Part shown: positions 1 through 64,000 of the stretch, one piece after another | Layout: each line of letters starts with the position of its first letter | How positions within the stretch are numbered: position 1 is the stretch's first letter | Assembly (NCBI RefSeq): GCF_003864255.1 | Contig: NZ_QWEZ01000001.1 | Coordinates: 248,001-312,000, forward strand | Direction of reading: 5' to 3' | From: Aestuariirhabdus litorea | GTDB lineage: Bacteria > Pseudomonadota > Gammaproteobacteria > Pseudomonadales > Aestuariirhabdaceae | DNA length: 64,000 bases | The notes under the pieces: model-generated | Databases searched by the model: none | The model's input: the letters and a program-made list of their open reading frames with translations, nothing else | What the model was told of the DNA's origin: nothing | Translations under genes and position numbers: made by a program

Positions 1-800
1 AGGCGTTCTCCATCTACCGGCCCGAGTTTATGAACGTGGCGGTGGATGAGCAGGGAATGGTGCTGGAGGAGCTGGACCACCAGCTGGCCCGAGGTAACCC
101 CAAGCTGGCCTACAGCGTGCCCAACTTCCAGAATCCGGCGGGCATCAGTTACAGCGATGCCAATCGCGAGGCGGTGGCGCAGCGGTTGCGGGGCAAGAGA
201 TGTGTGCTGGTCGAGGATAACCCCTACGGCGACCTGCGCTTCTCGGGGACTCCGGCGCGCTCCTTCTATGAGCTGCTGCCCGGGCAGACGGTGCTGCTGG
301 GCTCCTTCTCCAAATGCGTGATTCCCGGCTTCCGCCTGGGCTGGCTGGTGGCGCCGGAGGCGTTGATGCAGAAGCTGTTGGTGGCCAAGCAGGCGACGGA
401 CCTTCATACCAGCCACTTTACCCAGTGCATCGTCCATCAGTACCTGATGGATAATGATATCGACGCGCATATTGCCACCATCGTGGATGCCTACGGCGAC
501 CAGTGTCGCGCCATGATGGAGGCGATGGATCGTCATTTTCCCTCCTCGGTGCGTTATACCCGTCCCGATGGTGGGATGTTCCTGTGGGTGACCCTGCCGG
601 GCAAACTGTCAGCGATGGCGCTATTTGAGGAGGCGGTAAAACAGCAGGTGGTGTTTGTGCCCGGAGATCCCTTTTACACCGACCAGCAAAGCCACTCGAC
701 CCTGCGCCTGAGCTTCTCCTGTGTGGATGCCGCCACCATAGAGGTGGGCATAGAACGGCTGGGGCTGGCCATCAAAAAAATGCTGGGAGAGGCCTCCTGA
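1..800 (+). CDS. PLP-dependent aminotransferase, class I/II fold (5' truncated)
   Basis: The reading frame is already open at base 3, so the N-terminal part lies outside the window and 265 residues are visible. These cover the end of the large PLP domain and the C-terminal domain. The motif SVPNFQNPAG and the aspartate-containing VEDNPYG are typical of the 2-aminoadipate/aromatic aminotransferase (LysN/ARO8, MocR-type) fold-type I group. The Schiff-base lysine sits in GSFSK (codon 312-314), followed by the PGFRLGW arginine loop. The substrate cannot be read from the sequence. A convergent minus-strand pair follows after 47 bases. Because only the C-terminal two-thirds is present, it could also be the aminotransferase half of a MocR/GntR-type regulator. 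Confidence 0.88.
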   Translation, partial: AFSIYRPEFMNVAVDEQGMVLEELDHQLARGNPKLAYSVPNFQNPAGISYSDANREAVAQRLRGKRCVLVEDNPYGDLRFSGTPARSFYELLPGQTVLLGSFSKCVIPGFRLGWLVAPEALMQKLLVAKQATDLHTSHFTQCIVHQYLMDNDIDAHIATIVDAYGDQCRAMMEAMDRHFPSSVRYTRPDGGMFLWVTLPGKLSAMALFEEAVKQQVVFVPGDPFYTDQQSHSTLRLSFSCVDAATIEVGIERLGLAIKKMLGEAS

Positions 801-847
801 GAGCCTGCCGGGAGGGCGTTGGCTAAAAAAAGGCAAGGAGGCTGGGT

Positions 848-1540
848 TCACGCCTCCGTTGGGGGAGGGTTGCTGCGCGCGGCCCCCTGCATCGATTCGG
901 AACGGATTACCACCGTTCCTTGAAAGGCCTGCTGTGACTGGCGGTGCATGGCTGCCGCCAGGTCCTCCACCGGCAGGGGGCGAAAGCGGCGCAACCCCGG
1001 CAGCCGGCACAACAGACGGACCAGAGGAAAGCTGAGGGTCTCGTTCAGTCGGGGTGGGTCGCGATGGGCGTGCAGCATGGAGGGGTGATAGATCGCCAGT
1101 GCCGGTAACGCAAGTGCCCGTAATGCCTGCTCCATCTCGCCTTTGGTGCGGCTGTAGTAGTTGGGGGAGCGGGCACGGCTGCCCAGCGAGCTGATGACGT
1201 GGAACTGCTCGACCTGCTGCTGTTGCGCCCAGCGACCCAGCGCAACGACGTAGTCCCTGTCCACCCGCACGAAGGCTGCGACCGACCCGGCCCGCTTGAG
1301 GGTGCTCCCCAGGCAGCAGAAGACTCGCTCGATGGTGCCTTCGATCTCCAGGTTTTCCAAGTCCTCCATGGCGAGCAGGTGCTCACTGACCTTGGGGTGG
1401 TCGGTGAAGCCGGTGGGGCGGTAGTGGATAAGGTGAAGCCGCTGGCAGTGGGGGTCCTCCAGCAGGCGCTGGACCAGCAATCGGCCGGTGGCGCCGGTGG
1501 CGCCCGCCACCAGGGCGCTATAGGGGGCGGTGTCCGTCAT
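848..1540 (-). CDS. NAD(P)-binding Rossmann-fold protein (atypical SDR, HTATIP2/TIP30-like)
   Basis: A 230-residue protein opening with a glycine-rich dinucleotide-binding motif, GATGATG, at about residues 13-19. An SDR-like YxxxK variant (YYSRTK) lies near residue 130 after an ISSLGSR strand, which is the pattern of the atypical SDRs related to HTATIP2/TIP30 and bacterial YbjT/YtfG-type oxidoreductases. No membrane segment is visible. Its start lies 9 bases downstream of the Lrp-family gene on the same strand, so the two are probably co-transcribed. No substrate is predictable. The C-terminus is Pro/Ala-rich and poorly conserved in appearance. Confidence 0.75.
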   Translation of the reverse strand: MTDTAPYSALVAGATGATGRLLVQRLLEDPHCQRLHLIHYRPTGFTDHPKVSEHLLAMEDLENLEIEGTIERVFCCLGSTLKRAGSVAAFVRVDRDYVVALGRWAQQQQVEQFHVISSLGSRARSPNYYSRTKGEMEQALRALALPALAIYHPSMLHAHRDPPRLNETLSFPLVRLLCRLPGLRRFRPLPVEDLAAAMHRQSQQAFQGTVVIRSESMQGAARSNPPPTEA

Positions 1541-1549
1541 GGCGGGCTC

Positions 1550-2023
1550 CTAGCGAATATGGTCCAGCGGCAGTTCGGTCTTGTCGATCACCCGGCGCAT
1601 CACGAAGCTTGAATGGACGCCACTGACCCCCTTGATGCGGGTCAGGGTGTTGAGCAGGAACTCCTGATAGTGGTCCATGTCAGCGACGATCGCCTTGACC
1701 AGGTAGTCGGCCGACTGGCCGGTGATCAGGCAGCATTCGAGGACTTCGGGGCATTTGGCGAGGGTGCTTTCAAACTGCTCAAAGCGGTCCGGCGTGTGCC
1801 GGTCCATGCTCACCTGTATGTAGGCGGTGAGCTTGAGCCCGAGGGCGGAGCGGTCGAGCAGGGTGACGTGCTTCTCGATGATGCCCGAGTCTTCCAGCTG
1901 CTTGACCCGGCGTGAGCAGGGGGAGGGGGAGAGGCCGATCTTCTCCGCCAGCTCGAGGTTGCTGATACGGCCGTTGCGCTGCATCTCCTGCAGGATGCGC
2001 CTGTCCATTCGGTCCAGTTTCAT
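1550..2023 (-). CDS. Lrp/AsnC family transcriptional regulator
   Basis: 157 residues with the standard Lrp architecture. An N-terminal winged HTH covers about residues 4-64, beginning LDRMDRRILQEMQRNGRISN with the recognition helix around SPSPCSRRVKQLE. A C-terminal RAM/AsnC ligand-binding domain follows, ending near VSGVHSSFVMRRV. Length is normal for the family. It leads a two-gene minus-strand unit with the Rossmann-fold protein and faces a 413-base intergenic region, so autoregulation is likely as in most Lrp proteins (inference). The amino-acid effector is unknown. The aminotransferase at the window start is a plausible functional neighbour but is transcribed from the other strand. Confidence 0.93.
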   Translation of the reverse strand: MKLDRMDRRILQEMQRNGRISNLELAEKIGLSPSPCSRRVKQLEDSGIIEKHVTLLDRSALGLKLTAYIQVSMDRHTPDRFEQFESTLAKCPEVLECCLITGQSADYLVKAIVADMDHYQEFLLNTLTRIKGVSGVHSSFVMRRVIDKTELPLDHIR

Positions 2024-2162
2024 GGGGTCTCCGGGTTGGGGATAGTTTAGAATTATTATAGATTGCTTTTTATTGTTTTTGTTTAGATTTTTATTGCGCT
2101 ATCAGAGGTTTTTAAGGGTGTTTTTGCAATCATTGATCGCTTTTAAATGGTTATACTAACCC

Positions 2163-2336
2163 CGTGGTAACGCACAAGGCCTGTGACACCGAAAGCGACC
2201 GGCCCCTTTACAAGAGGAACCGGGGCGCACAAGGGAGTTGTCCTTACCCGGACAGTCACAGGGAGCCCGTACCAGGGGTGGACCGGCAGGCCTGAAATTC
2301 AACACAGAGAACGTCCCCCGAGGGGCGTTTTTTTTT
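2163..2336 (+). ncRNA. candidate structured small RNA ending in an intrinsic terminator
   Basis: No ORF with coding character fills 2024-2436. A TATACT -10-like element lies at about 2152-2157, though no convincing -35 is present. The following ~175 bases contain several complementary arms: AGGCCTG (2178-2184) with CAGGCCT (2287-2293); GCCCC with GGGGC around 2203-2225; and TGTCC/GGACA around 2239-2254. They end at a GC-rich hairpin plus nine T residues. The nonamer CGCACAAGG occurs twice (2171, 2226). Five GGA trinucleotides (2216, 2234, 2250, 2262, 2280), two within AGGGA, loosely recall CsrA/RsmA-binding RNAs. It could instead be a leader with a terminator for the gene at 2437. No known RNA family was recognised. 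Confidence 0.35.
2311..2336 (+). terminator. intrinsic terminator
   Basis: ACG(T)CCCC and GGGGCGT form a stem with one bulged T and a CGA loop, followed directly by a run of nine T. It lies 100 bases upstream of the DOPA-dioxygenase-like gene and does not follow any recognised plus-strand gene, which is the main argument for an upstream RNA or attenuated leader. Confidence 0.7.
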
Positions 2337-2436
2337 GCCCCCTGGCCGGTATCCGGCTTGAGTGCCGCGGGGCCTGTTCCCTCTCAACGGGGTCGGTTAG
2401 TATGACGACCTGAAGTCAGCGGCAGGGAGAGAACCG

Positions 2437-2823
2437 ATGAGCCCACTCCGGCGGCCAGTCAATCGCCATGCGAGCTACCACGCCCACCTCTATTTCGATG
2501 CCCGCACCGAGGCCCTGGCCCGTGGGCTGGTCGAGCAGGCCCGCGAGCGGCCGGGCCTCAGTGTCGGTCGCCTGCACCGCCGCCTGGTGGGGCCCCACAG
2601 CGCCTGGAGTTGCCAGCTCAGCTTCGACCAGCAGCAGTTCGATGGGGTAATCTTCTGGCTGGAGGCTGAGCGAGACGGGCTCTCGGTGCTGGTGCATGGC
2701 GTGACCGGGGACGACCTCAGGGATCACACCGAGTTTGCCTACTGGCTGGGGGAGCCGTTGCCGTTGAAGTTGTCGATCTTCGGCGCCGAAGCGGACCCAG
2801 GATTGGATCAGCATAAAGAGTGA
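2437..2823 (+). CDS. DOPA 4,5-dioxygenase family protein
   Basis: A 128-residue protein matching the small DOPA-dioxygenase family, which in fungi and plants catalyses extradiol ring cleavage of DOPA. Visible signatures are the N-terminal YHAHLYFD, with two histidines one residue apart, GPHSAW in the middle, and VHGVTGDDLRDHTEFAYWLG near the C-terminus. The histidines are the expected metal ligands. It is cytosolic, with no signal peptide. Its ATG follows GGGAGAGAACCG, giving reasonable SD spacing. The next gene begins 10 bases downstream. The bacterial physiological substrate is not established, so the catalytic name is family-based only. Confidence 0.85.
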   Translation: MSPLRRPVNRHASYHAHLYFDARTEALARGLVEQARERPGLSVGRLHRRLVGPHSAWSCQLSFDQQQFDGVIFWLEAERDGLSVLVHGVTGDDLRDHTEFAYWLGEPLPLKLSIFGAEADPGLDQHKE

Positions 2824-2833
2824 AGGAGTCGTT

Positions 2834-3247
2834 ATGAAATGGTGGTTGGGTGTTATTTTTTCCCTGATGGCCGGTCTGGCCCAGGCGCTGGATGCCGGAG
2901 AGCCCCTGCAGCGTGCTTCCAAGGCCTATCTGGCCCAGGGCGCCGATGCCTTTATCCCGGCCCTGCTGGAGGGTTCTCCCATGGAGGGGGAAGCGGGGGT
3001 GCTGGCCCAGTCGCAGTCGCTGCACCAGGTGGAATCCTTTTATGGGGCCTACCAGGGGTTTGATGTCATCTACGAAAAGCCGCTGACGGCGCGGGTAAGG
3101 CTGGTCTACTACATCATGAACTACGAGAACTCGCCGCTGTTTGCCGTGGCCACCTACTACCGCCGCGCCAGCGGGGAGATCGTCACACATTTCAACTTCA
3201 ATACCAAGATGTGGGATGTGTTGCCGAGCGATGTGGTGTTTCGCTAG
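2834..3247 (+). CDS. hypothetical secreted protein
   Basis: 137 residues beginning with a typical Sec signal peptide (KWWLGVIFSLMAGLAQA, cleavage probably after residue 18). The mature part is a compact alpha/beta sequence of about 119 residues with conserved-looking aromatic stretches (ARVRLVYYIMNYE, ATYYRR) and FNFNTKMW near the end. There are no cysteines, lipobox or heme motifs. I do not recognise the family; the pattern resembles small periplasmic NTF2-like or DUF proteins, but this is a guess. It is preceded by an AAGGAG site and likely co-transcribed with the dioxygenase-like gene 10 bases upstream. Confidence 0.75.
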   Translation: MKWWLGVIFSLMAGLAQALDAGEPLQRASKAYLAQGADAFIPALLEGSPMEGEAGVLAQSQSLHQVESFYGAYQGFDVIYEKPLTARVRLVYYIMNYENSPLFAVATYYRRASGEIVTHFNFNTKMWDVLPSDVVFR

Positions 3248-3336
3248 GGACTTATCGAGAGCCCGCTAGCGGGGCGCAGCCCGGGATGACCGGCGCTCGG
3301 CGACTTCCATTGCGTGAAAACTAATTCCGAAATGCT

Positions 3337-3365
3337 TTGACTCGCCATGGGGGCTGCTGTATGGT
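3337..3365 (+). promoter_or_regulatory. putative sigma70 promoter of the cold-shock gene
   Basis: TTGACT (3337-3342) and TATGGT (3360-3365) are separated by 17 bases. The implied transcript starts near 3372, leaving a 5' leader of about 137 bases before the start codon. Long untranslated leaders are known for cspA-type genes, where they act as RNA thermosensors. Confidence 0.5.
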
Positions 3366-3508
3366 GCACGCAGCTCGAAAGAAAGACTAATTTTTATCTA
3401 CTCCCGTTCGTGATTCATCCCGTCCTGTAGTTTCTAAGTTTCAGCCTATTTTTCTGCTACACCCGCCTCTTGCAGGCACACCTCATTGATAAATTACAGG
3501 ATATGACT

Positions 3509-3715
3509 ATGTCTACTACTACCGGTACCGTTAAGTGGTTCAACGAATCTAAAGGCTTCGGCTTCATCGAGCAGGAGTCTGGTCCAGACGTGTTTGCTCA
3601 CTTCAGCGCCATCTCCGGCTCTGGCTTCAAGACCCTGGTCGAAGGCCAGCGTGTTGAGTTCACCGTGACCCAGGGCCAGAAAGGTCCCCAGGCCGAGAAC
3701 ATCGTAGCGCTGTAA
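3509..3715 (+). CDS. cold-shock protein (CspA family)
   Basis: A 68-residue single cold-shock domain: TGTVKWFN at the start, RNP1 motif KGFGFI and RNP2 motif VFAHF, ending QAENIV. These are the nucleic-acid-binding aromatics of the OB-fold RNA/ssDNA chaperones. Length is exactly that of the family. I chose ATG 3509 because ACAGG ends 8 bases upstream and the family N-terminus aligns there; an in-frame ATG at 3503 lies too close to the SD. The gene is monocistronic, with a long leader and an intrinsic terminator. Whether it is cold-induced or constitutive cannot be told from the protein. Confidence 0.97.
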
Positions 3716-3765
3716 GCCACTGTGGGGCGGTAGCGATACGGCCCCCACTGCTTGATGCTATAGAG

Positions 3766-3797
3766 AAAGGCGACCCTAACCGGGTCGCCTTTTTTTA
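3766..3797 (+). terminator. intrinsic terminator of the cold-shock gene
   Basis: A perfect 11-bp stem, AAAGGCGACCC (3766-3776) with GGGTCGCCTTT (3782-3792), has loop TAACC and a T tract running to 3796. A second weaker hairpin (GTGGGGC/GCCCCCAC) lies just before it, right after the stop codon. Confidence 0.93.
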
Positions 3798-3906
3798 TGT
3801 ACAGGATGTACGGTATGCCGCGAGGCCAAGGATGGCCAGGAGCGGCGTTGCTCAGCGCACGGAGTGCCCGCATTGATCGAGCCGTTAGCGATCCCGGGGA
3901 TGTAAC

Positions 3907-3985
3907 GGGTCGTTTTTTGCTCCTGCAAAAACGACCCTCCTGACATCCCTGTCAGTCGTATGCCGCGGCCGTTTTTTGCTCCTGC
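3907..3985. repeat. paired hairpin repeats between convergent genes
   Basis: The 16-mer CGTTTTTTGCTCCTGC occurs at 3911-3926 and again at 3970-3985. The first copy is embedded in a perfect 11-bp inverted repeat, GGGTCGTTTTT (3907-3917) with AAAAACGACCC (3927-3937). The second copy is flanked by GCCGC/GCGGC. Both lie in the gene-free 3798-4034 stretch between the convergent cold-shock and protease genes. They may serve as a transcription terminator for the minus-strand protease gene, or be a dispersed extragenic palindrome. Confidence 0.7.
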
Positions 3986-4034
3986 GGCTATCTATCGTCA
4001 ATACAGGCACTTCCCATCACCTTCCCCATAAACG

Positions 4035-5390
4035 CTACTGCAGTACCAGGTAGAAGCGCTGCCCCTTACGTTCGATATGAAACAGGATCGCTTTGGGGTT
4101 GAGGGCCAGCGCACGTTGCAGGCTCTCAAGGTCCTTCACCGCCTGGCGGTTGGCACCCACGATGCGATCGCCCGGGCGTAAGCCGCTGAAGGCGGCGGGT
4201 GTATCGGGGGCCACCTGGGTGACCACCAGGCCACGCCCATCGGGTGCATTCTCGAAGCCCACACCCTCCAGCAAGCGGTGCAGGGTTGGGCTGAGGCGGG
4301 AGAGGCTATCGGGTTTGCTCACCTTGACCCGGATTTCACGTTCACGGCGGTCGCGGATGATACCCAGCGTAAGGGTGTCGCCAATGCGGTGCATGCCCAC
4401 CTGGCTGCGCAACTGGCCAGTGGAGAGGGTGGCTTCGCCATTGACCGAGACCACCACGTCACCCGGTTCAATACCCGCTTCATCAGCAGCTGACCCTTTG
4501 CTGACGCCACTGATCAGCACCCCCTGCTGGCCGTTGTCCAGGTTGAAGGCCTCGCGCAGGTCGGGGGTGATCTCCTGGATGCCGACCCCCAGTTGGCCAC
4601 GCTCCACCTTGCCGCTGTCGAGGATCTGCTCGAGGCTGGCGCGGGCCATATTGATGGGGATGGCAAAGCCGATCCCCACGTTGCCTCCGGAGGGGGCGAT
4701 GATGGCGGTGTTGATCCCCACCAGCTCGCCGCGCAGGTTGACGAGGGCGCCGCCGGAGTTGCCGGGGTTGATGGAGGCATCGGTCTGGATAAAGTTCTCA
4801 TAGCCCTCGATTCCCAGCCCGGTTCGCCCCAGGGCGCTGACGATGCCGGTGGTCACGGTCTGGCCGAGGCCGAAGGGATTACCGATCGCTACCACAAAAT
4901 CCCCCACCCGCAGGGAGCTGGAGTCGGCGAGAGGGATCTGGCTGAGCTGGTCCGCATCGACCTTGAGGATCGCCACATCCAGCTCGGGGTCGGATCCCAG
5001 TACTTTCGCCTTGAAGGCGCGGCCGTCGATCAGGGCGACCTCCACCTCGTCGGCACCCTTGATGACGTGGAAGTTGGTCATCACGATCCCCTCATCGGCA
5101 TCCACGATGACACCGGAGCCGGCACTGTTCTGCTGCTTGCGGGGGGCACCGTACTCCTGCGGGGGCAGGTTGAAGAAACGGCGGAAAAAGGGGTCACTGA
5201 GCAGAGGGTTGGACTCGCGCCGCTGCGAATAGGTGGCGATGTTCACCACCGCGGGGTTGACCGATTCCAGCATGGGGGCCAGTGAGGGCAGCTCCACCCC
5301 CTGGGAATCCTTGAGAGGCCAGGCCCCCAGTGCGTGGTTCGAGGGCAGAGTGATAAACAGCGCCAGCAATAGAGGCAGTGCTCGCATCAT
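4035..5390 (-). CDS. Do-family periplasmic serine protease (DegP/DegQ/MucD type)
   Basis: A 451-residue trypsin-like HtrA protease with two PDZ domains. A signal peptide (RALPLLLALFITLPSNHALG) is followed by the protease domain. The catalytic triad is His108 (TNFHVI), Asp138 (ELDVAIL) and Ser212 (NPGNSGGAL), residues 108/138/212 from the start used. PDZ1 spans roughly 255-345 and PDZ2 360-445. It would act in periplasmic protein quality control, degrading or chaperoning misfolded envelope proteins. I used the ATG at 5390 because GGAG lies 8 bases upstream and the signal peptide begins there; an upstream in-frame codon adds seven residues. It is monocistronic in appearance. Distinguishing DegQ from MucD needs alignment. 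Confidence 0.95.
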   Translation of the reverse strand: MMRALPLLLALFITLPSNHALGAWPLKDSQGVELPSLAPMLESVNPAVVNIATYSQRRESNPLLSDPFFRRFFNLPPQEYGAPRKQQNSAGSGVIVDADEGIVMTNFHVIKGADEVEVALIDGRAFKAKVLGSDPELDVAILKVDADQLSQIPLADSSSLRVGDFVVAIGNPFGLGQTVTTGIVSALGRTGLGIEGYENFIQTDASINPGNSGGALVNLRGELVGINTAIIAPSGGNVGIGFAIPINMARASLEQILDSGKVERGQLGVGIQEITPDLREAFNLDNGQQGVLISGVSKGSAADEAGIEPGDVVVSVNGEATLSTGQLRSQVGMHRIGDTLTLGIIRDRREREIRVKVSKPDSLSRLSPTLHRLLEGVGFENAPDGRGLVVTQVAPDTPAAFSGLRPGDRIVGANRQAVKDLESLQRALALNPKAILFHIERKGQRFYLVLQ

Positions 5391-5600
5391 CAGGATCTCT
5401 CCTTCAATCAAGGAAGGGGCGCACCCAGGATCCCCTCCGGTTAGAGTGCGTTAGAGTGCAGCCAGGTGATCGGTCGTCGCCGGACGCCGCTCGACGGGTG
5501 CAGGGGCTGCTCTTTAATGTGGGATTGAAGGCGCGGCTTTCAAGGGGGTATGTTCGCGCTTGCCGGCCCAGGTCGCGATAGCGGGCAGCAGGGGGGGGAG

Positions 5601-6293
5601 CTAGCTGAGCAGCGCCGTGGCGTAAGGCATCAAGCGCTCAAGCAGTTGTTCCAGCATGCTGATTCCCCGAGCCAGCTGTTGGGCTCCGTTGGGTGTGAGC
5701 AGCCAGCCCAGCGCTCCCAGGTTTGCGGCCACGGTCAGCCAGAAGGCGGCCTGGAAGGGGCGTTTGCGGGTTTTGTGGCGCAGCCGGTGTTGAGCGAGCA
5801 CGGCGCCGGGCCAGCCGCCGAGCATCCCGGCCAGCCAGAGGGTGGTTTCCGGAGTGCGCCAGAGTCCATGGCGTGCGGCCTGCTTGTCCCGCCAGTAGAG
5901 CCCAAAGGTGAGCAGGCTGGCGGTGAGGTAGAGGGCAACCAGATGGGGAGGGATCAGTTGACGCTGAAACAGCAGCGTCAGCAGGAGGCCAAAGGTGGCG
6001 ACAATCAGGAGGTCGACCAGGGTGCCCAACAGAGCTCCGAACCGGGTGCCGCCAGAGCGGGGTGGATGCCTGAGGGGCGCCACCTCTCCCTCGTAGAGCA
6101 CCGCCTTCGCGCGAGACTGCCCGGCAAGGGGTCGACTGATCTCGAAGTGCAGGCGGTCGCCGGTAACCGGACGCCGGCGGATACCGGTGAACGCCTTGAT
6201 ATGCAGGAATAGCTGATCACCCGTCTGGTCGACTGCGATAAAGCCAAAGCCTCGCTCGTCGTCCCAGCGGGTCAGTGTGCCGGTGTATCTCAT
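5601..6293 (-). CDS. cold-shock domain / DUF1294 membrane protein
   Basis: 230 residues with two modules. Residues 1-65 form a cold-shock-like OB domain (GTLTRWDDERGFGFI, then LFLHIKAF corresponding to RNP1 and RNP2). Residues about 85-225 form a DUF1294 membrane region with four hydrophobic segments and the motif YWRDKQAARHGLWRTPE...GGWPGA followed by HKTRK. This fusion is a recurrent architecture in proteobacteria, so it is not an assembly artefact. The function is unknown; an RNA-binding domain tethered to the inner membrane is the literal reading. It is not obviously in an operon with the PII-like genes, since a 55-base gap separates it from their 3' end. Confidence 0.88.
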   Translation of the reverse strand: MRYTGTLTRWDDERGFGFIAVDQTGDQLFLHIKAFTGIRRRPVTGDRLHFEISRPLAGQSRAKAVLYEGEVAPLRHPPRSGGTRFGALLGTLVDLLIVATFGLLLTLLFQRQLIPPHLVALYLTASLLTFGLYWRDKQAARHGLWRTPETTLWLAGMLGGWPGAVLAQHRLRHKTRKRPFQAAFWLTVAANLGALGWLLTPNGAQQLARGISMLEQLLERLMPYATALLS

Positions 6294-6348
6294 AGCAGCG
6301 ATTGGCAGCAGTACCCTGGCCGGTTGTTATACCCTAGCGTCATGCCGC

Positions 6349-6696
6349 CTACTCCTCTTCCGGTTCATCGGGGAGGTTGAACAGGGTGGCAGAAGTGAGG
6401 GGTTGCTGGTACATCAGGCCACCGTGGGGACGGTTAATGTCAGCCGCGAAAAAGATAAATTCGAACAGCTCATCCGCCTCCTCTACAGAGACAATCACGT
6501 TGACGATCTCCTTTTCGGTGCTTTCGCCGACGCCGCGATGACGCAGCGGGGTAAGGCGGCCCACACCGCGGGCATAGGTGACGTTCACGCGGTTGATGCC
6601 GCGCTCGTGAACCAGCGTGTTGATAAGCGGGGCCGCACGGCCTTTGGGTAGGATCGCGGTGATCAGCTTGTGGGACTGGAACTCGGAGCGCAACAT
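6349..6696 (-). CDS. PII-like regulatory protein (GlnB-like fold), second copy
   Basis: 115 residues starting at ATG 6696, with GGAG 8 bases upstream inside the end of the preceding gene. The pattern HKLITAILPKGRAAPLINTLVHERGINRVNVTYARGVGR, then EKEIVNVIVSVEEADELFEFIFFAADINRPHGGLMYQ, is that of PII-like ferredoxin-fold proteins, without the classic uridylylated Tyr51 T-loop motif. It follows the first PII-like gene by a single base and ends a three-gene unit led by a DUF1538 membrane protein. By analogy with GlnK-AmtB and SbtB-SbtA it may gate the transporter in response to a nucleotide or ion (inference). Confidence 0.82.
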   Translation of the reverse strand: MLRSEFQSHKLITAILPKGRAAPLINTLVHERGINRVNVTYARGVGRLTPLRHRGVGESTEKEIVNVIVSVEEADELFEFIFFAADINRPHGGLMYQQPLTSATLFNLPDEPEEE

Positions 6697-6697
6697 C

Positions 6698-7093
6698 TCA
6701 ACTTCTCCGTCGTCTTTCGGGGCTACGGCGGTCCTGTTGGGCAAACTTCTCCAGGATATCGGGGGGCACGAAGGTGGCGGCCTTTTCGACCGGAGTGACC
6801 CACATAAAGCCCATGCCGGGGGTATCGAAATCACCGGCGAGGTAGATTTTTTCAAAGATACGGTCGGTCTGGTCGCGGGAGACAATGATGTTGATGACCT
6901 CCTTTTCAGCCTCCACCGCCAGGCCCAGAATCCCCAGGCGCTCCCGTACGCCGCGACCGTGGGAGTAATGAATGCTGGCGCCCTGGGCGCCGGCTTCCTG
7001 TGCGGCTTTGACAATGGCATCCGCCTTGCCCCGCTGAACGATGGCGGTAATCAGGGCGACATCGGTCAGGACTACAATCTCTTTTTTGGCCAT
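6698..7093 (-). CDS. PII-like regulatory protein (GlnB-like fold), first copy
   Basis: 131 residues: KKEIVVLTDVALITAIVQRGKADAIV at the start, a G-rich GASIHYSHGRGVRE loop and EKEVINIIVSRDQTDRIFEKIYLAGDFDTPGMGFMWV toward the end. It shares the overall plan of its downstream paralogue, the two arising by an old tandem duplication with limited identity. The tail is Arg-rich (DRRSPERRRRS). It lies 17 bases downstream of the DUF1538 gene. PII-like partners encoded next to DUF1538 proteins are a recurring arrangement, supporting a regulatory subunit role. The ligand is unknown. Confidence 0.85.
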   Translation of the reverse strand: MAKKEIVVLTDVALITAIVQRGKADAIVKAAQEAGAQGASIHYSHGRGVRERLGILGLAVEAEKEVINIIVSRDQTDRIFEKIYLAGDFDTPGMGFMWVTPVEKAATFVPPDILEKFAQQDRRSPERRRRS

Positions 7094-7110
7094 GGTGCAG
7101 TGCTCCGGAG

Positions 7111-8907
7111 TCAGACAGCTTTACGGTTCAGGGTGGCTTTTCCCACCAGGGCTGTGGTGTTAAGGGAGGCATCGTAGCGCTGATGCTTGCGGGCAACCTT
7201 CCAGTTGATCCACAGGCCGACGATCATCACCGAAATGATCGGGCCGATGGACGCCATTGAAAGAATGCCGAATCCTTCGATCGCCTGCACGGCATCACCA
7301 AAGCCAAGCCCCATGGCCAGCACCAGGGGGACGGTGACCGGACCGGTGGTGACACCGGCGCTGTCCCAGGCGACATTGACGTACTCTTCACTGGAGAACC
7401 AGGTAAGTATCAGTGCCGCAAGATAGCCGGGTAGCAACAGGTAGACGATGGGGATGTTGAAGACAATCTTCAGCACCCCCAGTGCGATGCCGCAGCCAAC
7501 CCCGAATGAAACGGCATACATCAACAGGGATTTGCGGAAGGCACCGTTGGTCAGGTTCTCGACCGTCAGGCCAAGGGCGTTGAGGGCAGGCTCGGCGAGG
7601 GTGGCGCCAAAGCCAAGCACCCAGGCAAAGGTGAGGGCGATGATAATGCCCACCCGGTAGTGGTAGAGCGGCGAGGACTCAACGTGTTCCAGGGTGGTGA
7701 AGGCGGCAGGAACCAGGCTGCCGGTCTGGTTGCCCAGCATGGACAGTCCGTAGCTGAGTCCGAGGTTAAATACGATCATGCCGATGACGCAGAGCAGGAT
7801 ACCGTAAGCAATATTGCGCGGCTGGGAGAGTTTTTCACGCAGCACAAAGTGCATCACCAGCATCAGAAACAGCACCAGGGGAACAATGGCGCGCAGCCCT
7901 CCAATCACCTCCGCCCAGGGGGTGCTCTCGTACCAGGCCAGCCCAGAGGTTGCGGCACTGAGGCTGTTGGCAGAGGCGATGATCTCGGCCGGAGTGACCG
8001 CTTGCTCAACGTAAACCGCCAGCCCCATGACACCGAGAATCGGAAACAGCGAAGCGAGGGTGACAATACCAAAACCGGACATGCTGCTCCCACCCTTACC
8101 GGCGGAAGCGGCGATACCGATGCCGAGACTGAGCACCAGCGGGACCGTTACCGGGCCGGTGGTGACGGCACCGCAGTCCCAGGCGAGCCCCAGCATCTTG
8201 CTTAGCTCCGGATGCTGGGCGATGTAGAAAGTCAGCGCCAGGGTAGGGATAACGGTCAAATAGATCAGGGGCTTGAGGCTCCAGGAGTATAGAAAACGCA
8301 GGGTTCCCAAAACCGCAGCGGCGCCGACGCCGATGCCCACGATCAGCACCATCACCTCCGCCCAGTCATTGAGGAGGCTGTAGAGGTAGGGGGCGTTTTC
8401 CACTTCAACAATCTGCCCGGCCGCCTTCAGGGCGCCGATAGCGGGCTCGGCGAAGGTGACTCCGATGCCCAGCAGGAAGGCGATGCAGAGCACCACCGGC
8501 AGCTTCGCCTTGGTCGGCAGGGAGGTACCCATCGCTTCGCCAAAGGGCATCAGGCCGACCCGCAGCCCCTCCATAAACAGCATCAAACCGAGAATCACGG
8601 CGATCAACCCGGCGGCGATCACCTCCGCGTCCACCACATCGGTGCGCAGTATCACGATCTCAAACAGCATCAGGTAGAGGGCGAGGGGAACCACTGCGCG
8701 CACTTGATCCTGCAGGCGGGTACCGATGTAGGGTTTGATAAGCCGGAACGCATCAATCGCACGAAGCTGGATGGGCGGCGCCTTGAGGGGGATCGGTTGA
8801 CCCTCCGCATCCAGTTTCGGGGTCGAGGTGACGTGGTTGTAGCTCAGGTGCTCGTGCTGAGTGGTGATTTCACGAACAAAATCCCCGAAGCGGATCTCTT
8901 GTGGCAT
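7111..8907 (-). CDS. DUF1538 integral membrane protein (putative cation/proton antiporter)
   Basis: About 598 residues, with a soluble N-terminus of ~65 residues and then some twelve hydrophobic segments arranged as two homologous halves. Each half contains a glycine-rich FAEPA/LAEPA motif (VTFAEPAIGAL; ATLAEPALNAL) and a repeated WDCGAVTTGPVTVP / WDSAGVTTGPVTVP motif. That internal duplication identifies tandem DUF1538 domains. Two-component members of the family (UmpA/UmpB of a halomonad) have been reported as Na+(Li+,K+)/H+ antiporters; here both halves are in one chain. Start at ATG 8907 has GGGAG 5 bases upstream; a TTG four codons earlier is a less likely start. Two PII-like genes follow immediately. 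Confidence 0.88.
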   Translation of the reverse strand: MPQEIRFGDFVREITTQHEHLSYNHVTSTPKLDAEGQPIPLKAPPIQLRAIDAFRLIKPYIGTRLQDQVRAVVPLALYLMLFEIVILRTDVVDAEVIAAGLIAVILGLMLFMEGLRVGLMPFGEAMGTSLPTKAKLPVVLCIAFLLGIGVTFAEPAIGALKAAGQIVEVENAPYLYSLLNDWAEVMVLIVGIGVGAAAVLGTLRFLYSWSLKPLIYLTVIPTLALTFYIAQHPELSKMLGLAWDCGAVTTGPVTVPLVLSLGIGIAASAGKGGSSMSGFGIVTLASLFPILGVMGLAVYVEQAVTPAEIIASANSLSAATSGLAWYESTPWAEVIGGLRAIVPLVLFLMLVMHFVLREKLSQPRNIAYGILLCVIGMIVFNLGLSYGLSMLGNQTGSLVPAAFTTLEHVESSPLYHYRVGIIIALTFAWVLGFGATLAEPALNALGLTVENLTNGAFRKSLLMYAVSFGVGCGIALGVLKIVFNIPIVYLLLPGYLAALILTWFSSEEYVNVAWDSAGVTTGPVTVPLVLAMGLGFGDAVQAIEGFGILSMASIGPIISVMIVGLWINWKVARKHQRYDASLNTTALVGKATLNRKAV

Positions 8908-9131
8908 TCCTTCTCCCAAAAAGATAAGGGCAGCGGGGTCGGGCCCCGAACATTCAGATACTGCTATTACACCAAAGCTGAAGGGAAATGTCTGTTGTCA
9001 GGGATCAGAATTCATCGGCAGAGCTGATGTTGAGGCGGTTTCGAGGGTGCGGTGAAAAAAATCGCCCCGGGTTAACCCTTTTTGCAAACGGCTGCGTTTA
9101 TAGGGGTATCCATCCATCGAAGGAGATTCCC

Positions 9132-10997
9132 ATGAACACCCATCGTCTTGATATCAACGCCCCGAAACGCTCTCTGGGAGTGCCCACCCTGGCCCTGAGT
9201 GCGGTCGCGACCCTGCTGTTGTTGCAGGGGTGTGGCAGTGGCCAGCAGCCCCCCTCTCCAGCACAGAGCTCTCCCACTAGCGAAAAGCAGGTCAACGCCG
9301 TACCCGCTAAACCGGTGCAGCTGCCGACGCCGAGACCGGCCCAGCCGATCAACCTTGAGGGCGGTAGTGGGGGGGTAGATGCCATGGATCAGCCGGCCAG
9401 GGCGGATAAATCCCTCGAGCGTATGCCGGCACAGGCACCCTTGGCCGCCACCTCGGGGATAGCTGTGCAGACGCTGGCGGCTCCCCGGGGAGATCTGGCC
9501 GAACGGATCGCCATCGCACCGGCTTATGCGGGATCGCCGGTGGATCGTGAACAGTACGCGGCGCTGGAGACCAATGGCGTCAAACGGGTCGCGGACGAGC
9601 CGGTTTCCACGTTCAGCGTGGATGTGGACAGCGGCAGCTACAGTAATGTGCGGCGCATGCTGCGGGCCGGGCAGCTGCCGCCGGCCAATGCGGTGCGTAT
9701 CGAGGAGATGCTCAACTACTTCGATTACGCCTATCCGCGACCGGCCTCCGGCGAGCAGCCCTTCAGCCTGACCACCGAGCTGGCCCCCGCTCCCTGGGAC
9801 ACCCGTCGGGTACTGTTGCGGGTCGGCCTGCAGGGCTACGAGGTGGAGGCCAGCCAGCGCCCCGCCAGCAACCTGGTGTTCCTGGTGGATGTGTCGGGCT
9901 CCATGCACAGTGCCGACAAACTGCCCCTGCTCAAGCGCTCCCTGCAGCTGTTGACCCGCCAGATGCGAGCCGAGGATCGCATCTCACTGGTGGTCTACGC
10001 CGGAGCCTCGGGGGTGGTGCTGCCCCCTACCGCCGGCAACCGCCAGGGGGAGATCACCCATGCCCTTCAGCAGTTGGAGGCGGGGGGCTCCACCAACGGC
10101 GCGGCGGGCATTGAACTGGCCTACCAGATGGCGCAGCAGGGCTTTATCGAGGGGGGGATCAATCGGGTGGTACTGGCCACCGACGGTGATTTTAACGTGG
10201 GAACGGTCAACCTGGAGAGCCTCAAAAACCTGATCGAGCGGCGCCGCGATTCGGGCATCAGCCTTACCACCCTGGGGTTTGGCCAGGGCAACTACAACGA
10301 TGCACTGATGGAGCAGCTGGCGGATGTGGGCAACGGCAATCATGCCTATATCGACACCCTCAACGAGGCGCGCAAGGTGCTGGTGGACGAGCTGGGGTCG
10401 ACTCTGCAGACCATCGCCAGCGACGTCAAGATCCAGATCGAGTTCAACCCCCATAAGGTCTCCGAGTATCGCCTGATCGGCTACGAGAATCGGCTGCTGG
10501 CTCGGGAGGACTTTGCCAACGACCGGGTTGATGCCGGTGAGATTGGTGCCGGTCATAACGTCACGGCCCTCTATGAACTCACCCTCGCGGGCAGTGGGGC
10601 CGAGCGGATAGAGCCCCTGCGTTACGTACGGGCGCCGGATCTTGCGCAGCCGTCCACCTCCAGCGAACTGGCCTACCTGCGCCTGCGTTACAAGTTGCCT
10701 GGCGAGGAGAGGAGCCGCCTGCTGGAGCAGCCCCTCAACGCCGCCCAGCTGCAAGGCTCGCTGGAAAGCAGCAGCGAGGGGATGCGCTTCGCCGCGGCGG
10801 TGGCCGGCTTTGGCCAGCTGCTGCGCGGGGATGACTACAGTGGCGAGTTTGGCTATAAGGAGGTGGCCGGGCTGGTGGCGGGGGCAAGGGGGCAGGACCC
10901 CTACGGCTACCGGGGCGAGTTCCTGCAGCTGGTGCACACCGCCAGGGCGCTGGCCCAGCCGCTCTCCACGGCCCCGAACACCGGCACCCGGCAGTAA
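9132..10997 (+). CDS. von Willebrand factor type A lipoprotein (YfbK-like)
   Basis: 621 residues. A signal peptide with lipobox (LLLQGC, Cys34) indicates membrane anchoring in the periplasm. After a Pro/Ala-rich linker comes a conserved N-terminal segment (STFSVDVDSGSYSNVRRML), then the vWA domain with MIDAS DVSGS at residues 253-257 and a second aspartate in LATDGDFNVG. The C-terminal region of about 180 residues is the one found in YfbK-type proteins (DUF3520). Start ATG 9132 has AAGGAGA 6 bases upstream. It precedes an ECF sigma factor by 51 bases, and this linkage suggests a role in, or control by, an envelope-sensing regulatory unit. The function of YfbK itself is not established. Confidence 0.9.
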   Translation: MNTHRLDINAPKRSLGVPTLALSAVATLLLLQGCGSGQQPPSPAQSSPTSEKQVNAVPAKPVQLPTPRPAQPINLEGGSGGVDAMDQPARADKSLERMPAQAPLAATSGIAVQTLAAPRGDLAERIAIAPAYAGSPVDREQYAALETNGVKRVADEPVSTFSVDVDSGSYSNVRRMLRAGQLPPANAVRIEEMLNYFDYAYPRPASGEQPFSLTTELAPAPWDTRRVLLRVGLQGYEVEASQRPASNLVFLVDVSGSMHSADKLPLLKRSLQLLTRQMRAEDRISLVVYAGASGVVLPPTAGNRQGEITHALQQLEAGGSTNGAAGIELAYQMAQQGFIEGGINRVVLATDGDFNVGTVNLESLKNLIERRRDSGISLTTLGFGQGNYNDALMEQLADVGNGNHAYIDTLNEARKVLVDELGSTLQTIASDVKIQIEFNPHKVSEYRLIGYENRLLAREDFANDRVDAGEIGAGHNVTALYELTLAGSGAERIEPLRYVRAPDLAQPSTSSELAYLRLRYKLPGEERSRLLEQPLNAAQLQGSLESSSEGMRFAAAVAGFGQLLRGDDYSGEFGYKEVAGLVAGARGQDPYGYRGEFLQLVHTARALAQPLSTAPNTGTRQ

Positions 10998-11048
10998 ACC
11001 CTGGGAGGGGGCTGCGCCTCGCCCCCCCTCAACCACTGGTGCTACCCT

Positions 11049-11624
11049 ATGGCTATGCGAACCCTCGACCAACTGGATGACCACGAGCTGATGCAGCGCT
11101 ACGGCGAAGGCGAGGTAGCGGCCTTCGAACAGCTCTACCAGCGCCACCGTCAGGGGCTCTATCGCTATTTTCTGCGCCAATGTGGCCAGCCGGCCCTGGC
11201 AGAGGATCTCTATCAGGAGGTGTGGAGTCGGGTGATCGGTGCGGCCCGCCGTTACCGTCCCGATGCCCGTTTCGACACCTGGCTTTACCGCATCGCCCAC
11301 AACCGTCTGGTGGACCACTACCGGCGGCCTAGCCTGGTAGGATCTGAGCCTACTGAAACGGTGGAGGCGGTTGAGCCGGGGCCCGTGGAAGCGGCGGAGC
11401 AGCAGCAACAGGCCCAGCGCCTGCACCACTGCCTCGGCCAGCTGCCCGCCCTGCAGCTGGAGGCCTTTATGTTGAAGGAGGAGGTGGGGTTCAGTGCCGC
11501 AGCGGTGGCGGAGGTGGTGGGCGCCTCGCTGGAGGCCACCAAAAGTCGCCTGCGCTACGCCTACCAAAAATTGCGGGAGTGCGTGACCCAAACGGGAGAG
11601 GAGGTGAGAGATGAACGAGCCTGA
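11049..11624 (+). CDS. ECF-type RNA polymerase sigma factor
   Basis: 191 residues with sigma-70 region 2 at about 18-88 (FEQLYQRHRQGLYRYFLRQCG, then AEDLYQEVWSRVI and FDTWLYRIAHNRLVDHYRR) and region 4 at about 125-182 (LPALQLEAFMLKEEVGFSAAAVAEVVGAS...KSRLRYAYQKLRE). The Gln/Glu-rich linker between them is typical. It lacks regions 1 and 3, so it is a group IV sigma factor. The downstream gene overlaps it by 14 bases and encodes a membrane-anchored protein, the classical sigma/anti-sigma arrangement. The SD before ATG 11049 is weak; the in-frame ATG at 11055 is an alternative start. Confidence 0.93.
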   Translation: MAMRTLDQLDDHELMQRYGEGEVAAFEQLYQRHRQGLYRYFLRQCGQPALAEDLYQEVWSRVIGAARRYRPDARFDTWLYRIAHNRLVDHYRRPSLVGSEPTETVEAVEPGPVEAAEQQQQAQRLHHCLGQLPALQLEAFMLKEEVGFSAAAVAEVVGASLEATKSRLRYAYQKLRECVTQTGEEVRDERA

Positions 11625-12330
11625 CGCCTCGCGCGACAAAGCCTTTGTGAGGGGACTGTACCGCCAGCTCAGGGAGCAGGAGCCCAGCCCTGAGCTCGAT
11701 GCCCGCATACTGCAGGCGGCCCGCGAACAGGCTCGTTCGGCCCGGCCCGCCACCTCCCTGGCCCGCTGGCGACGATGGCAGTGGCCCACCTCGGTGGCTG
11801 CCACGGTGGCCCTCGGCAGCCTGATCTATCTCTACCAGACGCCTAACCCGATTCCTGGTCCAATGATGGATGACGCACCCTCGACCGAAGCCTTTAGCCC
11901 GGCAAAGCGGGTGTTTCAGCCTGAGCCCGCTGAGTCGGCGGTGCCGCGAGCCCTGAAGGCACCCGCCGTCGTTAGTGAGACTGTCGGCGAACAGGAGGGC
12001 CATGGAGGGACCGCCGATATGAGCGAGATAGCTCCGGCCTCAGCCTTGTCGCTGCCGATGAATCGGGAGGCTGCACCGGCCGCACCTGCGCCATCGCTTT
12101 CCCGGGAGGGCAAGGTAGGGGAGGCCCGCGTTGAGGCGCTTCCGGCCACGGGCACCAGCCTCGATGCCCAGGCCCAGGCAGAGAGTCCCGAGCAATGGCT
12201 GGCGCGTATCCAGCGGTTGCTGGAAGCGGGGGAGCAAGAGCAGGCCCGCCAGGCCTTTGCCCGCTTCCGCGACCACTATCCCGAGTATCCGGTTGAGACG
12301 GAGCTGTTGAAGGCGCTGATCGGGAACTGA
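11611..12330 (+). CDS. membrane-anchored protein, probable anti-sigma-like partner
   Basis: 239 residues. The N-terminal ~60 residues are helical and charged (KAFVRGLYRQLREQEPSPELDARILQAAREQAR). A single transmembrane segment (TSVAATVALGSLIYLYQ) lies at about residues 68-86. A long Pro/Ala-rich periplasmic region follows, ending in a helical repeat-like tail (WLARIQRLLEAGEQEQARQAFARFRDHYPEYPV). No canonical ZAS zinc motif (HxxxCxxC) is visible, so if it is an anti-sigma factor it is of a non-zinc type. The ATG lies inside the sigma gene with GAGGTGAG as SD, indicating translational coupling. Topology and context support the anti-sigma call; sequence alone does not prove it. Confidence 0.65.
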   Translation: MNEPDASRDKAFVRGLYRQLREQEPSPELDARILQAAREQARSARPATSLARWRRWQWPTSVAATVALGSLIYLYQTPNPIPGPMMDDAPSTEAFSPAKRVFQPEPAESAVPRALKAPAVVSETVGEQEGHGGTADMSEIAPASALSLPMNREAAPAAPAPSLSREGKVGEARVEALPATGTSLDAQAQAESPEQWLARIQRLLEAGEQEQARQAFARFRDHYPEYPVETELLKALIGN

Positions 12331-12380
12331 GGGTTTCGCTATTGGCTATCGCCTCCTCGTCGCCCCGGGGCAGCCAGCCA

Positions 12381-12827
12381 CTAGCGCTTCTGGGCCAGCA
12401 GGCGATCGAGGGTATTGGCAAATCGTTGACGGTCCTGCTGGTTGAATTTGGCGGGGCCACCCAGCTGCTCGCCGCTGCTGCGCAGCTCCTCCATCAGGTT
12501 GCGCATCGCCAGCCGCTGGCGGATGGTTTCGGGGGTGTAGAGTTCACCGCGGGGGTTGATGGCTACAGCCCCCCGCTCCACCACCTCGGCCGCCAACGGA
12601 ATATCGGCGGTGACCACCAGGTCACCTCCGTTGAGCTGCTGGACAATGTAGCTGTCGGCCACATCGAAGCCAGCGGCGACCTGCACCGAGCGGATCAGGC
12701 TCCCGGCCGGGGTCGCCAGCGACTGGTTGGCGACCAGCACCAGGGGGGTCTGGGTACGCTGTGCGGCCCGGAACAGAATATCCTTGATCACCTTGGGGCA
12801 GGCGTCGGCGTCAACCCAGATCTGCAT
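12381..12827 (-). CDS. YaiI/YqxD family protein (DUF188)
   Basis: 148 residues beginning [16 protein letters not shown], the signature of the YaiI/YqxD (DUF188) family, followed by LVLVANQ and the acidic [16 protein letters not shown] motif. The aspartates in DADACP and TADIPLA are arranged like those of PIN-type nucleases, and the family is placed in the PIN-like superfamily. No biochemical function is firmly established. It stands alone between the convergent sigma/anti-sigma unit and a divergent gene. Length and full motif set indicate an intact gene. Confidence 0.93.
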
Positions 12828-12987
12828 GCGCTCTCCTCGTCATAAATGCCAATTTTCACACAAAGATCGTCACCACCGAAAGTCTGCGGCTATAGTGGTA
12901 CTGAGATTAGGGACGAACTCTGTGTAACTCCATAACAGCGAGCCCGCTACTTGCGAGCGATGGAGTCGCTAGTGGGAGAGCAGGCTT

Positions 12988-13950
12988 ATGCTTCGAGAGA
13001 TGCTGTTTGGGGTGGCGCTGTGCTGGCTGGTGCTGGTGCCGTCGGCCAGGGGAGATGCCTCGTCGCGCTGCCTGCTGGTGAACTCCTACAACAGCGACTA
13101 TGCCTGGCAGCGTGCAGTGACCAAGTCGATCTGGCTGCAGCTCATGGACCAGTGCGAGATCCGCGAACTCAATATGAACGCCAAGCACTACCCACACCCG
13201 GAGCAGCTGCAGAGGGTAGGGCGCGAGGCGTGGCAGCTGATCCAGCAGTGGCACCCGAATGTGGTGATCGCCTGCGATGACGCTGCCTCCCGGTTCCTGG
13301 TGGAGCCCTACCTCAAAAACGGCGACACCCCGGTGGTCTTCTGCGGAGTCAACCTCAGCGGAGAGGCCTACGGCTACCCGTACAGCAACGCCACCGGCAT
13401 GCTTGAAGTGGACTCGACCGAGCAGCTGTTCTCCACCGTCAAACAGATGCGACCGCAGGCCCAAAGGGGGGTTCTGGTCATGGTGGAGCGGATGACCGAC
13501 AACATCATGGCACCCCACTACCGTCAGCTGGCCCGGCAGCAGGGGCTGGAGCTGGAGATACGGGTTGTGAAGAGCATGGATGGCCTGGAGCAGGCCTACG
13601 AGCGGGCGCAGGCTACCGATTTTCTCTACTTCTATAACAATGCCGGGATGGAGGACTGGGACGAGCGCCGGGCCCTGCAGATCGCGCAGACCCATGCCGG
13701 TGTGCTGACCCTGTCGGCCTACCGCTGGTTGGCCCCCTTTGTGATGCTGACCATCGCCCATGTGCCGGAAGAGATGGGCAGTTACGTCGGTCGCACCGCG
13801 CTGCGTATCCTGCAGGGAACCTCCCCAGCCGAGATCCCGATTACCCAGAATACGCAGGTGGATGTGATCGTTAACCAGCCGCTGCTCAACCGGCTCGGCC
13901 TCAAACTGCCCCCCGAGCTGGTGGAGCAGGCGATGGTGATTGAGTACTAG
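12988..13950 (+). CDS. ABC-type substrate-binding protein (PF04392-like), orphan
   Basis: 320 residues with an N-terminal signal peptide (about residues 1-22). The fold begins CLLVNSYNSDYAWQRAVTKSIW and continues NVVIACDDAASRFLVEPYLKNGDTPVVFCGVNLSG, the pattern of the uncharacterised substrate-binding family that includes TrpX-like proteins. The end carries VDVIVNQPLLNRLGLKLPPEL, also typical. Unlike the member at 42471 there is no adjacent permease or ATPase, so it may be an orphan receptor for a distant transporter or a histidine kinase. SD GGGAG precedes ATG 12988. The ligand is not predictable. Confidence 0.82.
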   Translation: MLREMLFGVALCWLVLVPSARGDASSRCLLVNSYNSDYAWQRAVTKSIWLQLMDQCEIRELNMNAKHYPHPEQLQRVGREAWQLIQQWHPNVVIACDDAASRFLVEPYLKNGDTPVVFCGVNLSGEAYGYPYSNATGMLEVDSTEQLFSTVKQMRPQAQRGVLVMVERMTDNIMAPHYRQLARQQGLELEIRVVKSMDGLEQAYERAQATDFLYFYNNAGMEDWDERRALQIAQTHAGVLTLSAYRWLAPFVMLTIAHVPEEMGSYVGRTALRILQGTSPAEIPITQNTQVDVIVNQPLLNRLGLKLPPELVEQAMVIEY

Positions 13951-14047
13951 GGGCGTTTATTGCCGGGCAGCCGAGCTGCGTCAGGCCCGTTGCATTACCT
14001 TTCATCTTGGCCACTGGACCGCCCGGGGACGATGAAAAGCAGCGTTT

Positions 14048-14653
14048 CTATACCCCGTAGGCGCGCATAAAGGCGTCGATGCAGTTATCGATATAGCGCT
14101 GGTTCTCCTCCTCTGGAAGGGGGGGCACGTTGAGCTCGAGGCGCAGGCGTGATTCGCCGTGGACCATCATCAAAAACTGCACCGCAGCGAAACGCGGCTC
14201 CTCCACCCGCAGCAGACCGCGGGCGGAAAAGGACTCCAGCAGTCGGGCCACCTGCTCGAACATGCTATTGGGCCCCTCTTTGAAAAACAGGCTCGACAAC
14301 TGCGGGTGGGTCTCCGACTGGGCGACACAGGTACGGTGAACATGGATCGCCTCCGGGCTGTGGAGCAGTTCGTGAAAGCGCAGGGCGATGGTGGCCAGTG
14401 CGCTGCGCGGGTCATTGAACTCACGAAAATCCGCCTCTGCCAGCTGGTGGCTGATGCATTTGCAGCGGATGGAGGCGCTGAACAGCTCCTCCTTATTGCC
14501 GAAGTGGCTATAGACCGTCTGCTTGGAGACCGAGGCCAGCTGGGCGATCTGGTCCATGCTGGTGGCGTCAAACCCCTGCTCGATAAACAGGGTAACGGCG
14601 GCCTCAAGGATCTGGTCGCGCTTCTCTTCGCTCTTGCTTCGGGTTCTAACCAT
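14048..14653 (-). CDS. TetR/AcrR family transcriptional repressor of the adjacent RND pump
   Basis: 201 residues from ATG 14653. The N-terminal HTH (RDQILEAAVTLFIEQGFDATSMDQIAQLASVSKQTVYSHFGNKEELF, residues about 12-58) is canonical TetR, and the all-helical C-terminal part resembles AefR/AcrR-type ligand domains. I preferred ATG 14653, with AGGTG five bases upstream, over the GTG two codons earlier. It is divergent from an RND adaptor/permease pair, with perfect palindromes in the shared promoter, so it almost certainly represses that operon and itself. Inducing ligands would be hydrophobic drugs or metabolites (inference). Confidence 0.93.
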   Translation of the reverse strand: MVRTRSKSEEKRDQILEAAVTLFIEQGFDATSMDQIAQLASVSKQTVYSHFGNKEELFSASIRCKCISHQLAEADFREFNDPRSALATIALRFHELLHSPEAIHVHRTCVAQSETHPQLSSLFFKEGPNSMFEQVARLLESFSARGLLRVEEPRFAAVQFLMMVHGESRLRLELNVPPLPEEENQRYIDNCIDAFMRAYGV

Positions 14654-14721
14654 AAACACCTGTCACCTGTCGGGTCGATTCCGGCCAGGGGGAATCGCAA
14701 AGGGAATAAAAGGGGGTGCGC

Positions 14722-14783
14722 TTCGATTTAAATCGAACTAGACAGTCTAGTTTAGTGTAATTAAACTGGACGCGTCAGTCTAG
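14722..14783. promoter_or_regulatory. palindromic operator region between tetR-like gene and RND operon
   Basis: Two abutting perfect palindromes lie in the divergent promoter. TTCGATTTAAATCGAA occupies 14722-14737 and ACTAGACAGTCTAGT occupies 14737-14751. CAGTCTAG recurs at 14776-14783, next to an imperfect ACTGGACGCGTCAGT repeat. A TAGAAT -10-like element overlaps this third site on the plus strand (14781-14786). The arrangement fits cooperative TetR dimers covering both promoters. Confidence 0.72.
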
Positions 14784-14844
14784 AATAATCCAGGACCTGC
14801 CGCCGGCCTCGCCGGGCGCACCTCACGATCGAAAGGACCTTGCT

Positions 14845-15963
14845 ATGTTTCCCCTCCAGGCACCACTCAGCGGGCTGATGGCCCTCCTCCTCCCCTTGCT
14901 GCTGGCCGGATGTCTCGACCGGGCCAGCGAGGGAGCGGCTAAAGCGTCCGAGGAGTACAGCCATCGGGCGGTGGGAGAGACGCTGGTGGAGCTGCCTGGC
15001 TACGAGGCGCAGCGCCGCTTTATGGGGAGTGTCCAGGTGAAGGAGCAGGCCCAGCTGGGGTTCGAGCTGGCGGGTAAGGTGGCCAGCCTGTTCGTAGACG
15101 AAGGGGATCGGGTGGCGGCGGGGGACCCGCTGGCTCAGCTGGATACCCGACTTCTGGAAACCGATCAGCAGCGCCTTGAAGCACAACAGCAGGAGCTGGT
15201 CGCCGAACTGCAGCTGGTGGACTCCAACCTGAGCCGGATTCGTTCACTCAGCAGCAGCGGATTTGCCTCGCAGCAGAGCCTGGATGAGCTGGAGAGCCGG
15301 CGCCAGGCGCTGCAGGCCAAACAGTCCAGTACCCGCGCAGGGCTGGAGGCCAATCGGCTGCGCCGGGAAAAATCTTTGTTAAGGGCGCCCTTCGATGGAG
15401 TAGTGGACCAGCGCCTGATCGCGCCCGGTGAGGTGGTGGGCGCCGGCACTCCCGCCCTGTCGCTGCTGCTGCGGGGCGGCGCCGAGGTGAAAGTGGGGGT
15501 GCCGGTGCGTCTGCTGGCTCAGCTCCGTCCCCGTATGCCGGTGGAGATCGCCGGCCAGACGTTTGAAGCCAGCCTGATCGCCCGTGGTTACAACGTGGAC
15601 CCGGTGACCCGCACCGTTCAGCTGCGGTTACAACTGCCCCCTGAGGCGGCGGTGGTGAACGGCGAGCTGGCTCAACTGCTGATCGATGAACATGTTGAAG
15701 CGAGCGGATTCTGGGTACCCCTGACCGCGCTCACCGACGGGGTGCGCGGCCTGTGGAATGTGTTTGTGCTGCAGCCCGAAGCCGACAGCGGACTCTACCG
15801 GCTGGAGGCGCGGGATGTGCGTATTCTTTACGCCAACCAGGAGCGGGCCTTTGTCAGCGGTAGTCTGGCCGACGGAGAACAGCTGCTCAGCGCGGGATTG
15901 CATCGACTGGTGCCCGGCCAGAGGGTCCGCCTGACCCCTGTCACCGCCGCCCTGGAGCCCTGA
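14845..15963 (+). CDS. RND efflux periplasmic adaptor (membrane fusion protein), lipoprotein
   Basis: 372 residues. A lipoprotein signal (LLLPLLLAGC, lipid-modified Cys at about 23) anchors it to the inner membrane. The barrel-sandwich hybrid half-motif GFELAGKVASLFVDEGDRVAAGDPLAQLD and its partner RAPFDGVVDQRLIAPGEVVGAGTPALSLL flank a helical hairpin of about residues 105-175. This is the AcrA/MexA-type order of lipoyl, hairpin, beta-barrel and membrane-proximal domains. It ends one base before the permease gene (TGA at 15961-15963, ATG at 15965), so they are translationally linked. No outer-membrane factor is encoded nearby. Confidence 0.95.
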   Translation: MFPLQAPLSGLMALLLPLLLAGCLDRASEGAAKASEEYSHRAVGETLVELPGYEAQRRFMGSVQVKEQAQLGFELAGKVASLFVDEGDRVAAGDPLAQLDTRLLETDQQRLEAQQQELVAELQLVDSNLSRIRSLSSSGFASQQSLDELESRRQALQAKQSSTRAGLEANRLRREKSLLRAPFDGVVDQRLIAPGEVVGAGTPALSLLLRGGAEVKVGVPVRLLAQLRPRMPVEIAGQTFEASLIARGYNVDPVTRTVQLRLQLPPEAAVVNGELAQLLIDEHVEASGFWVPLTALTDGVRGLWNVFVLQPEADSGLYRLEARDVRILYANQERAFVSGSLADGEQLLSAGLHRLVPGQRVRLTPVTAALEP

Positions 15964-15964
15964 T

Positions 15965-18900
15965 ATGATCCGTAGCTTCGTTGCCAATGGTCGCCTGGTC
16001 TCCCTGGTGATCGCCATCCTGGTGGTGGCCGGACTGGGCGCCCTCAAGACCCTGCCCAGATCAGAAGACCCGCGCATCACCAGCCGGGTGGCCACCGTCA
16101 TTACCGCGTTTCCCGGAACCAGTGCCGAGCGGGTAGAGGCGCTGGTGACCGAGCCCATCGAGAACCGCCTGCGCAAGCTGTCGGAGATCAAGCTGATTAC
16201 CTCCACCAGTCGTCCCGGTATCTCATTGGTGCGGCTGGAGTTGAAAGATGAAGTAGTGGAGCCGGACCCGATCTGGTCCAAAGCCCGGGACCTGTTGGGG
16301 GAGGTGGAGCGGACCCTGCCCGCGGGGGCGGGCAAGCCCTCGCTGGATGATGATCGGGGCTACGCCTTTACCCGCATTATCGCCCTCAAGTGGCGCGGCC
16401 CCGGCGACCTCGACCTGGCTACTCTGGGCCGTTACGGCAAGGAGTTGCAGAGCCGGATGAGGGCCTTGTCGGGCACCGACTACGTCGAGGTCTACGGTGA
16501 ACCCGTCGAGGAGGTGCTGGTCGAGATCGACCAGCACCTGGCCAGCACCATGGGGCTGACCCCCGAGACCGTCTCGGCCCGCATCGCCGCGGCCGATGCC
16601 AAGGTGACCGCGGGGCGGTTGGTGAACGACAATAACCAGTTGCAGGTGGAGTTGGAGGGGGCGCTGGACTCCCTCGAACGCATCCGCTCGATCCCGCTGC
16701 GCACCGATGCCCAGGGGTTTGTCTACCGGGTGGGCGACCTGGCGCGGGTGGAACGCTCGATCCAGTGGCCGCAGGAGGAGCTGGCCCTGGTGGAGGGCGA
16801 CACCGCAGTCGTGGTGGCCGTGCGCATGGGGGGCGGGCAACGAATCGACCTCTGGGGGGCGCGAGTGGATCGTGAGCAGGAGCGTTTTGAGAGCCTGCTG
16901 CCGGGTAACGTCGAGCTGGAGGTACTGTTCGACCAGAGCGGCTACACCAACGCCCGCCTCGGCGGCCTGGTGGAAAATGTGCTGATCGGTTTTGCCATCA
17001 TCTCGCTGGTGCTGCTGCTGACCCTGGGCTGGCGCTCAGCGATCATCGTCGCCAGCTCGTTGCCACTGACGGTGCTCTTTACCCTCGCCTGCATGAACTA
17101 CTACGGGCTGCCGATTCACCAGATGTCGGTGACCGGACTGGTGGTGGCGCTGGGTATCATGGTGGATAACGCCATCGTGATGGTGGACAGCATCCAGTTC
17201 CTGCGCCAGAAGGGGCGCTCGGCCATCGATGCGGTGATGGAGTCGGTGCATCACCTTTGGCTGCCCCTGTTGGGCTCTACCCTCACCACCATCCTTGCCT
17301 TTATGCCGATCGTGCTGATGCCGGGTGGGGCGGGGGAGTTTGTCGGTGGCATCGCCCTCAGCGTGATCTTCTCGCTGGTGGGCTCCTATCTCATCTCCCA
17401 CAGTCTGGTGGCGGGTCTGGCGGGGCGCTTTCTGAAAGCGGGCCATGCCGGCGAGCACTGGTACCATCGTGGCCTCACCCTGCCCTGGTTGTCCCGCGGG
17501 TTCCAGCGTTCGCTGGAGCTGGCGCTGCGCCGCCCCTGGCTGACCCTGCTGCTGGTCAGCCTGGTGCCCCTGGCGGGATTTCGGGCGGCGGGTGAACTGA
17601 CCGAGCAGTTTTTCCCCGCCTCCGACCGGGATATGTTTCAGATCGAGCTCTTTCTGCCGTCCCAGACCAGCCTCAGCGCAACCCGGCGCATGACCGACGC
17701 CATCGGTGTCCACCTCAACCAGCAGGAGGAGATCGAGTCGGTGCAGTGGTTTGTGGGCAACAATGCTCCCAGCTTTTATTACAACCTGATACCGGCCCAG
17801 CAGGGGGCCCAGAACTACGCCCAGGCGATGGTGAAGGCAACCGATTTCAAGGCCGCCAACCGGGTGATACCGGCGCTGCAGCGGATGCTGGACGAGCGCT
17901 TCCCCGAGGCCCAGATCCTGGTGCGCAAGCTGGAGCAGGGGCCGCCCTTTGACGCGCCGGTGGAGGTGCGGATCTACGGCCCCAGCCTCGATACCCTCAA
18001 GCAGCTGGGGGATAAGGCGCGGGCCATCCTGGCGCAGACCGAATCGGTAGTGCATACGCGCGCCACCCTGCAACCGGGTACCCCCAAGGTGTGGCTCAGC
18101 GTCAACGAGGAGTCCAGCCTGCAGGGGGGAATGACCCTGACCGCCATTGCGGGGCAGTTGCGCAACGCCCTCGAGGGGAGCGTTCAGGGCTCGGTACTGG
18201 AGTCCACCGAATCGATCCCGGTACGGGTGCGGGTAGCCAACGAGCTGCGGCGCCAACCGGGACAGTTGGGGGACATCAGCATTACCCCGACCAGCGGTGC
18301 CAGTGTTCCTCTTTCGGCCCTGACCCAGGTGGAGATCGAGCCCAGCCGGGGGGCTATCCCCCGTCGTGACGGTGAGCGGGTCAACACCATCGCCGGTTAT
18401 CTTCGCGCCGGTGTGCTGCCCGCCACGGCTCTAGCGGCCTACCAGCGGGAGCTGGAAGCCGCCGAGTTTACCCTGCCCACCGGCTATCGCCTGGAGATCG
18501 GTGGGGAATCCGCCAAGCGGGACGAGGCGGTGGGTAACCTGCTGGTGGATATCGGCGTGATCATCACCCTGCTGGTCACCGTGCTGGTGCTCTCGTTCAA
18601 CAGCTTCCGCCTCAGCGCGCTCATTCTGGTGACCGCGATCCAGGCCGCCGGACTGGGGCTGCTGAGTCTCTACCTGTTTGATTTTGCGTTTGGATTCAAC
18701 GTCATCATTGGCCTGCTGGGGTTGATGGGGCTGGCGATCAACGCCGCCATCGTGATTTTGGCGGAGCTGAAATCCAGCCCCGAGGCGGCGCGGGGAGAGC
18801 CCGCGGCCATTGTCCATGGGGTGGGGGTCTGTACCCGCCACATCACCTCAACCACCATCACCACCCTGGGGGGCTTTATGCCGTTGATTCTGGAGGGGGG

Positions 18901-19057
18901 CGGTTTCTGGCCTCCCTTTGCGGTGGCAGTGGCCGGCGGTACCCTGCTGACCACCCTGCTCTCCTTTTACTTCGTGCCGGCCGCATTTGTGTTGATGAGC
19001 CGCTACCGGCCCTTCGTGGCCACCGAGCCGGGTACGACCGCCGAAGTGGGTGCCTGA
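15965..19057 (+). CDS. RND family efflux permease
   Basis: 1030 residues, the normal length for hydrophobe/amphiphile RND pumps. The first transmembrane helix (SLVIAILVVAGLGALKTLPRSEDPRI) and porter subdomains with TAFPGTSAERVEALVTEPIE are typical. The proton-relay aspartates lie in transmembrane helix 4 (VALGIMVDNAIVMVDSIQ). A second half repeats the plan (LLGLMGLAINAAIVILAELK), and there the usual Asp pair is absent as expected. It uses proton motive force to expel hydrophobic compounds via the adjacent adaptor and an unlinked TolC-like channel. Sequence style is closest to the MexF-distant, single-permease group paired with TetR/AefR-like regulators. Exact substrates are unknown. Confidence 0.95.
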   Translation: MIRSFVANGRLVSLVIAILVVAGLGALKTLPRSEDPRITSRVATVITAFPGTSAERVEALVTEPIENRLRKLSEIKLITSTSRPGISLVRLELKDEVVEPDPIWSKARDLLGEVERTLPAGAGKPSLDDDRGYAFTRIIALKWRGPGDLDLATLGRYGKELQSRMRALSGTDYVEVYGEPVEEVLVEIDQHLASTMGLTPETVSARIAAADAKVTAGRLVNDNNQLQVELEGALDSLERIRSIPLRTDAQGFVYRVGDLARVERSIQWPQEELALVEGDTAVVVAVRMGGGQRIDLWGARVDREQERFESLLPGNVELEVLFDQSGYTNARLGGLVENVLIGFAIISLVLLLTLGWRSAIIVASSLPLTVLFTLACMNYYGLPIHQMSVTGLVVALGIMVDNAIVMVDSIQFLRQKGRSAIDAVMESVHHLWLPLLGSTLTTILAFMPIVLMPGGAGEFVGGIALSVIFSLVGSYLISHSLVAGLAGRFLKAGHAGEHWYHRGLTLPWLSRGFQRSLELALRRPWLTLLLVSLVPLAGFRAAGELTEQFFPASDRDMFQIELFLPSQTSLSATRRMTDAIGVHLNQQEEIESVQWFVGNNAPSFYYNLIPAQQGAQNYAQAMVKATDFKAANRVIPALQRMLDERFPEAQILVRKLEQGPPFDAPVEVRIYGPSLDTLKQLGDKARAILAQTESVVHTRATLQPGTPKVWLSVNEESSLQGGMTLTAIAGQLRNALEGSVQGSVLESTESIPVRVRVANELRRQPGQLGDISITPTSGASVPLSALTQVEIEPSRGAIPRRDGERVNTIAGYLRAGVLPATALAAYQRELEAAEFTLPTGYRLEIGGESAKRDEAVGNLLVDIGVIITLLVTVLVLSFNSFRLSALILVTAIQAAGLGLLSLYLFDFAFGFNVIIGLLGLMGLAINAAIVILAELKSSPEAARGEPAAIVHGVGVCTRHITSTTITTLGGFMPLILEGGGFWPPFAVAVAGGTLLTTLLSFYFVPAAFVLMSRYRPFVATEPGTTAEVGA

Positions 19058-19060
19058 GGA

Positions 19061-19079
19061 GGGGGCCGTGCCCCCTTTT
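19061..19079 (+). terminator. intrinsic terminator of the RND operon
   Basis: GGGGGC (19061-19066) and GCCCCC (19070-19075) form a stem with loop CGT, followed by TTTT, four bases after the permease stop codon. Confidence 0.8.
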
Positions 19080-19139
19080 CACACTGCTGCAAAAGTAGTC
19101 AGCGCGCTGTGAAGCGGGCCACTTCAGCGCTTCGCCGGG

Positions 19140-19148
19140 TTATCCACA
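19140..19148 (+). other. single DnaA-box match
   Basis: TTATCCACA, the exact consensus DnaA box, lies in the gene-free 19080-19263 stretch. No second box, AT-rich unwinding element or replication gene is nearby, so it is not an origin. It may be a chance match or a DnaA-responsive promoter element. Confidence 0.35.
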
Positions 19149-19263
19149 GCCTGGCCACAACTCTTTCCTGTGAAACTGTTGAAAACCGGTGGGACGTTGG
19201 CATTCCAGCCTCCGGCTATCCATAATGGGGTACACAGGGATCAGCAGCGAGTGGAGAGGGGCC

Positions 19264-19713
19264 ATGAACCTGGGTGACTCAGCACAGATGACCAGCATTC
19301 TGCACCGGGGGGATACCCTGGAGAAGCTGTTACGGGACTGCTCCGACTATCGGGTTTCTACACTACCGGTGATGGACGCCGAGGGGCAGATCAGCGGCGC
19401 GGTCAGCCTCTACGACCTGCTGGCCAAGATGATGCTGCCCGACTACCTGGTCAAGGCGGCCCATGTGCTGGGCGACGAGGCGGTGGCGCTGCACGATATC
19501 GAACCCGACATGGCGCACTGGTGTCGCCTGCCTATCGATGAGCACATCACCCAGAAATACTATGTGGTTACCCCCGAATCGTCCCTCACCAAGGGGTTGG
19601 CGCTGATGGCCGATAAAGACAGCACCTGCCTGTTTGTGGTGGACAAAAGCGGCCAGTACCGAGGGATTGTAACCCGCATAACCATCGCCCAGCGGCTGCT
19701 GGATAAGCTCTAG
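19264..19713 (+). CDS. tandem CBS-domain protein
   Basis: 149 residues from ATG 19264, which has GGAGAGG at suitable spacing. Two CBS motifs are visible. The first, about residues 10-65, contains YRVSTLPVMDAEGQISGAVSLYDLL. The second, about 95-147, contains DSTCLFVVDKSGQYRGIVTRI. CBS pairs bind adenine nucleotides and gate transporters or enzymes. It lies 51 bases upstream of a twelve-helix permease on the same strand, so regulation of that permease by energy charge or a nucleotide second messenger is the natural hypothesis. There is no membrane segment of its own. Confidence 0.85.
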   Translation: MNLGDSAQMTSILHRGDTLEKLLRDCSDYRVSTLPVMDAEGQISGAVSLYDLLAKMMLPDYLVKAAHVLGDEAVALHDIEPDMAHWCRLPIDEHITQKYYVVTPESSLTKGLALMADKDSTCLFVVDKSGQYRGIVTRITIAQRLLDKL

Positions 19714-19764
19714 AAACAACGCGGCCGGTCGCCGCGGCGGATAACGAAAAAGGAGCAGGGGGAT

Positions 19765-21078
19765 ATGGAGAGTCAAGCGGGTTTTACGGTTGCCATGGGC
19801 GCCGCGCTGATCACCATGGTGTTGGCCTATATCGTCATATTTACCGAAGTTATTCACCGTTCGAGTGCAGCGGTGGCGGGCGCCGTGGTGATGATCGGGG
19901 TGGGCAGCCTTATGGGGTTCTATTCCCAGTCTGAGGCGGTGATGGCGATCGATGCCAACACCATGTTCCTGCTGATCAGCATGATGATGATGGTGGTTAT
20001 GCTGCGCCCGACCGGCGGCTTTGAGTACCTGGCGATCAAGATCGCCAAGGCCTCGGGGCGGGACCCAAAGCGCTTGCTGGTGTTCCTCTGCATGGCGGTG
20101 AGTGTCATCAGTATGTTCCTCGACAACGTCACCACGGTGTTGATCTTCGCCCCCCTGACGGTACTGATTACCCGCCTGCTCAACATCAACCCGCTCCCTT
20201 ACCTGATGGCGGAAGCGATGCTCTCCAACATCGGTGGTGCCTCCACCCTCGTAGGGGATCCCCCCAACATCATGATCGGTAGTGCCGGAGGGATCGATTT
20301 TCTCAGCTTTATGCTGCACATGTTCCCGGTGATCAGCCTGGTCTGGTTCAGCACCGTGGGTCTGGTGCTCTACCAGTTTCGCGACTACCTCAGCCAGCCC
20401 ATCACGGTGGACCTGGACCTCGACGAGAGCAAGGCGATCAAGCAACCGGCGGCGCTGAAAAAGACCCTTTTTGCTCTCAGCGTCACCATTGTGCTGTTTT
20501 TTATCCACCACCATTTCCACCTGTTTCCTTCCTACGTGGCCTTTATCGGCGCGGCCCTCGCGCTGGTGCTGGTGCGCCCTGACCCGGAGCCCCTCTATGG
20601 TGAAATGGAGTGGTCTGTGTTGGTGTTTTTTGCCGGTCTTTTTGTCATCGTCGGAGGTGTGGAGGCTTCGGGCTTACTGGGACTGGTGGGCGCCGAGCTG
20701 GCCGACTTTGCCCAGCAGGAGGGTCAGCTGCTGTTGGCCTGCCTGCTGCTGATGTGGGTGGCGGCGATCCTTAGCGCCATCGTCGATAACATCCCCTTTA
20801 CGGTCACCATGATCCCCATTGTGCAGGGGTTGGAGGCCCAGGGGGTGCCGGTATTGCCCCTTTGGTGGGCCCTGGCGATTGGTGTCGGGGTGGGCGGAAA
20901 CGGCTCCCATATTGGCGCCACCGCCAACGTTATCTGTGTGTCGGAGTCGGAGCGCTGCGGCCTGCCCGAGGCGCGCATTACGCCGCTATTGTGGCTGCGC
21001 AAAGGCTTGCCTATGATGGTGTTCAGTCTGGTGGTTGCCTCCCTTGCCTTTAGTGGAGGCTTTGAGTACCTGAAGTAA
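19765..21078 (+). CDS. ArsB/NhaD-SLC13 superfamily ion permease
   Basis: 437 residues and about eleven to twelve hydrophobic segments. It carries the hallmarks of the ion-transporter superfamily: SMFLDNVTTVLIFAPLTVLI, then EAMLSNIGGASTLVGDPPNIMIGSAGG in the first half and SAIVDNIPFTVTMIPI...GVGVGGNGSHIGATANVI in the second. The paired DN and asparagine-rich hairpins form the substrate/ion site in related ArsB, CitM and NhaD proteins. Substrate (arsenite, citrate, Na+/H+ or other) cannot be assigned. There is no ArsR or ArsC nearby, which argues against an arsenic role. SD AAAGGAG precedes ATG 19765. Confidence 0.88.
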   Translation: MESQAGFTVAMGAALITMVLAYIVIFTEVIHRSSAAVAGAVVMIGVGSLMGFYSQSEAVMAIDANTMFLLISMMMMVVMLRPTGGFEYLAIKIAKASGRDPKRLLVFLCMAVSVISMFLDNVTTVLIFAPLTVLITRLLNINPLPYLMAEAMLSNIGGASTLVGDPPNIMIGSAGGIDFLSFMLHMFPVISLVWFSTVGLVLYQFRDYLSQPITVDLDLDESKAIKQPAALKKTLFALSVTIVLFFIHHHFHLFPSYVAFIGAALALVLVRPDPEPLYGEMEWSVLVFFAGLFVIVGGVEASGLLGLVGAELADFAQQEGQLLLACLLLMWVAAILSAIVDNIPFTVTMIPIVQGLEAQGVPVLPLWWALAIGVGVGGNGSHIGATANVICVSESERCGLPEARITPLLWLRKGLPMMVFSLVVASLAFSGGFEYLK

Positions 21079-21143
21079 CCCTTGCGGGTCACCGGGCTGC
21101 CGCCGTCTCAAGCTAATGGCCATAACCTGACAAAAGCAACCTG

Positions 21144-21329
21144 ATGAACACCACCATGAGCAAGCGTTACCACTGCGATATCTGTGATTATGTTTACGAC
21201 CCCGCCGAGGGCGGTCCGGAGGAGGGCACCCCGCCGGGAACCCCCTGGGAAGAGATCGCCGATGACTGGGTCTGCCCCGAATGTGGCGCTCCCAAAAACC
21301 TGTTCAGCGAAGTGATCGGTAGCGAGTAG
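21144..21329 (+). CDS. rubredoxin
   Basis: A 61-residue small iron protein with the two Fe(SCys)4 knuckles [10 protein letters not shown] and [10 protein letters not shown]. It is an electron carrier, for example to alkane hydroxylases or oxygen/ROS-reducing enzymes. The family usually starts close to KRYHCD, so ATG 21156 (adding MSK) is an alternative start; neither has a strong SD. The HD-GYP gene follows 9 bases after the stop. No rubredoxin reductase is adjacent; the ferredoxin reductase at 34.7-35.9 kb is a distant candidate partner. Confidence 0.95.
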
Positions 21330-21338
21330 CGGGCAGGT

Positions 21339-22370
21339 ATGAGCGAAGAACAGCACAGCATCGTTTGCACCCCGGACCAGCTTTGCCTTGGCATGTATGT
21401 CAAACTCCCCAACAGCTGGCTGGACCACCCCTTTTTACGCAATGAGTTTTTGATCAAGAGCGAGTCGCAGCTCCACAAGCTGCGCCGCTGCAAGATCACG
21501 CGCTTCAATATTGACCTGGAAAAAAGCTCGCTGCCAGTGGGCTGGGCGGCTAGCGACAGCGAGGCCCTCGATGGGGCCCACCCCGGATCCTCCCCCCCCG
21601 AGGAGATGGAACCGCCGACGATCTGGACCCCCGACAACCTGGTTCCGGAGGCCCTCAAGGAGGCGCTGCACGACAAGAAGATGGGGCCTGAAAAGCGCTC
21701 CCAGGCGGTCTACCTGCACTCGCGGGAGCTGATGAGCCGGTTGCTGGAAAGCCCCACGGCGGACAACCTCAGGGCATCAAAGAAAGCGATCTTCCAGGTC
21801 ACTGAGCTGATCCTGCACGACCCGGAAACCGCCTCCAATATGCTGCGTATCACCAGCCACGACTTCTACACCTACACCCATTCGGTGAACGTGGGGGTCA
21901 CCAGCATCATGCTGGCCAAGGCACTGTTTGGGCAGTCGGACCGCCACGACATGCAGGAGCTGGGGGCCGGATTTTTCCTGCACGACCTGGGCAAGGTCAA
22001 CATCCGTCCCGAGGTGATCAACAAGCCTGGCCGGCTGACCGACGAGGAGATGCGGCACATGCGCACCCACCCCTTCAAGGGCTTCAAGCTGATGGAGCAG
22101 AGTGGGGAGCTGACGGAGGAGAGCCGCATCATCGTGTTGCAGCACCACGAGCGCGCCGATGGCACCGGTTATCCCAAGCAGTTGCACAATGACCGCATCC
22201 ATATCTACGGCAAGATCTGCTGCATCGCCGATGTGTTCGACGCTCTCACTGCCGAGCGCTCCTACAAGCAGGCGATGACCCCCTTCCAGGCGCTGGTGCT
22301 GATGCGCGACCAGATGTCGGACCACTTCGACAAAAAGCTCTTCACCGAGTTCGTCAACCTGATGCGCTGA
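21339..22370 (+). CDS. HD-GYP cyclic-di-GMP phosphodiesterase with DUF3391 N-terminus
   Basis: 343 residues. The N-terminal ~120 residues start VCTPDQLCLGMYVKLPNSWLDHPFL, the DUF3391 pattern often fused to HD-GYP domains. The catalytic domain follows: YTHSVNVGVTSIMLAK, the metal-binding HDLGK (His215-Asp216), and HHERADGTGYP (from His269), which completes the HD-GYP motif. All expected metal ligands and the GYP loop are present, so an active cyclic-di-GMP hydrolase converting it to pGpG/GMP is predicted. There is no receiver or membrane segment, so it is cytosolic. It ends at a strong terminator. Confidence 0.95.
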   Translation: MSEEQHSIVCTPDQLCLGMYVKLPNSWLDHPFLRNEFLIKSESQLHKLRRCKITRFNIDLEKSSLPVGWAASDSEALDGAHPGSSPPEEMEPPTIWTPDNLVPEALKEALHDKKMGPEKRSQAVYLHSRELMSRLLESPTADNLRASKKAIFQVTELILHDPETASNMLRITSHDFYTYTHSVNVGVTSIMLAKALFGQSDRHDMQELGAGFFLHDLGKVNIRPEVINKPGRLTDEEMRHMRTHPFKGFKLMEQSGELTEESRIIVLQHHERADGTGYPKQLHNDRIHIYGKICCIADVFDALTAERSYKQAMTPFQALVLMRDQMSDHFDKKLFTEFVNLMR

Positions 22371-22386
22371 GCTATCGCCAAAAAAA

Positions 22387-22413
22387 ACGGCCCCAAGGGG
22401 CCGCTTTTTTTTT
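22387..22413. terminator. bidirectional intrinsic terminator
   Basis: CGGCCCC (22387-22393) pairs with GGGGCCG (22396-22402) around an AA loop. It is flanked by eight A upstream and ten T downstream, so it can terminate both the HD-GYP gene (plus) and the convergent lipid operon (minus). Confidence 0.93.
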
Positions 22414-22437
22414 GGGGTAGTTTTTTTTCGGAGTAGT

Positions 22438-23202
22438 CTAGGCGGTCATGCCCCCATCGACCACCAGGCAGTGGCCGGTGGTGTAGCTGGAGGCGTCGGA
22501 CACCAGGTAGAGTACCGCCCCGGCCATCTCCTTCGGCTCGGCGTGGCGGCCCATGGGGATGCTGCGAATCGCCTCCTTGTGGATCGCCTCGTTGGTGAAC
22601 AGGGCGCCGGCGAACTTGGTTTTGGTCAGCCCCGGCAGCAGCGCGTTGACGCGGATGTTGAGGGGCGCGCACTCCTTGGCAAAGGCCTGGGTCATGTTGA
22701 CCACCGCCGCCTTGGTGATGGAGTAGATCGCCTGCATGGGGCCTGGGTGCAGCGCGTTGATGGAGGCGGTATTGACGATAGCGCCACCACCGTTCTCCCG
22801 CATCAGCTTGCCCCCCTCGACGGACATGAAGAAGTAGCCGCGCACGTTCACATCCACGGTCTTCTGGTAGGCCGCGAGGTCGGTATCGAGCACGTGGCCG
22901 AAGTAGGGGTTAGCGGCGGCGTTGTTGATCAGGATATCCAGGCGGCCATGCTCGCGACGGATGTAGTCGAAAGTGTTGCCGATATCCTCCATGCTGCCGA
23001 CGTGACAGGCCAGCGCCTCGGCGCTGTGGCCGTTGGCCTTGATGGAATCGGCTACCGTCTGGCAGTCGTCCACCTTGCGGCTGGACACAATTACATGGGC
23101 GCCCTGCTCGGCGAGCAGCCTGGCGATCTCCTCACCGATGCCGCGGCTGGCGCCGGTGACGAGGGCGATCTTTCCGGTTAAATCAAACAGCTGTGTTGCC
23201 AC
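22438..23202 (-). CDS. SDR family oxidoreductase
   Basis: 254 residues, classical short-chain dehydrogenase. Cofactor loop TGASRGIGEE is at about 16-25, NNAAA at 92-96, catalytic Ser in NTASINAL and YSITK Tyr/Lys further on. It would oxidise or reduce an acyl, alcohol or 3-ketoacyl substrate using NAD(P). The start codon is GTG 23202, with AAGGAG seven bases upstream. It is the last gene of a five-gene minus-strand cluster (histidine phosphatase, acyl-CoA dehydrogenase, phosphotransferase, quinone oxidoreductase, SDR) that recurs in marine gammaproteobacteria. The C-terminal VDGGMTA is family standard. Confidence 0.93.
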   Translation of the reverse strand: MATQLFDLTGKIALVTGASRGIGEEIARLLAEQGAHVIVSSRKVDDCQTVADSIKANGHSAEALACHVGSMEDIGNTFDYIRREHGRLDILINNAAANPYFGHVLDTDLAAYQKTVDVNVRGYFFMSVEGGKLMRENGGGAIVNTASINALHPGPMQAIYSITKAAVVNMTQAFAKECAPLNIRVNALLPGLTKTKFAGALFTNEAIHKEAIRSIPMGRHAEPKEMAGAVLYLVSDASSYTTGHCLVVDGGMTA

Positions 23203-23243
23203 GGTACTCTCCTTCTATCGTTGTTCGTTTTGGGGTGGGGCGG

Positions 23244-24218
23244 TTAGGGGGTGAGAATCACCTTGCCCATCACCTGACGGTTCATCACTTTGTTGATCGC
23301 ATCGACGGCGTTTTCCAGCGGGAAGCACTGGTCCACCACCACCTTGACCTTGCCCTGCAGGTACCACTGAATCAGCTCCATCATGTTGGCGATAAAATCC
23401 TTGGGTTGCTTCTGGGTGAAGGTACCCCAGAAAACGCCGAGCACGGCGTAGCCCTTCACCAGGGTGAGGTTGACCGGCAGCTCGGGGATGCGCCCGGAAG
23501 CAAAGCCGATCACCAGCAGGCGGCCGTTCCAGGCCATGCAGCGGCTGAGGGTGTCGAAGGTATCGCCCCCCACCACCTCGTAGGCCACATCCACTCCCTG
23601 GCCACCGGTGGCTTTCTTGATCTCCTCCTTGAGGTCCTGCTCGCTGGCGTTGATCAGTACATCGGCGCCGTTGGCCTGGGCCACAGCCAGCTTCTCGGCG
23701 CTGGAGCAGACTGCGATCACCCGCGCCCCCATCGCCTTGCCGATCTGTACGGCGGCCAGCCCGGTACCGCCGGCGGCGCCGGTCACCAGCAGGGTTTCAC
23801 CGGCTTGCAGGTTGGCGCGCTGCTTGAGGGCGTGGTGGGCGGTGGCGTGGGCGGTGATCAGCCCCGCCGCCTCCTCGAAGGGGATGGCATCGGGCAGTGG
23901 CATTACGGTGCTGGCCGGCAGGGCCGCCTTCTCGGCATAGCCGCCGAGCATGGTCACCCCGACCACGCGATCCCCCGCCTTGAGGTGGTTAACCCCCTCA
24001 CCGACGGCACTGATGGTGCCGGCGATCTCGGTGCCCGGTACAAAGGGGCAGGGGGGCTTCATCTGGTACAGCCCCTGCACCAGCAGGCCGTCGGGAAAGT
24101 TGACACCGGCGGCGGCGACATCGATCACCACTTCCCCTTTACGGGCGACGGGATCGGGGAGCTCTTTGTAGGTGAGCTGGTCGAGTGGCGCAAAGGCTTC
24201 GCACAGGATTGCTTTCAT
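23244..24218 (-). CDS. NADPH:quinone oxidoreductase family protein (zinc-free MDR)
   Basis: 324 residues, medium-chain dehydrogenase fold. GVNFPDGLLVQGLYQMKPP and VPGTEIAG come from the substrate domain. TLLVTGAAGGTGLAAVQIGKAMGARVIAV is the nucleotide-binding segment. The structural-zinc cysteine cluster of alcohol dehydrogenases is absent, placing it with the quinone oxidoreductase/crotonyl reductase-like branch. ATG 24218 has GGAG five bases upstream; the GTG two codons earlier is less favoured. It sits between the phosphotransferase and SDR genes of the lipid cluster, suggesting an enoyl or quinone-type reduction in the same catabolic pathway (inference). Confidence 0.92.
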   Translation of the reverse strand: MKAILCEAFAPLDQLTYKELPDPVARKGEVVIDVAAAGVNFPDGLLVQGLYQMKPPCPFVPGTEIAGTISAVGEGVNHLKAGDRVVGVTMLGGYAEKAALPASTVMPLPDAIPFEEAAGLITAHATAHHALKQRANLQAGETLLVTGAAGGTGLAAVQIGKAMGARVIAVCSSAEKLAVAQANGADVLINASEQDLKEEIKKATGGQGVDVAYEVVGGDTFDTLSRCMAWNGRLLVIGFASGRIPELPVNLTLVKGYAVLGVFWGTFTQKQPKDFIANMMELIQWYLQGKVKVVVDQCFPLENAVDAINKVMNRQVMGKVILTP

Positions 24219-24286
24219 GATCACTCCAGGTTCCGGTTATTCGAAAGATTCGGTGGTTGTTATTGGGAGAGGAGACGGGGTGGGCC

Positions 24287-25327
24287 CTAGCGCCCCCCCT
24301 CCTGCTGGATCACGCCGAGGGCCAGCTCCGCCAGCGGTCCGACAAAGGCCCCCACCTTGGCGGCCTCGCGGTTGGAGGCGTTGCCATCGGCGGCGCGTTT
24401 GGCGACCCCCTGTACAATCGCCGCCAGGCGGAAGAAGCTGAAGGCCAGGTAGAAGGCCCAGTTATCGATCTTCTCGATCCCCATCCGCTGGCAGTAGCGG
24501 GCGATGTACTCCTGCTCGCTGGGGATACCCAGGGCCTTGAGGTCGACCCCCATCAGCCCCGACATGTTGCCGATCTTGCCGGGCATGCGCAGCTGCATGC
24601 ACTGGTAGGCGAGGTCGGCGAAGGGGTGGCCGAGGGTGGAGAGTTCCCAGTCCAGCACCGCGATCACCCGCGGCTCGGTGGGGTGGAACATCAGGTTGTC
24701 GAGGCGGAAGTCGCCGTGGGAGAGGGCCACACGGCCATCGTCGGCCGGCATATTCTGCTCCAGCCAACCCATCAGCTGCTCCATGGCCTCGATCCGCTCC
24801 AGCTCCGAGGCACGGTACTGGGCGCTCCAGCGTCCCAGCTGGCGCTCGAAGTAGTTGCCCGGCTTGCCGTAGTCGCTGAGGCCGACGGCGTCGATATCGA
24901 CGCTGTGCAGCGCCGCCAGTACCCGGTTCATCTCGTCGTACATGGCGCTGCGGGTGGCGGTGTCCACCTCCGGCAGGGCGGCGTCCCAGAAGATGCGGCC
25001 GTCGCAGAACTCCATCAGGTAGAACATGGAGCCGATCACCGAGGGATCCTCACACAGGTGATAGACCTGGGCCACCGGCACTTCGCTGTCGGCCAGCGCC
25101 TTGATCACACGGTATTCGCGATCCACCGCATGGGCCGATTTCAGCAGCTTGCCCGGCGGCTGGCGACGCAGCACGTAGGTGCCGGAGGCCGCCTCGATCT
25201 TGAAGGTGGGGTTGGACTGGCCGCCGGAAAACTTGGTGGCGGTCAGCGGTCCCTTGAAACCGGGCACCTGCTGCTCCAGATAGTCCGCCAGCAGGGTTTC
25301 GTTAAGGGTTTCGATCTGTTCACTCAT
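24287..25327 (-). CDS. phosphotransferase (APH-like), acyl-CoA dehydrogenase-linked
   Basis: 346 residues with the aminoglycoside-phosphotransferase/choline-kinase fold. LRRQPPGKLLKSAHAVDREYRVI supplies the ATP-binding lysine region. The catalytic loop is ALSHGDFRLDNLMF and the metal aspartate is in VLDWELSTLG, all intact. Proteins of this subgroup are consistently encoded beside, or fused to, acyl-CoA dehydrogenases (as in ACAD10/11, where 4-hydroxyacyl-CoAs are phosphorylated before elimination). Here the acyl-CoA dehydrogenase gene ends 24 bases upstream on the same strand. A 4-hydroxy fatty-acid degradation role is therefore plausible; an antibiotic resistance role is not indicated. Confidence 0.9.
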   Translation of the reverse strand: MSEQIETLNETLLADYLEQQVPGFKGPLTATKFSGGQSNPTFKIEAASGTYVLRRQPPGKLLKSAHAVDREYRVIKALADSEVPVAQVYHLCEDPSVIGSMFYLMEFCDGRIFWDAALPEVDTATRSAMYDEMNRVLAALHSVDIDAVGLSDYGKPGNYFERQLGRWSAQYRASELERIEAMEQLMGWLEQNMPADDGRVALSHGDFRLDNLMFHPTEPRVIAVLDWELSTLGHPFADLAYQCMQLRMPGKIGNMSGLMGVDLKALGIPSEQEYIARYCQRMGIEKIDNWAFYLAFSFFRLAAIVQGVAKRAADGNASNREAAKVGAFVGPLAELALGVIQQEGGR

Positions 25328-25351
25328 CCTGTTCGCATCCTCGATGTTGAA

Positions 25352-26569
<1,218 letters not shown>

Positions 26570-26612
26570 GGGGTGCTCCCTGGTCTCGTTCTTATTGTGT
26601 AGGTGTCGATGG

Positions 26613-27290
26613 TTAGCTGTAGGTGATCGCGTGGTGCCGTTCGCTGTCGTCGAGGTGGTACATTTCGTTAAAGCTGAACAGGTGGGCGCGATTGCGGCTG
26701 TTGCTGAGGCGGGTCACCCCGGTATTGCGCAGCTGCAGGTTGAGGCTGATCATGGCGCTGGGGGGGGCCTCCAGCACCAGGCTGGTGGCCAGTGAGATGG
26801 CGCCGCCGCTGCTCACCACCAGCACCTTGCTGCCGCGCGAGGTATCACGAACCGCCTCCAGGGCGTCCCGTACCCGGCTTTCAAACTGCTGCCAGCTCTC
26901 CGGTAGTTCACCCCTCAGGGTATCGTCCGCCCAGGCGTGCAGGGCGCGGATCAGCAGCCGGTAGAAAACGGTGCGGTCACGCTCACCCTCGGTCGGGCGC
27001 TGGTCCGGGAACTGTTGTAGGTAGAGCTGGAAAATGGCCTCGAAATCGTATTCGCTGAACCCCTCGATGCACTCCAGCGGTTGCGATGCGTTCATCCCCT
27101 CGCAGATCGACTCAGCGGTCTGGCGGTGGCGGGCCTGGCCGCCGATGACGATGCGGTCGAATTCGACCCCTCGGCGGGCAAAGTATTCGCCCAGCCAGCG
27201 GGACTGCTGGTAGCCCAACTCGGAGAGCTGGTCGTAGTTGGCGGTGCCGAAGGAAGCCTGGCCGTGTCGAACCAGATAGATGTCGCTCAT
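26613..27290 (-). CDS. histidine phosphatase family protein
   Basis: 225 residues beginning [12 protein letters not shown], the RHG catalytic motif of the phosphoglycerate-mutase-like superfamily. It continues [29 protein letters not shown] and, later, a second conserved histidine in [10 protein letters not shown] (variant of the usual HGG). The second catalytic histidine appears replaced or shifted, so activity should be tested rather than assumed. It leads the five-gene acyl-CoA cluster. Members in this position may hydrolyse phosphorylated intermediates made by the APH-like kinase (inference). There is no signal peptide. Confidence 0.85.
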
Positions 27291-27459
27291 GGGACTCGTC
27301 GCTGCGCTGATGGGGACAGGGACTCAGCATAGAGAGAATCCCCGGGGATGAGAAGGCAGGGGCGATTATGGCGGGGTATCAGCCATACGAATGGTAACGG
27401 TTTTCCCGCGCAATGGGCTTGGTTACACTAGGGTGATTTAACTTACGTGAGCCCTCTCC

Positions 27460-27969
27460 ATGACCCCACAACGCAGCGTAATACTGGTTGGCATGCCCGG
27501 CGCCGGCAAGAGCACCATCGGTGTGCAGCTGGCCAAGGAGCTGGCGCTGGATTTTGTCGATACAGATCTGTTGATCCAGTTGCGTGAAGGCAAACCCCTG
27601 CAGGATATCCTGGACGAGAGCGGCTACCTGCAGCTGCGCTACATCGAGGAGCAGACCCTGCTCGAGTCCTTCCTGCCCAATCACGTCATCGCCACCGGCG
27701 GCAGCGCGGTCTATGGCCAGGAGGGGATGCGCCACCTGCGCGGCTTTGGCCCCATTGTCTTCCTCGACGCCTCCCTGGCCGAGCTCAAGCGCCGTATTCG
27801 CAACTACGAAACCCGCGGCATCGCCCGCCGCCCGGACCAGAGCTTCGAGGAGCTGTTTGCCGAGCGCCGCACCCTCTACCAGCAGGTGGCCGACATCACC
27901 ATCGAGTGCGATGGCAAGGACCAGCAACAGATTCTGGATGAGGTCTGCGTCGCCCTGGCGGCTGTGTAG
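27460..27969 (+). CDS. shikimate kinase-like protein
   Basis: 169 residues. P-loop GMPGAGKS lies at 11-18, followed by DFVDTDLLIQ with the shikimate-binding/Mg aspartates, IATGGSAVY corresponding to the GGG loop, and the lid region RPDQSFEELFAERRTLYQQVADITIE. This is the AroK/AroL fold, phosphorylating shikimate at O3. The usual GGGxV appears as GGSAV, and the normal aroK partner aroB is not here, so it may be a paralogue of the housekeeping AroK. It marks the left boundary of the accessory island. Confidence 0.82.
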   Translation: MTPQRSVILVGMPGAGKSTIGVQLAKELALDFVDTDLLIQLREGKPLQDILDESGYLQLRYIEEQTLLESFLPNHVIATGGSAVYGQEGMRHLRGFGPIVFLDASLAELKRRIRNYETRGIARRPDQSFEELFAERRTLYQQVADITIECDGKDQQQILDEVCVALAAV

Positions 27970-27976
27970 GGGGGCG

Positions 27977-28170
27977 TTCTTGAGCGCCGGTGGCTCCACC
28001 AGGCCGGCCTTCGGCTACGCGCTTCACTGCTTCTGCTATCGGGCGTCCATGGCCTCCGCGGCATTCGAACACCCTGTTCATCATCCCTTCCTTCGGGCCT
28101 CTTGCGATAGCGAAAGAAGCGCCTTACCGGCCTTGAGGGTGATGGGGGGTCACCTTATAAGGAGTGAACT
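27977..28170 (+). repeat. palindromic repeat element, copy A
   Basis: About 190 bases matching copy B (29575-29785) in the same orientation. Shared blocks are CCGGCCTTCGGCT near the left end (around 28002), CACTGCTTCYGCTATCGG (around 28027), CTTCGGG and CGATAGCG with its A-rich follow-up (around 28092-28112), and GAGGGTGATGGGGG (28134-28148). The left GCTTCTGCTATCG and right CGATAGCGAAAGAAGC arms can pair, so a transcript would form a long hairpin with a variable loop. No ORF is apparent. It starts just after the shikimate-kinase-like stop codon. Confidence 0.72.
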
Positions 28171-28469
28171 GGGTGAGGTCAATTAATGAGCGAATAACAG
28201 GGTCTGCGCTAGAAATTAAACAACTGATCAAGCAATATCAATGGATTACGGGCGCTGGGGGGCTGGGTACTGCGCAGGGGGTTTACGGCTATGAATTGGT
28301 TTTTTTCAGTTAAAAAATAACAGCCGAAACCAATTAGCCCAGTACACTCCAGATTTTGATTTCATTGGGCGGTTCTTGACCATTTCCCGGTAAATCGGAG
28401 CCAGCTCATTTGTCAGGTTTGCTCTTGCGGTTATGCAGGCGCTATCCATAAAAACGAAGAACTATAAAA
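28171..28469. other. AT-richer intergenic segment upstream of the EamA gene
   Basis: No coding sequence was seen. It contains a 9-bp inverted repeat, AATTGGTTT (28294-28302) and AAACCAATT (28327-28335), separated by 24 bases. GGTTATGCAGG near 28430 superficially resembles an integron core site but lacks partner arms. GC is clearly lower than in the flanking chromosome. Confidence 0.5.
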
Positions 28470-29429
28470 ATGGAAACAACCACTACTGAATTAAACCTTC
28501 AACCCTCTTCTCAGGTGTTGGCATTGCTCTCAGCTTGCGGAGCCGGGGTTATTTGGGGGACAGGAGCGCTGGTGGTTAATATTCTGGTCGCGCAGTATGG
28601 TTTTTCTCCTGGGAATGTATCTTTCTGGCGTTTTGTCATTGGTGCTGTTGTTTTAGTTGGATTTTTTTGGAACAGGATTTTATGGAGCAGGATCGCACCA
28701 TTGCTGCCACTTATAATTCTTGCTGGTGCCGCAATGGCAGGCTACGTGTTGTTATGGTTTCTTGGTATTGAGCAAATGGGGGCTGCAGTGCCAACGCTGA
28801 TAGCCCTCTGTATGCCACCCGTCATAGTGACAGTTATTTCAATCATCCGTGGACAAGAAAGAGCAGATCTACAACTCTTTCTGGTGCTGCTGGGGGCGCT
28901 GTCGGGTACCGTACTAATCACCACTCGTAATGCCGATAGCGCTGAACACTTTGGTTCGGGGAGTATGGTGTTGGGTGTCACCTTTTCACTAGGGTCAGCA
29001 TTTTTATACGCTGGATTTTCCATGGTTAATGGGCGTATCTCAAAAGCGCTTGGGGCCGGCCCGACAGCCGCCTGTTTGACCCTAGTGGCGGCCGTCATCA
29101 TGAGCTTGAATTTTCTGTTCAGTCCATTCATATGGCCAACAGAAATTCCACCCCAAGCATGGTTTTTATATCTCGGCATTGTAACTGCGGCTCTGGCGCT
29201 ACTGGCTTTCAGTTGGGGCGCTGTACGTTTAAGCCCTACGGCGCTTACTGTAGCGACTCTGTTAGAGCCGCTTACGGCGGTAATACTTTCAGCGCTTTTG
29301 CTTGGGCAGCACTTTGGCGGATTGCAGTGGGTAGGGAGTATTCTCCTTCTGTTTAGTATCTGGCTGCTCGGGCGTAGAGTCTCAGCAAACAATGAGCAAG
29401 GGGCCTTGGCTAAAGGTTGTAATGGCTAA
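28470..29429 (+). CDS. EamA/DMT superfamily transporter
   Basis: 319 residues with ten hydrophobic segments in two EamA repeats (first from about residue 18, second from about 170). LSACGAGVIWGTGALVVNIL opens the first repeat. FLGIEQMGAAVPTLIALCMPPVIV and TVATLLEPLTAVILSALLLGQHFGGLQWVGSILL are the paired, strongly typical DMT motifs. It probably exports a small metabolite or amino acid; the substrate cannot be assigned. Codon use and GC are lower than in flanking chromosomal genes, and it is bracketed by copies A and B of a palindromic repeat, so it is probably acquired DNA. Confidence 0.92.
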   Translation: METTTTELNLQPSSQVLALLSACGAGVIWGTGALVVNILVAQYGFSPGNVSFWRFVIGAVVLVGFFWNRILWSRIAPLLPLIILAGAAMAGYVLLWFLGIEQMGAAVPTLIALCMPPVIVTVISIIRGQERADLQLFLVLLGALSGTVLITTRNADSAEHFGSGSMVLGVTFSLGSAFLYAGFSMVNGRISKALGAGPTAACLTLVAAVIMSLNFLFSPFIWPTEIPPQAWFLYLGIVTAALALLAFSWGAVRLSPTALTVATLLEPLTAVILSALLLGQHFGGLQWVGSILLLFSIWLLGRRVSANNEQGALAKGCNG

Positions 29430-29480
29430 TGGCTTTTTGCCTGGAATGGGGGGGTGAAGTTCCGGCGTAGGGGAGCATCG

Positions 29481-29580
29481 TAGGAGCGCCTTTGGCGCGG
29501 GGGTTCTGCCTTGCGGCAGGGGGGGGTGTCGGGAAGCACCCCGACAGGTGCCTTAAGGGGGCGACCACCGCCCCCTTAAG
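29481..29580. repeat. cluster of consecutive hairpins
   Basis: Several perfect short palindromes follow each other. AGCGCC-TTT-GGCGC lies near 29485-29500 and GCC/GGC near 29507-29519. TGTCGGG (29527-29533) pairs with CCCGACA (29540-29546). CTTAAGGGGGCG (29552-29563) pairs with CGCCCCCTTAAG (29569-29580) around loop ACCAC. None has a T tract, so they are not simple terminators. They abut repeat copy B directly. Confidence 0.75.
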
Positions 29581-29785
29581 AATCCCCGGCGGACCCCACC
29601 AATCCGGCCTTCGGCTGCGCGCGTCACTGCTTCCGCTATCGGCCGTTCCGAGCGGGCCTCCTGCCCGCACGGAACGGCTCGACATCCCTGTCTCGCCCCT
29701 TCGGGTCTGTTTCGATAGCGCAAGCAGCTCCTTGCCGGCTTGGAGGGTGATGGGGGAAGCCACCTTCCGGTATAGCCTCTGGGTT
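29575..29785 (+). repeat. palindromic repeat element, copy B
   Basis: Second copy of the element at 27977-28170, same orientation, with the EamA gene between them. The arms CTGCTTCCGCTATCG (about 29628-29642) and CGATAGCGCAAGCAG (about 29712-29726) pair at 14 of 15 positions. The loop contains its own nested palindrome, CCGTTCCGAGCGGGC...CGGAACGG. Outer blocks CCGGCC and GCCGGC also pair. The flanks and stem are more conserved between copies than the loop, as expected for a structured element. Confidence 0.72.
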
Positions 29786-30094
29786 ACTGCCTGACGGGAA
29801 TGGCTGGGAGGCGATAACACACAACGCGCATGCACCCTTTATAAACTGTCTGCACAATAAGGCGTTGACTATCAGTGGGCTATAAATTATTCGGCAGAGA
29901 TGTAGCGCTCAAGCAGCGGGGATACACTCACGGGTCGCTTTTCGCATAGCCAGTTCTGTGAAAAAGAACACTTTTCTCATATAAGTCAAAGAGGTACGCT
30001 GGTTCCAATCAATCCACTCCCCGGGGAAAAGTGCTCGGGTCGTTATACAAATGTTAGCATATTCAAACAATAGAAACTGATGTAGAGGTGATTT
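29786..30094. other. gene-free left boundary of the cassette region
   Basis: No credible ORF was found. A GTTATAC heptamer at 30042-30048, preceded by GTGCTCGGGTC and followed eleven bases later by TGTTAGCATA, resembles the 3' end of the attC site at 31307-31313 and its flank. A matching left arm within a normal attC length was not found, so a cassette boundary here is only possible. SD GAGGTG precedes the gene at 30095. Confidence 0.35.
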
Positions 30095-31198
30095 ATGTCT
30101 GAAAATGAGAAAAAACAAGAAGTCGGCACCTATATTACCGGCGTGGCTATATTTGGTGGTATTGGCATATGGCTTGGGGGGTGGATTGGTTTTGCTATTG
30201 GTGCTGGAATAGCTATATGGGCTATTAGCTCCAATGCCGATAAAGAAGCTAAAAAGAAATCACTACCTTCAAAAACAACTAATAGTGATAATGCACACGA
30301 AAGTAGCTTAGCCCTTGATAAGGATCCTGTTACATCTATTGGGTTTAATTATTCCTTTTATTCTAAATTAGTACCAGAGCTATTGGCTGTGTGCATTGCC
30401 GCAGATGGAAGCGTCGAGGAAAATGAAGTAGAAACTGCCACATTGTTGATTGAAAATGATGAATATATAAAAGATAAACAAGGTGCTCTTGAATCGCTCA
30501 GTGTAAATATAGAAATGCTTTCAGCTGCCATTGAGAAATCGAAGGCTGTTTTCAAATTAAAGGTTTCACCCATAATCCATCAAGCAATAAACATCAGCGA
30601 CTCATTAGAAAAAGACAGGATAAAAATTCTTCTTGATAGCTTAATTGAAGCTGTTCAAAGTGGCGACAAAGCACAAACATTGGAAATGGCAGAAAAAATA
30701 AAGGAAAAACTAAATGCTCAACCTGAAATCACAAAGCAAGATGCTGCAGAAGAGTATATTCGCAAAAGTGGCGACCAAGAAGCCATTAGCATGCTAAACA
30801 AGATAAAGAGCAATCCGAGACAGTACGGGGAAAATCTTAAGCAAGCAGCCAAGGGTAATTCTGTAATGAAAACTGCACTTGGTGTTTTTACTGGAATGAT
30901 AGCTTCGAATTTGGTCATGGGAGCTATAAACCAATACCAAATTGAACAAGCTTTGGCTAACTTTAACGCAGAATTAGAAAATATTGGAGGAATCGATAAT
31001 TTAGGCTTAGGCGAATATGATTCAACTCTTACTGACGCATCAGCGATTAATTTTTCAGAAGCAAGTCTTTCGGAAAATTACGAAGAAGAATATGCATCTA
31101 CTGATGACGTAGATGAAGATGTTGATACTGATGAAGATATGGATATTGCTATGGACACAGATGATAGTGGCGACTTTTTTTCTGATTTGTTTTCATGA
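30095..31198 (+). CDS. TerB-like membrane protein in an integron cassette
   Basis: 367 residues of unknown function. N-terminal hydrophobic stretch IFGGIGIWLGGWIGFAIGAGIAIWAI (about residues 19-45) forms one or two membrane segments. A TerB-like helical domain follows at about 85-205: YSKLVPELLAVCIAADGSVEENEVETATLLI has the DGSVEENE acidic loop typical of TerB/DjlA-type domains. A second hydrophobic patch near 265-285 (ALGVFTGMIASNLVMGA) and a very acidic tail (about 335-367, dense in Asp/Glu) complete it. AT-rich codon use differs sharply from the chromosome. An attC site starts 43 bases after the stop, making this the gene of an integron cassette. Confidence 0.75.
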   Translation: MSENEKKQEVGTYITGVAIFGGIGIWLGGWIGFAIGAGIAIWAISSNADKEAKKKSLPSKTTNSDNAHESSLALDKDPVTSIGFNYSFYSKLVPELLAVCIAADGSVEENEVETATLLIENDEYIKDKQGALESLSVNIEMLSAAIEKSKAVFKLKVSPIIHQAINISDSLEKDRIKILLDSLIEAVQSGDKAQTLEMAEKIKEKLNAQPEITKQDAAEEYIRKSGDQEAISMLNKIKSNPRQYGENLKQAAKGNSVMKTALGVFTGMIASNLVMGAINQYQIEQALANFNAELENIGGIDNLGLGEYDSTLTDASAINFSEASLSENYEEEYASTDDVDEDVDTDEDMDIAMDTDDSGDFFSDLFS

Positions 31199-31241
31199 AT
31201 ATGTATAAGTTCGTTTCTGTGCCATATGGTCATGAGCATAA

Positions 31242-31313
31242 TGCTAACAAGGCGCTTCACCTGACCGCTTTTCCGCTGCGCTTCAAAGCGGCCGGTGAGC
31301 TTGGTCGTTAGGT
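31242..31313 (+). other. integron attC recombination site
   Basis: A 72-base attC. R'' box TGCTAAC (31242-31248) and R' box GTTAGGT (31307-31313) fit the RYYYAAC/GTTRRRY cores at 5/7 and 7/7. Internal arms pair: GCTTCACC (31254-31261) with GGTGAGC (31294-31300), leaving one extrahelical T, and CCGCTTT (31265-31271) with AAAGCGG (31285-31291) perfectly, with unpaired TGA opposite CC between them and a 13-base loop. Imperfect stem, extrahelical bases and terminal cores are diagnostic. Recombination would fall between G and TTAGGT. Confidence 0.88.
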
Positions 31314-31318
31314 GTGCA

Positions 31319-31582
31319 ATGGTTAGCATACAAAAACACAACCTAGAGTTATCAAAGCAAGCGTATGCGGCTGTCGCTCACAAGCTTAAAGAAGGTGCTC
31401 GCATAGAAATATACGGGTACATTTACAAATTCAATGAATGGGGACTTGGAGTCGAAGCGCTAGTCGATTTTTTGGTTGAGGAAGACGTTGAGCTATCCTC
31501 AACAGAAATGGAAGCTCTATCGAAAGCTGCTGAATCGATGCAAATAGATAGGGGTATTAAATCAATCAAGGTTTCCGGATGA
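31319..31582 (+). CDS. small protein resembling MafI-type immunity proteins
   Basis: 87 residues from ATG 31319, only 11 bases inside the predicted cassette boundary, a usual spacing for cassette genes. The sequence is helical: an N-terminal helix to about residue 25, then GARIEIYGYIYKFNEWGLGVEALVDFLVEEDVELSSTEMEALSKAAESMQID. The pattern of a WGLG(V/L)E turn followed by an acidic loop and SxxE(M/F)E helix is reminiscent of small MafI-like immunity proteins that protect against polymorphic toxins. No toxin gene is adjacent. The resemblance is by eye and tentative; a stand-alone orphan immunity cassette would be consistent with known integron cargo. Confidence 0.6.
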   Translation: MVSIQKHNLELSKQAYAAVAHKLKEGARIEIYGYIYKFNEWGLGVEALVDFLVEEDVELSSTEMEALSKAAESMQIDRGIKSIKVSG

Positions 31583-31671
31583 TGAAATAAAGTTACTTGC
31601 CTGATAAATCAGTTAAATCTATGTATGAGGAGTCTTTACTTTAGTTGAGGTTTTATAGATCACAAGTTTTC

Positions 31672-32148
31672 ATGAAAAATATTTTTTTAATTACCTATAT
31701 AATAGTTCTATCTGCTTCACTACCAGGTTGTGCAGCAACTAACCCTTACAATGTCGTGGATGACAACTATTCGCTTCTTCATAATTGGATGAAAGAAAAA
31801 GATGAAGGGTTGATATCACTTTTCTTTAATCATTCAGATGATAATTTTCTCAATTGGGGTTTGTTTAAAGCGAGAAAAGATGTTGTTTTCAAGGTTCCAT
31901 CTGGTCATAGAGTTGTCATAGTTAATGTTATCTATGCCCCCAATGGGGTTTGGAGGATGGGTGGTCCATTTAACCTCCATGAAACTTTTGTTCGCATTAA
32001 TTTTAATGCTGAAAAAGGCAAGAGTTATCAGCCTAATGCAACCATCCAAAATGGCATCGCAGAAGTTTGGGTCGAAGAGGTTGGCGGTAAAATAGTCAGT
32101 GATGTGGTCTCCGCTAAGATTATTCCTTATGTTGAAAAATACAAATGA
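31672..32148 (+). CDS. hypothetical lipoprotein
   Basis: 158 residues with a lipoprotein signal peptide (IFLITYIIVLSASLPGC; Cys in LPGC at about residue 20). The mature domain is beta-rich with KDVVFKVPSGHRVVIVNVIYAPNGVWRMGGPFNLHETFVRINFNAEKGKSYQ and an end typical of a small beta-sandwich. I do not recognise the family. The ATG at 31672 was chosen because the signal peptide begins there; a TTG nine codons upstream is less likely. There is no SD of note. AT-rich codon use matches the preceding cassette ORFs. No attC was found between it and 31582, so it may share that cassette. Confidence 0.65.
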   Translation: MKNIFLITYIIVLSASLPGCAATNPYNVVDDNYSLLHNWMKEKDEGLISLFFNHSDDNFLNWGLFKARKDVVFKVPSGHRVVIVNVIYAPNGVWRMGGPFNLHETFVRINFNAEKGKSYQPNATIQNGIAEVWVEEVGGKIVSDVVSAKIIPYVEKYK

Positions 32149-32292
32149 AGGTTGCATAAATTATATTTATAATTAGTGCTTGCGCTGGTTGGTGAGGGAT
32201 GAGTATTAAAAATCATCTATGATAAGCGCTGATCCCAGCGGGCAGGTCCAACCCATCTCTAAAATTTGATCTAAGCATCGGGCGCTGCCGGG

Positions 32293-32418
32293 AAAAAACC
32301 CCTGAGCGGGGTTTTGGTTGCAGGCCCTGGCGGCTCAGAACTGGGTGGGGGCAGGTGCACCCCGACGCCATCGAGTTCGGCGGTGATCTTGATCTGGCAG
32401 CTTTGGCGGCTATTGTTC
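32293..32418 (-). pseudogene. decayed duplicate of the ferredoxin 3' end and terminator
   Basis: About 125 bases are roughly 90% identical by eye to 34310-34440. This includes the terminator (with a two-base loss in one arm), the whole spacer CAGGCCCTGGCGGCTCAGAA, and the last ~28 codons of the 2Fe-2S ferredoxin. Read on the minus strand it gives SCQIKITAELDGVGVHLP, against SCQIEVTAELDGVVVHLP in the intact gene. A one-base deletion near its 3' end then shifts the frame and removes the stop codon. Identity fades after about 32410. It is a non-functional remnant, and together with the intact copy forms direct repeats around 32.4-34.3 kb. Confidence 0.9.
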
Positions 32419-32697
32419 TGAGCACACCATCTGATATCTACCCTACCCTAAGCTATCCAGACACAATGTGCGCTGGTAATGTTAATAAATATCATAGGGT
32501 TAACTGCGGAGGCTAACAGGATACTGCGCCAGATCCTCCCGCTATATGCCACGGCTCTTTTTTACCGGACAAATAAAGCCGATGATCGATAAAAACCAAA
32601 TTAATTCAACCGGTTATCCGTCCATTGATTGTTGTCTGAAGAGGTCAAGACAAGCCGGGCCAGAATTAAGCTGCTATGGTTAAGAGGAGTCCATCCC
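32419..32697. other. gene-free segment after the ferredoxin remnant
   Basis: No ORF or clear regulatory element was seen. The stretch is of intermediate GC and contains short imperfect palindromes only. It ends at the SD (GAGGAG) of the GNAT gene. The preceding gap 32149-32292 likewise holds no gene and no attC-like arms. Confidence 0.5.
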
Positions 32698-33186
32698 ATG
32701 CAGATACGCGAAGCTACTGAAGCAGATTACGAAAAGATCTGGCCCATCTTTCATGAGGTCGCTTCGGCCGGTGAAACATACGCCTATCCTCGCGAAGTAA
32801 CAAAAAACGAAGGGAAAAAGCTATGGATGGAGTTGCCGCGCAAAACCTATGTGGTAGAAAACAATGAAGGAATACTAGGGACCTACTACATCAAAACAAA
32901 TCAAGCTGGGCCGGGTAGTCATGTATGCAACTGTGGCTACATGGTTGCGTCCTCTTCTAGAGGGCAAGGTATCGCTACCGTCATGTGCGAGCATTCTCAA
33001 AAAATGGCAGTTGAGCTTGGCTATGAAGCAATGCAATTCAACTTCGTGGCCTCAACCAATGAAGGGGCTGTGCGCCTATGGCAAAAGCTCGGCTTTGGAA
33101 TCGTAGGGCGGTTGCCACAGGCGTTTAAGCATCCGTCGAGAGGCTATGTTGATGCGCTGATCATGTATAAATGGCTCAAAACATAA
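32698..33186 (+). CDS. GNAT family N-acetyltransferase
   Basis: 162 residues from ATG 32698 (GAGGAG eight to ten bases upstream). IREATEADYEKIWPIFHEV opens a typical GNAT; the acetyl-CoA-binding loop is ASSSRGQGIATVMCEHSQ, matching the R/QxxGxG/A consensus. NFVASTNEGAVRLWQKLGFGIVGRLPQAF is the standard C-terminal motif. It is closest in style to YhhY/L-amino-acid or PhnO-type acetyltransferases; the substrate is unknown. GC is lower than chromosomal neighbours. It is the first of three genes between the ferredoxin direct repeats. Confidence 0.9.
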   Translation: MQIREATEADYEKIWPIFHEVASAGETYAYPREVTKNEGKKLWMELPRKTYVVENNEGILGTYYIKTNQAGPGSHVCNCGYMVASSSRGQGIATVMCEHSQKMAVELGYEAMQFNFVASTNEGAVRLWQKLGFGIVGRLPQAFKHPSRGYVDALIMYKWLKT

Positions 33187-33298
33187 CAGGGTGCTCGCGT
33201 CGTTCGTCATTTTTCTCCTCACTGAGACCCACAGCTTAGCTGGCAGCCCCATAGCATGGCGTAAGCGTTTAAAAAAACTCAGGTATAGGGAAACCATT

Positions 33299-33802
33299 AT
33301 GAAAAAAATTAGAATTTTAGTTTTAGGTCTACTTGCTGCTTCAGGTTGGGGAGCAGTTGCTTCAGAAAAAACACCGGAAGCGTCTCATGGGATTGAATAT
33401 CCTAGTGGTTGGCAGAACTGGTCAACAATCGCCGTATCTCATAGAACAGATAACAACACGTTAAGGGTTATACTCGGAAATGAAATTGCAGTAAAAGCCG
33501 CTCGCTCTGGAAAAGTTAATCCATGGCCGGAGGGTTCAATCCTGGGTAAAGTGGTTTGGAAAGATACCGAATTAGAAAACTGGAAAACAGCAATTGCACC
33601 TGGAGATTTTGTTCATGCTGAATTCATGTTCAAAGACTCAAACAAGTATTCCAAAACTTATGGTTGGGGATGGGCGCGTTGGGTTGGTCTTGAGCAGGAG
33701 CCGTTTAAAAACGGGGCTCAAGTATGCACCTCGTGCCACACGCCTGTAAAAGAGCGTGATTGGGTGTTCACTGATCCAGCACCCTTTCCAGCATTAAATT
33801 AA
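33299..33802 (+). CDS. cytochrome P460 family protein
   Basis: 167 residues from ATG 33299. A signal peptide (RILVLGLLAASGWGAVA) directs it to the periplasm. The body shows TLRVILGNEIAVKAARSGKVNPWPEGSILGKVVWK, the conserved central segment of cytochrome P460, and YGWGWARWVG. A single heme-c motif, CTSCH (Cys143-His147), lies near the C-terminus. Nitrosomonas cytochrome P460 oxidises hydroxylamine to N2O using a Lys-heme cross-link; the lysine in AVKAARSGK is the obvious candidate here. Substrate specificity in a non-nitrifier is uncertain. It lies between the ferredoxin direct repeats and is probably acquired. Confidence 0.88.
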   Translation: MKKIRILVLGLLAASGWGAVASEKTPEASHGIEYPSGWQNWSTIAVSHRTDNNTLRVILGNEIAVKAARSGKVNPWPEGSILGKVVWKDTELENWKTAIAPGDFVHAEFMFKDSNKYSKTYGWGWARWVGLEQEPFKNGAQVCTSCHTPVKERDWVFTDPAPFPALN

Positions 33803-33850
33803 GCTAACCAGTGGCCGCAGAACCATGCGATTTTGCCAGGAAGATAAGCC

Positions 33851-34267
33851 ATGAACTCACCAACCGTCATTGCATTGTTAGGGTTTATTGGGTGGAGCCT
33901 CTTCTTACTCGTACTTATGGAGTCCATACGATCAAAGATGGTGCTTGCCAAAGAGATAGCTCCAAACGGCTTTAATCCAGAAAACTCCAATCTGTCGCCG
34001 TTTATGCAAAGGTTGGCTCGCGCGCATGCCAACTGCATCGAAGGGCTACCTGTCTTTGGGGGGCTGCTGCTTGTAGCGGTGGTTACCTCCAATACTTCCA
34101 TTACAGATCCACTTGCTTATGTCTTCCTGGGCGCAAGAATAGCCCAGTCTTTAATTCATCTTGCCTCACTCAGCCCCTTGGCGGTCACGCTGAGGTTCAG
34201 TACTTTTGCCGTTCAAATGGGTATCGGTGTGTATTGGTGCTACACACTGTTTGAGGCATTGGTCTGA
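33851..34267 (+). CDS. MAPEG family membrane protein
   Basis: 138 residues with four hydrophobic segments. LSPFMQRLARAHANCIEGLPVFGGLLLVAVV is the family signature, including the RAHxNxxE motif in transmembrane helix 2. YVFLGARIAQSLIHLAS forms the third segment. MAPEG proteins include glutathione-dependent transferases, peroxidases and leukotriene-synthesis relatives; bacterial members are mostly uncharacterised. It follows the P460 gene by 48 bases and ends just before the shared bidirectional terminator. It is the last gene of the segment between the two ferredoxin 3' copies. Confidence 0.88.
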   Translation: MNSPTVIALLGFIGWSLFLLVLMESIRSKMVLAKEIAPNGFNPENSNLSPFMQRLARAHANCIEGLPVFGGLLLVAVVTSNTSITDPLAYVFLGARIAQSLIHLASLSPLAVTLRFSTFAVQMGIGVYWCYTLFEALV

Positions 34268-34309
34268 GGGTAATCCAGCTTAACTAGCGGGGTGTGTGTC
34301 CCGACCAAC

Positions 34310-34335
34310 AAAAAACCCCGCCTGGGCGGGGTTTT
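34310..34335. terminator. bidirectional terminator of MAPEG and ferredoxin genes
   Basis: Six A precede CCCCGCC (34316-34322), which pairs with GGCGGGG (34325-34331) and is followed by TTTT. It suits both converging transcripts. Its degenerate twin lies at 32293-32315. Confidence 0.88.
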
Positions 34336-34354
34336 GGTTACAGGCCCTGGCGGC

Positions 34355-34675
34355 TCAGAACTGGGCGGCGGGCAGGTGCACCACGACGCCGTCGAGTTCG
34401 GCGGTGACCTCGATCTGGCAGCTCAGGCGGCTGCGCTCGTCAGCGCCGGGAATCGCCTCCAGCATCTCCTGCTCGCTGTCGCCGGCCTCACCGGTCTTGT
34501 CACTCCAGTCGGTATCGACAAAGCAGTGGCAGGTGGCGCAGGCACCGGCACCGCCGCACTCCCCGAGGATGCCGTCGATCATGTTGTCGACGGCGCCCTG
34601 CATAATGGTATTGCCCACCGGCACTTCGGCCTCGTATTCGTTACCCTCGGCGGTAATGTATCGTACTAACGGCAT
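34355..34675 (-). CDS. 2Fe-2S ferredoxin (putidaredoxin/adrenodoxin type)
   Basis: 106 residues. The cluster ligands are ECGGAGACATCHCF (Cys in CGGAGACATC) with the fourth cysteine in RSRLSCQIEVT, the arrangement of vertebrate-type/putidaredoxin ferredoxins. It would carry electrons from the reductase encoded 19 bases upstream to a monooxygenase such as a P450, none of which is in the window. SD GGGGAGAG precedes the ATG closely. The 3' end of this gene is duplicated as a remnant at 32.3 kb, so this locus was the target or source of the insertion event. Confidence 0.95.
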   Translation of the reverse strand: MPLVRYITAEGNEYEAEVPVGNTIMQGAVDNMIDGILGECGGAGACATCHCFVDTDWSDKTGEAGDSEQEMLEAIPGADERSRLSCQIEVTAELDGVVVHLPAAQF

Positions 34676-34694
34676 TTCTCTCCCCTGTCAGGTC

Positions 34695-35927
34695 TTATTG
34701 GGTTGGATCGGCGAGCAGTGCTTTGGGGGCGACCTGTTCGTCGGCCAGCTGCTCTGCATCCACTTCGCCCCCCCGGCCGATCAGCTGTTTGGCTACCATA
34801 AACTCTTTGGGGCGGTTGATACAATCGGCCGCCAGCAGTTTACCCTGTTTCAGGTACCAGGCAACAAAGCTGGCGCTGTCCGGGTCGCCTCGCAGCACCA
34901 CCTGGTCGTAGTGGCTGTTGAGGCCGGCGATCTGCAGCTTGAGGTCGTACTGATCGGACCAGAACCAGGGCAGGCTGGTGTTGGGAGTGGGGTGGCCGCA
35001 GAGGGTGGCGGCGGCGCAGCGGGCCTGTTCCATGGCGCTGGGCACCGACTCCAGGCGGATCGGCGCGGCGGCGTAGGGGTTGGGTTGCTGGCAGCAGTCC
35101 CCCAGGGCGACGATATCGGGGTCGCTGGTCTGGCCGCAGGCATCGACCACCACGCCGTTGGCAACCTCCAGTCCTGTCTCACTGGCCAGCTCCTGGTTGG
35201 GGATGACGCCGATCCCCACCACCACCAGGTCGGCGTCGAAGCAGCGTCCGTCGAGGCACTGCACCCGCTCCACTCGCGCGCCCCCCTCGAAGGCCTGCAC
35301 CTGGCAGTTGAGCTCGAGGTTGACCCCCTGCTGCTCGTGATAGCGACGGTAGAAGTCGGAGACCGGGGGGGCGGTCACCCGCGCCAGTACCCGCCCCATC
35401 ATCTCCAGTACCCACACCTGCATCCCCAGCTGGCGCAAGGAGGCCGCGGTTTCGAGGCCGATATAACCGCCGCCCACGATCACCGCCTTGCCGCCGGGGG
35501 TAACCCGCTGGCGGATACGCTCCACATCGGCACGGGTGCGCAGGTAGCAGACCCCCTCCAGACCGGCACCGGGCACCTCAATGGGGCGTACCCGCGCACC
35601 GGTGCAGAGGCCCAGCTTGCTGTAACCCAGGCGTTCGCCACTGCCGAGCTCAACCTCACGGGCGGCGCGGTCGATGGCGATGACCCGGCAGCCGGTGCGG
35701 AGCTGGATATCGTGTTTGGCGTAGAGCTCGGCCGGGCGGATCAGCAGGTGCTCGGCATCGCGCTTGCCCGCCAGGTACTCCTTGGAGAGCGGCGGGCGCT
35801 GGTAGGGGGGGGAGGGCTCATCGCCGATCAGAGTGATGGCGCCGCCCCACCCCTGCTGGCGCAGGGCGGTGGCCAGCTGGGCGCCGGCGTGGCTGGCGCC
35901 GATGATAATGGCGTGGTCGCTGTGCAT
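34695..35927 (-). CDS. FAD-dependent ferredoxin reductase
   Basis: 410 residues from ATG 35927. The FAD-binding GxGxxG-type motif is HAIIIGASHAGAQLATALR at the start. NAD(P)-binding AVIVGGGYIGLETAASLRQLG lies around residue 150, and the third conserved segment DIVALGDCCQQPN near 275. A C-terminal reductase domain follows (WFWSDQYDLKLQIAG). This is the putidaredoxin-reductase/rubredoxin-reductase type. ATG 35927 has GGGA eight bases upstream; an in-frame ATG five codons earlier has no SD. It is co-transcribed with the 2Fe-2S ferredoxin. It might also serve the rubredoxin at 21.1 kb (inference). Confidence 0.93.
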   Translation of the reverse strand: MHSDHAIIIGASHAGAQLATALRQQGWGGAITLIGDEPSPPYQRPPLSKEYLAGKRDAEHLLIRPAELYAKHDIQLRTGCRVIAIDRAAREVELGSGERLGYSKLGLCTGARVRPIEVPGAGLEGVCYLRTRADVERIRQRVTPGGKAVIVGGGYIGLETAASLRQLGMQVWVLEMMGRVLARVTAPPVSDFYRRYHEQQGVNLELNCQVQAFEGGARVERVQCLDGRCFDADLVVVGIGVIPNQELASETGLEVANGVVVDACGQTSDPDIVALGDCCQQPNPYAAAPIRLESVPSAMEQARCAAATLCGHPTPNTSLPWFWSDQYDLKLQIAGLNSHYDQVVLRGDPDSASFVAWYLKQGKLLAADCINRPKEFMVAKQLIGRGGEVDAEQLADEQVAPKALLADPTQ

Positions 35928-35950
35928 GGATCGGTCCCGCATCGGTTAGC

Positions 35951-35970
35951 GGGGGCTCTGCCCCCTTTTT
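35951..35970 (+). terminator. orphan plus-strand terminator-like hairpin
   Basis: GGGGGC (35951-35956), loop TCT, GCCCCC (35960-35965) and TTTTT. On the plus strand it follows only the antisense of the reductase gene, and it sits in the divergent promoter region before the GST gene at 36163. It may block antisense readthrough or be a leader element. Confidence 0.5.
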
Positions 35971-36162
35971 CGAATAACTCTAACGGGTATTCGATAGCGA
36001 GGCCAGATGGGTGCGGGCTAGTACGGAGCATGCGCCAATCATCACACTCACTGATGCCCGCTATGACGACAAATCGTTTTATGGGCTGCTCTCCTGCGCG
36101 TTACCCTGTGGCAAACCCATGCGCCGGTGATTGCTCCGGCCCCAACGCCCCAAGGAGACCCG

Positions 36163-36762
36163 ATGAAACTGTACCTCAATACCACCTCCCCCTACGCCCG
36201 CATGGTGCGCATTGTGCTGCTGGAGACGGGGCTTGAGGAGCGCGTCGAGCTGTGCTGGTGTGATCCCTGGAGCGATGATGCTGCCCTGCTCGAGGCCAAT
36301 GCATTGGGTCGCATCCCAACCCTGGTGACCGATCAGGGGGTGGCGCTGGCGGAGTCGCTGCTGATCGCCCTCTACCTCAACGACCTGGCCCCGGCTCCGC
36401 TGCCGATGCCCGCCGGGCGGGAGGCGACCCTGCAGCTGGCGGGGCAGGGGCAGGGGTTGATGGATGCGGCCTTTAACAGCGTCATTGCGCGTAAATACCA
36501 GGGGGAGGCGGCGGATGAATCGGAGCTGGGGCAGCGAAGGGCGCGGGCGATCGAGCGCACCCTGTCGCGGCTGGAGTCGCAGATCGACCGTCACTCCGGC
36601 GCGAATGGCCTCAGCCTCGGCGACATTGTGCTGGCAGTGGCGCTCGACTACCTGGCCTTCCGACTGCCGGAGCAACTGGACGCTGAGCGCTATCCCCGGC
36701 TGCAGGCCTGGCGCCAGGGGATCACCCATCGCCCGAGCTTCGACAGCACCGCCTTCGGTTAG
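36163..36762 (+). CDS. glutathione S-transferase family protein
   Basis: 199 residues from ATG 36163 (AAGGAG 8 bases upstream). LYLNTTSPYARMVRIVLLE is the thioredoxin-like N-domain with the SPYxR catalytic-serine motif. LGRIPTLVTDQGVALAESLLIALYL follows with the cis-proline and ESxxI glutathione-binding elements. The C-terminal helical domain ends LSLGDIVLAVALDYLAFR...YPRLQAWRQGITHRPSF. It would be a cytosolic detoxification enzyme; the substrate is unknown. It is divergent from the ferredoxin reductase, convergent with an acyl-CoA dehydrogenase. Confidence 0.93.
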   Translation: MKLYLNTTSPYARMVRIVLLETGLEERVELCWCDPWSDDAALLEANALGRIPTLVTDQGVALAESLLIALYLNDLAPAPLPMPAGREATLQLAGQGQGLMDAAFNSVIARKYQGEAADESELGQRRARAIERTLSRLESQIDRHSGANGLSLGDIVLAVALDYLAFRLPEQLDAERYPRLQAWRQGITHRPSFDSTAFG

Positions 36763-36791
36763 GGGGGGATAGGGGCGCACCTGGCACCCAC

Positions 36792-36814
36792 AAAAAAGGG
36801 GGCCGTAGCCCCCT
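36792..36814 (-). terminator. intrinsic terminator of the acyl-CoA dehydrogenase gene
   Basis: On the minus strand AGGGGGC, loop TACG, GCCCCC(T) is followed by six T (plus-strand A tract 36792-36797). On the plus strand there is no T tract, so it mainly serves the minus-strand gene. Confidence 0.8.
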
Positions 36815-36835
36815 GCTGTTTGGCACCGCCAGCGG

Positions 36836-38641
36836 CTAGAACCAGGCGTCCTGCATCTCGAAGGGTTCCGGGGCAAAGCGCTGCAGCAGCTCGGCCTGGG
36901 GCTTGATCTCCGGCAGCTCCCAGTTGATGAAGTAGCGGGCGGCCTGCAGCTTGCCCTGGTAGAAGTGGGCATCGTCACTGTCCGCCGGGCTGTTGGCCAG
37001 CCCCCCGGTCGCCACCAGGGCCTGCTTGATCCAGATCCAGGCCACCAGCACGCGTCCAAACATATCCAGGTAGACGGTGGCGTTGGCCAACGTGCGGTCC
37101 GGGTCGGCGGCCAGGCGGCTAAGGAGGGTGGCGGTGGTTTCGTTGAGCAGTGTCAGCCCTTCGGCCACGGCATCGGCCAGGGGGGCAAGCTCGGGGTGGG
37201 CGCGGGCGCTCTCCAGGTCGCGGTGGGCGGTTTCTGTGAACAGGCGGTAGGCCGCCATCTGCGCCATCGGTACCTTGCGGCCCAGCAGGTCGAGGCCGTG
37301 GATCGCCTCGGTGCCTTCATGGATCGGGTTGAGGCGGTTGTCGCGGTAGTACTGCTCCAGCGGGTATTCGCGGGTGTAGCCGGAGCCCCCCAGCACCTGG
37401 ATGGCCAACTCGTTGGCCTTGAGGCCGTAGCGGGAGGGGAAGGATTTCACCATCGGGGTCAGCAGGTCGAGCAGGGCGAAGGCCTGCTCGCGCTCCTCGG
37501 CAGTGGGGGCCGTGTGGCTGTCCTCATAGAGGGCGCTGGCGTAGAAGCAGAGCGCCAGGGAGCCCTCGCAGTAAGCCTTCTGGGCCAGCAGCATGCGGCG
37601 CACGTCGGCGTGCTGGATGATCGGTACCTGTTTGGAGGACGGGTCCCGGTTGGAGGGCAGGCGCCCCTGGGGCCGGTTACGGGCGTAGTCGAGGGAGTGG
37701 TTGTAGCCCTGGTAACCGAGAATGGCGGCCCCCATCCCCACCCCGATACGGGCCTCGTTCATCATCTGGAACATGTAGCCCAGCCCCTTGTGAGGTTCAC
37801 CCACCAGCCAGGCCTGGGCCCCCTCCTGCTCGCCAAAGCTGAGGACGGTGGAGGTGGTGTTGCGGTAGCCCATCTTGTGCAGCAGGCCGGCCAGGGCCAC
37901 GTCGTTGCGCGCGCCGAGGCTGCCGTCGGCGTTGACCAGCACCTTGGGGCAGATAAACAGCGAAATCCCCTTGGCGCCGGCAGGCGCGCCTTCGATCTTG
38001 GCCAGCACCATGTGCACGATGTTCTCGGTCAGCGACTGGTCACCGCCGGAGATAAACATCTTCTGGCCATAGAGACGGTAGCTGCCATCGGCCTGGGGGC
38101 GGGCGGTGGTGGTGATGTCCGCCAGCGCTGACCCCTGTCCCGGCTCGGTGAGGGCCATGGTGCCGGCAAAGCGCCCATCCTGCATCGGCGGCAGGTAGAG
38201 CGCCTTCTGCTCCTCGCTGCCGAAGGTACGGATCAGGTTGGCGGCGCCGATGGTGAGGAAGGGGTAGCCGGAGCTGGAGACGTTGGCGGCGCTGATGTAG
38301 GCCATGGCGCTGCGCAGGATGATCTCCGGCATCTGCAGCCCCCCCTCGTCAAAATCGGCGTGGGCGGCCAGGAAACCGGCCTCTGCGAAGGCGTCCCAAG
38401 CGGCCTGGGTCTCCTCGATCATGTGCACCCGCTCGCCATCGAAGCGGGGCTCATTGGCGTCCCCCTTGGCGTTGTGGTTGGCAAAGTATTTGGTGGCGAT
38501 GGTGCGGGCGGTGTCGAGGGTGGCGTTGAACACCTCCCGCGAATGCTCCTGGTAGCGCTCGCGGCTCAACAGCTGCTCGGTGTCGAGCAGTTCATAGAGC
38601 AGGAAATCGATATCGCGGTCGTTGATTAGCTGGTCGGTCAT
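36836..38641 (-). CDS. acyl-CoA dehydrogenase, long form with extra C-terminal domain
   Basis: 601 residues from ATG 38641 (GGAG six bases upstream). The extended N-terminus (about residues 1-60) and C-terminal domain mark the AidB/FadE-like long ACADs with an acyl-CoA dehydrogenase C-terminal domain. FAGTMALTEPGQGSALADI is the FAD/substrate loop. IQVLGGSGYTREYPLEQYYRDNRLNPIHEGTEAIHGLDLLGRKV contains the conserved EGT region. It would catalyse the first step of fatty-acid beta-oxidation. It is monocistronic with its own terminator. Confidence 0.94.
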   Translation of the reverse strand: MTDQLINDRDIDFLLYELLDTEQLLSRERYQEHSREVFNATLDTARTIATKYFANHNAKGDANEPRFDGERVHMIEETQAAWDAFAEAGFLAAHADFDEGGLQMPEIILRSAMAYISAANVSSSGYPFLTIGAANLIRTFGSEEQKALYLPPMQDGRFAGTMALTEPGQGSALADITTTARPQADGSYRLYGQKMFISGGDQSLTENIVHMVLAKIEGAPAGAKGISLFICPKVLVNADGSLGARNDVALAGLLHKMGYRNTTSTVLSFGEQEGAQAWLVGEPHKGLGYMFQMMNEARIGVGMGAAILGYQGYNHSLDYARNRPQGRLPSNRDPSSKQVPIIQHADVRRMLLAQKAYCEGSLALCFYASALYEDSHTAPTAEEREQAFALLDLLTPMVKSFPSRYGLKANELAIQVLGGSGYTREYPLEQYYRDNRLNPIHEGTEAIHGLDLLGRKVPMAQMAAYRLFTETAHRDLESARAHPELAPLADAVAEGLTLLNETTATLLSRLAADPDRTLANATVYLDMFGRVLVAWIWIKQALVATGGLANSPADSDDAHFYQGKLQAARYFINWELPEIKPQAELLQRFAPEPFEMQDAWF

Positions 38642-38825
38642 GGCGCTCTCCGGGTGGCCGTCAGGAGCCCTGGGGCTCGGCAAATAGGGTTGCGCCGACT
38701 ATAGCATGGTGGCTCAGGGCTGGGTCGCCGCAGGGGTTATGGTGCTTTATCACACTGGTGAATGGGCTCGGGCCGGGCGGCCGTGTCTCAGGGGGCGCGG
38801 GTGGGCGAAATAAATGGGGGCCAGA

Positions 38826-38868
38826 CTTAACCGAGGTTAAGCGGGGCGGACTATTATCGTGCTATAGT
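38826..38868 (+). promoter_or_regulatory. inverted repeat and -10 element before the acyltransferase gene
   Basis: CTTAACC (38826-38832) and GGTTAAG (38835-38841) form a perfect 7-2-7 palindrome. TATAGT (38863-38868) lies 21 bases downstream with no recognisable -35 at 17-base spacing. A regulator bound to the palindrome could replace the -35 contact. Confidence 0.45.
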
Positions 38869-38930
38869 GCGCGCCTTTTCCGGGCCAGCCCTGCGCTACC
38901 CCCACCCACCCGGTTCTGAGGGCCAGGATC

Positions 38931-39509
38931 ATGAGATTTACCGTATACGACACCCCCGTGGTGAGACCCCTGTGTGTGGGTCTGTCCTGGTGCCTGTTCA
39001 AACTGACCGGATGGACGCTGAAGGGGGCACCGCCGAAGGAGCGCAAGTTTGTGCTGATTGCGGTGCCCCACACCAGCAACTGGGATTTCCCCCTCACCAT
39101 CGGCCTCGCCTTCCTGTTTGGCTTCAAGATCTTCTGGATGGGCAAGGCGTCGCTGTTTCGCGGCCCGGCCGGGCCGATCATGAAGTGGCTGGGGGGGATC
39201 CCCATCGACCGCTCCAAGGCCAACAATGTGGTCGAGCAGGTGGTCGAGGCGTTCAACCAAACTGATGAGCTGGTGGTCACCATCCCCCCCGAGGGGACCC
39301 GCTCGCGGGTGGATCAGTGGAAAACCGGCTTCTACCATATCGCCAGCGGTGCCGGGGTGCCGATCGCCCTGGGCTTTCTCGATTACGCCACCAAGACCGG
39401 CGGTTTTGGACCCACCTTCTACCCCAGTGGTGATATCGACAAGGATATCGCCGAGATTCGCCAGTTCTACGCCGACAAGATCGGCAAGCACAGCGACCGC
39501 TACGCCTGA
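38931..39509 (+). CDS. 1-acyl-sn-glycerol-3-phosphate acyltransferase-like protein
   Basis: 192 residues. Acyltransferase motif I is HTSNWD (His47, Asp52), matching HX4D. The second block is FWMGKASLFRGPAGPIMKWLGGIPIDR, and the third is PPEGTRSRVDQWKTGFYHIA. These are the four blocks of the PlsC superfamily, here of the short form seen in marine and pseudomonad genomes. It transfers an acyl group from ACP or CoA to a lysophospholipid or related acceptor at the inner membrane. There is no clear membrane helix beyond a hydrophobic N-terminal stretch. It is convergent with a patatin-like lipase gene 24 bases away, an apparent lipid-remodelling neighbour. Confidence 0.92.
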   Translation: MRFTVYDTPVVRPLCVGLSWCLFKLTGWTLKGAPPKERKFVLIAVPHTSNWDFPLTIGLAFLFGFKIFWMGKASLFRGPAGPIMKWLGGIPIDRSKANNVVEQVVEAFNQTDELVVTIPPEGTRSRVDQWKTGFYHIASGAGVPIALGFLDYATKTGGFGPTFYPSGDIDKDIAEIRQFYADKIGKHSDRYA

Positions 39510-39533
39510 GTCGGAGCGCGGGGTTGAGGGGGC

Positions 39534-40607
39534 TTAGCGGGGGGCGAAGGGCAGCGGCCTGAGCTGGTCGGCGAGCCGTCCCCCCTCCAGCGCCTCGTGC
39601 AGCTCATCCGCCAGCTGGCGGGTCATCTCCAGTACCTGTTGCCAGCGCGCGATGCGGGTGTCGTTATCCAGCTTCACGAAATCGTTGCGGTCGGGGATCT
39701 TGCCCCCCGGCAGGCGGGCAATGAACGCCGGGCTCGGGGTGACCAGGAGTACGTCCCGGTAGTGGTCGCGGCTCGGCTGGCGCCAGCGCAGGGCCTTGTC
39801 GAACCAGCCCGGTGCCACCCGCGGGGAGAAGTGGGGGTAAAGCACAATGCCTGGCCCTTCGCCGAAGGGGATATCGAAGTGGTAATCGGTTACGCCGCCG
39901 TCGCGGTAGGTACCGGCGGGCGCCTCGGCAAAGCCCCTGACCCCGGCCATCACCAGCGGAATCGAAGCCGAGGCCATCAGGGCCGGCTCGAGATCGTCCC
40001 GGGTCAGGGGGTAGATGCGGTGGGGCAGGTCCTGCAGTTGCCCGAAGGGGGTGGTGGTGGGATTGACGCTGAACAGGGCGCGTTCGAAGCTGAGCCCCAG
40101 GCTGCGGCGGCTGGCCAGGTTGCCCAGCGCCGCCAGGGTGACCCCGGCCGCCAGCAGCGGTTTGCGCTCGGAGGCGCACAGCCCCCGGCCCCGAACCGCC
40201 ATGATGTTAAGGCGAAAGCGCGACTGCTCGATGGCGTACTCCGCCCCCCCGGGACCCAGCAGGGCCCGCAGGATGTCACGGCTCACCTGGCTTACCTCGG
40301 CGGGGGTGGGTTTGCGCTCATAGCGCTGGCCGAGGTAGGCCTGCTCGAAGCGTTCGAAGGCCGCCAGCGGGTCGGCACTGGCGTAGCAGGCGAAGCGCCA
40401 GCTGCCGATGGAGGAGCCCAGCAGCTGCACCGGTTGTTCGCTGTGGGGAAAGAACTGTGACAGCAGGTAGCGGTCAATTGCCCGCAACACCAGCCACTTG
40501 GGGCCGCCGGAGGCACCGATCATGGCGCGGATATCGGCCGGGTTGAGGCCGCGCTCTCGAATCCAGTGGCGGGCACCGTCGCCGGCATACAGGTGTAGGG
40601 AGGACAT
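39534..40607 (-). CDS. patatin-like phospholipase family protein
   Basis: 357 residues. Oxyanion-hole region GASGGPKWL is at about 31-39. The nucleophile elbow GSSIGSW has Ser66 in a GxSxG motif, and the catalytic-dyad aspartate is in DGGVTDY (Asp236). The dyad and spacing are intact. It would hydrolyse acyl esters of membrane lipids or lysophospholipids. No signal peptide is evident. The position beside an acyltransferase gene, converging at their 3' ends, suggests related lipid metabolism but not co-transcription. Confidence 0.92.
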   Translation of the reverse strand: MSSLHLYAGDGARHWIRERGLNPADIRAMIGASGGPKWLVLRAIDRYLLSQFFPHSEQPVQLLGSSIGSWRFACYASADPLAAFERFEQAYLGQRYERKPTPAEVSQVSRDILRALLGPGGAEYAIEQSRFRLNIMAVRGRGLCASERKPLLAAGVTLAALGNLASRRSLGLSFERALFSVNPTTTPFGQLQDLPHRIYPLTRDDLEPALMASASIPLVMAGVRGFAEAPAGTYRDGGVTDYHFDIPFGEGPGIVLYPHFSPRVAPGWFDKALRWRQPSRDHYRDVLLVTPSPAFIARLPGGKIPDRNDFVKLDNDTRIARWQQVLEMTRQLADELHEALEGGRLADQLRPLPFAPR

Positions 40608-40690
40608 CGATCGACTCTCGGGTGGCTTCCTTGTGGCGGGCAGTGTAACAGTGAGCGGGGCGGGCGGGCCGATTATCGAGGCCTGCGATG

Positions 40691-40719
40691 GCGTGCCATA
40701 GCTCCCGCTTATGGCACGC
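40691..40719. repeat. perfect 10-bp stem-loop without T tract
   Basis: GCGTGCCATA (40691-40700) pairs with TATGGCACGC (40710-40719) around GCTCCCGCT. It lies between the patatin gene start and the ABC operon end, so it would form the 3' end of the ABC transcript on the minus strand. No U tract follows, so it may stabilise mRNA or act with Rho. Confidence 0.7.
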
Positions 40720-40737
40720 CGCCCGTGAGGGGCGATC

Positions 40738-41532
40738 CTAGCCCAGCAACAGGCTGTCGTCCGCCAGCTCCTCCCCCTTGTTGTGGGCGAACAGCTCCAG
40801 CAGGTCCGCTACCTGTAGCCCCTCGCGCTCGCTTCCTGCAATATCGAAGGCGATCTGCCCCTCGTGCAGCATCACCGTGCGCTGGCCCACATCCAGGGCC
40901 TGGCGCATGCTGTGGGTCACCATGAGGGCGGTCAGCTGCTGCTGCTCGATGATGTCGCGGGTCAGGCGCAGGACAAAGTCGGCGGTTTTTGGGTCGAGGG
41001 CGGCGGTGTGCTCGTCGAGCAGCAGGATCTTCATCGGCTGCAGGGTGGCCATCAGCAGGCTGACCGCCTGGCGCTGGCCGCCGGAGAGCAGCCCCATACG
41101 GTCCTGCAGGCGGTTTTCCAGACCCAGACCGAGGGTGGACAGGCGCGCACGGAACTGCTCCAGGTATTCGCGACGGTTGGCCAGGTGCAGCCCCCGACGG
41201 TGGCCGCGGCGCATCGCCAGGGAGAGATTCTCCTCAATGGTGAGGTTTTCGCAGGTGCCCGCCATGGGGTCCTGGAACACGCGGGCGACATCGCCGGCAC
41301 GCTGGTGGGTGGCCAGGCGGGTGACCTCCCGGTTGTCGATACGAACCGCACCGCTGTCGATCATCACCTCGCCGGAGAGGGCGTTGAGGAGGGTAGATTT
41401 GCCGGCCCCGTTACTGCCGATGACGGTGACAAACTGGCCCTCGGGAATGGTCAGGCTGAGACCGCGCAGGGCGGGGTTTTCCAGCGGGGTGCCGGGGTTG
41501 AAGGTGACGCGGATGTCGTCCAGCTGGATCAT
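40738..41532 (-). CDS. ABC transporter ATP-binding protein
   Basis: 264 residues. Walker A is GSNGAGKST (39-47), Q-loop region VFQDPM, signature LSGGQRQ (from 149) and Walker B ILLLDEHTAALD (169-180), followed by the switch histidine in VTHSMRQ. It energises uptake by the permease and binding protein encoded just upstream. Its ATG overlaps the permease stop by four bases. The set is the three-component importer type related to TrpXYZ (tryptophan/tyrosine). Confidence 0.95.
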   Translation of the reverse strand: MIQLDDIRVTFNPGTPLENPALRGLSLTIPEGQFVTVIGSNGAGKSTLLNALSGEVMIDSGAVRIDNREVTRLATHQRAGDVARVFQDPMAGTCENLTIEENLSLAMRRGHRRGLHLANRREYLEQFRARLSTLGLGLENRLQDRMGLLSGGQRQAVSLLMATLQPMKILLLDEHTAALDPKTADFVLRLTRDIIEQQQLTALMVTHSMRQALDVGQRTVMLHEGQIAFDIAGSEREGLQVADLLELFAHNKGEELADDSLLLG

Positions 41533-42428
41533 GGGTTGGCCCCCTGTCGCTTGCCGAACCAGCTTTTCCTGAGCCCCGGGAGCACGATGGCAACGGTCAC
41601 CAGCAGGGCGGTGATCAGGTTCAGGTCCTGGGCCTTGAGGCCGATAAAGTCGGCGTTGAGGGCGAAGGCGATCGCCAGCCGGTAGAGGATCGCCCCCAGC
41701 ACGCAGGCGATCACCGCCAGCACCACGGTGCGGGTCGACATGATCGCCTCCCCGCCAATGACCGCGGCCAGGCCGATTACAATCACCCCCACCCCCATGG
41801 TGACGTCGGCGCTGCCCTGGCTCTGGGCAAAGAGGGCGCCGGCCAGGGCCACCAGGGCATTGGCCAGGGCCATACCGAGAATGGTCATCCAGCCGGTGGC
41901 GATCCCCTGGGCGCGGGCCATGCGGCTGTTAGAGCCGGTGGCCCGCATCGACAGGCCGATCTCCGATTTCAGGAACAGGCACAGCAGCCCCATGATGACC
42001 ACCAGCAGGAGGGCGAAGGCCAGCGGGATGCTGAAGTAGTAGGGCATGGCCCAGTTCTCTACCGGTGTCAGCAGGGTGGTCTCCCCCAGCAGGGCCACGT
42101 TGGGTTTGCCCATGATGCGCAGGTTGACCGAGTAGGGGGCGATCATCACCAGGATGGAGGCCAGCAGGTGGAGGATCTTCAGGCGTACGTTGAGCCAGGC
42201 GGTGAGGGCACCGGCCAGCGCACCGCCACCAATCGCCAGGGCGGTGGCCAGCCAGGGGTTGATCCCGGCGACGATGGCGCTGGCGCTGAGTGCGGCCCCG
42301 AGGGGGAAGCTGCCATCGACGGTGAGGTCGGGAAAGTCGAGGATGCGGAAGGAGATGTAGACGCCCAAAGCAACGAGACCGAACAGCAGTCCGGTCTCGA
42401 TGGCGCCCATAAAGGCAATTAAGCTCAC
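41529..42428 (-). CDS. ABC transporter permease (BPD_transp_2-like)
   Basis: 299 residues with about eight to nine hydrophobic segments. FRILDFPDLTVDGSFPLGAALSA near the start and FLKSEIGLSMRATGSNSRMARAQGIATG in the middle are the conserved EAA-type cytoplasmic loop and flanks of the branched-chain/sugar-type permease fold. VIVIGLAAVIGGEAI is typical. It forms a homodimer channel with the ATP-binding protein encoded by the overlapping downstream gene. The preceding binding-protein gene ends 42 bases upstream. Substrate unknown; family members of this arrangement include tryptophan uptake systems. Confidence 0.93.
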   Translation of the reverse strand: MSLIAFMGAIETGLLFGLVALGVYISFRILDFPDLTVDGSFPLGAALSASAIVAGINPWLATALAIGGGALAGALTAWLNVRLKILHLLASILVMIAPYSVNLRIMGKPNVALLGETTLLTPVENWAMPYYFSIPLAFALLLVVIMGLLCLFLKSEIGLSMRATGSNSRMARAQGIATGWMTILGMALANALVALAGALFAQSQGSADVTMGVGVIVIGLAAVIGGEAIMSTRTVVLAVIACVLGAILYRLAIAFALNADFIGLKAQDLNLITALLVTVAIVLPGLRKSWFGKRQGANP

Positions 42429-42470
42429 GGCGGGTCCTTTAATCTGGCGGGGTAGCGTTAGGGATGCCGG

Positions 42471-43445
42471 TTACTCGACAACGGATTTGGCGCTGTCGAC
42501 CAGGGCGCTGTCGAGGGTGATCCCCATGCGCTGGGCGGCACCGGGGTTCACAAACAGCTCCACCCGCTCCACCCCCTCAACCGGCATATCGGCGGGGCTT
42601 TCGCCCTTGAGAATGCGCGCCACCATGATGCCGGTCTGGCGTCCCACTTCGTAGTAATTGAAGCCCTGAGCCGCCACCGCACCGCGGGCGACCGAGTCGG
42701 TATCGCCGGTGATGACCGGGATCCGGTTCTGCTCCGCCACCTTGATGATCGCCTCAAGGGCGGAGATCACGGTGTTGTCGGTGGGCAGGTAGATGGCGTC
42801 TACCTTGCCGACCAGGGAGCGGGCAGCGGTCTGTACGTCAGAGGATTTGGTGGCGGCAGCCTCGACCACACTCATCCCCTGCTTGGGGGCCTCCTCGTTC
42901 ACCAGGGTCACCAGGGAGACGGAGTTGGCCTCTCCGGGGTTGTAGATCACCCCGAGCCGCTGGGCACCGGGTACCACCGCCTTGACCAGGGCCATGTGCT
43001 TGTTGATGGGGGACATATCGGTCATGCCGGTGATAAAGCGTCCGGGCTGGTCCAGCCCCTTCACCAGCTTGGCGCCTACCGGGTCGGTGACGGCGGTGAA
43101 CACCAGTGGGATGCCGCGGGCCGAGGCCGCCGCGGCCTGGGCGGAGGGGGTGGCGATGGCGACGATTACATCGGGTGACTCGCCGGCAAACTTCTTGGCG
43201 ATCTGAGCGGCGGTGGCGGGGCTGCCCTGGGCGCTTTCGTAGCTCCACTTGAGATTGGTACCCACGCTGTAGCCACGCTCGGCCAGCTCGTCCTGAACCC
43301 CCTGGCGAACGGCGTCGAGGGCGGGGTGCTCAACAATCTGGGTGATCGCCAGGTGTTTGTCGGCGGCCTGCAGGCCGGTGGCGGCCAGGGTCAGCAGGGC
43401 GCTGGAGGCGAGGGTCAGCAGGGATCTCTTGATCGGGGTCATCAT
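42471..43445 (-). CDS. ABC transporter substrate-binding protein (PF04392, TrpX-like)
   Basis: 324 residues with a Sec signal peptide (SLLTLASSALLTLAATGLQA, cleavage near residue 27). LAITQIVEHPALDAVRQGVQDEL and SPDVIVAIATPSAQAAAASARGIPLVFTAVTDPVGA are highly characteristic of the tryptophan/tyrosine ABC-binding family. The C-terminus carries PVEGVERVELFVNPGAAQRMG, as expected. It captures the ligand in the periplasm for the permease/ATPase pair downstream. The SD before ATG is weak; ATG 43442, the next codon, is an equal alternative. It is divergent from the leu leader region. Confidence 0.94.
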   Translation of the reverse strand: MMTPIKRSLLTLASSALLTLAATGLQAADKHLAITQIVEHPALDAVRQGVQDELAERGYSVGTNLKWSYESAQGSPATAAQIAKKFAGESPDVIVAIATPSAQAAAASARGIPLVFTAVTDPVGAKLVKGLDQPGRFITGMTDMSPINKHMALVKAVVPGAQRLGVIYNPGEANSVSLVTLVNEEAPKQGMSVVEAAATKSSDVQTAARSLVGKVDAIYLPTDNTVISALEAIIKVAEQNRIPVITGDTDSVARGAVAAQGFNYYEVGRQTGIMVARILKGESPADMPVEGVERVELFVNPGAAQRMGITLDSALVDSAKSVVE

Positions 43446-43598
43446 GGGTACATTCCGGTGTGTGGTTGTCGTTATGCGGCTACCCTAGCACAGTTGCTCG
43501 GCCGGGAAAAAGTGAGCCCCTGTGGCCCGGGCGAGCGGCGCTGTAGGGAGGGATGTCGGGGGCAGCTGGAAGGGGTGATACATTGCTTTTTTAGGTTT

Positions 43599-43652
43599 AT
43601 GGTTGGTTTATTGTTGCTGATTGATCTGTGTGGTTGGCTAATAAGCAATTAA
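43599..43652 (+). CDS. candidate leucine leader peptide upstream of leuA
   Basis: A 17-codon ORF, MVGLLLLIDLCGWLISN, carries six Leu codons, four of them consecutive (TTA TTG TTG CTG), followed by CTG and CTA. It begins 201 bases before the leuA start and is preceded by TTAGG. A GC-rich hairpin with a T run lies between its stop and leuA. This is the layout of leucine attenuation in enteric leu operons. The weak point is the promoter: an extended -10 TGATACATT lies at 43576-43584, while a perfect TATAAT at 43671 would exclude the leader. Confidence 0.55.
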   Translation: MVGLLLLIDLCGWLISN

Positions 43653-43753
43653 AATGCGCGCCGTGTTGGTTATAATGTTTTTCATTGTCCGGTGCCTCGG
43701 GTTGTCCTGAACCGCTCAGCCCGTTGCCGCACCCCCCTATTCACATGACTGAC

Positions 43754-43776
43754 CCCCGCCCCGCTGGCGGGGTTTT
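43754..43776 (+). terminator. terminator-like hairpin before leuA (possible attenuator)
   Basis: CCCCGCC (43754-43760), loop CCGCT, GGCGGGG (43766-43772) and TTTT. It lies 23 bases upstream of the leuA start, so any transcript into leuA must pass it, consistent with conditional termination controlled by the Leu-rich peptide upstream. Confidence 0.7.
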
Positions 43777-43799
43777 CGATAGACAGAGCGAGACCTGCC

Positions 43800-45473
43800 A
43801 TGACGGCCTTCGATCACCGTAAGTACCAACCCTTTCCCCCCGTCAAGTTGACGGACCGCCAATGGCCCGATCGGGTTATCGATCGTGCCCCCCGCTGGTG
43901 CAGCGTGGACCTGCGGGACGGTAACCAGGCGCTGATGGAGCCCATGAGCGTGGAGCAGAAGAAACGCCTGTTCCTGCTGCTGGTGGATATCGGGTTCAAA
44001 GAGATCGAGGTGGGTTTTCCTGCCGCTTCGCAGCCCGACTTTGACTTCCTGCGCCTGCTGGTGGATGAGCGGCTGATCCCCGATGATGTCACCGTGCAGG
44101 TGCTGACCCAGGCCCGCGAGCCGCTGATCAAGCGCACTTTCGAATCGCTGGTGGGGGTCAAGAGCGCCATCGTGCACCTCTATAACTCCACCTCAAGGGT
44201 GCAGCGTGAGCAGGTGTTCGGGCTGGATACCGATGGCATCAAGCAGATCGCCGTCAAGGGAGCGAAGCTGCTGTCCGAGTACGCTGCCCGTTATCCCGAC
44301 ACCCACTGGACCTTCCAGTATTCGCCGGAAAGCTTTACCGGCACCGAGCTGGAGTATGCAGTTGAGGTGGTGGATGCGGTCACCGAGGTGTGGCAACCGA
44401 CGGCCCAGCGTCCGGCGATCATCAACCTGCCGGCGACGGTGGAGATGTCGACCCCCAACGTCTACGCCGACCAGATCGAATGGTTCTGCCGCCGGGTGGC
44501 GCGTCGTGAGGCCCTGCTGATCAGTGTCCATACCCATAACGACCGCGGCTGTGGGGTGGCGGCGGCGGAGCTGGCGGTGATGGCCGGCGCCGACCGGGTT
44601 GAAGGCACCTTGATGGGTAATGGTGAGCGCACCGGCAACATGGACATCGTTACCATGGCGATGAACCTCTACAGCCAGGGGGTTGACCCCTGCCTGCAGC
44701 TGGGGGATATGGACCGTATCACCCGCACCTATAAGGAGTGTACCCAGCTGCCGATCCATCCCCGCCACCCCTATGTGGGGGAGCTGGTATTTACCGCTTT
44801 TTCCGGTAGCCACCAGGATGCGATCAACAAGTGCCTTTCCAGCTATAACCCTGGCGATTACTGGCAGGTGGCCTATCTGCCGATCGACCCCGCCGACCTC
44901 GGGCGCTCCTACCAGGAGGTGATCCGCATCAACAGCCAGTCCGGCAAGGGCGGGGTAGCCTATGTACTGGATCGCGAATATGGCTTGCAGCTTCCGCGCT
45001 GGATGCAGATCGACTTCAGCCAGGCGGTGCAGCGGCAGGCGGAGCAGGAGGCGACCGAGCTGTCGCCCACCGCCATCTGGAAACTGTTCAAACAGACCTA
45101 CGTCTCCTGCAAATTGCCCTACCATCTGGAGGGCTATCAGGTGACCCGGCGCGATAAGCAGGACAGCCTGGTGGCCGAGGTCAGTATTGGTGGTGAACCG
45201 GTGAGCATTTCCGCCGCAGGCGGTGGTGTGGTCGATGCCTTTGTGCAGGCCTTGCAGGCCCAGAGTGATCACCGTATCGGTGTGGTGGAATACAGCGAGC
45301 ACGCCATCGGTCAGGGGGAGGACGCCAAGGCCATTGCCTACGTGCTGCTCTCGGTCAATGGCGAGCGGGTGTGCGGTGTGGGCATCAGCGAAGATATCGT
45401 GAATGCCTCACTGAGTGCGATACTCAGTGCCCTTAATCGCTCTCCTGCCGCGGCCCAACCCCGCGCAGCCTAG
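43800..45473 (+). CDS. leuA: 2-isopropylmalate synthase (LeuA, type 2)
   Basis: 557 residues, the yeast/pseudomonad-type LeuA length. RWCSVDLRDGNQALMEPMSVEQK carries the metal-binding Asp and Arg of the TIM barrel. LPATVEMSTPNVYADQIE and SVHTHNDRGCGVAAAELAVMAGADRVEGTLMGNGERTGN contain the HxH metal ligands and the acetyl-CoA site. The LeuA allosteric domain (from about 430) allows leucine feedback inhibition. It condenses acetyl-CoA with 2-ketoisovalerate, the first committed step of leucine synthesis. It stands alone, without leuB, leuC or leuD, as usual for this type. An intrinsic terminator follows. Confidence 0.97.
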   Translation: MTAFDHRKYQPFPPVKLTDRQWPDRVIDRAPRWCSVDLRDGNQALMEPMSVEQKKRLFLLLVDIGFKEIEVGFPAASQPDFDFLRLLVDERLIPDDVTVQVLTQAREPLIKRTFESLVGVKSAIVHLYNSTSRVQREQVFGLDTDGIKQIAVKGAKLLSEYAARYPDTHWTFQYSPESFTGTELEYAVEVVDAVTEVWQPTAQRPAIINLPATVEMSTPNVYADQIEWFCRRVARREALLISVHTHNDRGCGVAAAELAVMAGADRVEGTLMGNGERTGNMDIVTMAMNLYSQGVDPCLQLGDMDRITRTYKECTQLPIHPRHPYVGELVFTAFSGSHQDAINKCLSSYNPGDYWQVAYLPIDPADLGRSYQEVIRINSQSGKGGVAYVLDREYGLQLPRWMQIDFSQAVQRQAEQEATELSPTAIWKLFKQTYVSCKLPYHLEGYQVTRRDKQDSLVAEVSIGGEPVSISAAGGGVVDAFVQALQAQSDHRIGVVEYSEHAIGQGEDAKAIAYVLLSVNGERVCGVGISEDIVNASLSAILSALNRSPAAAQPRAA

Positions 45474-45488
45474 CGACCGGGTGGTGAA

Positions 45489-45514
45489 AAGGTGCCTTGA
45501 GAGGCGCCTTTTTT
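45489..45514 (+). terminator. intrinsic terminator of leuA
   Basis: AAGGTGCC (45489-45496) pairs with GGCGCCTT (45503-45510, one G-T pair) around TTGAGA, followed by a run of six T ending at 45514. Confidence 0.9.
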
Positions 45515-45610
45515 ATTGCCTGGCCGGGGCTCCGCAAAAGGCTAACGGCGCTGGGTAAGTTGTCATATACTTTATTGATTCAGCTCAATAGAGCGCAACA
45601 GGATAGTTAA

Positions 45611-46516
45611 ATGAAAATTGCCATTCTTTCCCGCAACCCCAAACTCTACTCTACCCGACGCTTGAAGGAAGCGGGTGAGGCGCTCGGACATGAGGTCGAT
45701 ATCATCGATACCATGCACTGTTATATGGACATCACCAGCAGCAAGCCTTCTGTTCGCTACTATGGCCAGGCGCTTCCCAAGTACGATGCCGTGATTCCAA
45801 GAATAGGAGCATCTGTCACCTTTTATGGGGCGGCGGTTGTGCGCCAGTTTGAGATGATGGGCACTTTCAGCATCAACGAGTCGGTAGCCATCAGCCGCTC
45901 CCGCGACAAGCTGCGTTCACTTCAGCTATTGTCGCGCAAGGGGATTGGGCTGCCGCGCACCGGCTTTGCCCACCACCCCGACAAAATTGATGACCTGCTG
46001 AAAAATGTGGGCGGTGCGCCGGTGGTCATCAAGTTGCTGGAAGGAACCCAGGGGATCGGTGTGGTGCTGGCGGAAACCAAGAAAGCCGCTGAAAGCATCA
46101 TTGAGGCCTTTATGGGGCTTAAAGCCAACATACTTGTGCAGGAGTACATCAAGGAGGCCGGCGGTGCTGACATCCGTTGCCTGGTGATCGGCGACAAGGT
46201 GGTGGCGGCCATGAAACGCCAGGCGGCTGAAGGTGAGTTTCGCTCAAATCTTCACCGGGGTGGCAAGGCGGAGATCGTGCGCCTCAGTCCGGCAGAGCGA
46301 AAAACCGCCGTGGATGCGGCACGCACCATGGGTCTTAATATGTGCGGGGTGGATATCTTACGCTCCAATAACGGCCCGGTGGTAATGGAGGTGAACTCCT
46401 CGCCCGGGCTGGAGGGGATTGAAAACGCGACCGGCAAGAACATCGCCGGGATGGTATACGATTTCATTTCCAAGAACGCCAAGCCGCACCGTACGCGAAC
46501 CCGGGGTAAGGGGTAA
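45611..46516 (+). CDS. rimK: RimK-type ATP-grasp alpha-L-glutamate ligase
   Basis: 301 residues, the RimK length. N-terminal [35 protein letters not shown], then central ATP-grasp motifs [22 protein letters not shown] and [30 protein letters not shown]. The Mg-binding region [28 protein letters not shown] ends the catalytic core. RimK adds glutamate residues to the C-terminus of ribosomal protein S6, and in pseudomonads influences ribosome composition and translation during niche change. It leads a three-gene operon with an AstE-like deacylase and a retropepsin-like protease. Confidence 0.95.
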
Positions 46517-46521
46517 TCTCC

Positions 46522-47562
46522 GTGGCAGAGAGGCTGGAGATTGCCGGGTTTGAGATAAAACCGGGAGAGAGTAAACAGCTGGAGCTGCCAACCGTCCGTT
46601 TGTACACCGATACCAGTATGGGGATTCCGGTGTACGTGAAGCGGGGAAAGCGTGCCGGCCCTACCCTCTTTGTCAGCGCCGCCATCCATGGTGATGAGCT
46701 CAACGGGGTAGAGGTGATCGGTCGATTGCTAAAAAGTAAATCGATCAACAACCTGCGCGGCACCCTGATTGCCGTGCCGATTGTGAACGTGTACGGGGTG
46801 CTGGGGCAGAGCCGTTACTTTCCCGACCGCCGCGACCTTAACCGCTCCTTCCCTGGTTCCATGCGGGGCTCCTTTGCCGGCCGGGTGGCCAACCTGTTTC
46901 TCAAGGAGATCGTCACCAAGTGTGACTACGGCATCGACCTCCATACCGGGGCTATCCATCGCAGCAACCTGCCGCAGATTCGAGCTAACCTGGATGACGA
47001 GGAAACCCGTGCGATGGCCCGCGCCTTTGGCGTACCGGTGATGATCAACTCCAACCTTCGCGACGGCTCGCTGCGTGAAAGTGCCTCGGAGTTGGGGGTT
47101 CGGGTATTGCTCTACGAAGCGGGTGAGGCGTTGCGCTTTGATGAACTCTCGATCCGGGCGGGTTACCGGGGGGTGATCAATGTGATGCGCCATCTGGGGA
47201 TGCTGGCCAGGGGGCGCAAAAGCGGACAACCCGAGCCCTTCGAGGCGCGCCAGAGTGCCTGGGTTCGCGCCTCGGAGAGTGGATTTATTACCCATCTGAA
47301 GCAGCTGGGGGATTACGTCAGCAAGGGAGATGAGCTGGCGGTGATCAAGGACCCCTATGGTGAGGTGCTGAACAAGGTGGTGACCAAATACGACGGCATT
47401 ATCATCGGCAAACAGAATATCCCCCTGGTGCAGGAGGGGGAAGCGATGTACCACATCGCCTACTTCAAGAAGCCGGACGAGGTGATCGAGAGTCTGGAGA
47501 TGATGCAGGACGAGCTGATTCCCGAGGATGAGTCCTATCCGCTGGGTGAACTCCCTGCTTAA
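46522..47562 (+). CDS. succinylglutamate desuccinylase/aspartoacylase family protein (RimK operon)
   Basis: 346 residues from a GTG start at 46522, five bases after rimK. Zinc-carboxypeptidase-like motifs: SAAIHGDELNGVEVIGRLL, in which His and Glu are metal ligands, and DYGIDLHTGAIHR with the third ligand. RDLNRSFPGSMRGSFAGRVA binds the substrate carboxylate. The C-terminal beta domain carries a lipoyl-like SGFITHLKQLGDYVSKGDELAVIKDPYGEVL. This is the AstE/AspA group. Its position between RimK and a protease suggests removal or trimming of glutamyl modifications, though no such activity is proven for this gene. Confidence 0.9.
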   Translation: MAERLEIAGFEIKPGESKQLELPTVRLYTDTSMGIPVYVKRGKRAGPTLFVSAAIHGDELNGVEVIGRLLKSKSINNLRGTLIAVPIVNVYGVLGQSRYFPDRRDLNRSFPGSMRGSFAGRVANLFLKEIVTKCDYGIDLHTGAIHRSNLPQIRANLDDEETRAMARAFGVPVMINSNLRDGSLRESASELGVRVLLYEAGEALRFDELSIRAGYRGVINVMRHLGMLARGRKSGQPEPFEARQSAWVRASESGFITHLKQLGDYVSKGDELAVIKDPYGEVLNKVVTKYDGIIIGKQNIPLVQEGEAMYHIAYFKKPDEVIESLEMMQDELIPEDESYPLGELPA

Positions 47563-47597
47563 TGCCGGGTCAGGTGGATTGAGATAGAGGTTAGGTC

Positions 47598-48035
47598 ATG
47601 GAAAGGGTGAACGGGAAAATGTTGGTGGGCGCCATCGAACAGTGCGACCTGCCGGAGTTTGAGATCAATGGCCTGCACGTGCGCATCGACACGGGAGCGC
47701 AGACCTCCTCGCTGCATGTCGATAACATCGAGGAGTTTGAGCAGGCGGGGGAGAGCTGGGTGCGCTTCGACATCCACCCCGATATTCACAAGGTGGAGTC
47801 GATTGTAAGGCGTGAAGCTCGGGTGGTGGCCCTGCGCAAGGTGATCAGCTCCAACGGTACCTTCCAGAAGCGTTACCTGATCGATACCCGGCTCTGCATG
47901 GGGGGCGAGGAGTGGCTTATTGAGCTGACCCTGACCGACCGCTCCGGTATGTCCTACCTGATGCTGCTGGGGCGCCAGGCGATGGGGGATCACATGATTG
48001 TCGATCCCTCGCGTGAGTACCTGCTGCGCAGCTAG
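47598..48035 (+). CDS. retropepsin-like aspartic protease (PF05618; RimB-like)
   Basis: 145 residues. The active-site motif RIDTGAQTSSLHVDNIEEF contains DTGA, the aspartic-protease triad of retropepsins. DRSGMSYLMLLGRQAMGDHMIVDPSREYL is the second conserved region, ending in the ILG-like LLGRQ motif. The family was earlier annotated as a putative ATP-dependent zinc protease and is frequently encoded next to rimK, where it is called RimB in pseudomonads. A single motif per chain implies a homodimer. It is the last gene of the operon, 35 bases after the AstE-like gene. Confidence 0.9.
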   Translation: MERVNGKMLVGAIEQCDLPEFEINGLHVRIDTGAQTSSLHVDNIEEFEQAGESWVRFDIHPDIHKVESIVRREARVVALRKVISSNGTFQKRYLIDTRLCMGGEEWLIELTLTDRSGMSYLMLLGRQAMGDHMIVDPSREYLLRS

Positions 48036-48065
48036 ACGTCGCGCTTTCTCCCCCTGGGGCGGGTT

Positions 48066-49037
48066 TTAAAACCAGCCCTTTTTCTTGAACAGCCACACCT
48101 GTAAACCGACGATGATGGTCAGGAACAGGCAGAAGGCGATAAAGGAGTAGGGGTTGTCCGCCCCGGGAATGCCCCCCACATTGATGCCCAACAGGCCGGT
48201 CAGGAAGCCCAGCGGCAGGAAGATCGCCGCCACAATGGAGAGCACGTACATGCGGTTGTTCATGTGCTCGGTGATGCGGTTGTTGAGTTCCTCATGGGCA
48301 ACGGCGGCGCGGTCGCGTACGGAATCCAGGTCCTCGATATAACGAATCAGAACGTCGGTGGTTTCCCTCAGGCGGAGGCGGCAGTCGGGTGAGATCCAGG
48401 TGATCTTGTCCGATTGCAGTTGTGTCATGGCTTCACGCTGCGGCGACAGGTAGCGACGTATGCTAATCGCCTGCTGGCGCAGGGAGGCCACCTCACCCCG
48501 CTGGGGTGGCGTGTCGCCAATGGCCAGGGCCATCTCCAGTTCATCCAGCTTGTCGTTGATGCTGTCGATGGAGTGTTGCATGCGGATGATCAGGCGTGAG
48601 GCGAATTCGGTTACCAGTTCACCGGCGTTGTAGGGCCCCTCGCCGGAAGCGATGCTGTGTGAAAGATCCGCCGCCGACAGCAGGCGTCGCTTGCGGGTGC
48701 TGATGACGTGATGGCCGTCGCTCCAGAGCCGCAGGGAGACCATGTCCTCCGGATTGGAGTCGGGGTTGAGGTTGACACCGCGCAGGGCCAGCAGTAACCC
48801 GCCGTGAATGGAGCTGGCGCGGGGCCGGGTCTCCTCCGACAGCAGGGAGTCGGCAGCGATGGGGTCGAGCCCTGAGAGCTCGCGAATCCAGTGCTGGGTG
48901 TCGCTGTCGGTGTAATCGAAGTGCAGCCAGACGGCCTCGGCGGGAAGCCCGTTGGCCAGGCTCTCCCAACTGCAGGCGGTTCCCTTCAGGGCCGGGTCAA
49001 GGAAGTGGCCATAGACGAGGCCTGCCGGGTTACTCAT
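48066..49037 (-). CDS. ZntB-like CorA family divalent cation transporter
   Basis: 323 residues. A long soluble N-terminal domain of about 260 residues includes helices with HMNNRMYVLSIVAAIFLPLGFLTGLLGINVGGIPG. That segment contains the first transmembrane helix followed by the GIN signature, the ZntB variant of the CorA GMN motif. A second helix (SFIAFCLFLTIIVGLQVWLF) and a basic KKKGWF tail complete the CorA fold. Members form pentamers transporting Zn2+ or Mg2+. The start overlaps the end of the mechanosensitive channel gene by eight bases, so they are translationally coupled. Confidence 0.93.
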   Translation of the reverse strand: MSNPAGLVYGHFLDPALKGTACSWESLANGLPAEAVWLHFDYTDSDTQHWIRELSGLDPIAADSLLSEETRPRASSIHGGLLLALRGVNLNPDSNPEDMVSLRLWSDGHHVISTRKRRLLSAADLSHSIASGEGPYNAGELVTEFASRLIIRMQHSIDSINDKLDELEMALAIGDTPPQRGEVASLRQQAISIRRYLSPQREAMTQLQSDKITWISPDCRLRLRETTDVLIRYIEDLDSVRDRAAVAHEELNNRITEHMNNRMYVLSIVAAIFLPLGFLTGLLGINVGGIPGADNPYSFIAFCLFLTIIVGLQVWLFKKKGWF

Positions 49038-51141
49038 GGTCTGGGGTGCCTTTCAGGTGCTGGGGTGGCTGGTAACGCGCCAGCAGTTTGTCGTCAACGC
49101 TTCTCAGGTGCAGGTCGCGTTGCGGGAAGGGGATCTCAATGTTATGGGCGCCCAGGGAGGTTTCAATGGCCCACAGGTAGGCGGCAATTGGATTCGTGTG
49201 CTTGGGGAGGCGATTGCCGCGAATCCACACCACCAGTTCAAAGTCGAGGCTGCTTTCGCCCATGTTGACCAGCCATACATCGGGTCCCCGGTCGCGGGTG
49301 TTGAGGGTGTAGTCGATGGTCAGGGCGGCTTCGATGGCGGCGGCCTTAACCTGCTCCTTGTCGGTCCCGTAGGCCACGCCGAAGGGGACGTGCAGTCGCC
49401 TGAGGTCGTCGGTATAGGTGTAGTTGGTGACTCGGCCACTGATGAACTCGGAGTTGGGCACCAGTATATCGATATTGTCCCAGGTCGCGATCTGCGTGCT
49501 GCGTACGTTGATCGACTTGATGCGCCCGCGGACTCCCGATTCCAGCTCAACCAGATCGCCGACCTTGAGGGGGCGTTCGAAAAGCAGAATCAGGCCGGAG
49601 ATAAAGTTGTTGAAGATCGACTGCAGGCCAAAACCGATACCGACGCCCAGGGCACCGGCGATGATGGCCAGGTTGGAGAAATCAAGGCCGAGGGCAGAGA
49701 AGCCGATCAGCAGACCGGCGGTAATGATGATGTAGTGAAGAATGCGGCCGATGGTGAACAGGGCCGATTCGGAAACGGTCGTGCGGGACTGGCCAACGCG
49801 GGAGATCCCCTTGCGAATCAGGGAGGAAGCGACAAAGGCCAATAGCAGGATAAGCATAAAGCCGGACAGGCTGGCGATGGTGACGGGGGCTTCGTTCACC
49901 AAGAAGATGGGGTAATCCCACAGCTCATAGGCTCCGGTAAAGGCTTGTTTGAGTAGACGCCCTAAGGCAAATTTTTCGGGCTCCCACCAGCTGCGCTGTG
50001 CGAGGGCAACGGTTTCGTAACCGCTGAACAGATAATTGGTCTGGCGGCTACGGTAGGCCACGCTCTGCATCATCTGCCGCGCCTCGCTGAGGGAGTTCCA
50101 GGCCTCTTTCATGCGGGATGGTTTGTCGGAGCTGGCGGTGATGTCGAGGGTAGTCAGCAGGTCGGTAAAGTTGCTGTCGGCCTTTTGCAGGAGCGACTCC
50201 AGCTCGCTCCAGATCGCCTTTTGGGGTGGAGGCAGGGGGAGGTGGGTACCGGACAGCCCGCGTTCCAGCATCAGTTCAAGATCCAGGCTGCCCTGCTGCG
50301 CCCTCAGGTTGAGCCATTGTGCGTAGGTTTGGAACTCGCTCAGTCGCTCATCAATATTCTGTGCAGAGGGTTGCGCTGTGGTGGAGCCCGTTAGCTCGCG
50401 GAGCTTGGCTTTATAGGCTTCGACACTGTTGCTCTCGATGCGCTTTTGCAGTTTGTCCAGCTGCTCCTGCAACCCTTTCTGCCGCTCCGGAGTGGGGGTC
50501 AGGTTGCGGACGGCAAACTCCTGCAGGGCGAGCAGCTCCTTCTGCCGGGCCTCCAGCTGGGCGATCGCATTGGTAAGGCGCGAATTCTGGTGGCGGGAGA
50601 TCACCAGCTCCAGTTGGTTGCGCACCACCAGCGCGGCCAGTTGCAAGCGTTCAATGGAGGCCTCGGGGGTGGCCCGGTAGCTGACCAGGTCGTTGGCGAT
50701 GCTGCGGCGCAGCTCATCGATAAAGGTGGCCAGCCGCTCCTGGCGATGGCGATAGGTGAGCAGCTGGTTTTCATATTGAACCTGCAGCTGAAACAGTTCG
50801 AGCCATTGGGGGATGCTGTAGCTGTCGTTTTTGAGGGGAAGGTTGGCAATCACCAGCGGGGTGTCGTCGCCTTTGATCACCCGATCCATCAGCGAGTAGA
50901 TCAGCTTCAGGGTTTGTTGGGTGTTGAGGTCACTGCTGCTGTCGAGTTGCGTCCTGAACTGGGACTCGATCCCTTTAAGGTAGGACGCTCGCTCCTCGCT
51001 GTTCATCCCCTCCAGCACACTCCACCAGCCGGGTTCGATCTTCTGGATTTTGATCACCGGGAGGTTGGCGAGGGGACCTTCGGCGCCAAGGGCAACGGCG
51101 GGAAACAGGAGGATAAACAGGCTTAAGAGGAGGGCTCGCAT
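49030..51141 (-). CDS. MscS/MscK-like mechanosensitive channel with large periplasmic domain
   Basis: 703 residues from ATG 51141, where a signal peptide begins (RALLLSLFILLFPAVALG). Residues about 25-385 are helical with long coiled coils (RLTNAIAQLEARQKELLALQEFAVRN). Transmembrane helices occur at about 420-520. The MscS pore and beta domain follow: NLAIIAGALGVGIGFGLQSIFNNFISGLILLFERPLKVGDLVEL, then RVTNYTYTDDLRRLHVPFGVAYGTD. It would release osmolytes during hypo-osmotic shock. It is co-transcribed with the ZntB-like gene. Choice of MscK versus MscM subtype needs alignment. Confidence 0.93.
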   Translation of the reverse strand: MRALLLSLFILLFPAVALGAEGPLANLPVIKIQKIEPGWWSVLEGMNSEERASYLKGIESQFRTQLDSSSDLNTQQTLKLIYSLMDRVIKGDDTPLVIANLPLKNDSYSIPQWLELFQLQVQYENQLLTYRHRQERLATFIDELRRSIANDLVSYRATPEASIERLQLAALVVRNQLELVISRHQNSRLTNAIAQLEARQKELLALQEFAVRNLTPTPERQKGLQEQLDKLQKRIESNSVEAYKAKLRELTGSTTAQPSAQNIDERLSEFQTYAQWLNLRAQQGSLDLELMLERGLSGTHLPLPPPQKAIWSELESLLQKADSNFTDLLTTLDITASSDKPSRMKEAWNSLSEARQMMQSVAYRSRQTNYLFSGYETVALAQRSWWEPEKFALGRLLKQAFTGAYELWDYPIFLVNEAPVTIASLSGFMLILLLAFVASSLIRKGISRVGQSRTTVSESALFTIGRILHYIIITAGLLIGFSALGLDFSNLAIIAGALGVGIGFGLQSIFNNFISGLILLFERPLKVGDLVELESGVRGRIKSINVRSTQIATWDNIDILVPNSEFISGRVTNYTYTDDLRRLHVPFGVAYGTDKEQVKAAAIEAALTIDYTLNTRDRGPDVWLVNMGESSLDFELVVWIRGNRLPKHTNPIAAYLWAIETSLGAHNIEIPFPQRDLHLRSVDDKLLARYQPPQHLKGTPDHE

Positions 51142-51307
51142 CGTGGTCCGGTGTTGGGGTAGGCAAAAGACTGGTGAGGAACAGTATAGTAAGAGGGGGG
51201 ACACTTTATAGGAAGCTTTTTGACAGTTGCATCACAGTCGCTCCAAAGGCTTGCGCCCACGGTGCCATATACGGTTAAGTACAGGGTAGCGGGGCCCCCC
51301 GGACCTT

Positions 51308-53581
51308 ATGATGGGTAAACCGATGAAAAATGTAATACTCGAGTTGGCCCGGATCGCGCAGGCGGTGTCGGGCAGCGAAGACCCCAAACAGCAGGCGGTC
51401 ACCATTGTGGAGCTGATCAGCGACTCGATGGCGGTCGATGTGTGCAGCCTCTATATGGCCGATGAGGGGGGGGATATGCTGCTGCTGGCGTCCCACGGTC
51501 TGTCGGCGTCGGCGGTGGGTCGCGCCCGCCTGCCCAAGGGTAAGGGTCTGGTCGGGCTGGTGGCCAGCAGCCGCCACTCCATCAACACCGATAACGCGCA
51601 GCAACACCCGGCCTACCTCTATCTGGCTGAAACCCACGAGGAGCGTTTCGAAAGCTTCTGTGGTGTGCCGCTGGTGCGCAAGGGGCGAGTGGTGGGGGTG
51701 CTGGTGGTACAGGGGCGGCAGTCGCGCAAGATCAGCCAGGAGGAGGAGGCGTTCCTGGTGACCCTCGCATCGCAGCTCAGCCTGCTGCTCGACGGGGTCT
51801 CCCTGTCGATTGAACAGCCTGGTGATCGGGTGGACGCTCCGGGTATCAATCTGCGCCAGTCGGGTATCAAGGGGGCCAGCGGTATCGGCATCGGTGGCGT
51901 CTGGCTGTGCCGTGGTGCCGAACTCTATGGGGTCTCCGATTGCGGCTGCGATGATATCGACCAGACCGTTGCCCAGTGGCACCAACTGTTGCTGCAGGTG
52001 CGAACCGAAATCAGTGAACAGCAGCGTGACCTGACGCCGCAGCTGTCGGGTTCCATTTCGGCAATCTTTGACGCTTACCAGCTGCTGTTGGCCGACAAGG
52101 CCCTGATCGACAGTGTGGAGCAGCTGATTCGCCAGGGACACGACCTGCCCAGCTCCCTCAAGCGCAGTATCCAGAAGCTCTCCGAGCTCTTCCTCTCCAT
52201 GGACGACCCCTATTTGAGGGCGCGCCACGAGGATATTCACCATTTGGGAAACAAACTCTACGGCGCCTGGCTGGGCGAAAGCCAACAGCGTGCCCCGATA
52301 GAGGGCCCCGTGGTGCTGGTCGGGGCACAGGTAGGGATTGCCGAGATCGCCCTGGTTCCCCCTGAACAGCTGATGGGCGTGATCTGTTACGAGGGATCAT
52401 CGCTTTCCCACACCGCGGTAGTGGCCAAGGCGATGGGGGTTCCTGCCGTGCTCGGGGTCGGATCCCTCAGGGGGATCAGCGGAGGGGAGACCATCATCGT
52501 CGATGGTAACCAGGGTCAGGTGATTCTGCACCCCAGCCCTTCGCTGATCGCCGAGTATCGCAAACTGGTGGATGAGGACAAGGGGTTGCTGGCACAGCTG
52601 GCAGACCTCAGTGACCAGCCGGCGATTACCCTCGATGGGGTAGTGGTACGACTGCTGACCAACGCTGGGTTGCAGGCGGATATCGAGCCGGGCTTGCGGC
52701 ATGGCGCTGAGGGGGTGGGTCTCTATCGAACCGAGATCCCCTTTATGGTACACAGCAGCTTCCCCTCTGAGGAGGAGCAGGTGTCGATCTATCAAAAGGT
52801 GATCCGCGCTTACCAGGGCAAACCGGTGACCATGCGCACGCTGGACATCGGGGGCGACAAGCAGCTGCCCTACTTTCCTATCAGCAACGAGGAGAATCCC
52901 GCGCTGGGGTGGCGGGGAATCCGTTTCTGTCTCGACAACGTGCAGCTGTTGATGACCCAGGTGCGGGCGATGCTGCGCGCGGCCGAGGGCCACGGCAACC
53001 TGCGTATACTGCTGCCGATGATCAGTTGCACGGAGGAGCTGGAGAGTTTTATCGAACTGCTGGATGACGCCTGCCGTCAGCTCAAGGCGGAGGGCTATGA
53101 GGTGGTACGCCCCAGGCTGGGGGTGATGGTTGAGATTCCTGCCACCATTTCGCAGTTGGAGCGCTGGGCCTCACGGATCGACTTTGTCTCCATTGGCTCC
53201 AACGACCTGAGCCAGTACCTGCTGGCGCTGGATCGTAACAACGCGCGGGTTTCGCAGCGTTACGACTCGTTGCACCCCTCGGTATTGGCGGAGATCAGCC
53301 GGGTGGTGGAGATCGCCGGTCGCTGCAAGCTCTCCCTCAGCCTGTGTGGGGAGATGGCCTCGGACCCTTCGGCGGTGTTACTGCTGCTTGGGATGGGGGT
53401 CAGGACACTGAGCCTGAGTGCCCCGCGCCTGCCCCGCATCAAATGGCTGTTGCGCTCCCTCAAGGAGGCCGAAGCTCGTGCCTTGTGGCAGGAGGTGGCA
53501 AAACTGGACAGTGCGACTGCGATTCGCGGGCGCGTGGAGCGCTTCCTGGACGAAAGAGGGCCGCAGGCGCTCGTCCGTTAG
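51308..53581 (+). CDS. ptsP: phosphoenolpyruvate-protein phosphotransferase PtsP (EI-Ntr)
   Basis: 757 residues. An N-terminal GAF domain spans about 5-150 (DVCSLYMADEGGDMLLLASHGLS; GVPLVRKGRVVGVLVVQG). The EI N-terminal and phospho-histidine domain has GSSLSHTAVVAKAMGVPAVLG (His368). The C-terminal PEP-utilising barrel shows RTEIPFM, MRTLDIGGDKQLPYFP, FVSIGSNDLSQYLLALDRNN and LSLCGEMASDP. It autophosphorylates on PEP and starts the nitrogen phosphotransfer chain to NPr and EIIA-Ntr, controlling K+ and nitrogen responses. rppH, the common upstream partner, is not here. Confidence 0.97.
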   Translation: MMGKPMKNVILELARIAQAVSGSEDPKQQAVTIVELISDSMAVDVCSLYMADEGGDMLLLASHGLSASAVGRARLPKGKGLVGLVASSRHSINTDNAQQHPAYLYLAETHEERFESFCGVPLVRKGRVVGVLVVQGRQSRKISQEEEAFLVTLASQLSLLLDGVSLSIEQPGDRVDAPGINLRQSGIKGASGIGIGGVWLCRGAELYGVSDCGCDDIDQTVAQWHQLLLQVRTEISEQQRDLTPQLSGSISAIFDAYQLLLADKALIDSVEQLIRQGHDLPSSLKRSIQKLSELFLSMDDPYLRARHEDIHHLGNKLYGAWLGESQQRAPIEGPVVLVGAQVGIAEIALVPPEQLMGVICYEGSSLSHTAVVAKAMGVPAVLGVGSLRGISGGETIIVDGNQGQVILHPSPSLIAEYRKLVDEDKGLLAQLADLSDQPAITLDGVVVRLLTNAGLQADIEPGLRHGAEGVGLYRTEIPFMVHSSFPSEEEQVSIYQKVIRAYQGKPVTMRTLDIGGDKQLPYFPISNEENPALGWRGIRFCLDNVQLLMTQVRAMLRAAEGHGNLRILLPMISCTEELESFIELLDDACRQLKAEGYEVVRPRLGVMVEIPATISQLERWASRIDFVSIGSNDLSQYLLALDRNNARVSQRYDSLHPSVLAEISRVVEIAGRCKLSLSLCGEMASDPSAVLLLLGMGVRTLSLSAPRLPRIKWLLRSLKEAEARALWQEVAKLDSATAIRGRVERFLDERGPQALVR

Positions 53582-53955
53582 TCCTGGGGGGTGGAGGGCT
53601 CCGGCGGCTCCTGGGCGCGGGCGCGTTCCAGCAGTGCCTGGTTCTGGGTGCGGCGCACTGGATTCAACTGGTGGTGCAGGGCTGACTTGCTCAGCATGTG
53701 GGCGGTGACCGGGGCGGTGATCAGCAAGAACAGGGCGATCACCGGCTCCTTGAAGGTCAGGGTATCCAGATTGAGACCGAAGTCGAGCATGGAGGCCAGC
53801 GCGATACTACCGATTCCCAGCGTGGTGGCTTTGGTCGGCGCGTGCAGGCGGGTATAGAAGTCCGGCAGGCGGGCCAGGCCAATGGAGCCGATCAGCAGCA
53901 TGGTGCCGCCGAGCAGCAAAATCGAAGTGATCAGTATCTCTGTCGTCGTATTCAT
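53578..53955 (-). CDS. mnhG: Mrp antiporter subunit G (MnhG/PhaG)
   Basis: 125 residues with three hydrophobic segments. The family signature LGGTMLLIGSIGLARLPDFYTRLHAPTKATTLG is intact near the N-terminus, with VIALFLLITAPVTAHMLSKSALH in the third helix. The Ser/Thr/Pro/Glu-rich tail is variable. It is the last gene of the mnhA-G operon, overlapping the convergent ptsP stop by four bases. It is an accessory subunit of the multisubunit cation/proton antiporter. Confidence 0.95.
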   Translation of the reverse strand: MNTTTEILITSILLLGGTMLLIGSIGLARLPDFYTRLHAPTKATTLGIGSIALASMLDFGLNLDTLTFKEPVIALFLLITAPVTAHMLSKSALHHQLNPVRRTQNQALLERARAQEPPEPSTPQD

Positions 53956-53964
53956 GGGGCTGTC

Positions 53965-54234
53965 CTATTCGATGATATCGCCGCGCAGCAGGTATTTGGT
54001 GACGGCCACGGTGCTGATAAATCCCAGCATGGCGATCAGCAGCGCTCCCTCGAAGTAGAGCGGCGACTCCATGTGCATCCCCAGCAGCAAAAGCAGGGCG
54101 ATGGCGTTGATGTACATGGTATCCAGGGCAAGTACGCGATCCTGCAGAGTGGGCCCCTTGAGCAGGCGCCACAGGTTGAGTAGCAGGGCGAGACCGATAA
54201 AGGCTCCGCAGAGCAGCATGGCACTCTCTAGCAT
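53965..54234 (-). CDS. mnhF: Mrp antiporter subunit F (MnhF/PhaF)
   Basis: 89 residues with three hydrophobic segments and the subunit-F motif LLKGPTLQDRVLALDTMYINAIALLLLLG. GFISTVAVTKYLLRGDIIE ends the protein and matches the conserved GxxSTxAxxKYL signature. It overlaps mnhE by seven bases and is followed by mnhG after nine bases. It is related to small membrane proteins of bile-acid/cation exchange and required for assembly of the Mrp complex in studied species. Confidence 0.95.
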   Translation of the reverse strand: MLESAMLLCGAFIGLALLLNLWRLLKGPTLQDRVLALDTMYINAIALLLLLGMHMESPLYFEGALLIAMLGFISTVAVTKYLLRGDIIE

Positions 54235-54731
54235 CCAAAGATCTCCTTCAACGGGGTTTCGTATCGCTGCTTGATGGTGCGGATAAGCTCTTCCTCATCC
54301 TCCAGGTTGAGCACGTGTACATAGAGCCAACGGTGGTCTTTGGAGAGGTCCGTACTAACGGTCCCCGGGGTCAGGGAGATGGTGTTGGCGAGGATGGTGA
54401 TGGCTACTTCGGCCTCGATATCGAGGGGAATGGCGATAAAGGCGGGACGGAGGCGACCGATCGGCCCCAGCACCTGGCGCGCCACCTGGAAGTTGGAGAC
54501 GATGATGTCCCATACCACGCGCAGTACGTAAAGAAACGCTATCCAGGGTTTGTGGAAGGTCGGCTGGGGGTACTGCAGTGGAGCGGTCAATAGGGGAATT
54601 GCCACCGCCAGCAGGCTGCCGAGCACCACTTGCCCCGCCGACAGGCTGTTGTTCAGGAGCAACCAGACCAGCAGCAGCAGCAGGCTGGTACCCGGATGAG
54701 GGAAGAGTTTGAAGCCCTTGTTCTCGTTCAT
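54228..54731 (-). CDS. mnhE: Mrp antiporter subunit E (MnhE/PhaE)
   Basis: 167 residues from ATG 54731, overlapping the mnhD stop by four bases. It has two N-terminal hydrophobic segments (SLLLLLVWLLLNNSLSAGQVVLGSLLAVAIPLL). The subunit-E domain follows: YVLRVVWDIIVSNFQVARQVLGP, RPAFIAIPLD and VAITILANTISLTPGTVSTDLSKDHRWLYVHVLNLEDEEELIRTIKQRYE. These motifs and the length fit the family. It is a membrane subunit of the antiporter complex without known catalytic role of its own. Confidence 0.95.
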   Translation of the reverse strand: MNENKGFKLFPHPGTSLLLLLVWLLLNNSLSAGQVVLGSLLAVAIPLLTAPLQYPQPTFHKPWIAFLYVLRVVWDIIVSNFQVARQVLGPIGRLRPAFIAIPLDIEAEVAITILANTISLTPGTVSTDLSKDHRWLYVHVLNLEDEEELIRTIKQRYETPLKEIFGC

Positions 54732-56236
54732 GGTTGATTCACCGCATTCATCATCTCTTTCACCGTTGGGTAGGCGAGCTGCATCTGGGCGGCGGCCGCT
54801 TCGGTGAACTCCGCGGCGGGGCCACCAAAGATCACCAGCAGGGGGGAGGCCAGCAACAGCCAAACCACCGCCGCCAGCTGCAGGCGAGTCGCGAGCGGGC
54901 TATCTCCCGGGTCGCCGGAGACCTTCCAGAACAGGGTGGTACCCGCGCGCGAGACCGCCACCAGGGCGGCGAGGCCGCTGAGCAGAATCAGCGACCAGAC
55001 CCACAGCATCCCCGCACTGCCGTTGGAGGCCTGCAGGATCAACACCTTGCCCACGAAGCCGGAGAGGGGAGGAAGACCGACCACCGCCATGGCGGCGATA
55101 AAAAACAGGGCGCCCAGTACCCCTCCCTGAGTGATGGGGCGGGAGGGGACGAAACGGTCCTCCGCCTTGCCCCGCTGTTTGCCGATCAGGTCGGCCAGCA
55201 AGAACAGGGCACCGGTCACCAGCGTGGTATGGAGCATGTAATAGAGGCCGGCACCGAGTCCTGCGCCGCCCACCACCAGAGTTAACAGCAGGGTGCCTAC
55301 CGAGACCAGCACCAGGTTGGCGGTCAGGGTGCGCAGGGTGGGGCTTGCGAGGACGCCGATGGTACCAATGATCAGGGTGAGGATCGCCAGCGGCCAGAGC
55401 CAGGGAAGGGCGACGTCGGCCAGCAGTCCGGCACCCTCACCAAAGATGACGCCGTGGACGCGGTAGATACTGTAGACCCCCACCTTGGTCATGATGGCAA
55501 ACAGAGCGGCGACCGGTGCACTGGCACTGGCGTAGGTGCGTGGCAGCCAGAAGTGGAGCGGCAGCATCGCGGACTTGAGTCCAAACACCAGCAGCAGTAA
55601 CAGGGCTCCGGTTTGGGCCAGTACGGCCTCCTGGGGGTGAAGGAGGGTCACCCGCTGCGCCATATCCGCCATATTGAGGGTGCCCAGGGTGCCGTAGAGG
55701 ATACCGAGGGCGAACAGGAACATCGCCGACCCCACCAGGTTCAGGGTCACGTAGTGGACGCTGGCCTGGGTCTTCTGCTTGCCTCCACCGTGGATCAGCA
55801 GCGCATAGGAGGCGATCAGCAGGATCTCGAAAAAGACGAACAGGTTGAAGATGTCGCCGGTAAGGAAGGCGCCATTGATGCCGGTGAGCTGGAACAGGAA
55901 CAGGGGGTGAAAGTACATCCCCGTGTTGTCCTCGCCTGCACAGGCGTAGAGCAGCGCGCCAAAGCCCAGCACGGTGGTCAACAGCACCATCATCGAGGAG
56001 AGGCGGTCGGCGACCAGGACAATGCCGAAGGGTGGGGTCCAACCCCCCAGGCTGTAGACCTGGGTGGCGCTGGTACTGGTGACCAGCAGCAGGGTCGCCA
56101 CCGCTAATAGCGCCAGTACCGCCAGCAGGGAGCTGACCCGCTGGCGAAAGATATTGCTCTGCAACGGCGGTAGCAGTTGCAGGATCCCAACCAGCATGGG
56201 AACCAGGATCGGCAGTATCGCCAGATGCTGCATCAT
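54728..56236 (-). CDS. mnhD: Mrp antiporter subunit D (MnhD/PhaD)
   Basis: 502 residues, about fourteen transmembrane segments of the NuoM/NuoN-like ion-translocating family. TGDIFNLFVFFEILLIASYALLIHGG contains the conserved proton-path glutamate in transmembrane helix 5. GLKSAMLPLHFWLPRTYASASAPVAALFAIMTKVGVY contains the lysine and WLP signature, and PLSGFVGKVLIL the later lysine. It forms one of the two antiporter-like modules, with MnhA. Four-base overlaps join it to mnhC upstream and mnhE downstream. Confidence 0.96.
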   Translation of the reverse strand: MMQHLAILPILVPMLVGILQLLPPLQSNIFRQRVSSLLAVLALLAVATLLLVTSTSATQVYSLGGWTPPFGIVLVADRLSSMMVLLTTVLGFGALLYACAGEDNTGMYFHPLFLFQLTGINGAFLTGDIFNLFVFFEILLIASYALLIHGGGKQKTQASVHYVTLNLVGSAMFLFALGILYGTLGTLNMADMAQRVTLLHPQEAVLAQTGALLLLLVFGLKSAMLPLHFWLPRTYASASAPVAALFAIMTKVGVYSIYRVHGVIFGEGAGLLADVALPWLWPLAILTLIIGTIGVLASPTLRTLTANLVLVSVGTLLLTLVVGGAGLGAGLYYMLHTTLVTGALFLLADLIGKQRGKAEDRFVPSRPITQGGVLGALFFIAAMAVVGLPPLSGFVGKVLILQASNGSAGMLWVWSLILLSGLAALVAVSRAGTTLFWKVSGDPGDSPLATRLQLAAVVWLLLASPLLVIFGGPAAEFTEAAAAQMQLAYPTVKEMMNAVNQP

Positions 56237-56580
56237 GAACGGCCCCCGTTCTTTTCGGGGGGGGCGCTGCCATCGACGTGATCGTCGCCCAGGTCGGCAC
56301 GCGCACGCATGGCCAGGATCACTACGAAAGCGGTCATGGCGAAGCCGATGACAATGGCGGTGAGCACCAGCGCCTGGGGAAGCGGGTCGGCGTAGTGGGT
56401 GGAGATCCCCAGGATGGCGGCACCGTTAAGGCTCAGCCGTCCACTGGAAAAGAGGAACAGGTTGACGGCGTAGGAGAGCAGGGTGATCCCCATGACCACC
56501 GGAAAGGTTCGCCCCCGCAGGGTGAGAAAAATACCGCAGGTGGTGAGAACGCCCACACACAGGGCATAGAGCGCTTCCAT
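56233..56580 (-). CDS. mnhC: Mrp antiporter subunit C (MnhC/PhaC, NuoK-like)
   Basis: 115 residues with three transmembrane segments homologous to NuoK. LYALCVGVLTTCGIFLTLRGRTFPVVMGITLLSYAVNLFLFSSG is helix one to two, and DPLPQALVLTAIVIGFAMTAFVVILAMRA the third, with the conserved ALVLTAIVI. It directly abuts mnhA (no gap at 56580/56581) and overlaps mnhD by four bases. The ending PPEKNGGRS is variable. Confidence 0.96.
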   Translation of the reverse strand: MEALYALCVGVLTTCGIFLTLRGRTFPVVMGITLLSYAVNLFLFSSGRLSLNGAAILGISTHYADPLPQALVLTAIVIGFAMTAFVVILAMRARADLGDDHVDGSAPPEKNGGRS

Positions 56581-59376
56581 CTATTCGTGCTCCGTTTGGG
56601 TGGGCCGCTCACCGGTGGTGAGTTTGCCCAGGTTGGCGAGAATCAGCAGTACCGCCCCGATCACGGTCAGGTAGACACCGAGGTCAAACAACATGGCACT
56701 GGCCAGCTCGAACTTGCCCACCACTGGCCAGTTGACGTAGTCGAACCAGCTGGTGAGGAAGGGGCGGTCAAAGAACCAGCTGCCCGCGCCGGTGGCGAAG
56801 GCGATCAGCAGGCCGCTGCCGATCAGCCATTGGTAGTCGATTTTCAGGCGCTCCTTCATCCAGTCGACACCGTGGGCTACGTACTGCTGGATCAGCGCGA
56901 TGGCGGTGATCAGGCCGGCGATGAAGCCGCCCCCCGGCAGATTATGGCCGCGCAGGAAGATGAAAACCGATACCAGCAGGGCCAGGGGCAGCAGACCCTG
57001 GGAGATGACACCCAGAATCAACGGGTGTTTGTCCTGCGCCCAGGGGCGTCCGTCCATATCACTGGTGGGCATGAAAAGGCGCATCTGGGCGATCAGTTTG
57101 TAGATACCCAGGGCTGCGATCCCCAGCACGGTGATCTCACCGAAGGTGTCGAAGCCGCGGAAGTCGACCAGGATGACGTTGACCACGTTGGTGCCGCCCC
57201 CGCCCGTTTTGGCATTGGCGATAAAGAAATCGGAGAGTGTCTCGAAGGGGCGCGTCATGAGGGCGTAGTTGATGGTGCCGATGACACCACCGATCAGGGC
57301 CGCGATTCCCAGGTCACGAACGATCCGCGATGGGCTCGACTCCTTGGGGGTACGCTGGGGCAGGAAAAAGAGCGCCAGCATCAGCAGAATGACCGTGGCC
57401 ACCTCCACCAGCAGCTGGGTGAGGGCGAGGTCGGGTGCCGAAAAGACCGCGAAGCTGATGGAGACGATCAGCCCTACCACCGAGAGCATCAGCAGGGCGA
57501 TCAGGCGCTTACGGTGCCAGATCACGGTCGCCAGGGAACAGAGACAGAGCAGTATCGCGGCCGCGGCCATGATGTTGCTGACCGGAATCTGGGGACGCAG
57601 GCCGGCGGTGGTGTTGAGCTCCATCATGGGGATGCCGATCAACGCCAGTGCCAGCAGCATCAGGCAGAGCATGTAGCGCTGCAGGGAGCCGTTTTCCAGC
57701 CAGCCCATAAAGCTGGCGCAGCGGGCCAACACCCACTGGACCACGTCATCAAACACCACTTTGGCGTCGGGCTCCGGAAACTGGGCCTGGAAGCGGAACA
57801 GGTTGCGGCGGTTGTGGTAGATCAGCAGTCCGCCCCCCATCGCCACCAGGCTCATGACCAGGGGCAGGTTGAATCCGTGCCAGACCGACAGGCTGTAGCT
57901 GGGAGGCAAGCCCCCCAGTACCGCACTGGAAGCGGAGGCGAGCAGGTCACCCACCACAAACTCGGGGAAGACCCCCACCAGCAGGCAGAGTGCTACCAGA
58001 ATCTCCACCGGTACCTTCATGTAGCGGGGGGGCTCATGGGGGGTACGGGGCAGGTCGACCGGCTCACCATTGAAGAACACATCGTGAATGAAACGGATGG
58101 AGTAGGCGACCGAGAAGGTGGCACCCACGGTGGCCAGTACCGGGATCATCCAGGAGAGGGAGCCAAAGGCGCCCTGGTCGAGGGTCTCGGCGAAGAACAT
58201 CTCCTTGGAGAGGAACCCGTTAAAGAGCGGCACCCCGGCCATTGAGGCGGCGGCCACCATCGCCAGGGTGGCGGTGTAAGGCATGTAGTTCCAGAGTCCG
58301 TTGAGTTTGCGCATATCCCGCGAACCGGACTCATGGTCGATGATCCCCGCGGCCATAAAGAGGGAGGCTTTGAAGATCGCGTGGTTGATGATGTGGAATA
58401 CCGCCGCTACCGGGCCGAGGTGGCTGTCGAGCCCGAGCAGCAGGGTAATCAGCCCCAGGTGGCTGATGGTGGAATAGGCCAGCAGTCCCTTGAGATCATG
58501 CTTGAAGAGGGCGATGTAGGCGCCCAACAACAGGGTCGCCAAGCCGGTCAAACTGACAATCAGGAACCAGAGTTCGGTGCCCGCCAGCACCGGGTAGAAA
58601 CGGGCCAGCAGAAAGAGCCCCGCCTTGACCATGGTGGCCGAGTGCAGGTACGCACTCACTGGAGTGGGAGCCGCCATCGCATGAGGAAGCCAGAAGTGGA
58701 AGGGGAACTGGGCCGACTTGGTAAACGCCCCCAGCAGCACCAGCACCAGCACCACCGGGTAAAGGGGGTTGTTGCGGATCAGTTCACCGCTGGCCAGCAC
58801 GGTCTGCAGGTCGTAACTGCCGACCATATCGCCAATCATCAGCAGGCCCGCCAACAGCGCCAGGCCACCTGCGCCGGTGATGCTCAGGGCCATCCGTGCC
58901 CCTTTACGGGCATCGCTGCGCTCCGACCAGAAACTGATCAGCAAAAAGGAGCTGATGCTGGTGAGCTCCCAATAGAGCCATAACTGGATCAGGTTGTTGG
59001 AGAGCACGATGCCCAGCATGGCCGTCATGAAAAGGATCAGGTAGGCGTAGAACCGACCCATGGAGTCCTTCTCGGAGAGGTAATAGCGAGCGTAGAGGAT
59101 AATCAGCAGTCCGATTCCCAGGATCAGCAGGGCAAACAGCAGCGCCAGTCCATCCAGGCGAAAGGAGAGTTCCAGCCCGATGGCGGGTATCCAGCTCAGG
59201 GTCTGCTGTAAGGGTTGCCCGGCGAATACCTGTGGCAGGTAGCTCAGCACAATGGCCAGCGCCAGTGCGGGTGCCAGCGCTGTCACCAGCGCACAGGTGC
59301 TGCGGCCCCAACGCGCGCTGAGCAGAGGCATCAGGGTACCGAACATCGGCAGTAACGGTATCCAGAGAAGGCTCAT
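56581..59376 (-). CDS. mnhA: Mrp antiporter fused subunit A/B (MnhA with C-terminal MnhB domain)
   Basis: 931 residues. The N-terminal ~500 residues are a NuoL-like module: [44 protein letters not shown], then [44 protein letters not shown], with the conserved glutamate and lysine of the proton path. The C-terminal ~145 residues are an MnhB domain, recognised from [26 protein letters not shown]. The A-B fusion is the group-2 (PhaAB-type) layout. The complex exports Na+ (or K+) in exchange for protons, contributing alkali and salt tolerance. It leads the operon; its SD is weak. Confidence 0.96.
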
Positions 59377-59642
59377 AAGTTGAAGGAGTTCCTGTCTGAC
59401 GGTTGATGTGTCCCGTGGCTGACGCTGAAGTGCACCGGACGTCCGAGGGACCGTTAAGGATATCCAGATTAAAAACGGTAGTCTATAAAGCTTCCGTTTA
59501 TGAAAAAAACCGGGGAGCAGGCCTATGGCGGTTGGAAAGACGAACCTCTGTCACACGCATACTGCTGCTGGCCGAGATATAGGGTTTGCGCCAGAGGGTG
59601 AGGGAGAACAGGGGGCCTGATTGGCTTCAAGCCCCCTGGGCA
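59377..59642. other. intergenic region between haoC-like and mnh genes
   Basis: It must contain the mnh promoter and the 3' end of the hao transcript; no ORF was seen. CAGGGGGC (59609-59616) and GCCCCCTG (59631-59638) form an 8-bp stem around 14 bases, but no U tract follows it on either strand, so it is at best a weak terminator of the hao operon. Confidence 0.55.
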
Positions 59643-60212
59643 TCACCGGCTGGTGATTCGGTTGTGGGTAAGCCCCTGGTGACAGTCGATACAGGTCTCG
59701 CCGCGCTCATCCATCTGCTGGTGGTTGAGTCGGGCTCGCTGGGGTTGCGCTGCGAGATTAAAGTTGTCGCCCTGGTGACAGTGACGGCAGTTGGCTGAAT
59801 TGTCAGCCTCCATCTGTTTCCAGACCGACTCGGCCATCGCCGGACGCAGGCTTTCAAAATTCTCCTTGGTCACGGTGCCTGCCAGCATATGGTAGATGTC
59901 GGCGGTAGCGACAATCTTGACCTTCATCTTGTCGATAAAGGGGTGGGGGACGTGGCAGTCGGCGCAGGTGGCCGGGATATCGACGCCATCGCCATAATGG
60001 CTCGATGCCTGGTACTCCTGCACGATGGTATCCATCTTCAGGTGGCAGCTGAAACAGAAGGCGTTCTGGTTAGAGAGAACCATGACTCCCTGAAACGAGG
60101 CCGCTCCTGCCACTAGCAGCACCACGCCAATGGGGATGCCCAGTAGCAAGGGGGTTTTGAGCCAGCTCCAGAGCCGTTGCCACCGGGTCGGTTTGTGTTC
60201 ATCCGCGTTCAC
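59643..60212 (-). CDS. NapC/NirT-family tetraheme cytochrome c (HaoC-like)
   Basis: 189 residues. One transmembrane anchor (TPLLLGIPIGVVLLVAGAASF, about 20-41) is followed by four heme-c motifs: CFSCH (53-57), CADCH (83-87), CRHCH (142-146) and CIDCH (174-178). This is the NapC/NirT/NrfH quinol dehydrogenase arrangement. It takes electrons from the quinol pool and passes them to a periplasmic reductase, here the octaheme protein encoded 49 bases upstream. The same gene pairing is called haoCA in epsilonproteobacteria. The tetraheme spacing fits full function. Confidence 0.93.
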   Translation of the reverse strand: MNADEHKPTRWQRLWSWLKTPLLLGIPIGVVLLVAGAASFQGVMVLSNQNAFCFSCHLKMDTIVQEYQASSHYGDGVDIPATCADCHVPHPFIDKMKVKIVATADIYHMLAGTVTKENFESLRPAMAESVWKQMEADNSANCRHCHQGDNFNLAAQPQRARLNHQQMDERGETCIDCHQGLTHNRITSR

Positions 60213-60233
60213 AATGACCTCCTCGGTTGAGGG

Positions 60234-60253
60234 GGGAGGGGCAAGCCCCTCCC
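60234..60253 (-). other. intercistronic stem-loop between haoA- and haoC-like genes
   Basis: GGGAGGGGC (60234-60242) pairs with GCCCCTCCC (60245-60253). There is no T tract on the minus strand, so this is likely an mRNA-stabilising or processing hairpin, allowing different levels of the two cytochromes. Confidence 0.6.
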
Positions 60254-60261
60254 GCCGGTTG

Positions 60262-61722
60262 CTATTTGGCGTCGTTCAGGTAACGGGCCTTAAACGCGTC
60301 CTGCGCTTCCTTGCGGGCCTTTTTCACCTCTTCGGGCTCATTGCCGCTGAACCAGGCGTGCTCGGGTCGGTTAAGGATCTCTTCCAACACTTTGCGGGCC
60401 CGGGCGGCACCCTCGGTGTTGCCGGCATGCTCCGCCTTTTCAACGGTCTCCAGGTATTGCGGTACCATCTCCACGTAGAAGCGTTCGGCCACCTCGAACA
60501 TGCCGTGCCACTGCACGTAGTCGGGAGCCTGCATGGCGGCACCGTGGCGAGCTCGACGGCCTTCGTGGTGCCAGAGGTAGAACCAGGTCCACTCGATCTC
60601 CTCGTCAAAGCCGATGTCGGTGAGCATCTTCTCCTTCTTGAGGGTATCCATCAGGGTCTTGCCGGGGCTGGCGAACTTGTCGTTGTAGAGGTTCACCAGT
60701 GAGTCGAACTGCTGGTAGAAGTTATCCACCATGGACTTGGTATGGCAGGACTGGCACACCTCGGCCATATCCTTGCGACGTTCCTGCCAGCTCTTGATCT
60801 GCTTGCCCTGGGCCTTGGCCTTGGCGTCGATCTTTTCGGAGATGGCCGGGCGCAGGGTCCAGCTGATGCGATCACCAACGTCGTGGGTGACTGCCTGTTC
60901 GCGGGTAGCAGACATGTGGCAGGTAGCACAGGTAGGGGCCGCATCGTAATCCTCACCCACGATCCACTTGGCTGAGTCGAGGTTCATGCGGTCGACGTTG
61001 GCGTAGAAGTTGATACCGTGCTTGGACTCTTCGTAGATCTCCTTTTGCGGATGATCGGGGCCCAGGTGGCATTTGCCGCAGGCTTCGGGACGGCGCGCCT
61101 GCACCATGGAGAATTCATGGCGCTGGTGGCACGCGGTACAGGCACCAACGGAACCATCGGGGTTGAGACGGCCGATACCGGTGTTGGGCCAGGTAGCCGG
61201 GTCCAGGTCACCGTTATCCATCACCTTGACCACCGAACCGTGACACTGCCAGCAGCCATTGACCGCTGCCGGTGACTCTCCATTGAGGGTGAGCGCACCT
61301 TCTACCACCTCGGCGAGGAAGTTATCCAGCGAGCCGATAATCTGGCCTGCCTTGGCGTGGTGGCTCTTGGCAAACTGGTCGACTTCGGACTCGTGGCAGG
61401 TGGCGCAATCTTTCGGGGAGACAATCACCGCAATCGACTGGCCCTCATGTTTGATGGCGTCCGGGTCGGAGGGGTCGGCCTGGTGGCACTCATAGCAGCC
61501 CACATTGGCGCCGTAGTGCTTGGAGCGTCCCCATTGGGCGTAGATCGAGGGGTTCTTGTCCCTGTGGCAGGCGGCGCACTCGGCGCTCTCCTTGCTCAGT
61601 TCCTTGAAGGGTTTGAGCACCATCGGCTTGGGGGCGGCCATGCCGGGGGATGCGATAAAAAACAGGAGTGCTGCCAGCACGGTGCAGAGCACGGCGGGCA
61701 GGGGGAGTCGTTGGGTGTTCAT
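60262..61722 (-). CDS. octaheme hydroxylamine oxidoreductase-like cytochrome c (HaoA-like)
   Basis: 486 residues. A signal peptide of about 29 residues is followed by eight CxxCH heme motifs starting at Cys49, 76, 106, 157, 195, 215, 265 and 323, a full HAO-family octaheme count. The C-terminal helical part includes FYLWHHEGRRARHGAAMQAPDYVQWHGMFEVAERFYVE, typical of the family. Pairing with a NapC-type donor and an FNR-like promoter suggests a reductive enzyme (nitrite or hydroxylamine reduction toward ammonium), as proposed for the HaoA of epsilonproteobacteria, rather than ammonia oxidation. Whether the heme-crosslinking tyrosine is present requires alignment. Confidence 0.92.
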   Translation of the reverse strand: MNTQRLPLPAVLCTVLAALLFFIASPGMAAPKPMVLKPFKELSKESAECAACHRDKNPSIYAQWGRSKHYGANVGCYECHQADPSDPDAIKHEGQSIAVIVSPKDCATCHESEVDQFAKSHHAKAGQIIGSLDNFLAEVVEGALTLNGESPAAVNGCWQCHGSVVKVMDNGDLDPATWPNTGIGRLNPDGSVGACTACHQRHEFSMVQARRPEACGKCHLGPDHPQKEIYEESKHGINFYANVDRMNLDSAKWIVGEDYDAAPTCATCHMSATREQAVTHDVGDRISWTLRPAISEKIDAKAKAQGKQIKSWQERRKDMAEVCQSCHTKSMVDNFYQQFDSLVNLYNDKFASPGKTLMDTLKKEKMLTDIGFDEEIEWTWFYLWHHEGRRARHGAAMQAPDYVQWHGMFEVAERFYVEMVPQYLETVEKAEHAGNTEGAARARKVLEEILNRPEHAWFSGNEPEEVKKARKEAQDAFKARYLNDAK

Positions 61723-61797
61723 GGGAGGGTCCTCTCAAGCGTCCTGCTGGGCTTTGATTCAAGCCAGGTACTGCCATCTCCGGGCAACTCATGACTG

Positions 61798-61838
61798 ATA
61801 CTAGGACAGGCTCAGGGAACCACCTTGATTGATGTCAA
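61798..61838 (-). promoter_or_regulatory. FNR/ANR-type promoter of the hao operon
   Basis: TTGAT-TGAT-GTCAA at 61825-61838 matches the FNR/ANR consensus (TTGATN4ATCAA) at nine of ten positions. A minus-strand TAGTAT -10-like element lies at 61798-61803. A start near 61791 would place the box centre about 40.5 bases upstream, as in class II FNR-activated promoters. Confidence 0.7.
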
Positions 61839-61887
61839 GAAACTGGTTTTTTGCTAATCCGGGTCGCCAGACTCGTCCGGCACGCGG

Positions 61888-62832
61888 TCAGGGGCGGATC
61901 CATGACAGCAGGGAGGGAACCCAGGGCAGCCAGCAGAGGAACACCAGGTTGCTCAACAGCCAGCAGGCGTTGGCAAGCCCCTGGTTCAGCCCGTAGAGAG
62001 AGGCCGGTACGATGGTGAGAACGGCCGCAGGCATACTGGCCAGGATCAATACGCTAGCGGCCAGCAACCCGTCGCCAAAGGTCTGCAGCCCCAGCAGCCA
62101 CACCAGTCCCAGCCCCAGCGCGGGCAGCAGGATGACCCTTAAAAGTGCCAGCGGCAGGGCGCGCCCCAGCTCCGGCAACAGGGCGCGGAAACGAAACACC
62201 AGCCCCACGGAGATCATCAGCAGAAAGGAGCTGAGTGGCACCAGCAGCGAGGTGATCGACCCCATCCAGGCGGGGCGTGAAATACCTCCCAGGTTAAGTA
62301 GCATGCCACACAGCCAGCAGCCCACCACCGCCAGCAGCACCGGGTCGCGCCAGACGCGGGAGGGGGTGTCGACAGGGAACTGGCCATGGCGACGGGCGTA
62401 GGGGAACAGCAGGCCGAAGTAGATCAGCTCCTCGAACAGCTTGTAGAGGGGCAGGAGGGCGAGCCCCGGCTCGCCGAGATAGACAAACAGGGTGAGGGAG
62501 CCCAGGGCTCCCAGGTTGACGAATCCGCCGCCGGGTCCGTAAACCGCCAGTTCCGCGCCGCTCATACGCAGCTGCCGACCGACCACTAACCCCAGCTGAA
62601 AACCGGCCAGCATGATGGCGCCGCCGATGAGGGGGAGCCAGACGAGGGCCCAGTGCAGTTGCTTCAGGTTCCAGATCGCCAACAGAATGGAGAGCGGGAC
62701 GGTGATACGCAGCGCCAGGGCGACGGCCAGGTTGCGCAGGCGGCCGCTGGTCTCGGGGCGCCAGGCAAAGAGCAGCTGTCCCAGCGTAAAACCGGCAACC
62801 ATTACAACAAAGATCAGGACAAAGTCATTCAC
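61888..62832 (-). CDS. AEC family (auxin efflux carrier-like) transporter
   Basis: 314 residues with ten hydrophobic segments in the five-plus-five AEC plan. IFVVMVAGFTLGQLLFAWRPETSGRLRNLAVALALRITVPLSILLAIW opens it. VYGPGGGFVNLGALGSLTLFVYLGEPGLALLPLYKLFEELIYF forms the first half end, and LLAASVLILASMPAAVLTIVPASLYGLNQGLANACWLLSNLVF the second. Substrates in bacteria are often malonate or other organic acids; here unknown. It is located between the hao promoter and an iron-containing alcohol dehydrogenase on the same strand, but 127 bases from the latter. Confidence 0.92.
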   Translation of the reverse strand: MNDFVLIFVVMVAGFTLGQLLFAWRPETSGRLRNLAVALALRITVPLSILLAIWNLKQLHWALVWLPLIGGAIMLAGFQLGLVVGRQLRMSGAELAVYGPGGGFVNLGALGSLTLFVYLGEPGLALLPLYKLFEELIYFGLLFPYARRHGQFPVDTPSRVWRDPVLLAVVGCWLCGMLLNLGGISRPAWMGSITSLLVPLSSFLLMISVGLVFRFRALLPELGRALPLALLRVILLPALGLGLVWLLGLQTFGDGLLAASVLILASMPAAVLTIVPASLYGLNQGLANACWLLSNLVFLCWLPWVPSLLSWIRP

Positions 62833-62959
62833 TGCGCCGGCTCGACGAGAAGGGCGGGCGGCCAGTGTGGGGCAAAGCGGCGCGCGTTGCCATTAGTCGC
62901 TGGTCGCAGGAACGCTGGCCCCCTTACCCCGCCGAGGCGGTGATCAGGGGGCGCGCGGC

Positions 62960-64000
62960 TCAGGTCAGCTCTTCGTAGAGGGCGCGAGTGGCCTCTACCG
63001 TCAGCGGGATCGGGTTACCGCCGGCGCTGGGGTCATCCACTGCCATCTGCGCCAGGAGATCGAGCTGCTCGCGGTCTACCCCGAGGGCACTGAGTTTCTC
63101 CGGGACCTCGAGGCGGCGCGAGAAGTCGATCACCCAGTCGTAAAAACCGTCAAAGCCGCCGGGGATGCCGAGGTAGGCCGCCAGCGGCGCAACCCGCTCC
63201 TCAATGGCGGGGCGATTGAAACGGATCACGGCGGGCAGGGCAATGGCGTTGGTCATGCCGTGGGGGGTGTTGTAGACCGCTCCCACCGGATGGGAAAGCG
63301 CGTGTACGGCTCCGAGCCCCTTCTGGAAGGCGGTCGCCCCCATGGCCGCGGCGCTCATCATATGGCCGCGGGCCTCGATATCGCTGCCATCGGCGAAGGC
63401 GCGGGGCAGGTACTCCTTCACCAGTCGCATCCCCTCGAGGGCGATACCCTGGGACATGGGGTGGTAGAAGGGAGAGCAGTAGGCCTCGAAGCTGTGAATA
63501 AACGCATCCAGCCCGGTTCCTGCGGTAATCACCGGCGGCATTCCCACCGTCAGCTCGGGATCGCAGATCACAATGGAGGGCAGGATTTTGGGGTGGAAGA
63601 TGATCTTCTTTACATGGGTGCTGGAGTTGGTGAGGATGGAAGCGCGCCCCACCTCCGAGCCGGTGCCGGCGGTGGTGGGGACGGCGATAATGGGGGCGAT
63701 GGCGCTGGCATCGGCCCGGGTCCACCAGTCATCGATATCCTCGAAATCCCACACCGGGCGGGTTTGGCCCGCCATAAAGGCGATCAGCTTGGCCAGGTCG
63801 AGCCCGGAGCCGCCGCCAAAGGCGATGACGCCGTCGTGCTGGCCAGAGCGATAAATCTCAAGGCCAGCTTCCAGGGCGTGATCGTCGGGGTTGGGGTGAA
63901 CCTCACAAAAGAGGGCTCGACCCAGTCCCGCCTGTTCCATCAGGCCCAGGGTTGAGGTGGTAATGGGCAGCGAGGCTAACCCCTTGTCGGTCACCAGCAG
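62960..64000 (-). CDS. iron-containing alcohol dehydrogenase (5' truncated)
   Basis: About 346 visible residues; the frame remains open beyond the right edge (LLVTDKGL), so the first tens of residues are missing. GGGSGLDLAKLIAFM is the dinucleotide-binding segment of the group III ADH fold. PTTAGTGSEVGRASIL follows. Metal ligands are expected in GTGLDAFIHSFEAY and LSHPVGAVYNTPHGMTNAI, where the aspartate and three histidines are present. It would interconvert an alcohol and aldehyde with NAD(P); the substrate is unknown. Fe-ADHs of this kind are close to the gamma-hydroxybutyrate/lactaldehyde dehydrogenase branch. Confidence 0.93.
   Translation of the reverse strand: MLVTDKGLASLPITTSTLGLMEQAGLGRALFCEVHPNPDDHALEAGLEIYRSGQHDGVIAFGGGSGLDLAKLIAFMAGQTRPVWDFEDIDDWWTRADASAIAPIIAVPTTAGTGSEVGRASILTNSSTHVKKIIFHPKILPSIVICDPELTVGMPPVITAGTGLDAFIHSFEAYCSPFYHPMSQGIALEGMRLVKEYLPRAFADGSDIEARGHMMSAAAMGATAFQKGLGAVHALSHPVGAVYNTPHGMTNAIALPAVIRFNRPAIEERVAPLAAYLGIPGGFDGFYDWVIDFSRRLEVPEKLSALGVDREQLDLLAQMAVDDPSAGGNPIPLTVEATRALYEELT

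Follow-up and report, generated by a model that had tools for sequence, protein, structure and literature searches.

The window analysed here is a 64-kb stretch of the Aestuariirhabdus litorea genome, in which a low-GC island of 6.3 kb (about 27970-34310) lies between the genes for shikimate kinase and ferredoxin. The island carries an EamA transporter gene (28470-29429), an AT-rich gene belonging to what we call cassette A (30095-31198), genes B (31319-31582) and C (31672-32148), and genes for GNAT, cytochrome P460 and MAPEG proteins; the repeats, the attI-like and attC sites, cassette A and genes A to C are all described on the forward strand. In the congener G001, the shikimate kinase and ferredoxin genes are neighbours, about 110 bp apart, and the island is absent from that orthologous place, consistent with the chromosomal island proposed in an earlier note on this DNA. 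At its right side, positions 32293-32411 are a diverged (89%) copy of the ferredoxin 3' end and terminator (34310-34432), and these duplicates bound the segment with the GNAT, cytochrome P460 and MAPEG genes. This arrangement suggests an import of the right-hand part through recombination with related DNA.

The protein encoded by the cassette A gene (367 aa) gave only a sub-threshold Pfam match, to DUF2076, and no relatives of it were found in 390 genomes of the order, in plasmids or in GTDB. The gene ends 43 bases before an attC site (31242-31313), and gene B (87 aa), for which AGGTG may serve as the ribosome-binding site, begins 5 nt after it, both distances agreeing with the earlier description. 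Gene C is a lipoprotein-like ORF of 158 aa. Upstream, a palindrome-rich dispersed repeat of about 270 bp, here named repeat R, lies at 29480-29760, and a second, partial copy lies left of the EamA gene at 27987-28156, so that the two copies flank this transporter gene.

attC sites in the window and in the genome

The window attC has an R'' box TGCTAAC (31242-31248) and an R' box GTTAGGT (31307-31313). When folded as DNA, its bottom strand reached -14.7 kcal/mol, against -12.2 for the top strand, and the z-score relative to shuffled sequences was only -1.6. As energy by itself is thus weak support and did not set the site apart from shuffles, it was dropped as proof, and we built a covariance model, R1, trained on 20 attC sites from the integrons of relatives of the same order, with the window site left out. 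In the integron loci tried, R1 recovered 102 sites up to E 1, the training sites included. Over the 64-kb window, the model gave a single match, exactly at 31242-31313, at full model length (36.3 bits, E 7e-7), containing the R'' and R' boxes with G^TT and the paired inner arms. No second attC was found in the window by the R1 search up to E 10, and with filters off the next-best match between 27.9 and 34.7 kb reached 9.9 bits. The attC at 31242-31313 is therefore genuine, as the earlier note had claimed in proposing this very check. The site escaped a hand-made box finder, its spacer being irregular, and Rfam gave no match at the gathering threshold. A close relative of this attC, with an R'' box that appears altered, is present on the Citrobacter plasmid pLNU-11 (L036, 3156-5065), near a group II intron reverse transcriptase gene.

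The earlier note had also suggested looking for more attC sites in the full genome. Genome-wide, R1 gave five matches at four loci (E 1.2e-5 to 0.25), the window being one of them and the others being L043 (C1:438548), L044 (C1:1940173) and L045, with two sites (C2:1347518 and C2:1349564). With filters off, a weak further attC was found in L043 directly after the second cassette gene; its R'' box, GCATAAC, pairs without a mismatch with GTTATGC, the R' of the same cassette. The total is thus six attC sites, two each at L043 and L045 and one each at L044 and the window, of which the two weakest matches (21.3 and 19.4 bits) are marginal at genome scale. Two further BLAST fragments of the window attC in the genome were short partial matches and not attC sites. 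In congeners, synteny around the places corresponding to L043, L044 and L045 was broken or one-sided, and only the window locus had a clean empty counterpart.

The cargo of the cassettes is varied. One cassette of L043 (8627-11061) holds two genes, one for an adenine methylase of the EcoRI type and one, named by eye, for a DUF262/HNH-like protein, which probably form a restriction-modification-like pair. The other cassettes encode two AAA/OLD/AriA-like ATPases and unknown proteins, and judging from these families the cargo probably includes phage-defence genes.

An attI-like element upstream of the cassettes

Comparison of the four loci revealed a common stretch of 110-190 bp upstream of the cassettes that stops at the cassette start (...GGGTCGTTATACAAATGTTA). 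In the window, this attI-like element occupies 29870-30056 (core 29943-30056), 1.25 kb upstream of the attC, and ends in ...GGGTCGTTATACAAATG^TTA. A profile of the element, in whose building a copy from the congener G002 was included, found exactly five copies in the genome (E 1e-32 to 6e-35), two at L045 and one each at L043, L044 and the window. Every copy lies directly upstream of a cassette and the genes downstream all differ; the profile search thus found no empty copy among the five. The copies are 79-91% identical to each other and 59-66% identical to that of G002. Conservation of the left side ends after ...ATGTTA, and the junction is ATG^TTA in all five copies, so that a putative attI adjoins the cassettes at G^TT in each case, as in a complete integron. 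The claim of the earlier note that there is no attI within 64 kb is hence not upheld.

By eye, the terminus of the element, ATACAAATGTTA, is similar to the minimal attI1 (AAACAAAGTTRRRY) and attI2 (AATAAAATGTTRRRY) that have been published (PMC12901181), and TATACAAATGTTA looks like the R-box pattern of minimal attI, a comparison for which only short motifs are available. The idea that the element is a structured RNA or a hairpin like that of attC was rejected, its consensus fold having almost no covariation support; a permissive Rfam search over 29400-30110 gave only sub-threshold, chance-level matches. No copy of the element was found in plasmids or in viral contigs, and the exact motif had one match in GTDB contigs (Konateibacter), about the number expected by chance in a collection where close relatives of the window may be missing.

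In the window, the 5' end of cassette A is the G^TT at 30053/30054. If the element ends at G^TT, the first bases of a cassette are expected to complement its own R'', and this was observed: the crossover and cassette A's own R' (GTTAGCA, 30053-30059) gave 8 of 8 complementary bases (GTTAGCAT/ATGCTAAC), L044 gave 7 of 7 and the others 6 of 7. Among 120 permutations, the pairing of each R' with its own R'' was the best or tied with one other, beating 118-119 of the 120 pairings. The end of the element, this complementarity and the covariance match together delimit cassette A as 1253 bp, from TTAGCA... to the crossover in the R' of the attC (30054-31306). The earlier statement that at least two genes here are cassettes holds for gene A, whereas gene B stands in cassette position after the attC and lacks an attC of its own; it is putatively either a second cassette minus its lost attC or a gene of the target side.

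The right flanks were compared in the same way. Past the last attC, L043 and L044 have in common about 40 bases starting at G^TTAA and followed by an inverted R, with a score of 71 against 29 for the best of 300 shuffles. The similarity between L044 and L045 was weaker (36 versus 33 in shuffles), and the right flank of the window locus matched none of the others, only the left half of the platform being present there. Since at L043 and L044, and weakly at L045, the flanks are conserved on both sides and halt at G^TT, the empty capture site can be read: the predicted empty platform would consist of R, a spacer of 100-300 bp, the attI-like ...GGGTCGTTATACAAATG^TTAAYSCTCYAACGTRCATTC... and an inverted R. 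In the window, the right half of the platform, and with it the attC of gene B, may have been lost through the proposed import on the right side of the island.

Repeat R is a constant companion of these sites. Nine of its 15 genome matches fall at the four attC loci, which make up about 25 kb of 3.66 Mb; it is upstream at all four, with inverted copies at L043 and L044. Copies also occur at places without attC, and they are ragged-ended with varying boundaries, for which reasons R is not called a transposon here. The platform may have spread by recombination via R. At L045 (7906-8131), a common GCCGCAxGGC is the point of fusion between the second attI-like copy and an inverted R, and R cuts off the attC of the cassette that precedes this copy.

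The position of the element bears on one of the options left by the earlier note, a cassette inserted at a secondary site. Cassettes might have entered scattered attG-type sites, the common element being a mere repeat that holds a good attG; such insertion is experimentally established for other integrons (Loot et al. 2024, as cited in PMC12444791), and it would fit a single attC in islands. Scattered targets would not, however, have 110 bp in common: instead of unrelated G^TT sites, the same left flank of more than 110 bp was found at all four loci, the 110-190 bp element carries a cassette at one and the same base in all five copies, and in G002, too, it stands at the head of an array. A five-copy element that ends exactly at the 5' boundary of the cassette makes a chance secondary-site insertion unlikely, and we consider this explanation quite improbable.

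The integrase and the distribution in relatives

In a complete integron, an intI gene is expected, and the earlier note had reported none in the window. This absence was extended to the whole genome: nothing exceeded the TIGR02249 cut-off, partial XerC/XerD-type matches scoring far below it, and tblastn with the IntI of a congener returned only the two XerC/XerD-type genes and no recognisable remnant of intI. A complete integron with this attI might exist, with its intI in an assembly gap or on an unassembled plasmid. The assembly has 7 contigs and is 98.7% complete, which leaves a small chance that intI is missing for this reason; two contigs, however, account for almost the entire genome, no intI adjoins any of the five elements and the element of G002 is also without one. 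Taken together, we regard a missed intI as very improbable.

Of the relatives sampled from the order, about half carry a full integrase. Both congeners have many attC sites, with an intI split across contig ends in G001 and a truncated, stop-containing copy in G002. The attI regions linked to these intI genes are alike but score at chance against the element. Among 293 genomes, the element profile was otherwise found in only four: a strong match in G002, a degraded copy in G001 and two partial matches that are barely significant. In G002, several cassettes follow the element in an array next to dinB, and no intI was found on the element's side of the array. This copy is interrupted just at the crossover by an IS110/IS1111-type transposase gene (L062, 2784-3863), after ...ACAAAT, with ...TGTTAGGC resuming beyond. 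The degraded homologue of G001 (L072, G001:C15, about 5994-6115) precedes a lipoprotein gene, and no attC was detectable at it.

Origin of the loci and comparison with known systems

In integrons in general, IntI joins the folded bottom strand of attC to attI at G^TT. We think it probable that the genome holds a multi-copy, integrase-less, attI-like platform (five copies at four loci) whose cassettes were delivered in trans by an integrase that has been lost or was external. This reading draws, at the level of sequence, on the identity of the attC, the number and placement of the element copies and the halting of the conserved flanks exactly at G^TT on both sides; attC and attI-like sites are predicted from it to function in recombination. 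The platform would have been duplicated in this lineage, possibly through repeat R, and an IntI acting in trans would then have cleaved at G^TT and joined folded bottom-strand attC to the attI-like sites, each copy capturing different cassettes. The integrase could have been encoded by an integron that this lineage has meanwhile lost, or have been supplied externally. As no intI is present now, the arrays would be frozen unless an integrase arrives.

The most serious rival is the break-up of one array, in which intI was lost from one ancestral integron and the array, together with attI, was copied or split via R, with no later capture. It is consistent with the presence of R upstream at every locus, with the direct fusion of R and the attI-like copy at about 8017 in L045 and with sister species that have or had intI. 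In addition, CALINs are usually viewed as degraded integrons; in genome surveys, integrase-less attC arrays turn up about as often as complete integrons do (PMC9024848). Splitting of an array would, however, yield one attI, and duplication of a block would yield common cassettes, whereas the cassette differs behind each of the five attI-like copies, with the junction exactly at G^TT, and the right flanks, too, restart exactly at G^TT. The remnant array considered in the earlier note does not, in its simple form, explain five attI copies at four loci, and we judge this rival unlikely. Going further than loading in trans, we tentatively suggest, as a possibility short of a probable one, that the platform is a dispersible, integrase-free unit, repeat-bounded and with attI only, which would spread over the chromosome as new docking sites filled in trans.

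By definition, the loci are CALINs or single attC sites without integrase: L043 and L045 have at least two attC sites, and the window locus has one. Like CALINs, they carry attC-bearing chromosomal cassettes with no intI nearby, but here each locus is headed by a recognisable attI-like site, with five similar copies at four loci. An attI is normally not looked for and is poorly described outside class 1 (PMC9024848). With sedentary chromosomal integrons, the loci share an attI-like site, AT-rich attC cassettes, defence-like cargo and G^TT junctions; they differ in that intI is absent, each site holds one or two cassettes, the genome has several sites and the attI-like sequence is unrelated to the intI-linked attI of the congeners. 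The Delta-attI-type cassettes of class 1 and 2 integrons likewise have attI outside its usual single position and an R-box pattern that looks alike, but in those a partial attI takes the place of attC behind the gene (PMC12901181), whereas the attI-like element of the present loci is long and lies upstream, the attC being normal. MITE-bounded integron mobilisation units, which are marked by terminal inverted repeats with target-site duplication, were compared by description. They resemble two of the loci, L043 and L044, where attI-like site and cassettes lie between inverted copies of R, whose boundaries vary from copy to copy; unlike in those units, there is no intI fragment. In the open-access papers covered by our search, no genome lacking an integrase was described as holding several orphan attI sites.

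The head sites of these integrase-less loci are recognisable because they are present in several copies, which makes the empty site readable and helps to tell capture in trans from decay. A repeated left flank that halts at G^TT offers a simple cue for orphan attI sites in other genomes, and the loci provide a concrete system for asking whether one integrase serves several dispersed attI sites. They show how integron cassettes can reside outside a normal integron and, if the platform is a dispersible unit filled in trans, one genome would hold several independent small integrons served by one lost or visiting integrase.

Follow-up and report, generated by a model that had tools for sequence, protein, structure and literature searches.

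Ferredoxin locus and direct repeat

The DNA analysed came from a gammaproteobacterial genome of 3.66 Mb (G000), in which it occupies bases 248001-312000 of contig C1. This stretch of 64,000 nucleotides is referred to as the window, and positions are given within it unless a contig or locus is named. An intact gene for a 2Fe-2S ferredoxin of 106 aa is located on the minus strand at 34355-34675 (Pfam Fer2, PF00111, E 1.5e-8). The protein is 87% identical in amino acid sequence to its orthologue in the congener G001, and the best named relatives are from Porticoccus and other Cellvibrionales/Pseudomonadales metagenome bins, with identities of up to 68%. Three genes on the plus strand lie next to its 3' end, encoding a GNAT acetyltransferase (32698-33186; PF00583, E 2.1e-12), a cytochrome P460 (33299-33802; PF16694, E 5.2e-35) and a MAPEG-family membrane protein (33851-34267; PF01124, E 6.4e-18). 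The GC content of this three-gene segment is ∼0.47, a composition unlike that of the host (∼0.65). An Rfam search of the window returned no matches.

Self-comparison returned a single strong direct pair, 32293-32411 and 34310-34432, with 89.4% identity over 123 columns (E ∼1e-38). When the repeat was used as the query against the whole 3.66 Mb, the second copy was recovered with an E value of 7.6e-40 and the next best match had an E value of only 0.48; the pair is therefore unique in the genome and not a chance similarity. Copy R (34310-34432, minus strand) was delimited by self-comparison and alignment and is intact. It contains the last 25 codons of the ferredoxin gene (codons 82-106, 75 coding bases), the stop codon and an intrinsic terminator with a stem of 10 pairs. 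Copy R' (32293-32411, minus strand) is a decayed remnant of the same 3' end and terminator, 89% identical to R. Alignment of the two copies gave 9 substitutions in 119 aligned sites and two gaps, one of a single base and the other, in the terminator stem, of 3 bases.

The initial annotation had described a direct repeat of ∼90% identity made from the ferredoxin 3' end, which agrees with these data, although it counted ∼28 ferredoxin codons in the repeat where there are 25 and the stop. The similarity is not confined to the terminator; the coding sequence is included as well, and the similarity stops exactly at the terminator T-run. The one-base deletion reported for the distal copy is present, but the loss in the stem is of three bases and not two, and the stop codon reported as lost is still there as a TGA, placed out of frame by the deletion. 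The three genes do lie between the copies but are not flush with them, with a gap of 286 bp between the remnant and the start of GNAT and another of 42 bp between the stop of MAPEG and the terminator.

Distribution of the three genes

Many genomes of the order have a single GNAT homologue, with ∼65-73% nucleotide identity, and P460 homologues were found in 32 of the 369 genomes sampled from the class. DNA searches of 391 genomes of the order did not return the three genes together. No GNAT or MAPEG homologue was located near P460 among the matches fetched from the 369 class genomes, nor at three further P460 loci, and the three-gene unit was not found in plasmid and phage collections, which gave single-gene or short matches or nothing. 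A conserved three-gene unit was rejected on these results from order, class, further P460 loci, plasmids and phages. The GNAT, P460 and MAPEG genes seem to have come together by chance rather than as a conserved functional unit, and for this reason no joint function is proposed.

Composite AT-rich island

The three-gene segment is the ferredoxin-side third of one composite island of 6.4 kb (∼27970-34309), which is absent from G001 and has a local GC mostly of 0.35-0.52. The other border of the island is formed by a shikimate-kinase-family gene (27460-27969, plus strand; PF01202, E 2.5e-33), the product of which is 89% identical in amino acid sequence to its G001 orthologue. The half of the island beyond the segment carries a second repeat system. 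Its modules, all on the plus strand, are an EamA transporter gene (28470-29429; PF00892, E 3.1e-24), a dispersed GC-rich repeat, A (29480-29766, with a degenerate copy at 27987-28156), a dispersed repeat, B (29870-30056), and directly downstream of B an AT-rich cargo of three ORFs of 367, 95 and 167 aa (30095-32148). Repeat A is present many times in G000, and in shorter copies in G001 and G002; repeat B has five copies in G000, with a common end sequence. The 95-aa ORF (31295-31579) matched NF033691 (E 8.2e-9) and resembles MafI family immunity proteins, with no evident toxin partner; no Pfam or PADLOC match was obtained for the 367-aa and 167-aa ORFs. The remnant R' sits at the border between modules of ∼47% and ∼37% GC.

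The remaining copies of repeat B were located at L057 6910-7096, L059 7634-7737 and 9014-9127, and L056 11114-11274 (minus strand). All five copies end sharply at ...CGTTATA(C/A)AAATGTTA, and some contain the internal inverted repeat GAGCACTTTTC/GAAAAGTGCTC. Most are positioned directly upstream of AT-rich cargo ORFs that differ from copy to copy, and one is ∼0.5 kb from the ORF. Integron cassettes were considered, the intergenic stretches being read by eye, and rejected: repeat B ends in GTTA, but the bases that follow are off consensus. As a candidate integron site the repeat was also rejected on its DNA fold, which was no better than that of shuffled sequences (z 0.05), and the genome gave no integron integrase match above the TIGR02249 cut-off. 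Outside the window, repeat A was found at L056, L057, L058, L059 and L060-L063. It is apparently restricted to the genus and flanks several AT-rich islands, three of which have the order A, B, cargo, inverted A. Repeats A and B form the borders of an island at L056 6862-11060. Its genes encode an EcoRI-type methyltransferase, a GmrSD/HNH protein and an AAA_15/AAA_21 ATPase, and it is likely a restriction-modification or defence module. The second cargo gene beside repeat B at L059 encodes an AAA_15 ATPase.

Empty site in a congener

Species were sampled at one genome each. In G001 the ferredoxin and shikimate-kinase-family genes are convergent with ∼105 bp between their stops, as against 6.4 kb here, and the window aligns collinearly with the G001 contig on both sides (35915-34359 on one, 27968-25369 and 25327-22440 on the other). 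The junction lacking the segment, which the initial annotation had proposed to look for in relatives, is thus present in G001 as an empty site with collinear flanks. This junction upholds insertion at the 3' end of a gene. For integrase-mediated insertion only the anatomy speaks, as the segment has no integrase and the duplication recurs at none of 81 other ferredoxin loci. The three genes, taken in the annotation for the whole insertion, were indeed inserted but make up only part of the composite island.

Gain of the 6.4 kb in the present genome fits best, since the cargo is foreign in composition and the repeat copies have diverged far less than four-fold sites between the congeners; loss in G001 is less likely. 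A GNAT gene near the G001 ferredoxin (L055 7125-7604) was considered as the donor arrangement and rejected because its identity is only 54% and the reductase gene stands between it and the ferredoxin gene. The same congener locus contains a direct repeat of ∼213 bp (L055 1-212 and 8079-8291, 88% identity, 8 kb apart) upstream of the ferredoxin reductase gene.

Divergence of the two copies

R and R' differ by ∼0.08 substitutions per site, whereas four-fold sites of G000 and G001 gave p 0.40 (JC 0.57). As the divergence of the copies is far below that at four-fold sites, the duplication postdates the split from G001. G001 served as outgroup for polarising the differences within the alignable coding sequence, and these were counted by eye on the alignment. 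At the clearly polarised differences it is R' that has changed, with one TG to AA, two G to A and one T to G, and with a G lost or altered near the end; at one other site, in a poorly conserved codon, the G001 base is that of the remnant. Most of the remnant changes modify or disrupt the reading frame, which is as would be expected for a copy without function.

The ratio of tail to body amino acid divergence between the G000 and G001 ferredoxins was compared with that of 75 other similar ferredoxin pairs. The value of 2.79 was equalled or exceeded by several of these pairs, and an imported ferredoxin tail was rejected because the ratio is not unusual. Import from a relative, which had been offered as a cause of the divergence, is accordingly not supported, the clear differences being derived in the remnant and the intact tail being unexceptional. 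The divergence is attributed to decay and not to distant import, given the derived state of the remnant, and with no sign of replacement in the intact tail import is not needed to account for the 10% difference.

Recombination machinery and recurrence

Profile matches identified no recombinase among the segment gene products. In the genome as a whole only two XerC/XerD-like recombinases and one integrase-family frame of 141 aa were found, the latter elsewhere, on contig C2. The region of this phage integrase-family frame (C2:366493-366738), within L221 (C2:360001-374000), is AT-rich (∼0.37 GC). No match to a reverse transcriptase family was obtained in the genome. A second ferredoxin tail was found at 0 of 81 other ferredoxin loci; ferredoxin is therefore not a recurrent target, and a recurrent integration site was rejected. 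ComEC is encoded in the genome. ComEC alone is no proof of competence, since E. coli has it too.

Origin of the repeat

The data establish that the repeat exists, that G001 has an empty site, that the duplication is younger than the congener split and that the remnant has decayed. The preferred explanation, given a probability of about 0.5, is that DNA was captured by illegitimate, or homology-facilitated illegitimate, recombination at an intergenic site prone to insertion. Foreign DNA would have accumulated between the ferredoxin and shikimate-kinase-family genes after the split from the sequenced congener. In the simplest version the incoming DNA would have consisted of a ferredoxin gene followed by GNAT, P460 and MAPEG. 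Homologous recombination would have taken place on the reductase/ferredoxin side, and the far end of the incoming DNA would have been joined illegitimately within the resident ferredoxin gene at about codon 82, stranding the last 25 codons of the resident gene and its terminator as the remnant. The functional ferredoxin end would have stayed under selection and the stranded end would have decayed. Both the recombination route and which copy was the recipient's we infer from this arrangement.

Homology-facilitated illegitimate recombination would produce this arrangement in a single step. It has been documented in naturally transformable Acinetobacter, in Pseudomonas stutzeri and in pneumococcus, and illegitimate events are held responsible for much of the diversity in small segments (PMC2884548). 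The present locus resembles the small variable segments of that study in having a small foreign intergenic segment, no mobility gene, a direct repeat at the border and a relative with an empty site, and differs in the repeat, which here is 123 bp from a gene 3' end and there is mostly <30 bp. Against capture stands the end of the repeat exactly at the T-run, which a random junction does not predict. Differences on the intact side are few or none, so if the copies came from different strains the donor must have been almost identical to the recipient there. The expected donor, with the three genes behind its ferredoxin gene and no remnant, was not found in the order, class, plasmid and phage searches.

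Site-specific integration is possible but unlikely. A tyrosine recombinase would have used an attachment site mimicking the ferredoxin 3' end and terminator, so that the gene end was restored; after later loss of the integrase, 2 kb of cargo would remain flanked by attL and attR. Direct repeats of the target gene 3' end are present at both borders, as in integrase islands, one copy restoring the gene and the other being a displaced fragment. An identity block of 123 bp in a protein gene is, however, long for an attachment site. A restored 3' end with a displaced fragment is the classical mark of islands in tRNA and tmRNA genes (PMC4383910), and the direct orientation of the two is likewise shared with these tyrosine-integrase islands and with SGI1 at trmE (PMC8409611). 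Unlike them, the present segment is only 2 kb and has no integrase, the one integrase-family frame being far off on C2, and there is no recurrence in the 81 ferredoxin loci. The recombinase, integron integrase, reverse transcriptase and recurrence results together weaken a decayed site-specific element. The young age of the copies and their origin in the same lineage would also fit duplication in place. Foreign DNA would by then have adjoined the ferredoxin gene, a stretch with the ferredoxin tail and its neighbouring DNA would have undergone tandem duplication, and the second copy would for the most part have been lost. Bacteria commonly acquire tandem duplications, for which transformation can be a driver (PMC3784515), but two events are required here, and the sequences beyond the remnant (32150-32292) and beyond the intact copy (34268-34309) do not match, by eye or in self-comparison, so that no trace of a second segment copy is seen; this route is considered less probable than site-specific integration.

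Lower again in likelihood is a history in which one insertion-prone site received DNA twice, independently. GNAT-P460-MAPEG would have followed the ferredoxin gene in one strain and the B-repeat cargo (30095-32148) that of another, and the two would have been joined, the remnant being a ferredoxin end that travelled with the B-repeat piece. The position of the remnant at the ∼47%/∼37% GC module boundary favours such a history, as does the island itself, clearly a construct of several modules that differ in their repeats; decay, on the other hand, is enough to account for the divergence between the copies. The extent of the remnant, from the coding region to the last T of the terminator, prompted a further reading as a DNA copy of the ferredoxin mRNA 3' end, reverse-transcribed and inserted together with foreign DNA. 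This was rejected because no reverse transcriptase family was matched in the genome; the enzyme would have had to come and go, and next to no weight is given to it.

Significance

The ∼2 kb of foreign DNA beside the ferredoxin gene is the footprint of ordinary DNA acquisition and not a new system, and no long-standing question is opened by the duplicated ferredoxin tail. The repeat itself may be of less interest than the composite island, whose apparently genus-restricted repeats lie next to varied cargo that at another site of this genome includes likely restriction-modification genes. The locus provides a clean example of a gene border marking the capture of DNA, the gain being recent, one copy still intact, the other in decay and the site empty in a congener.
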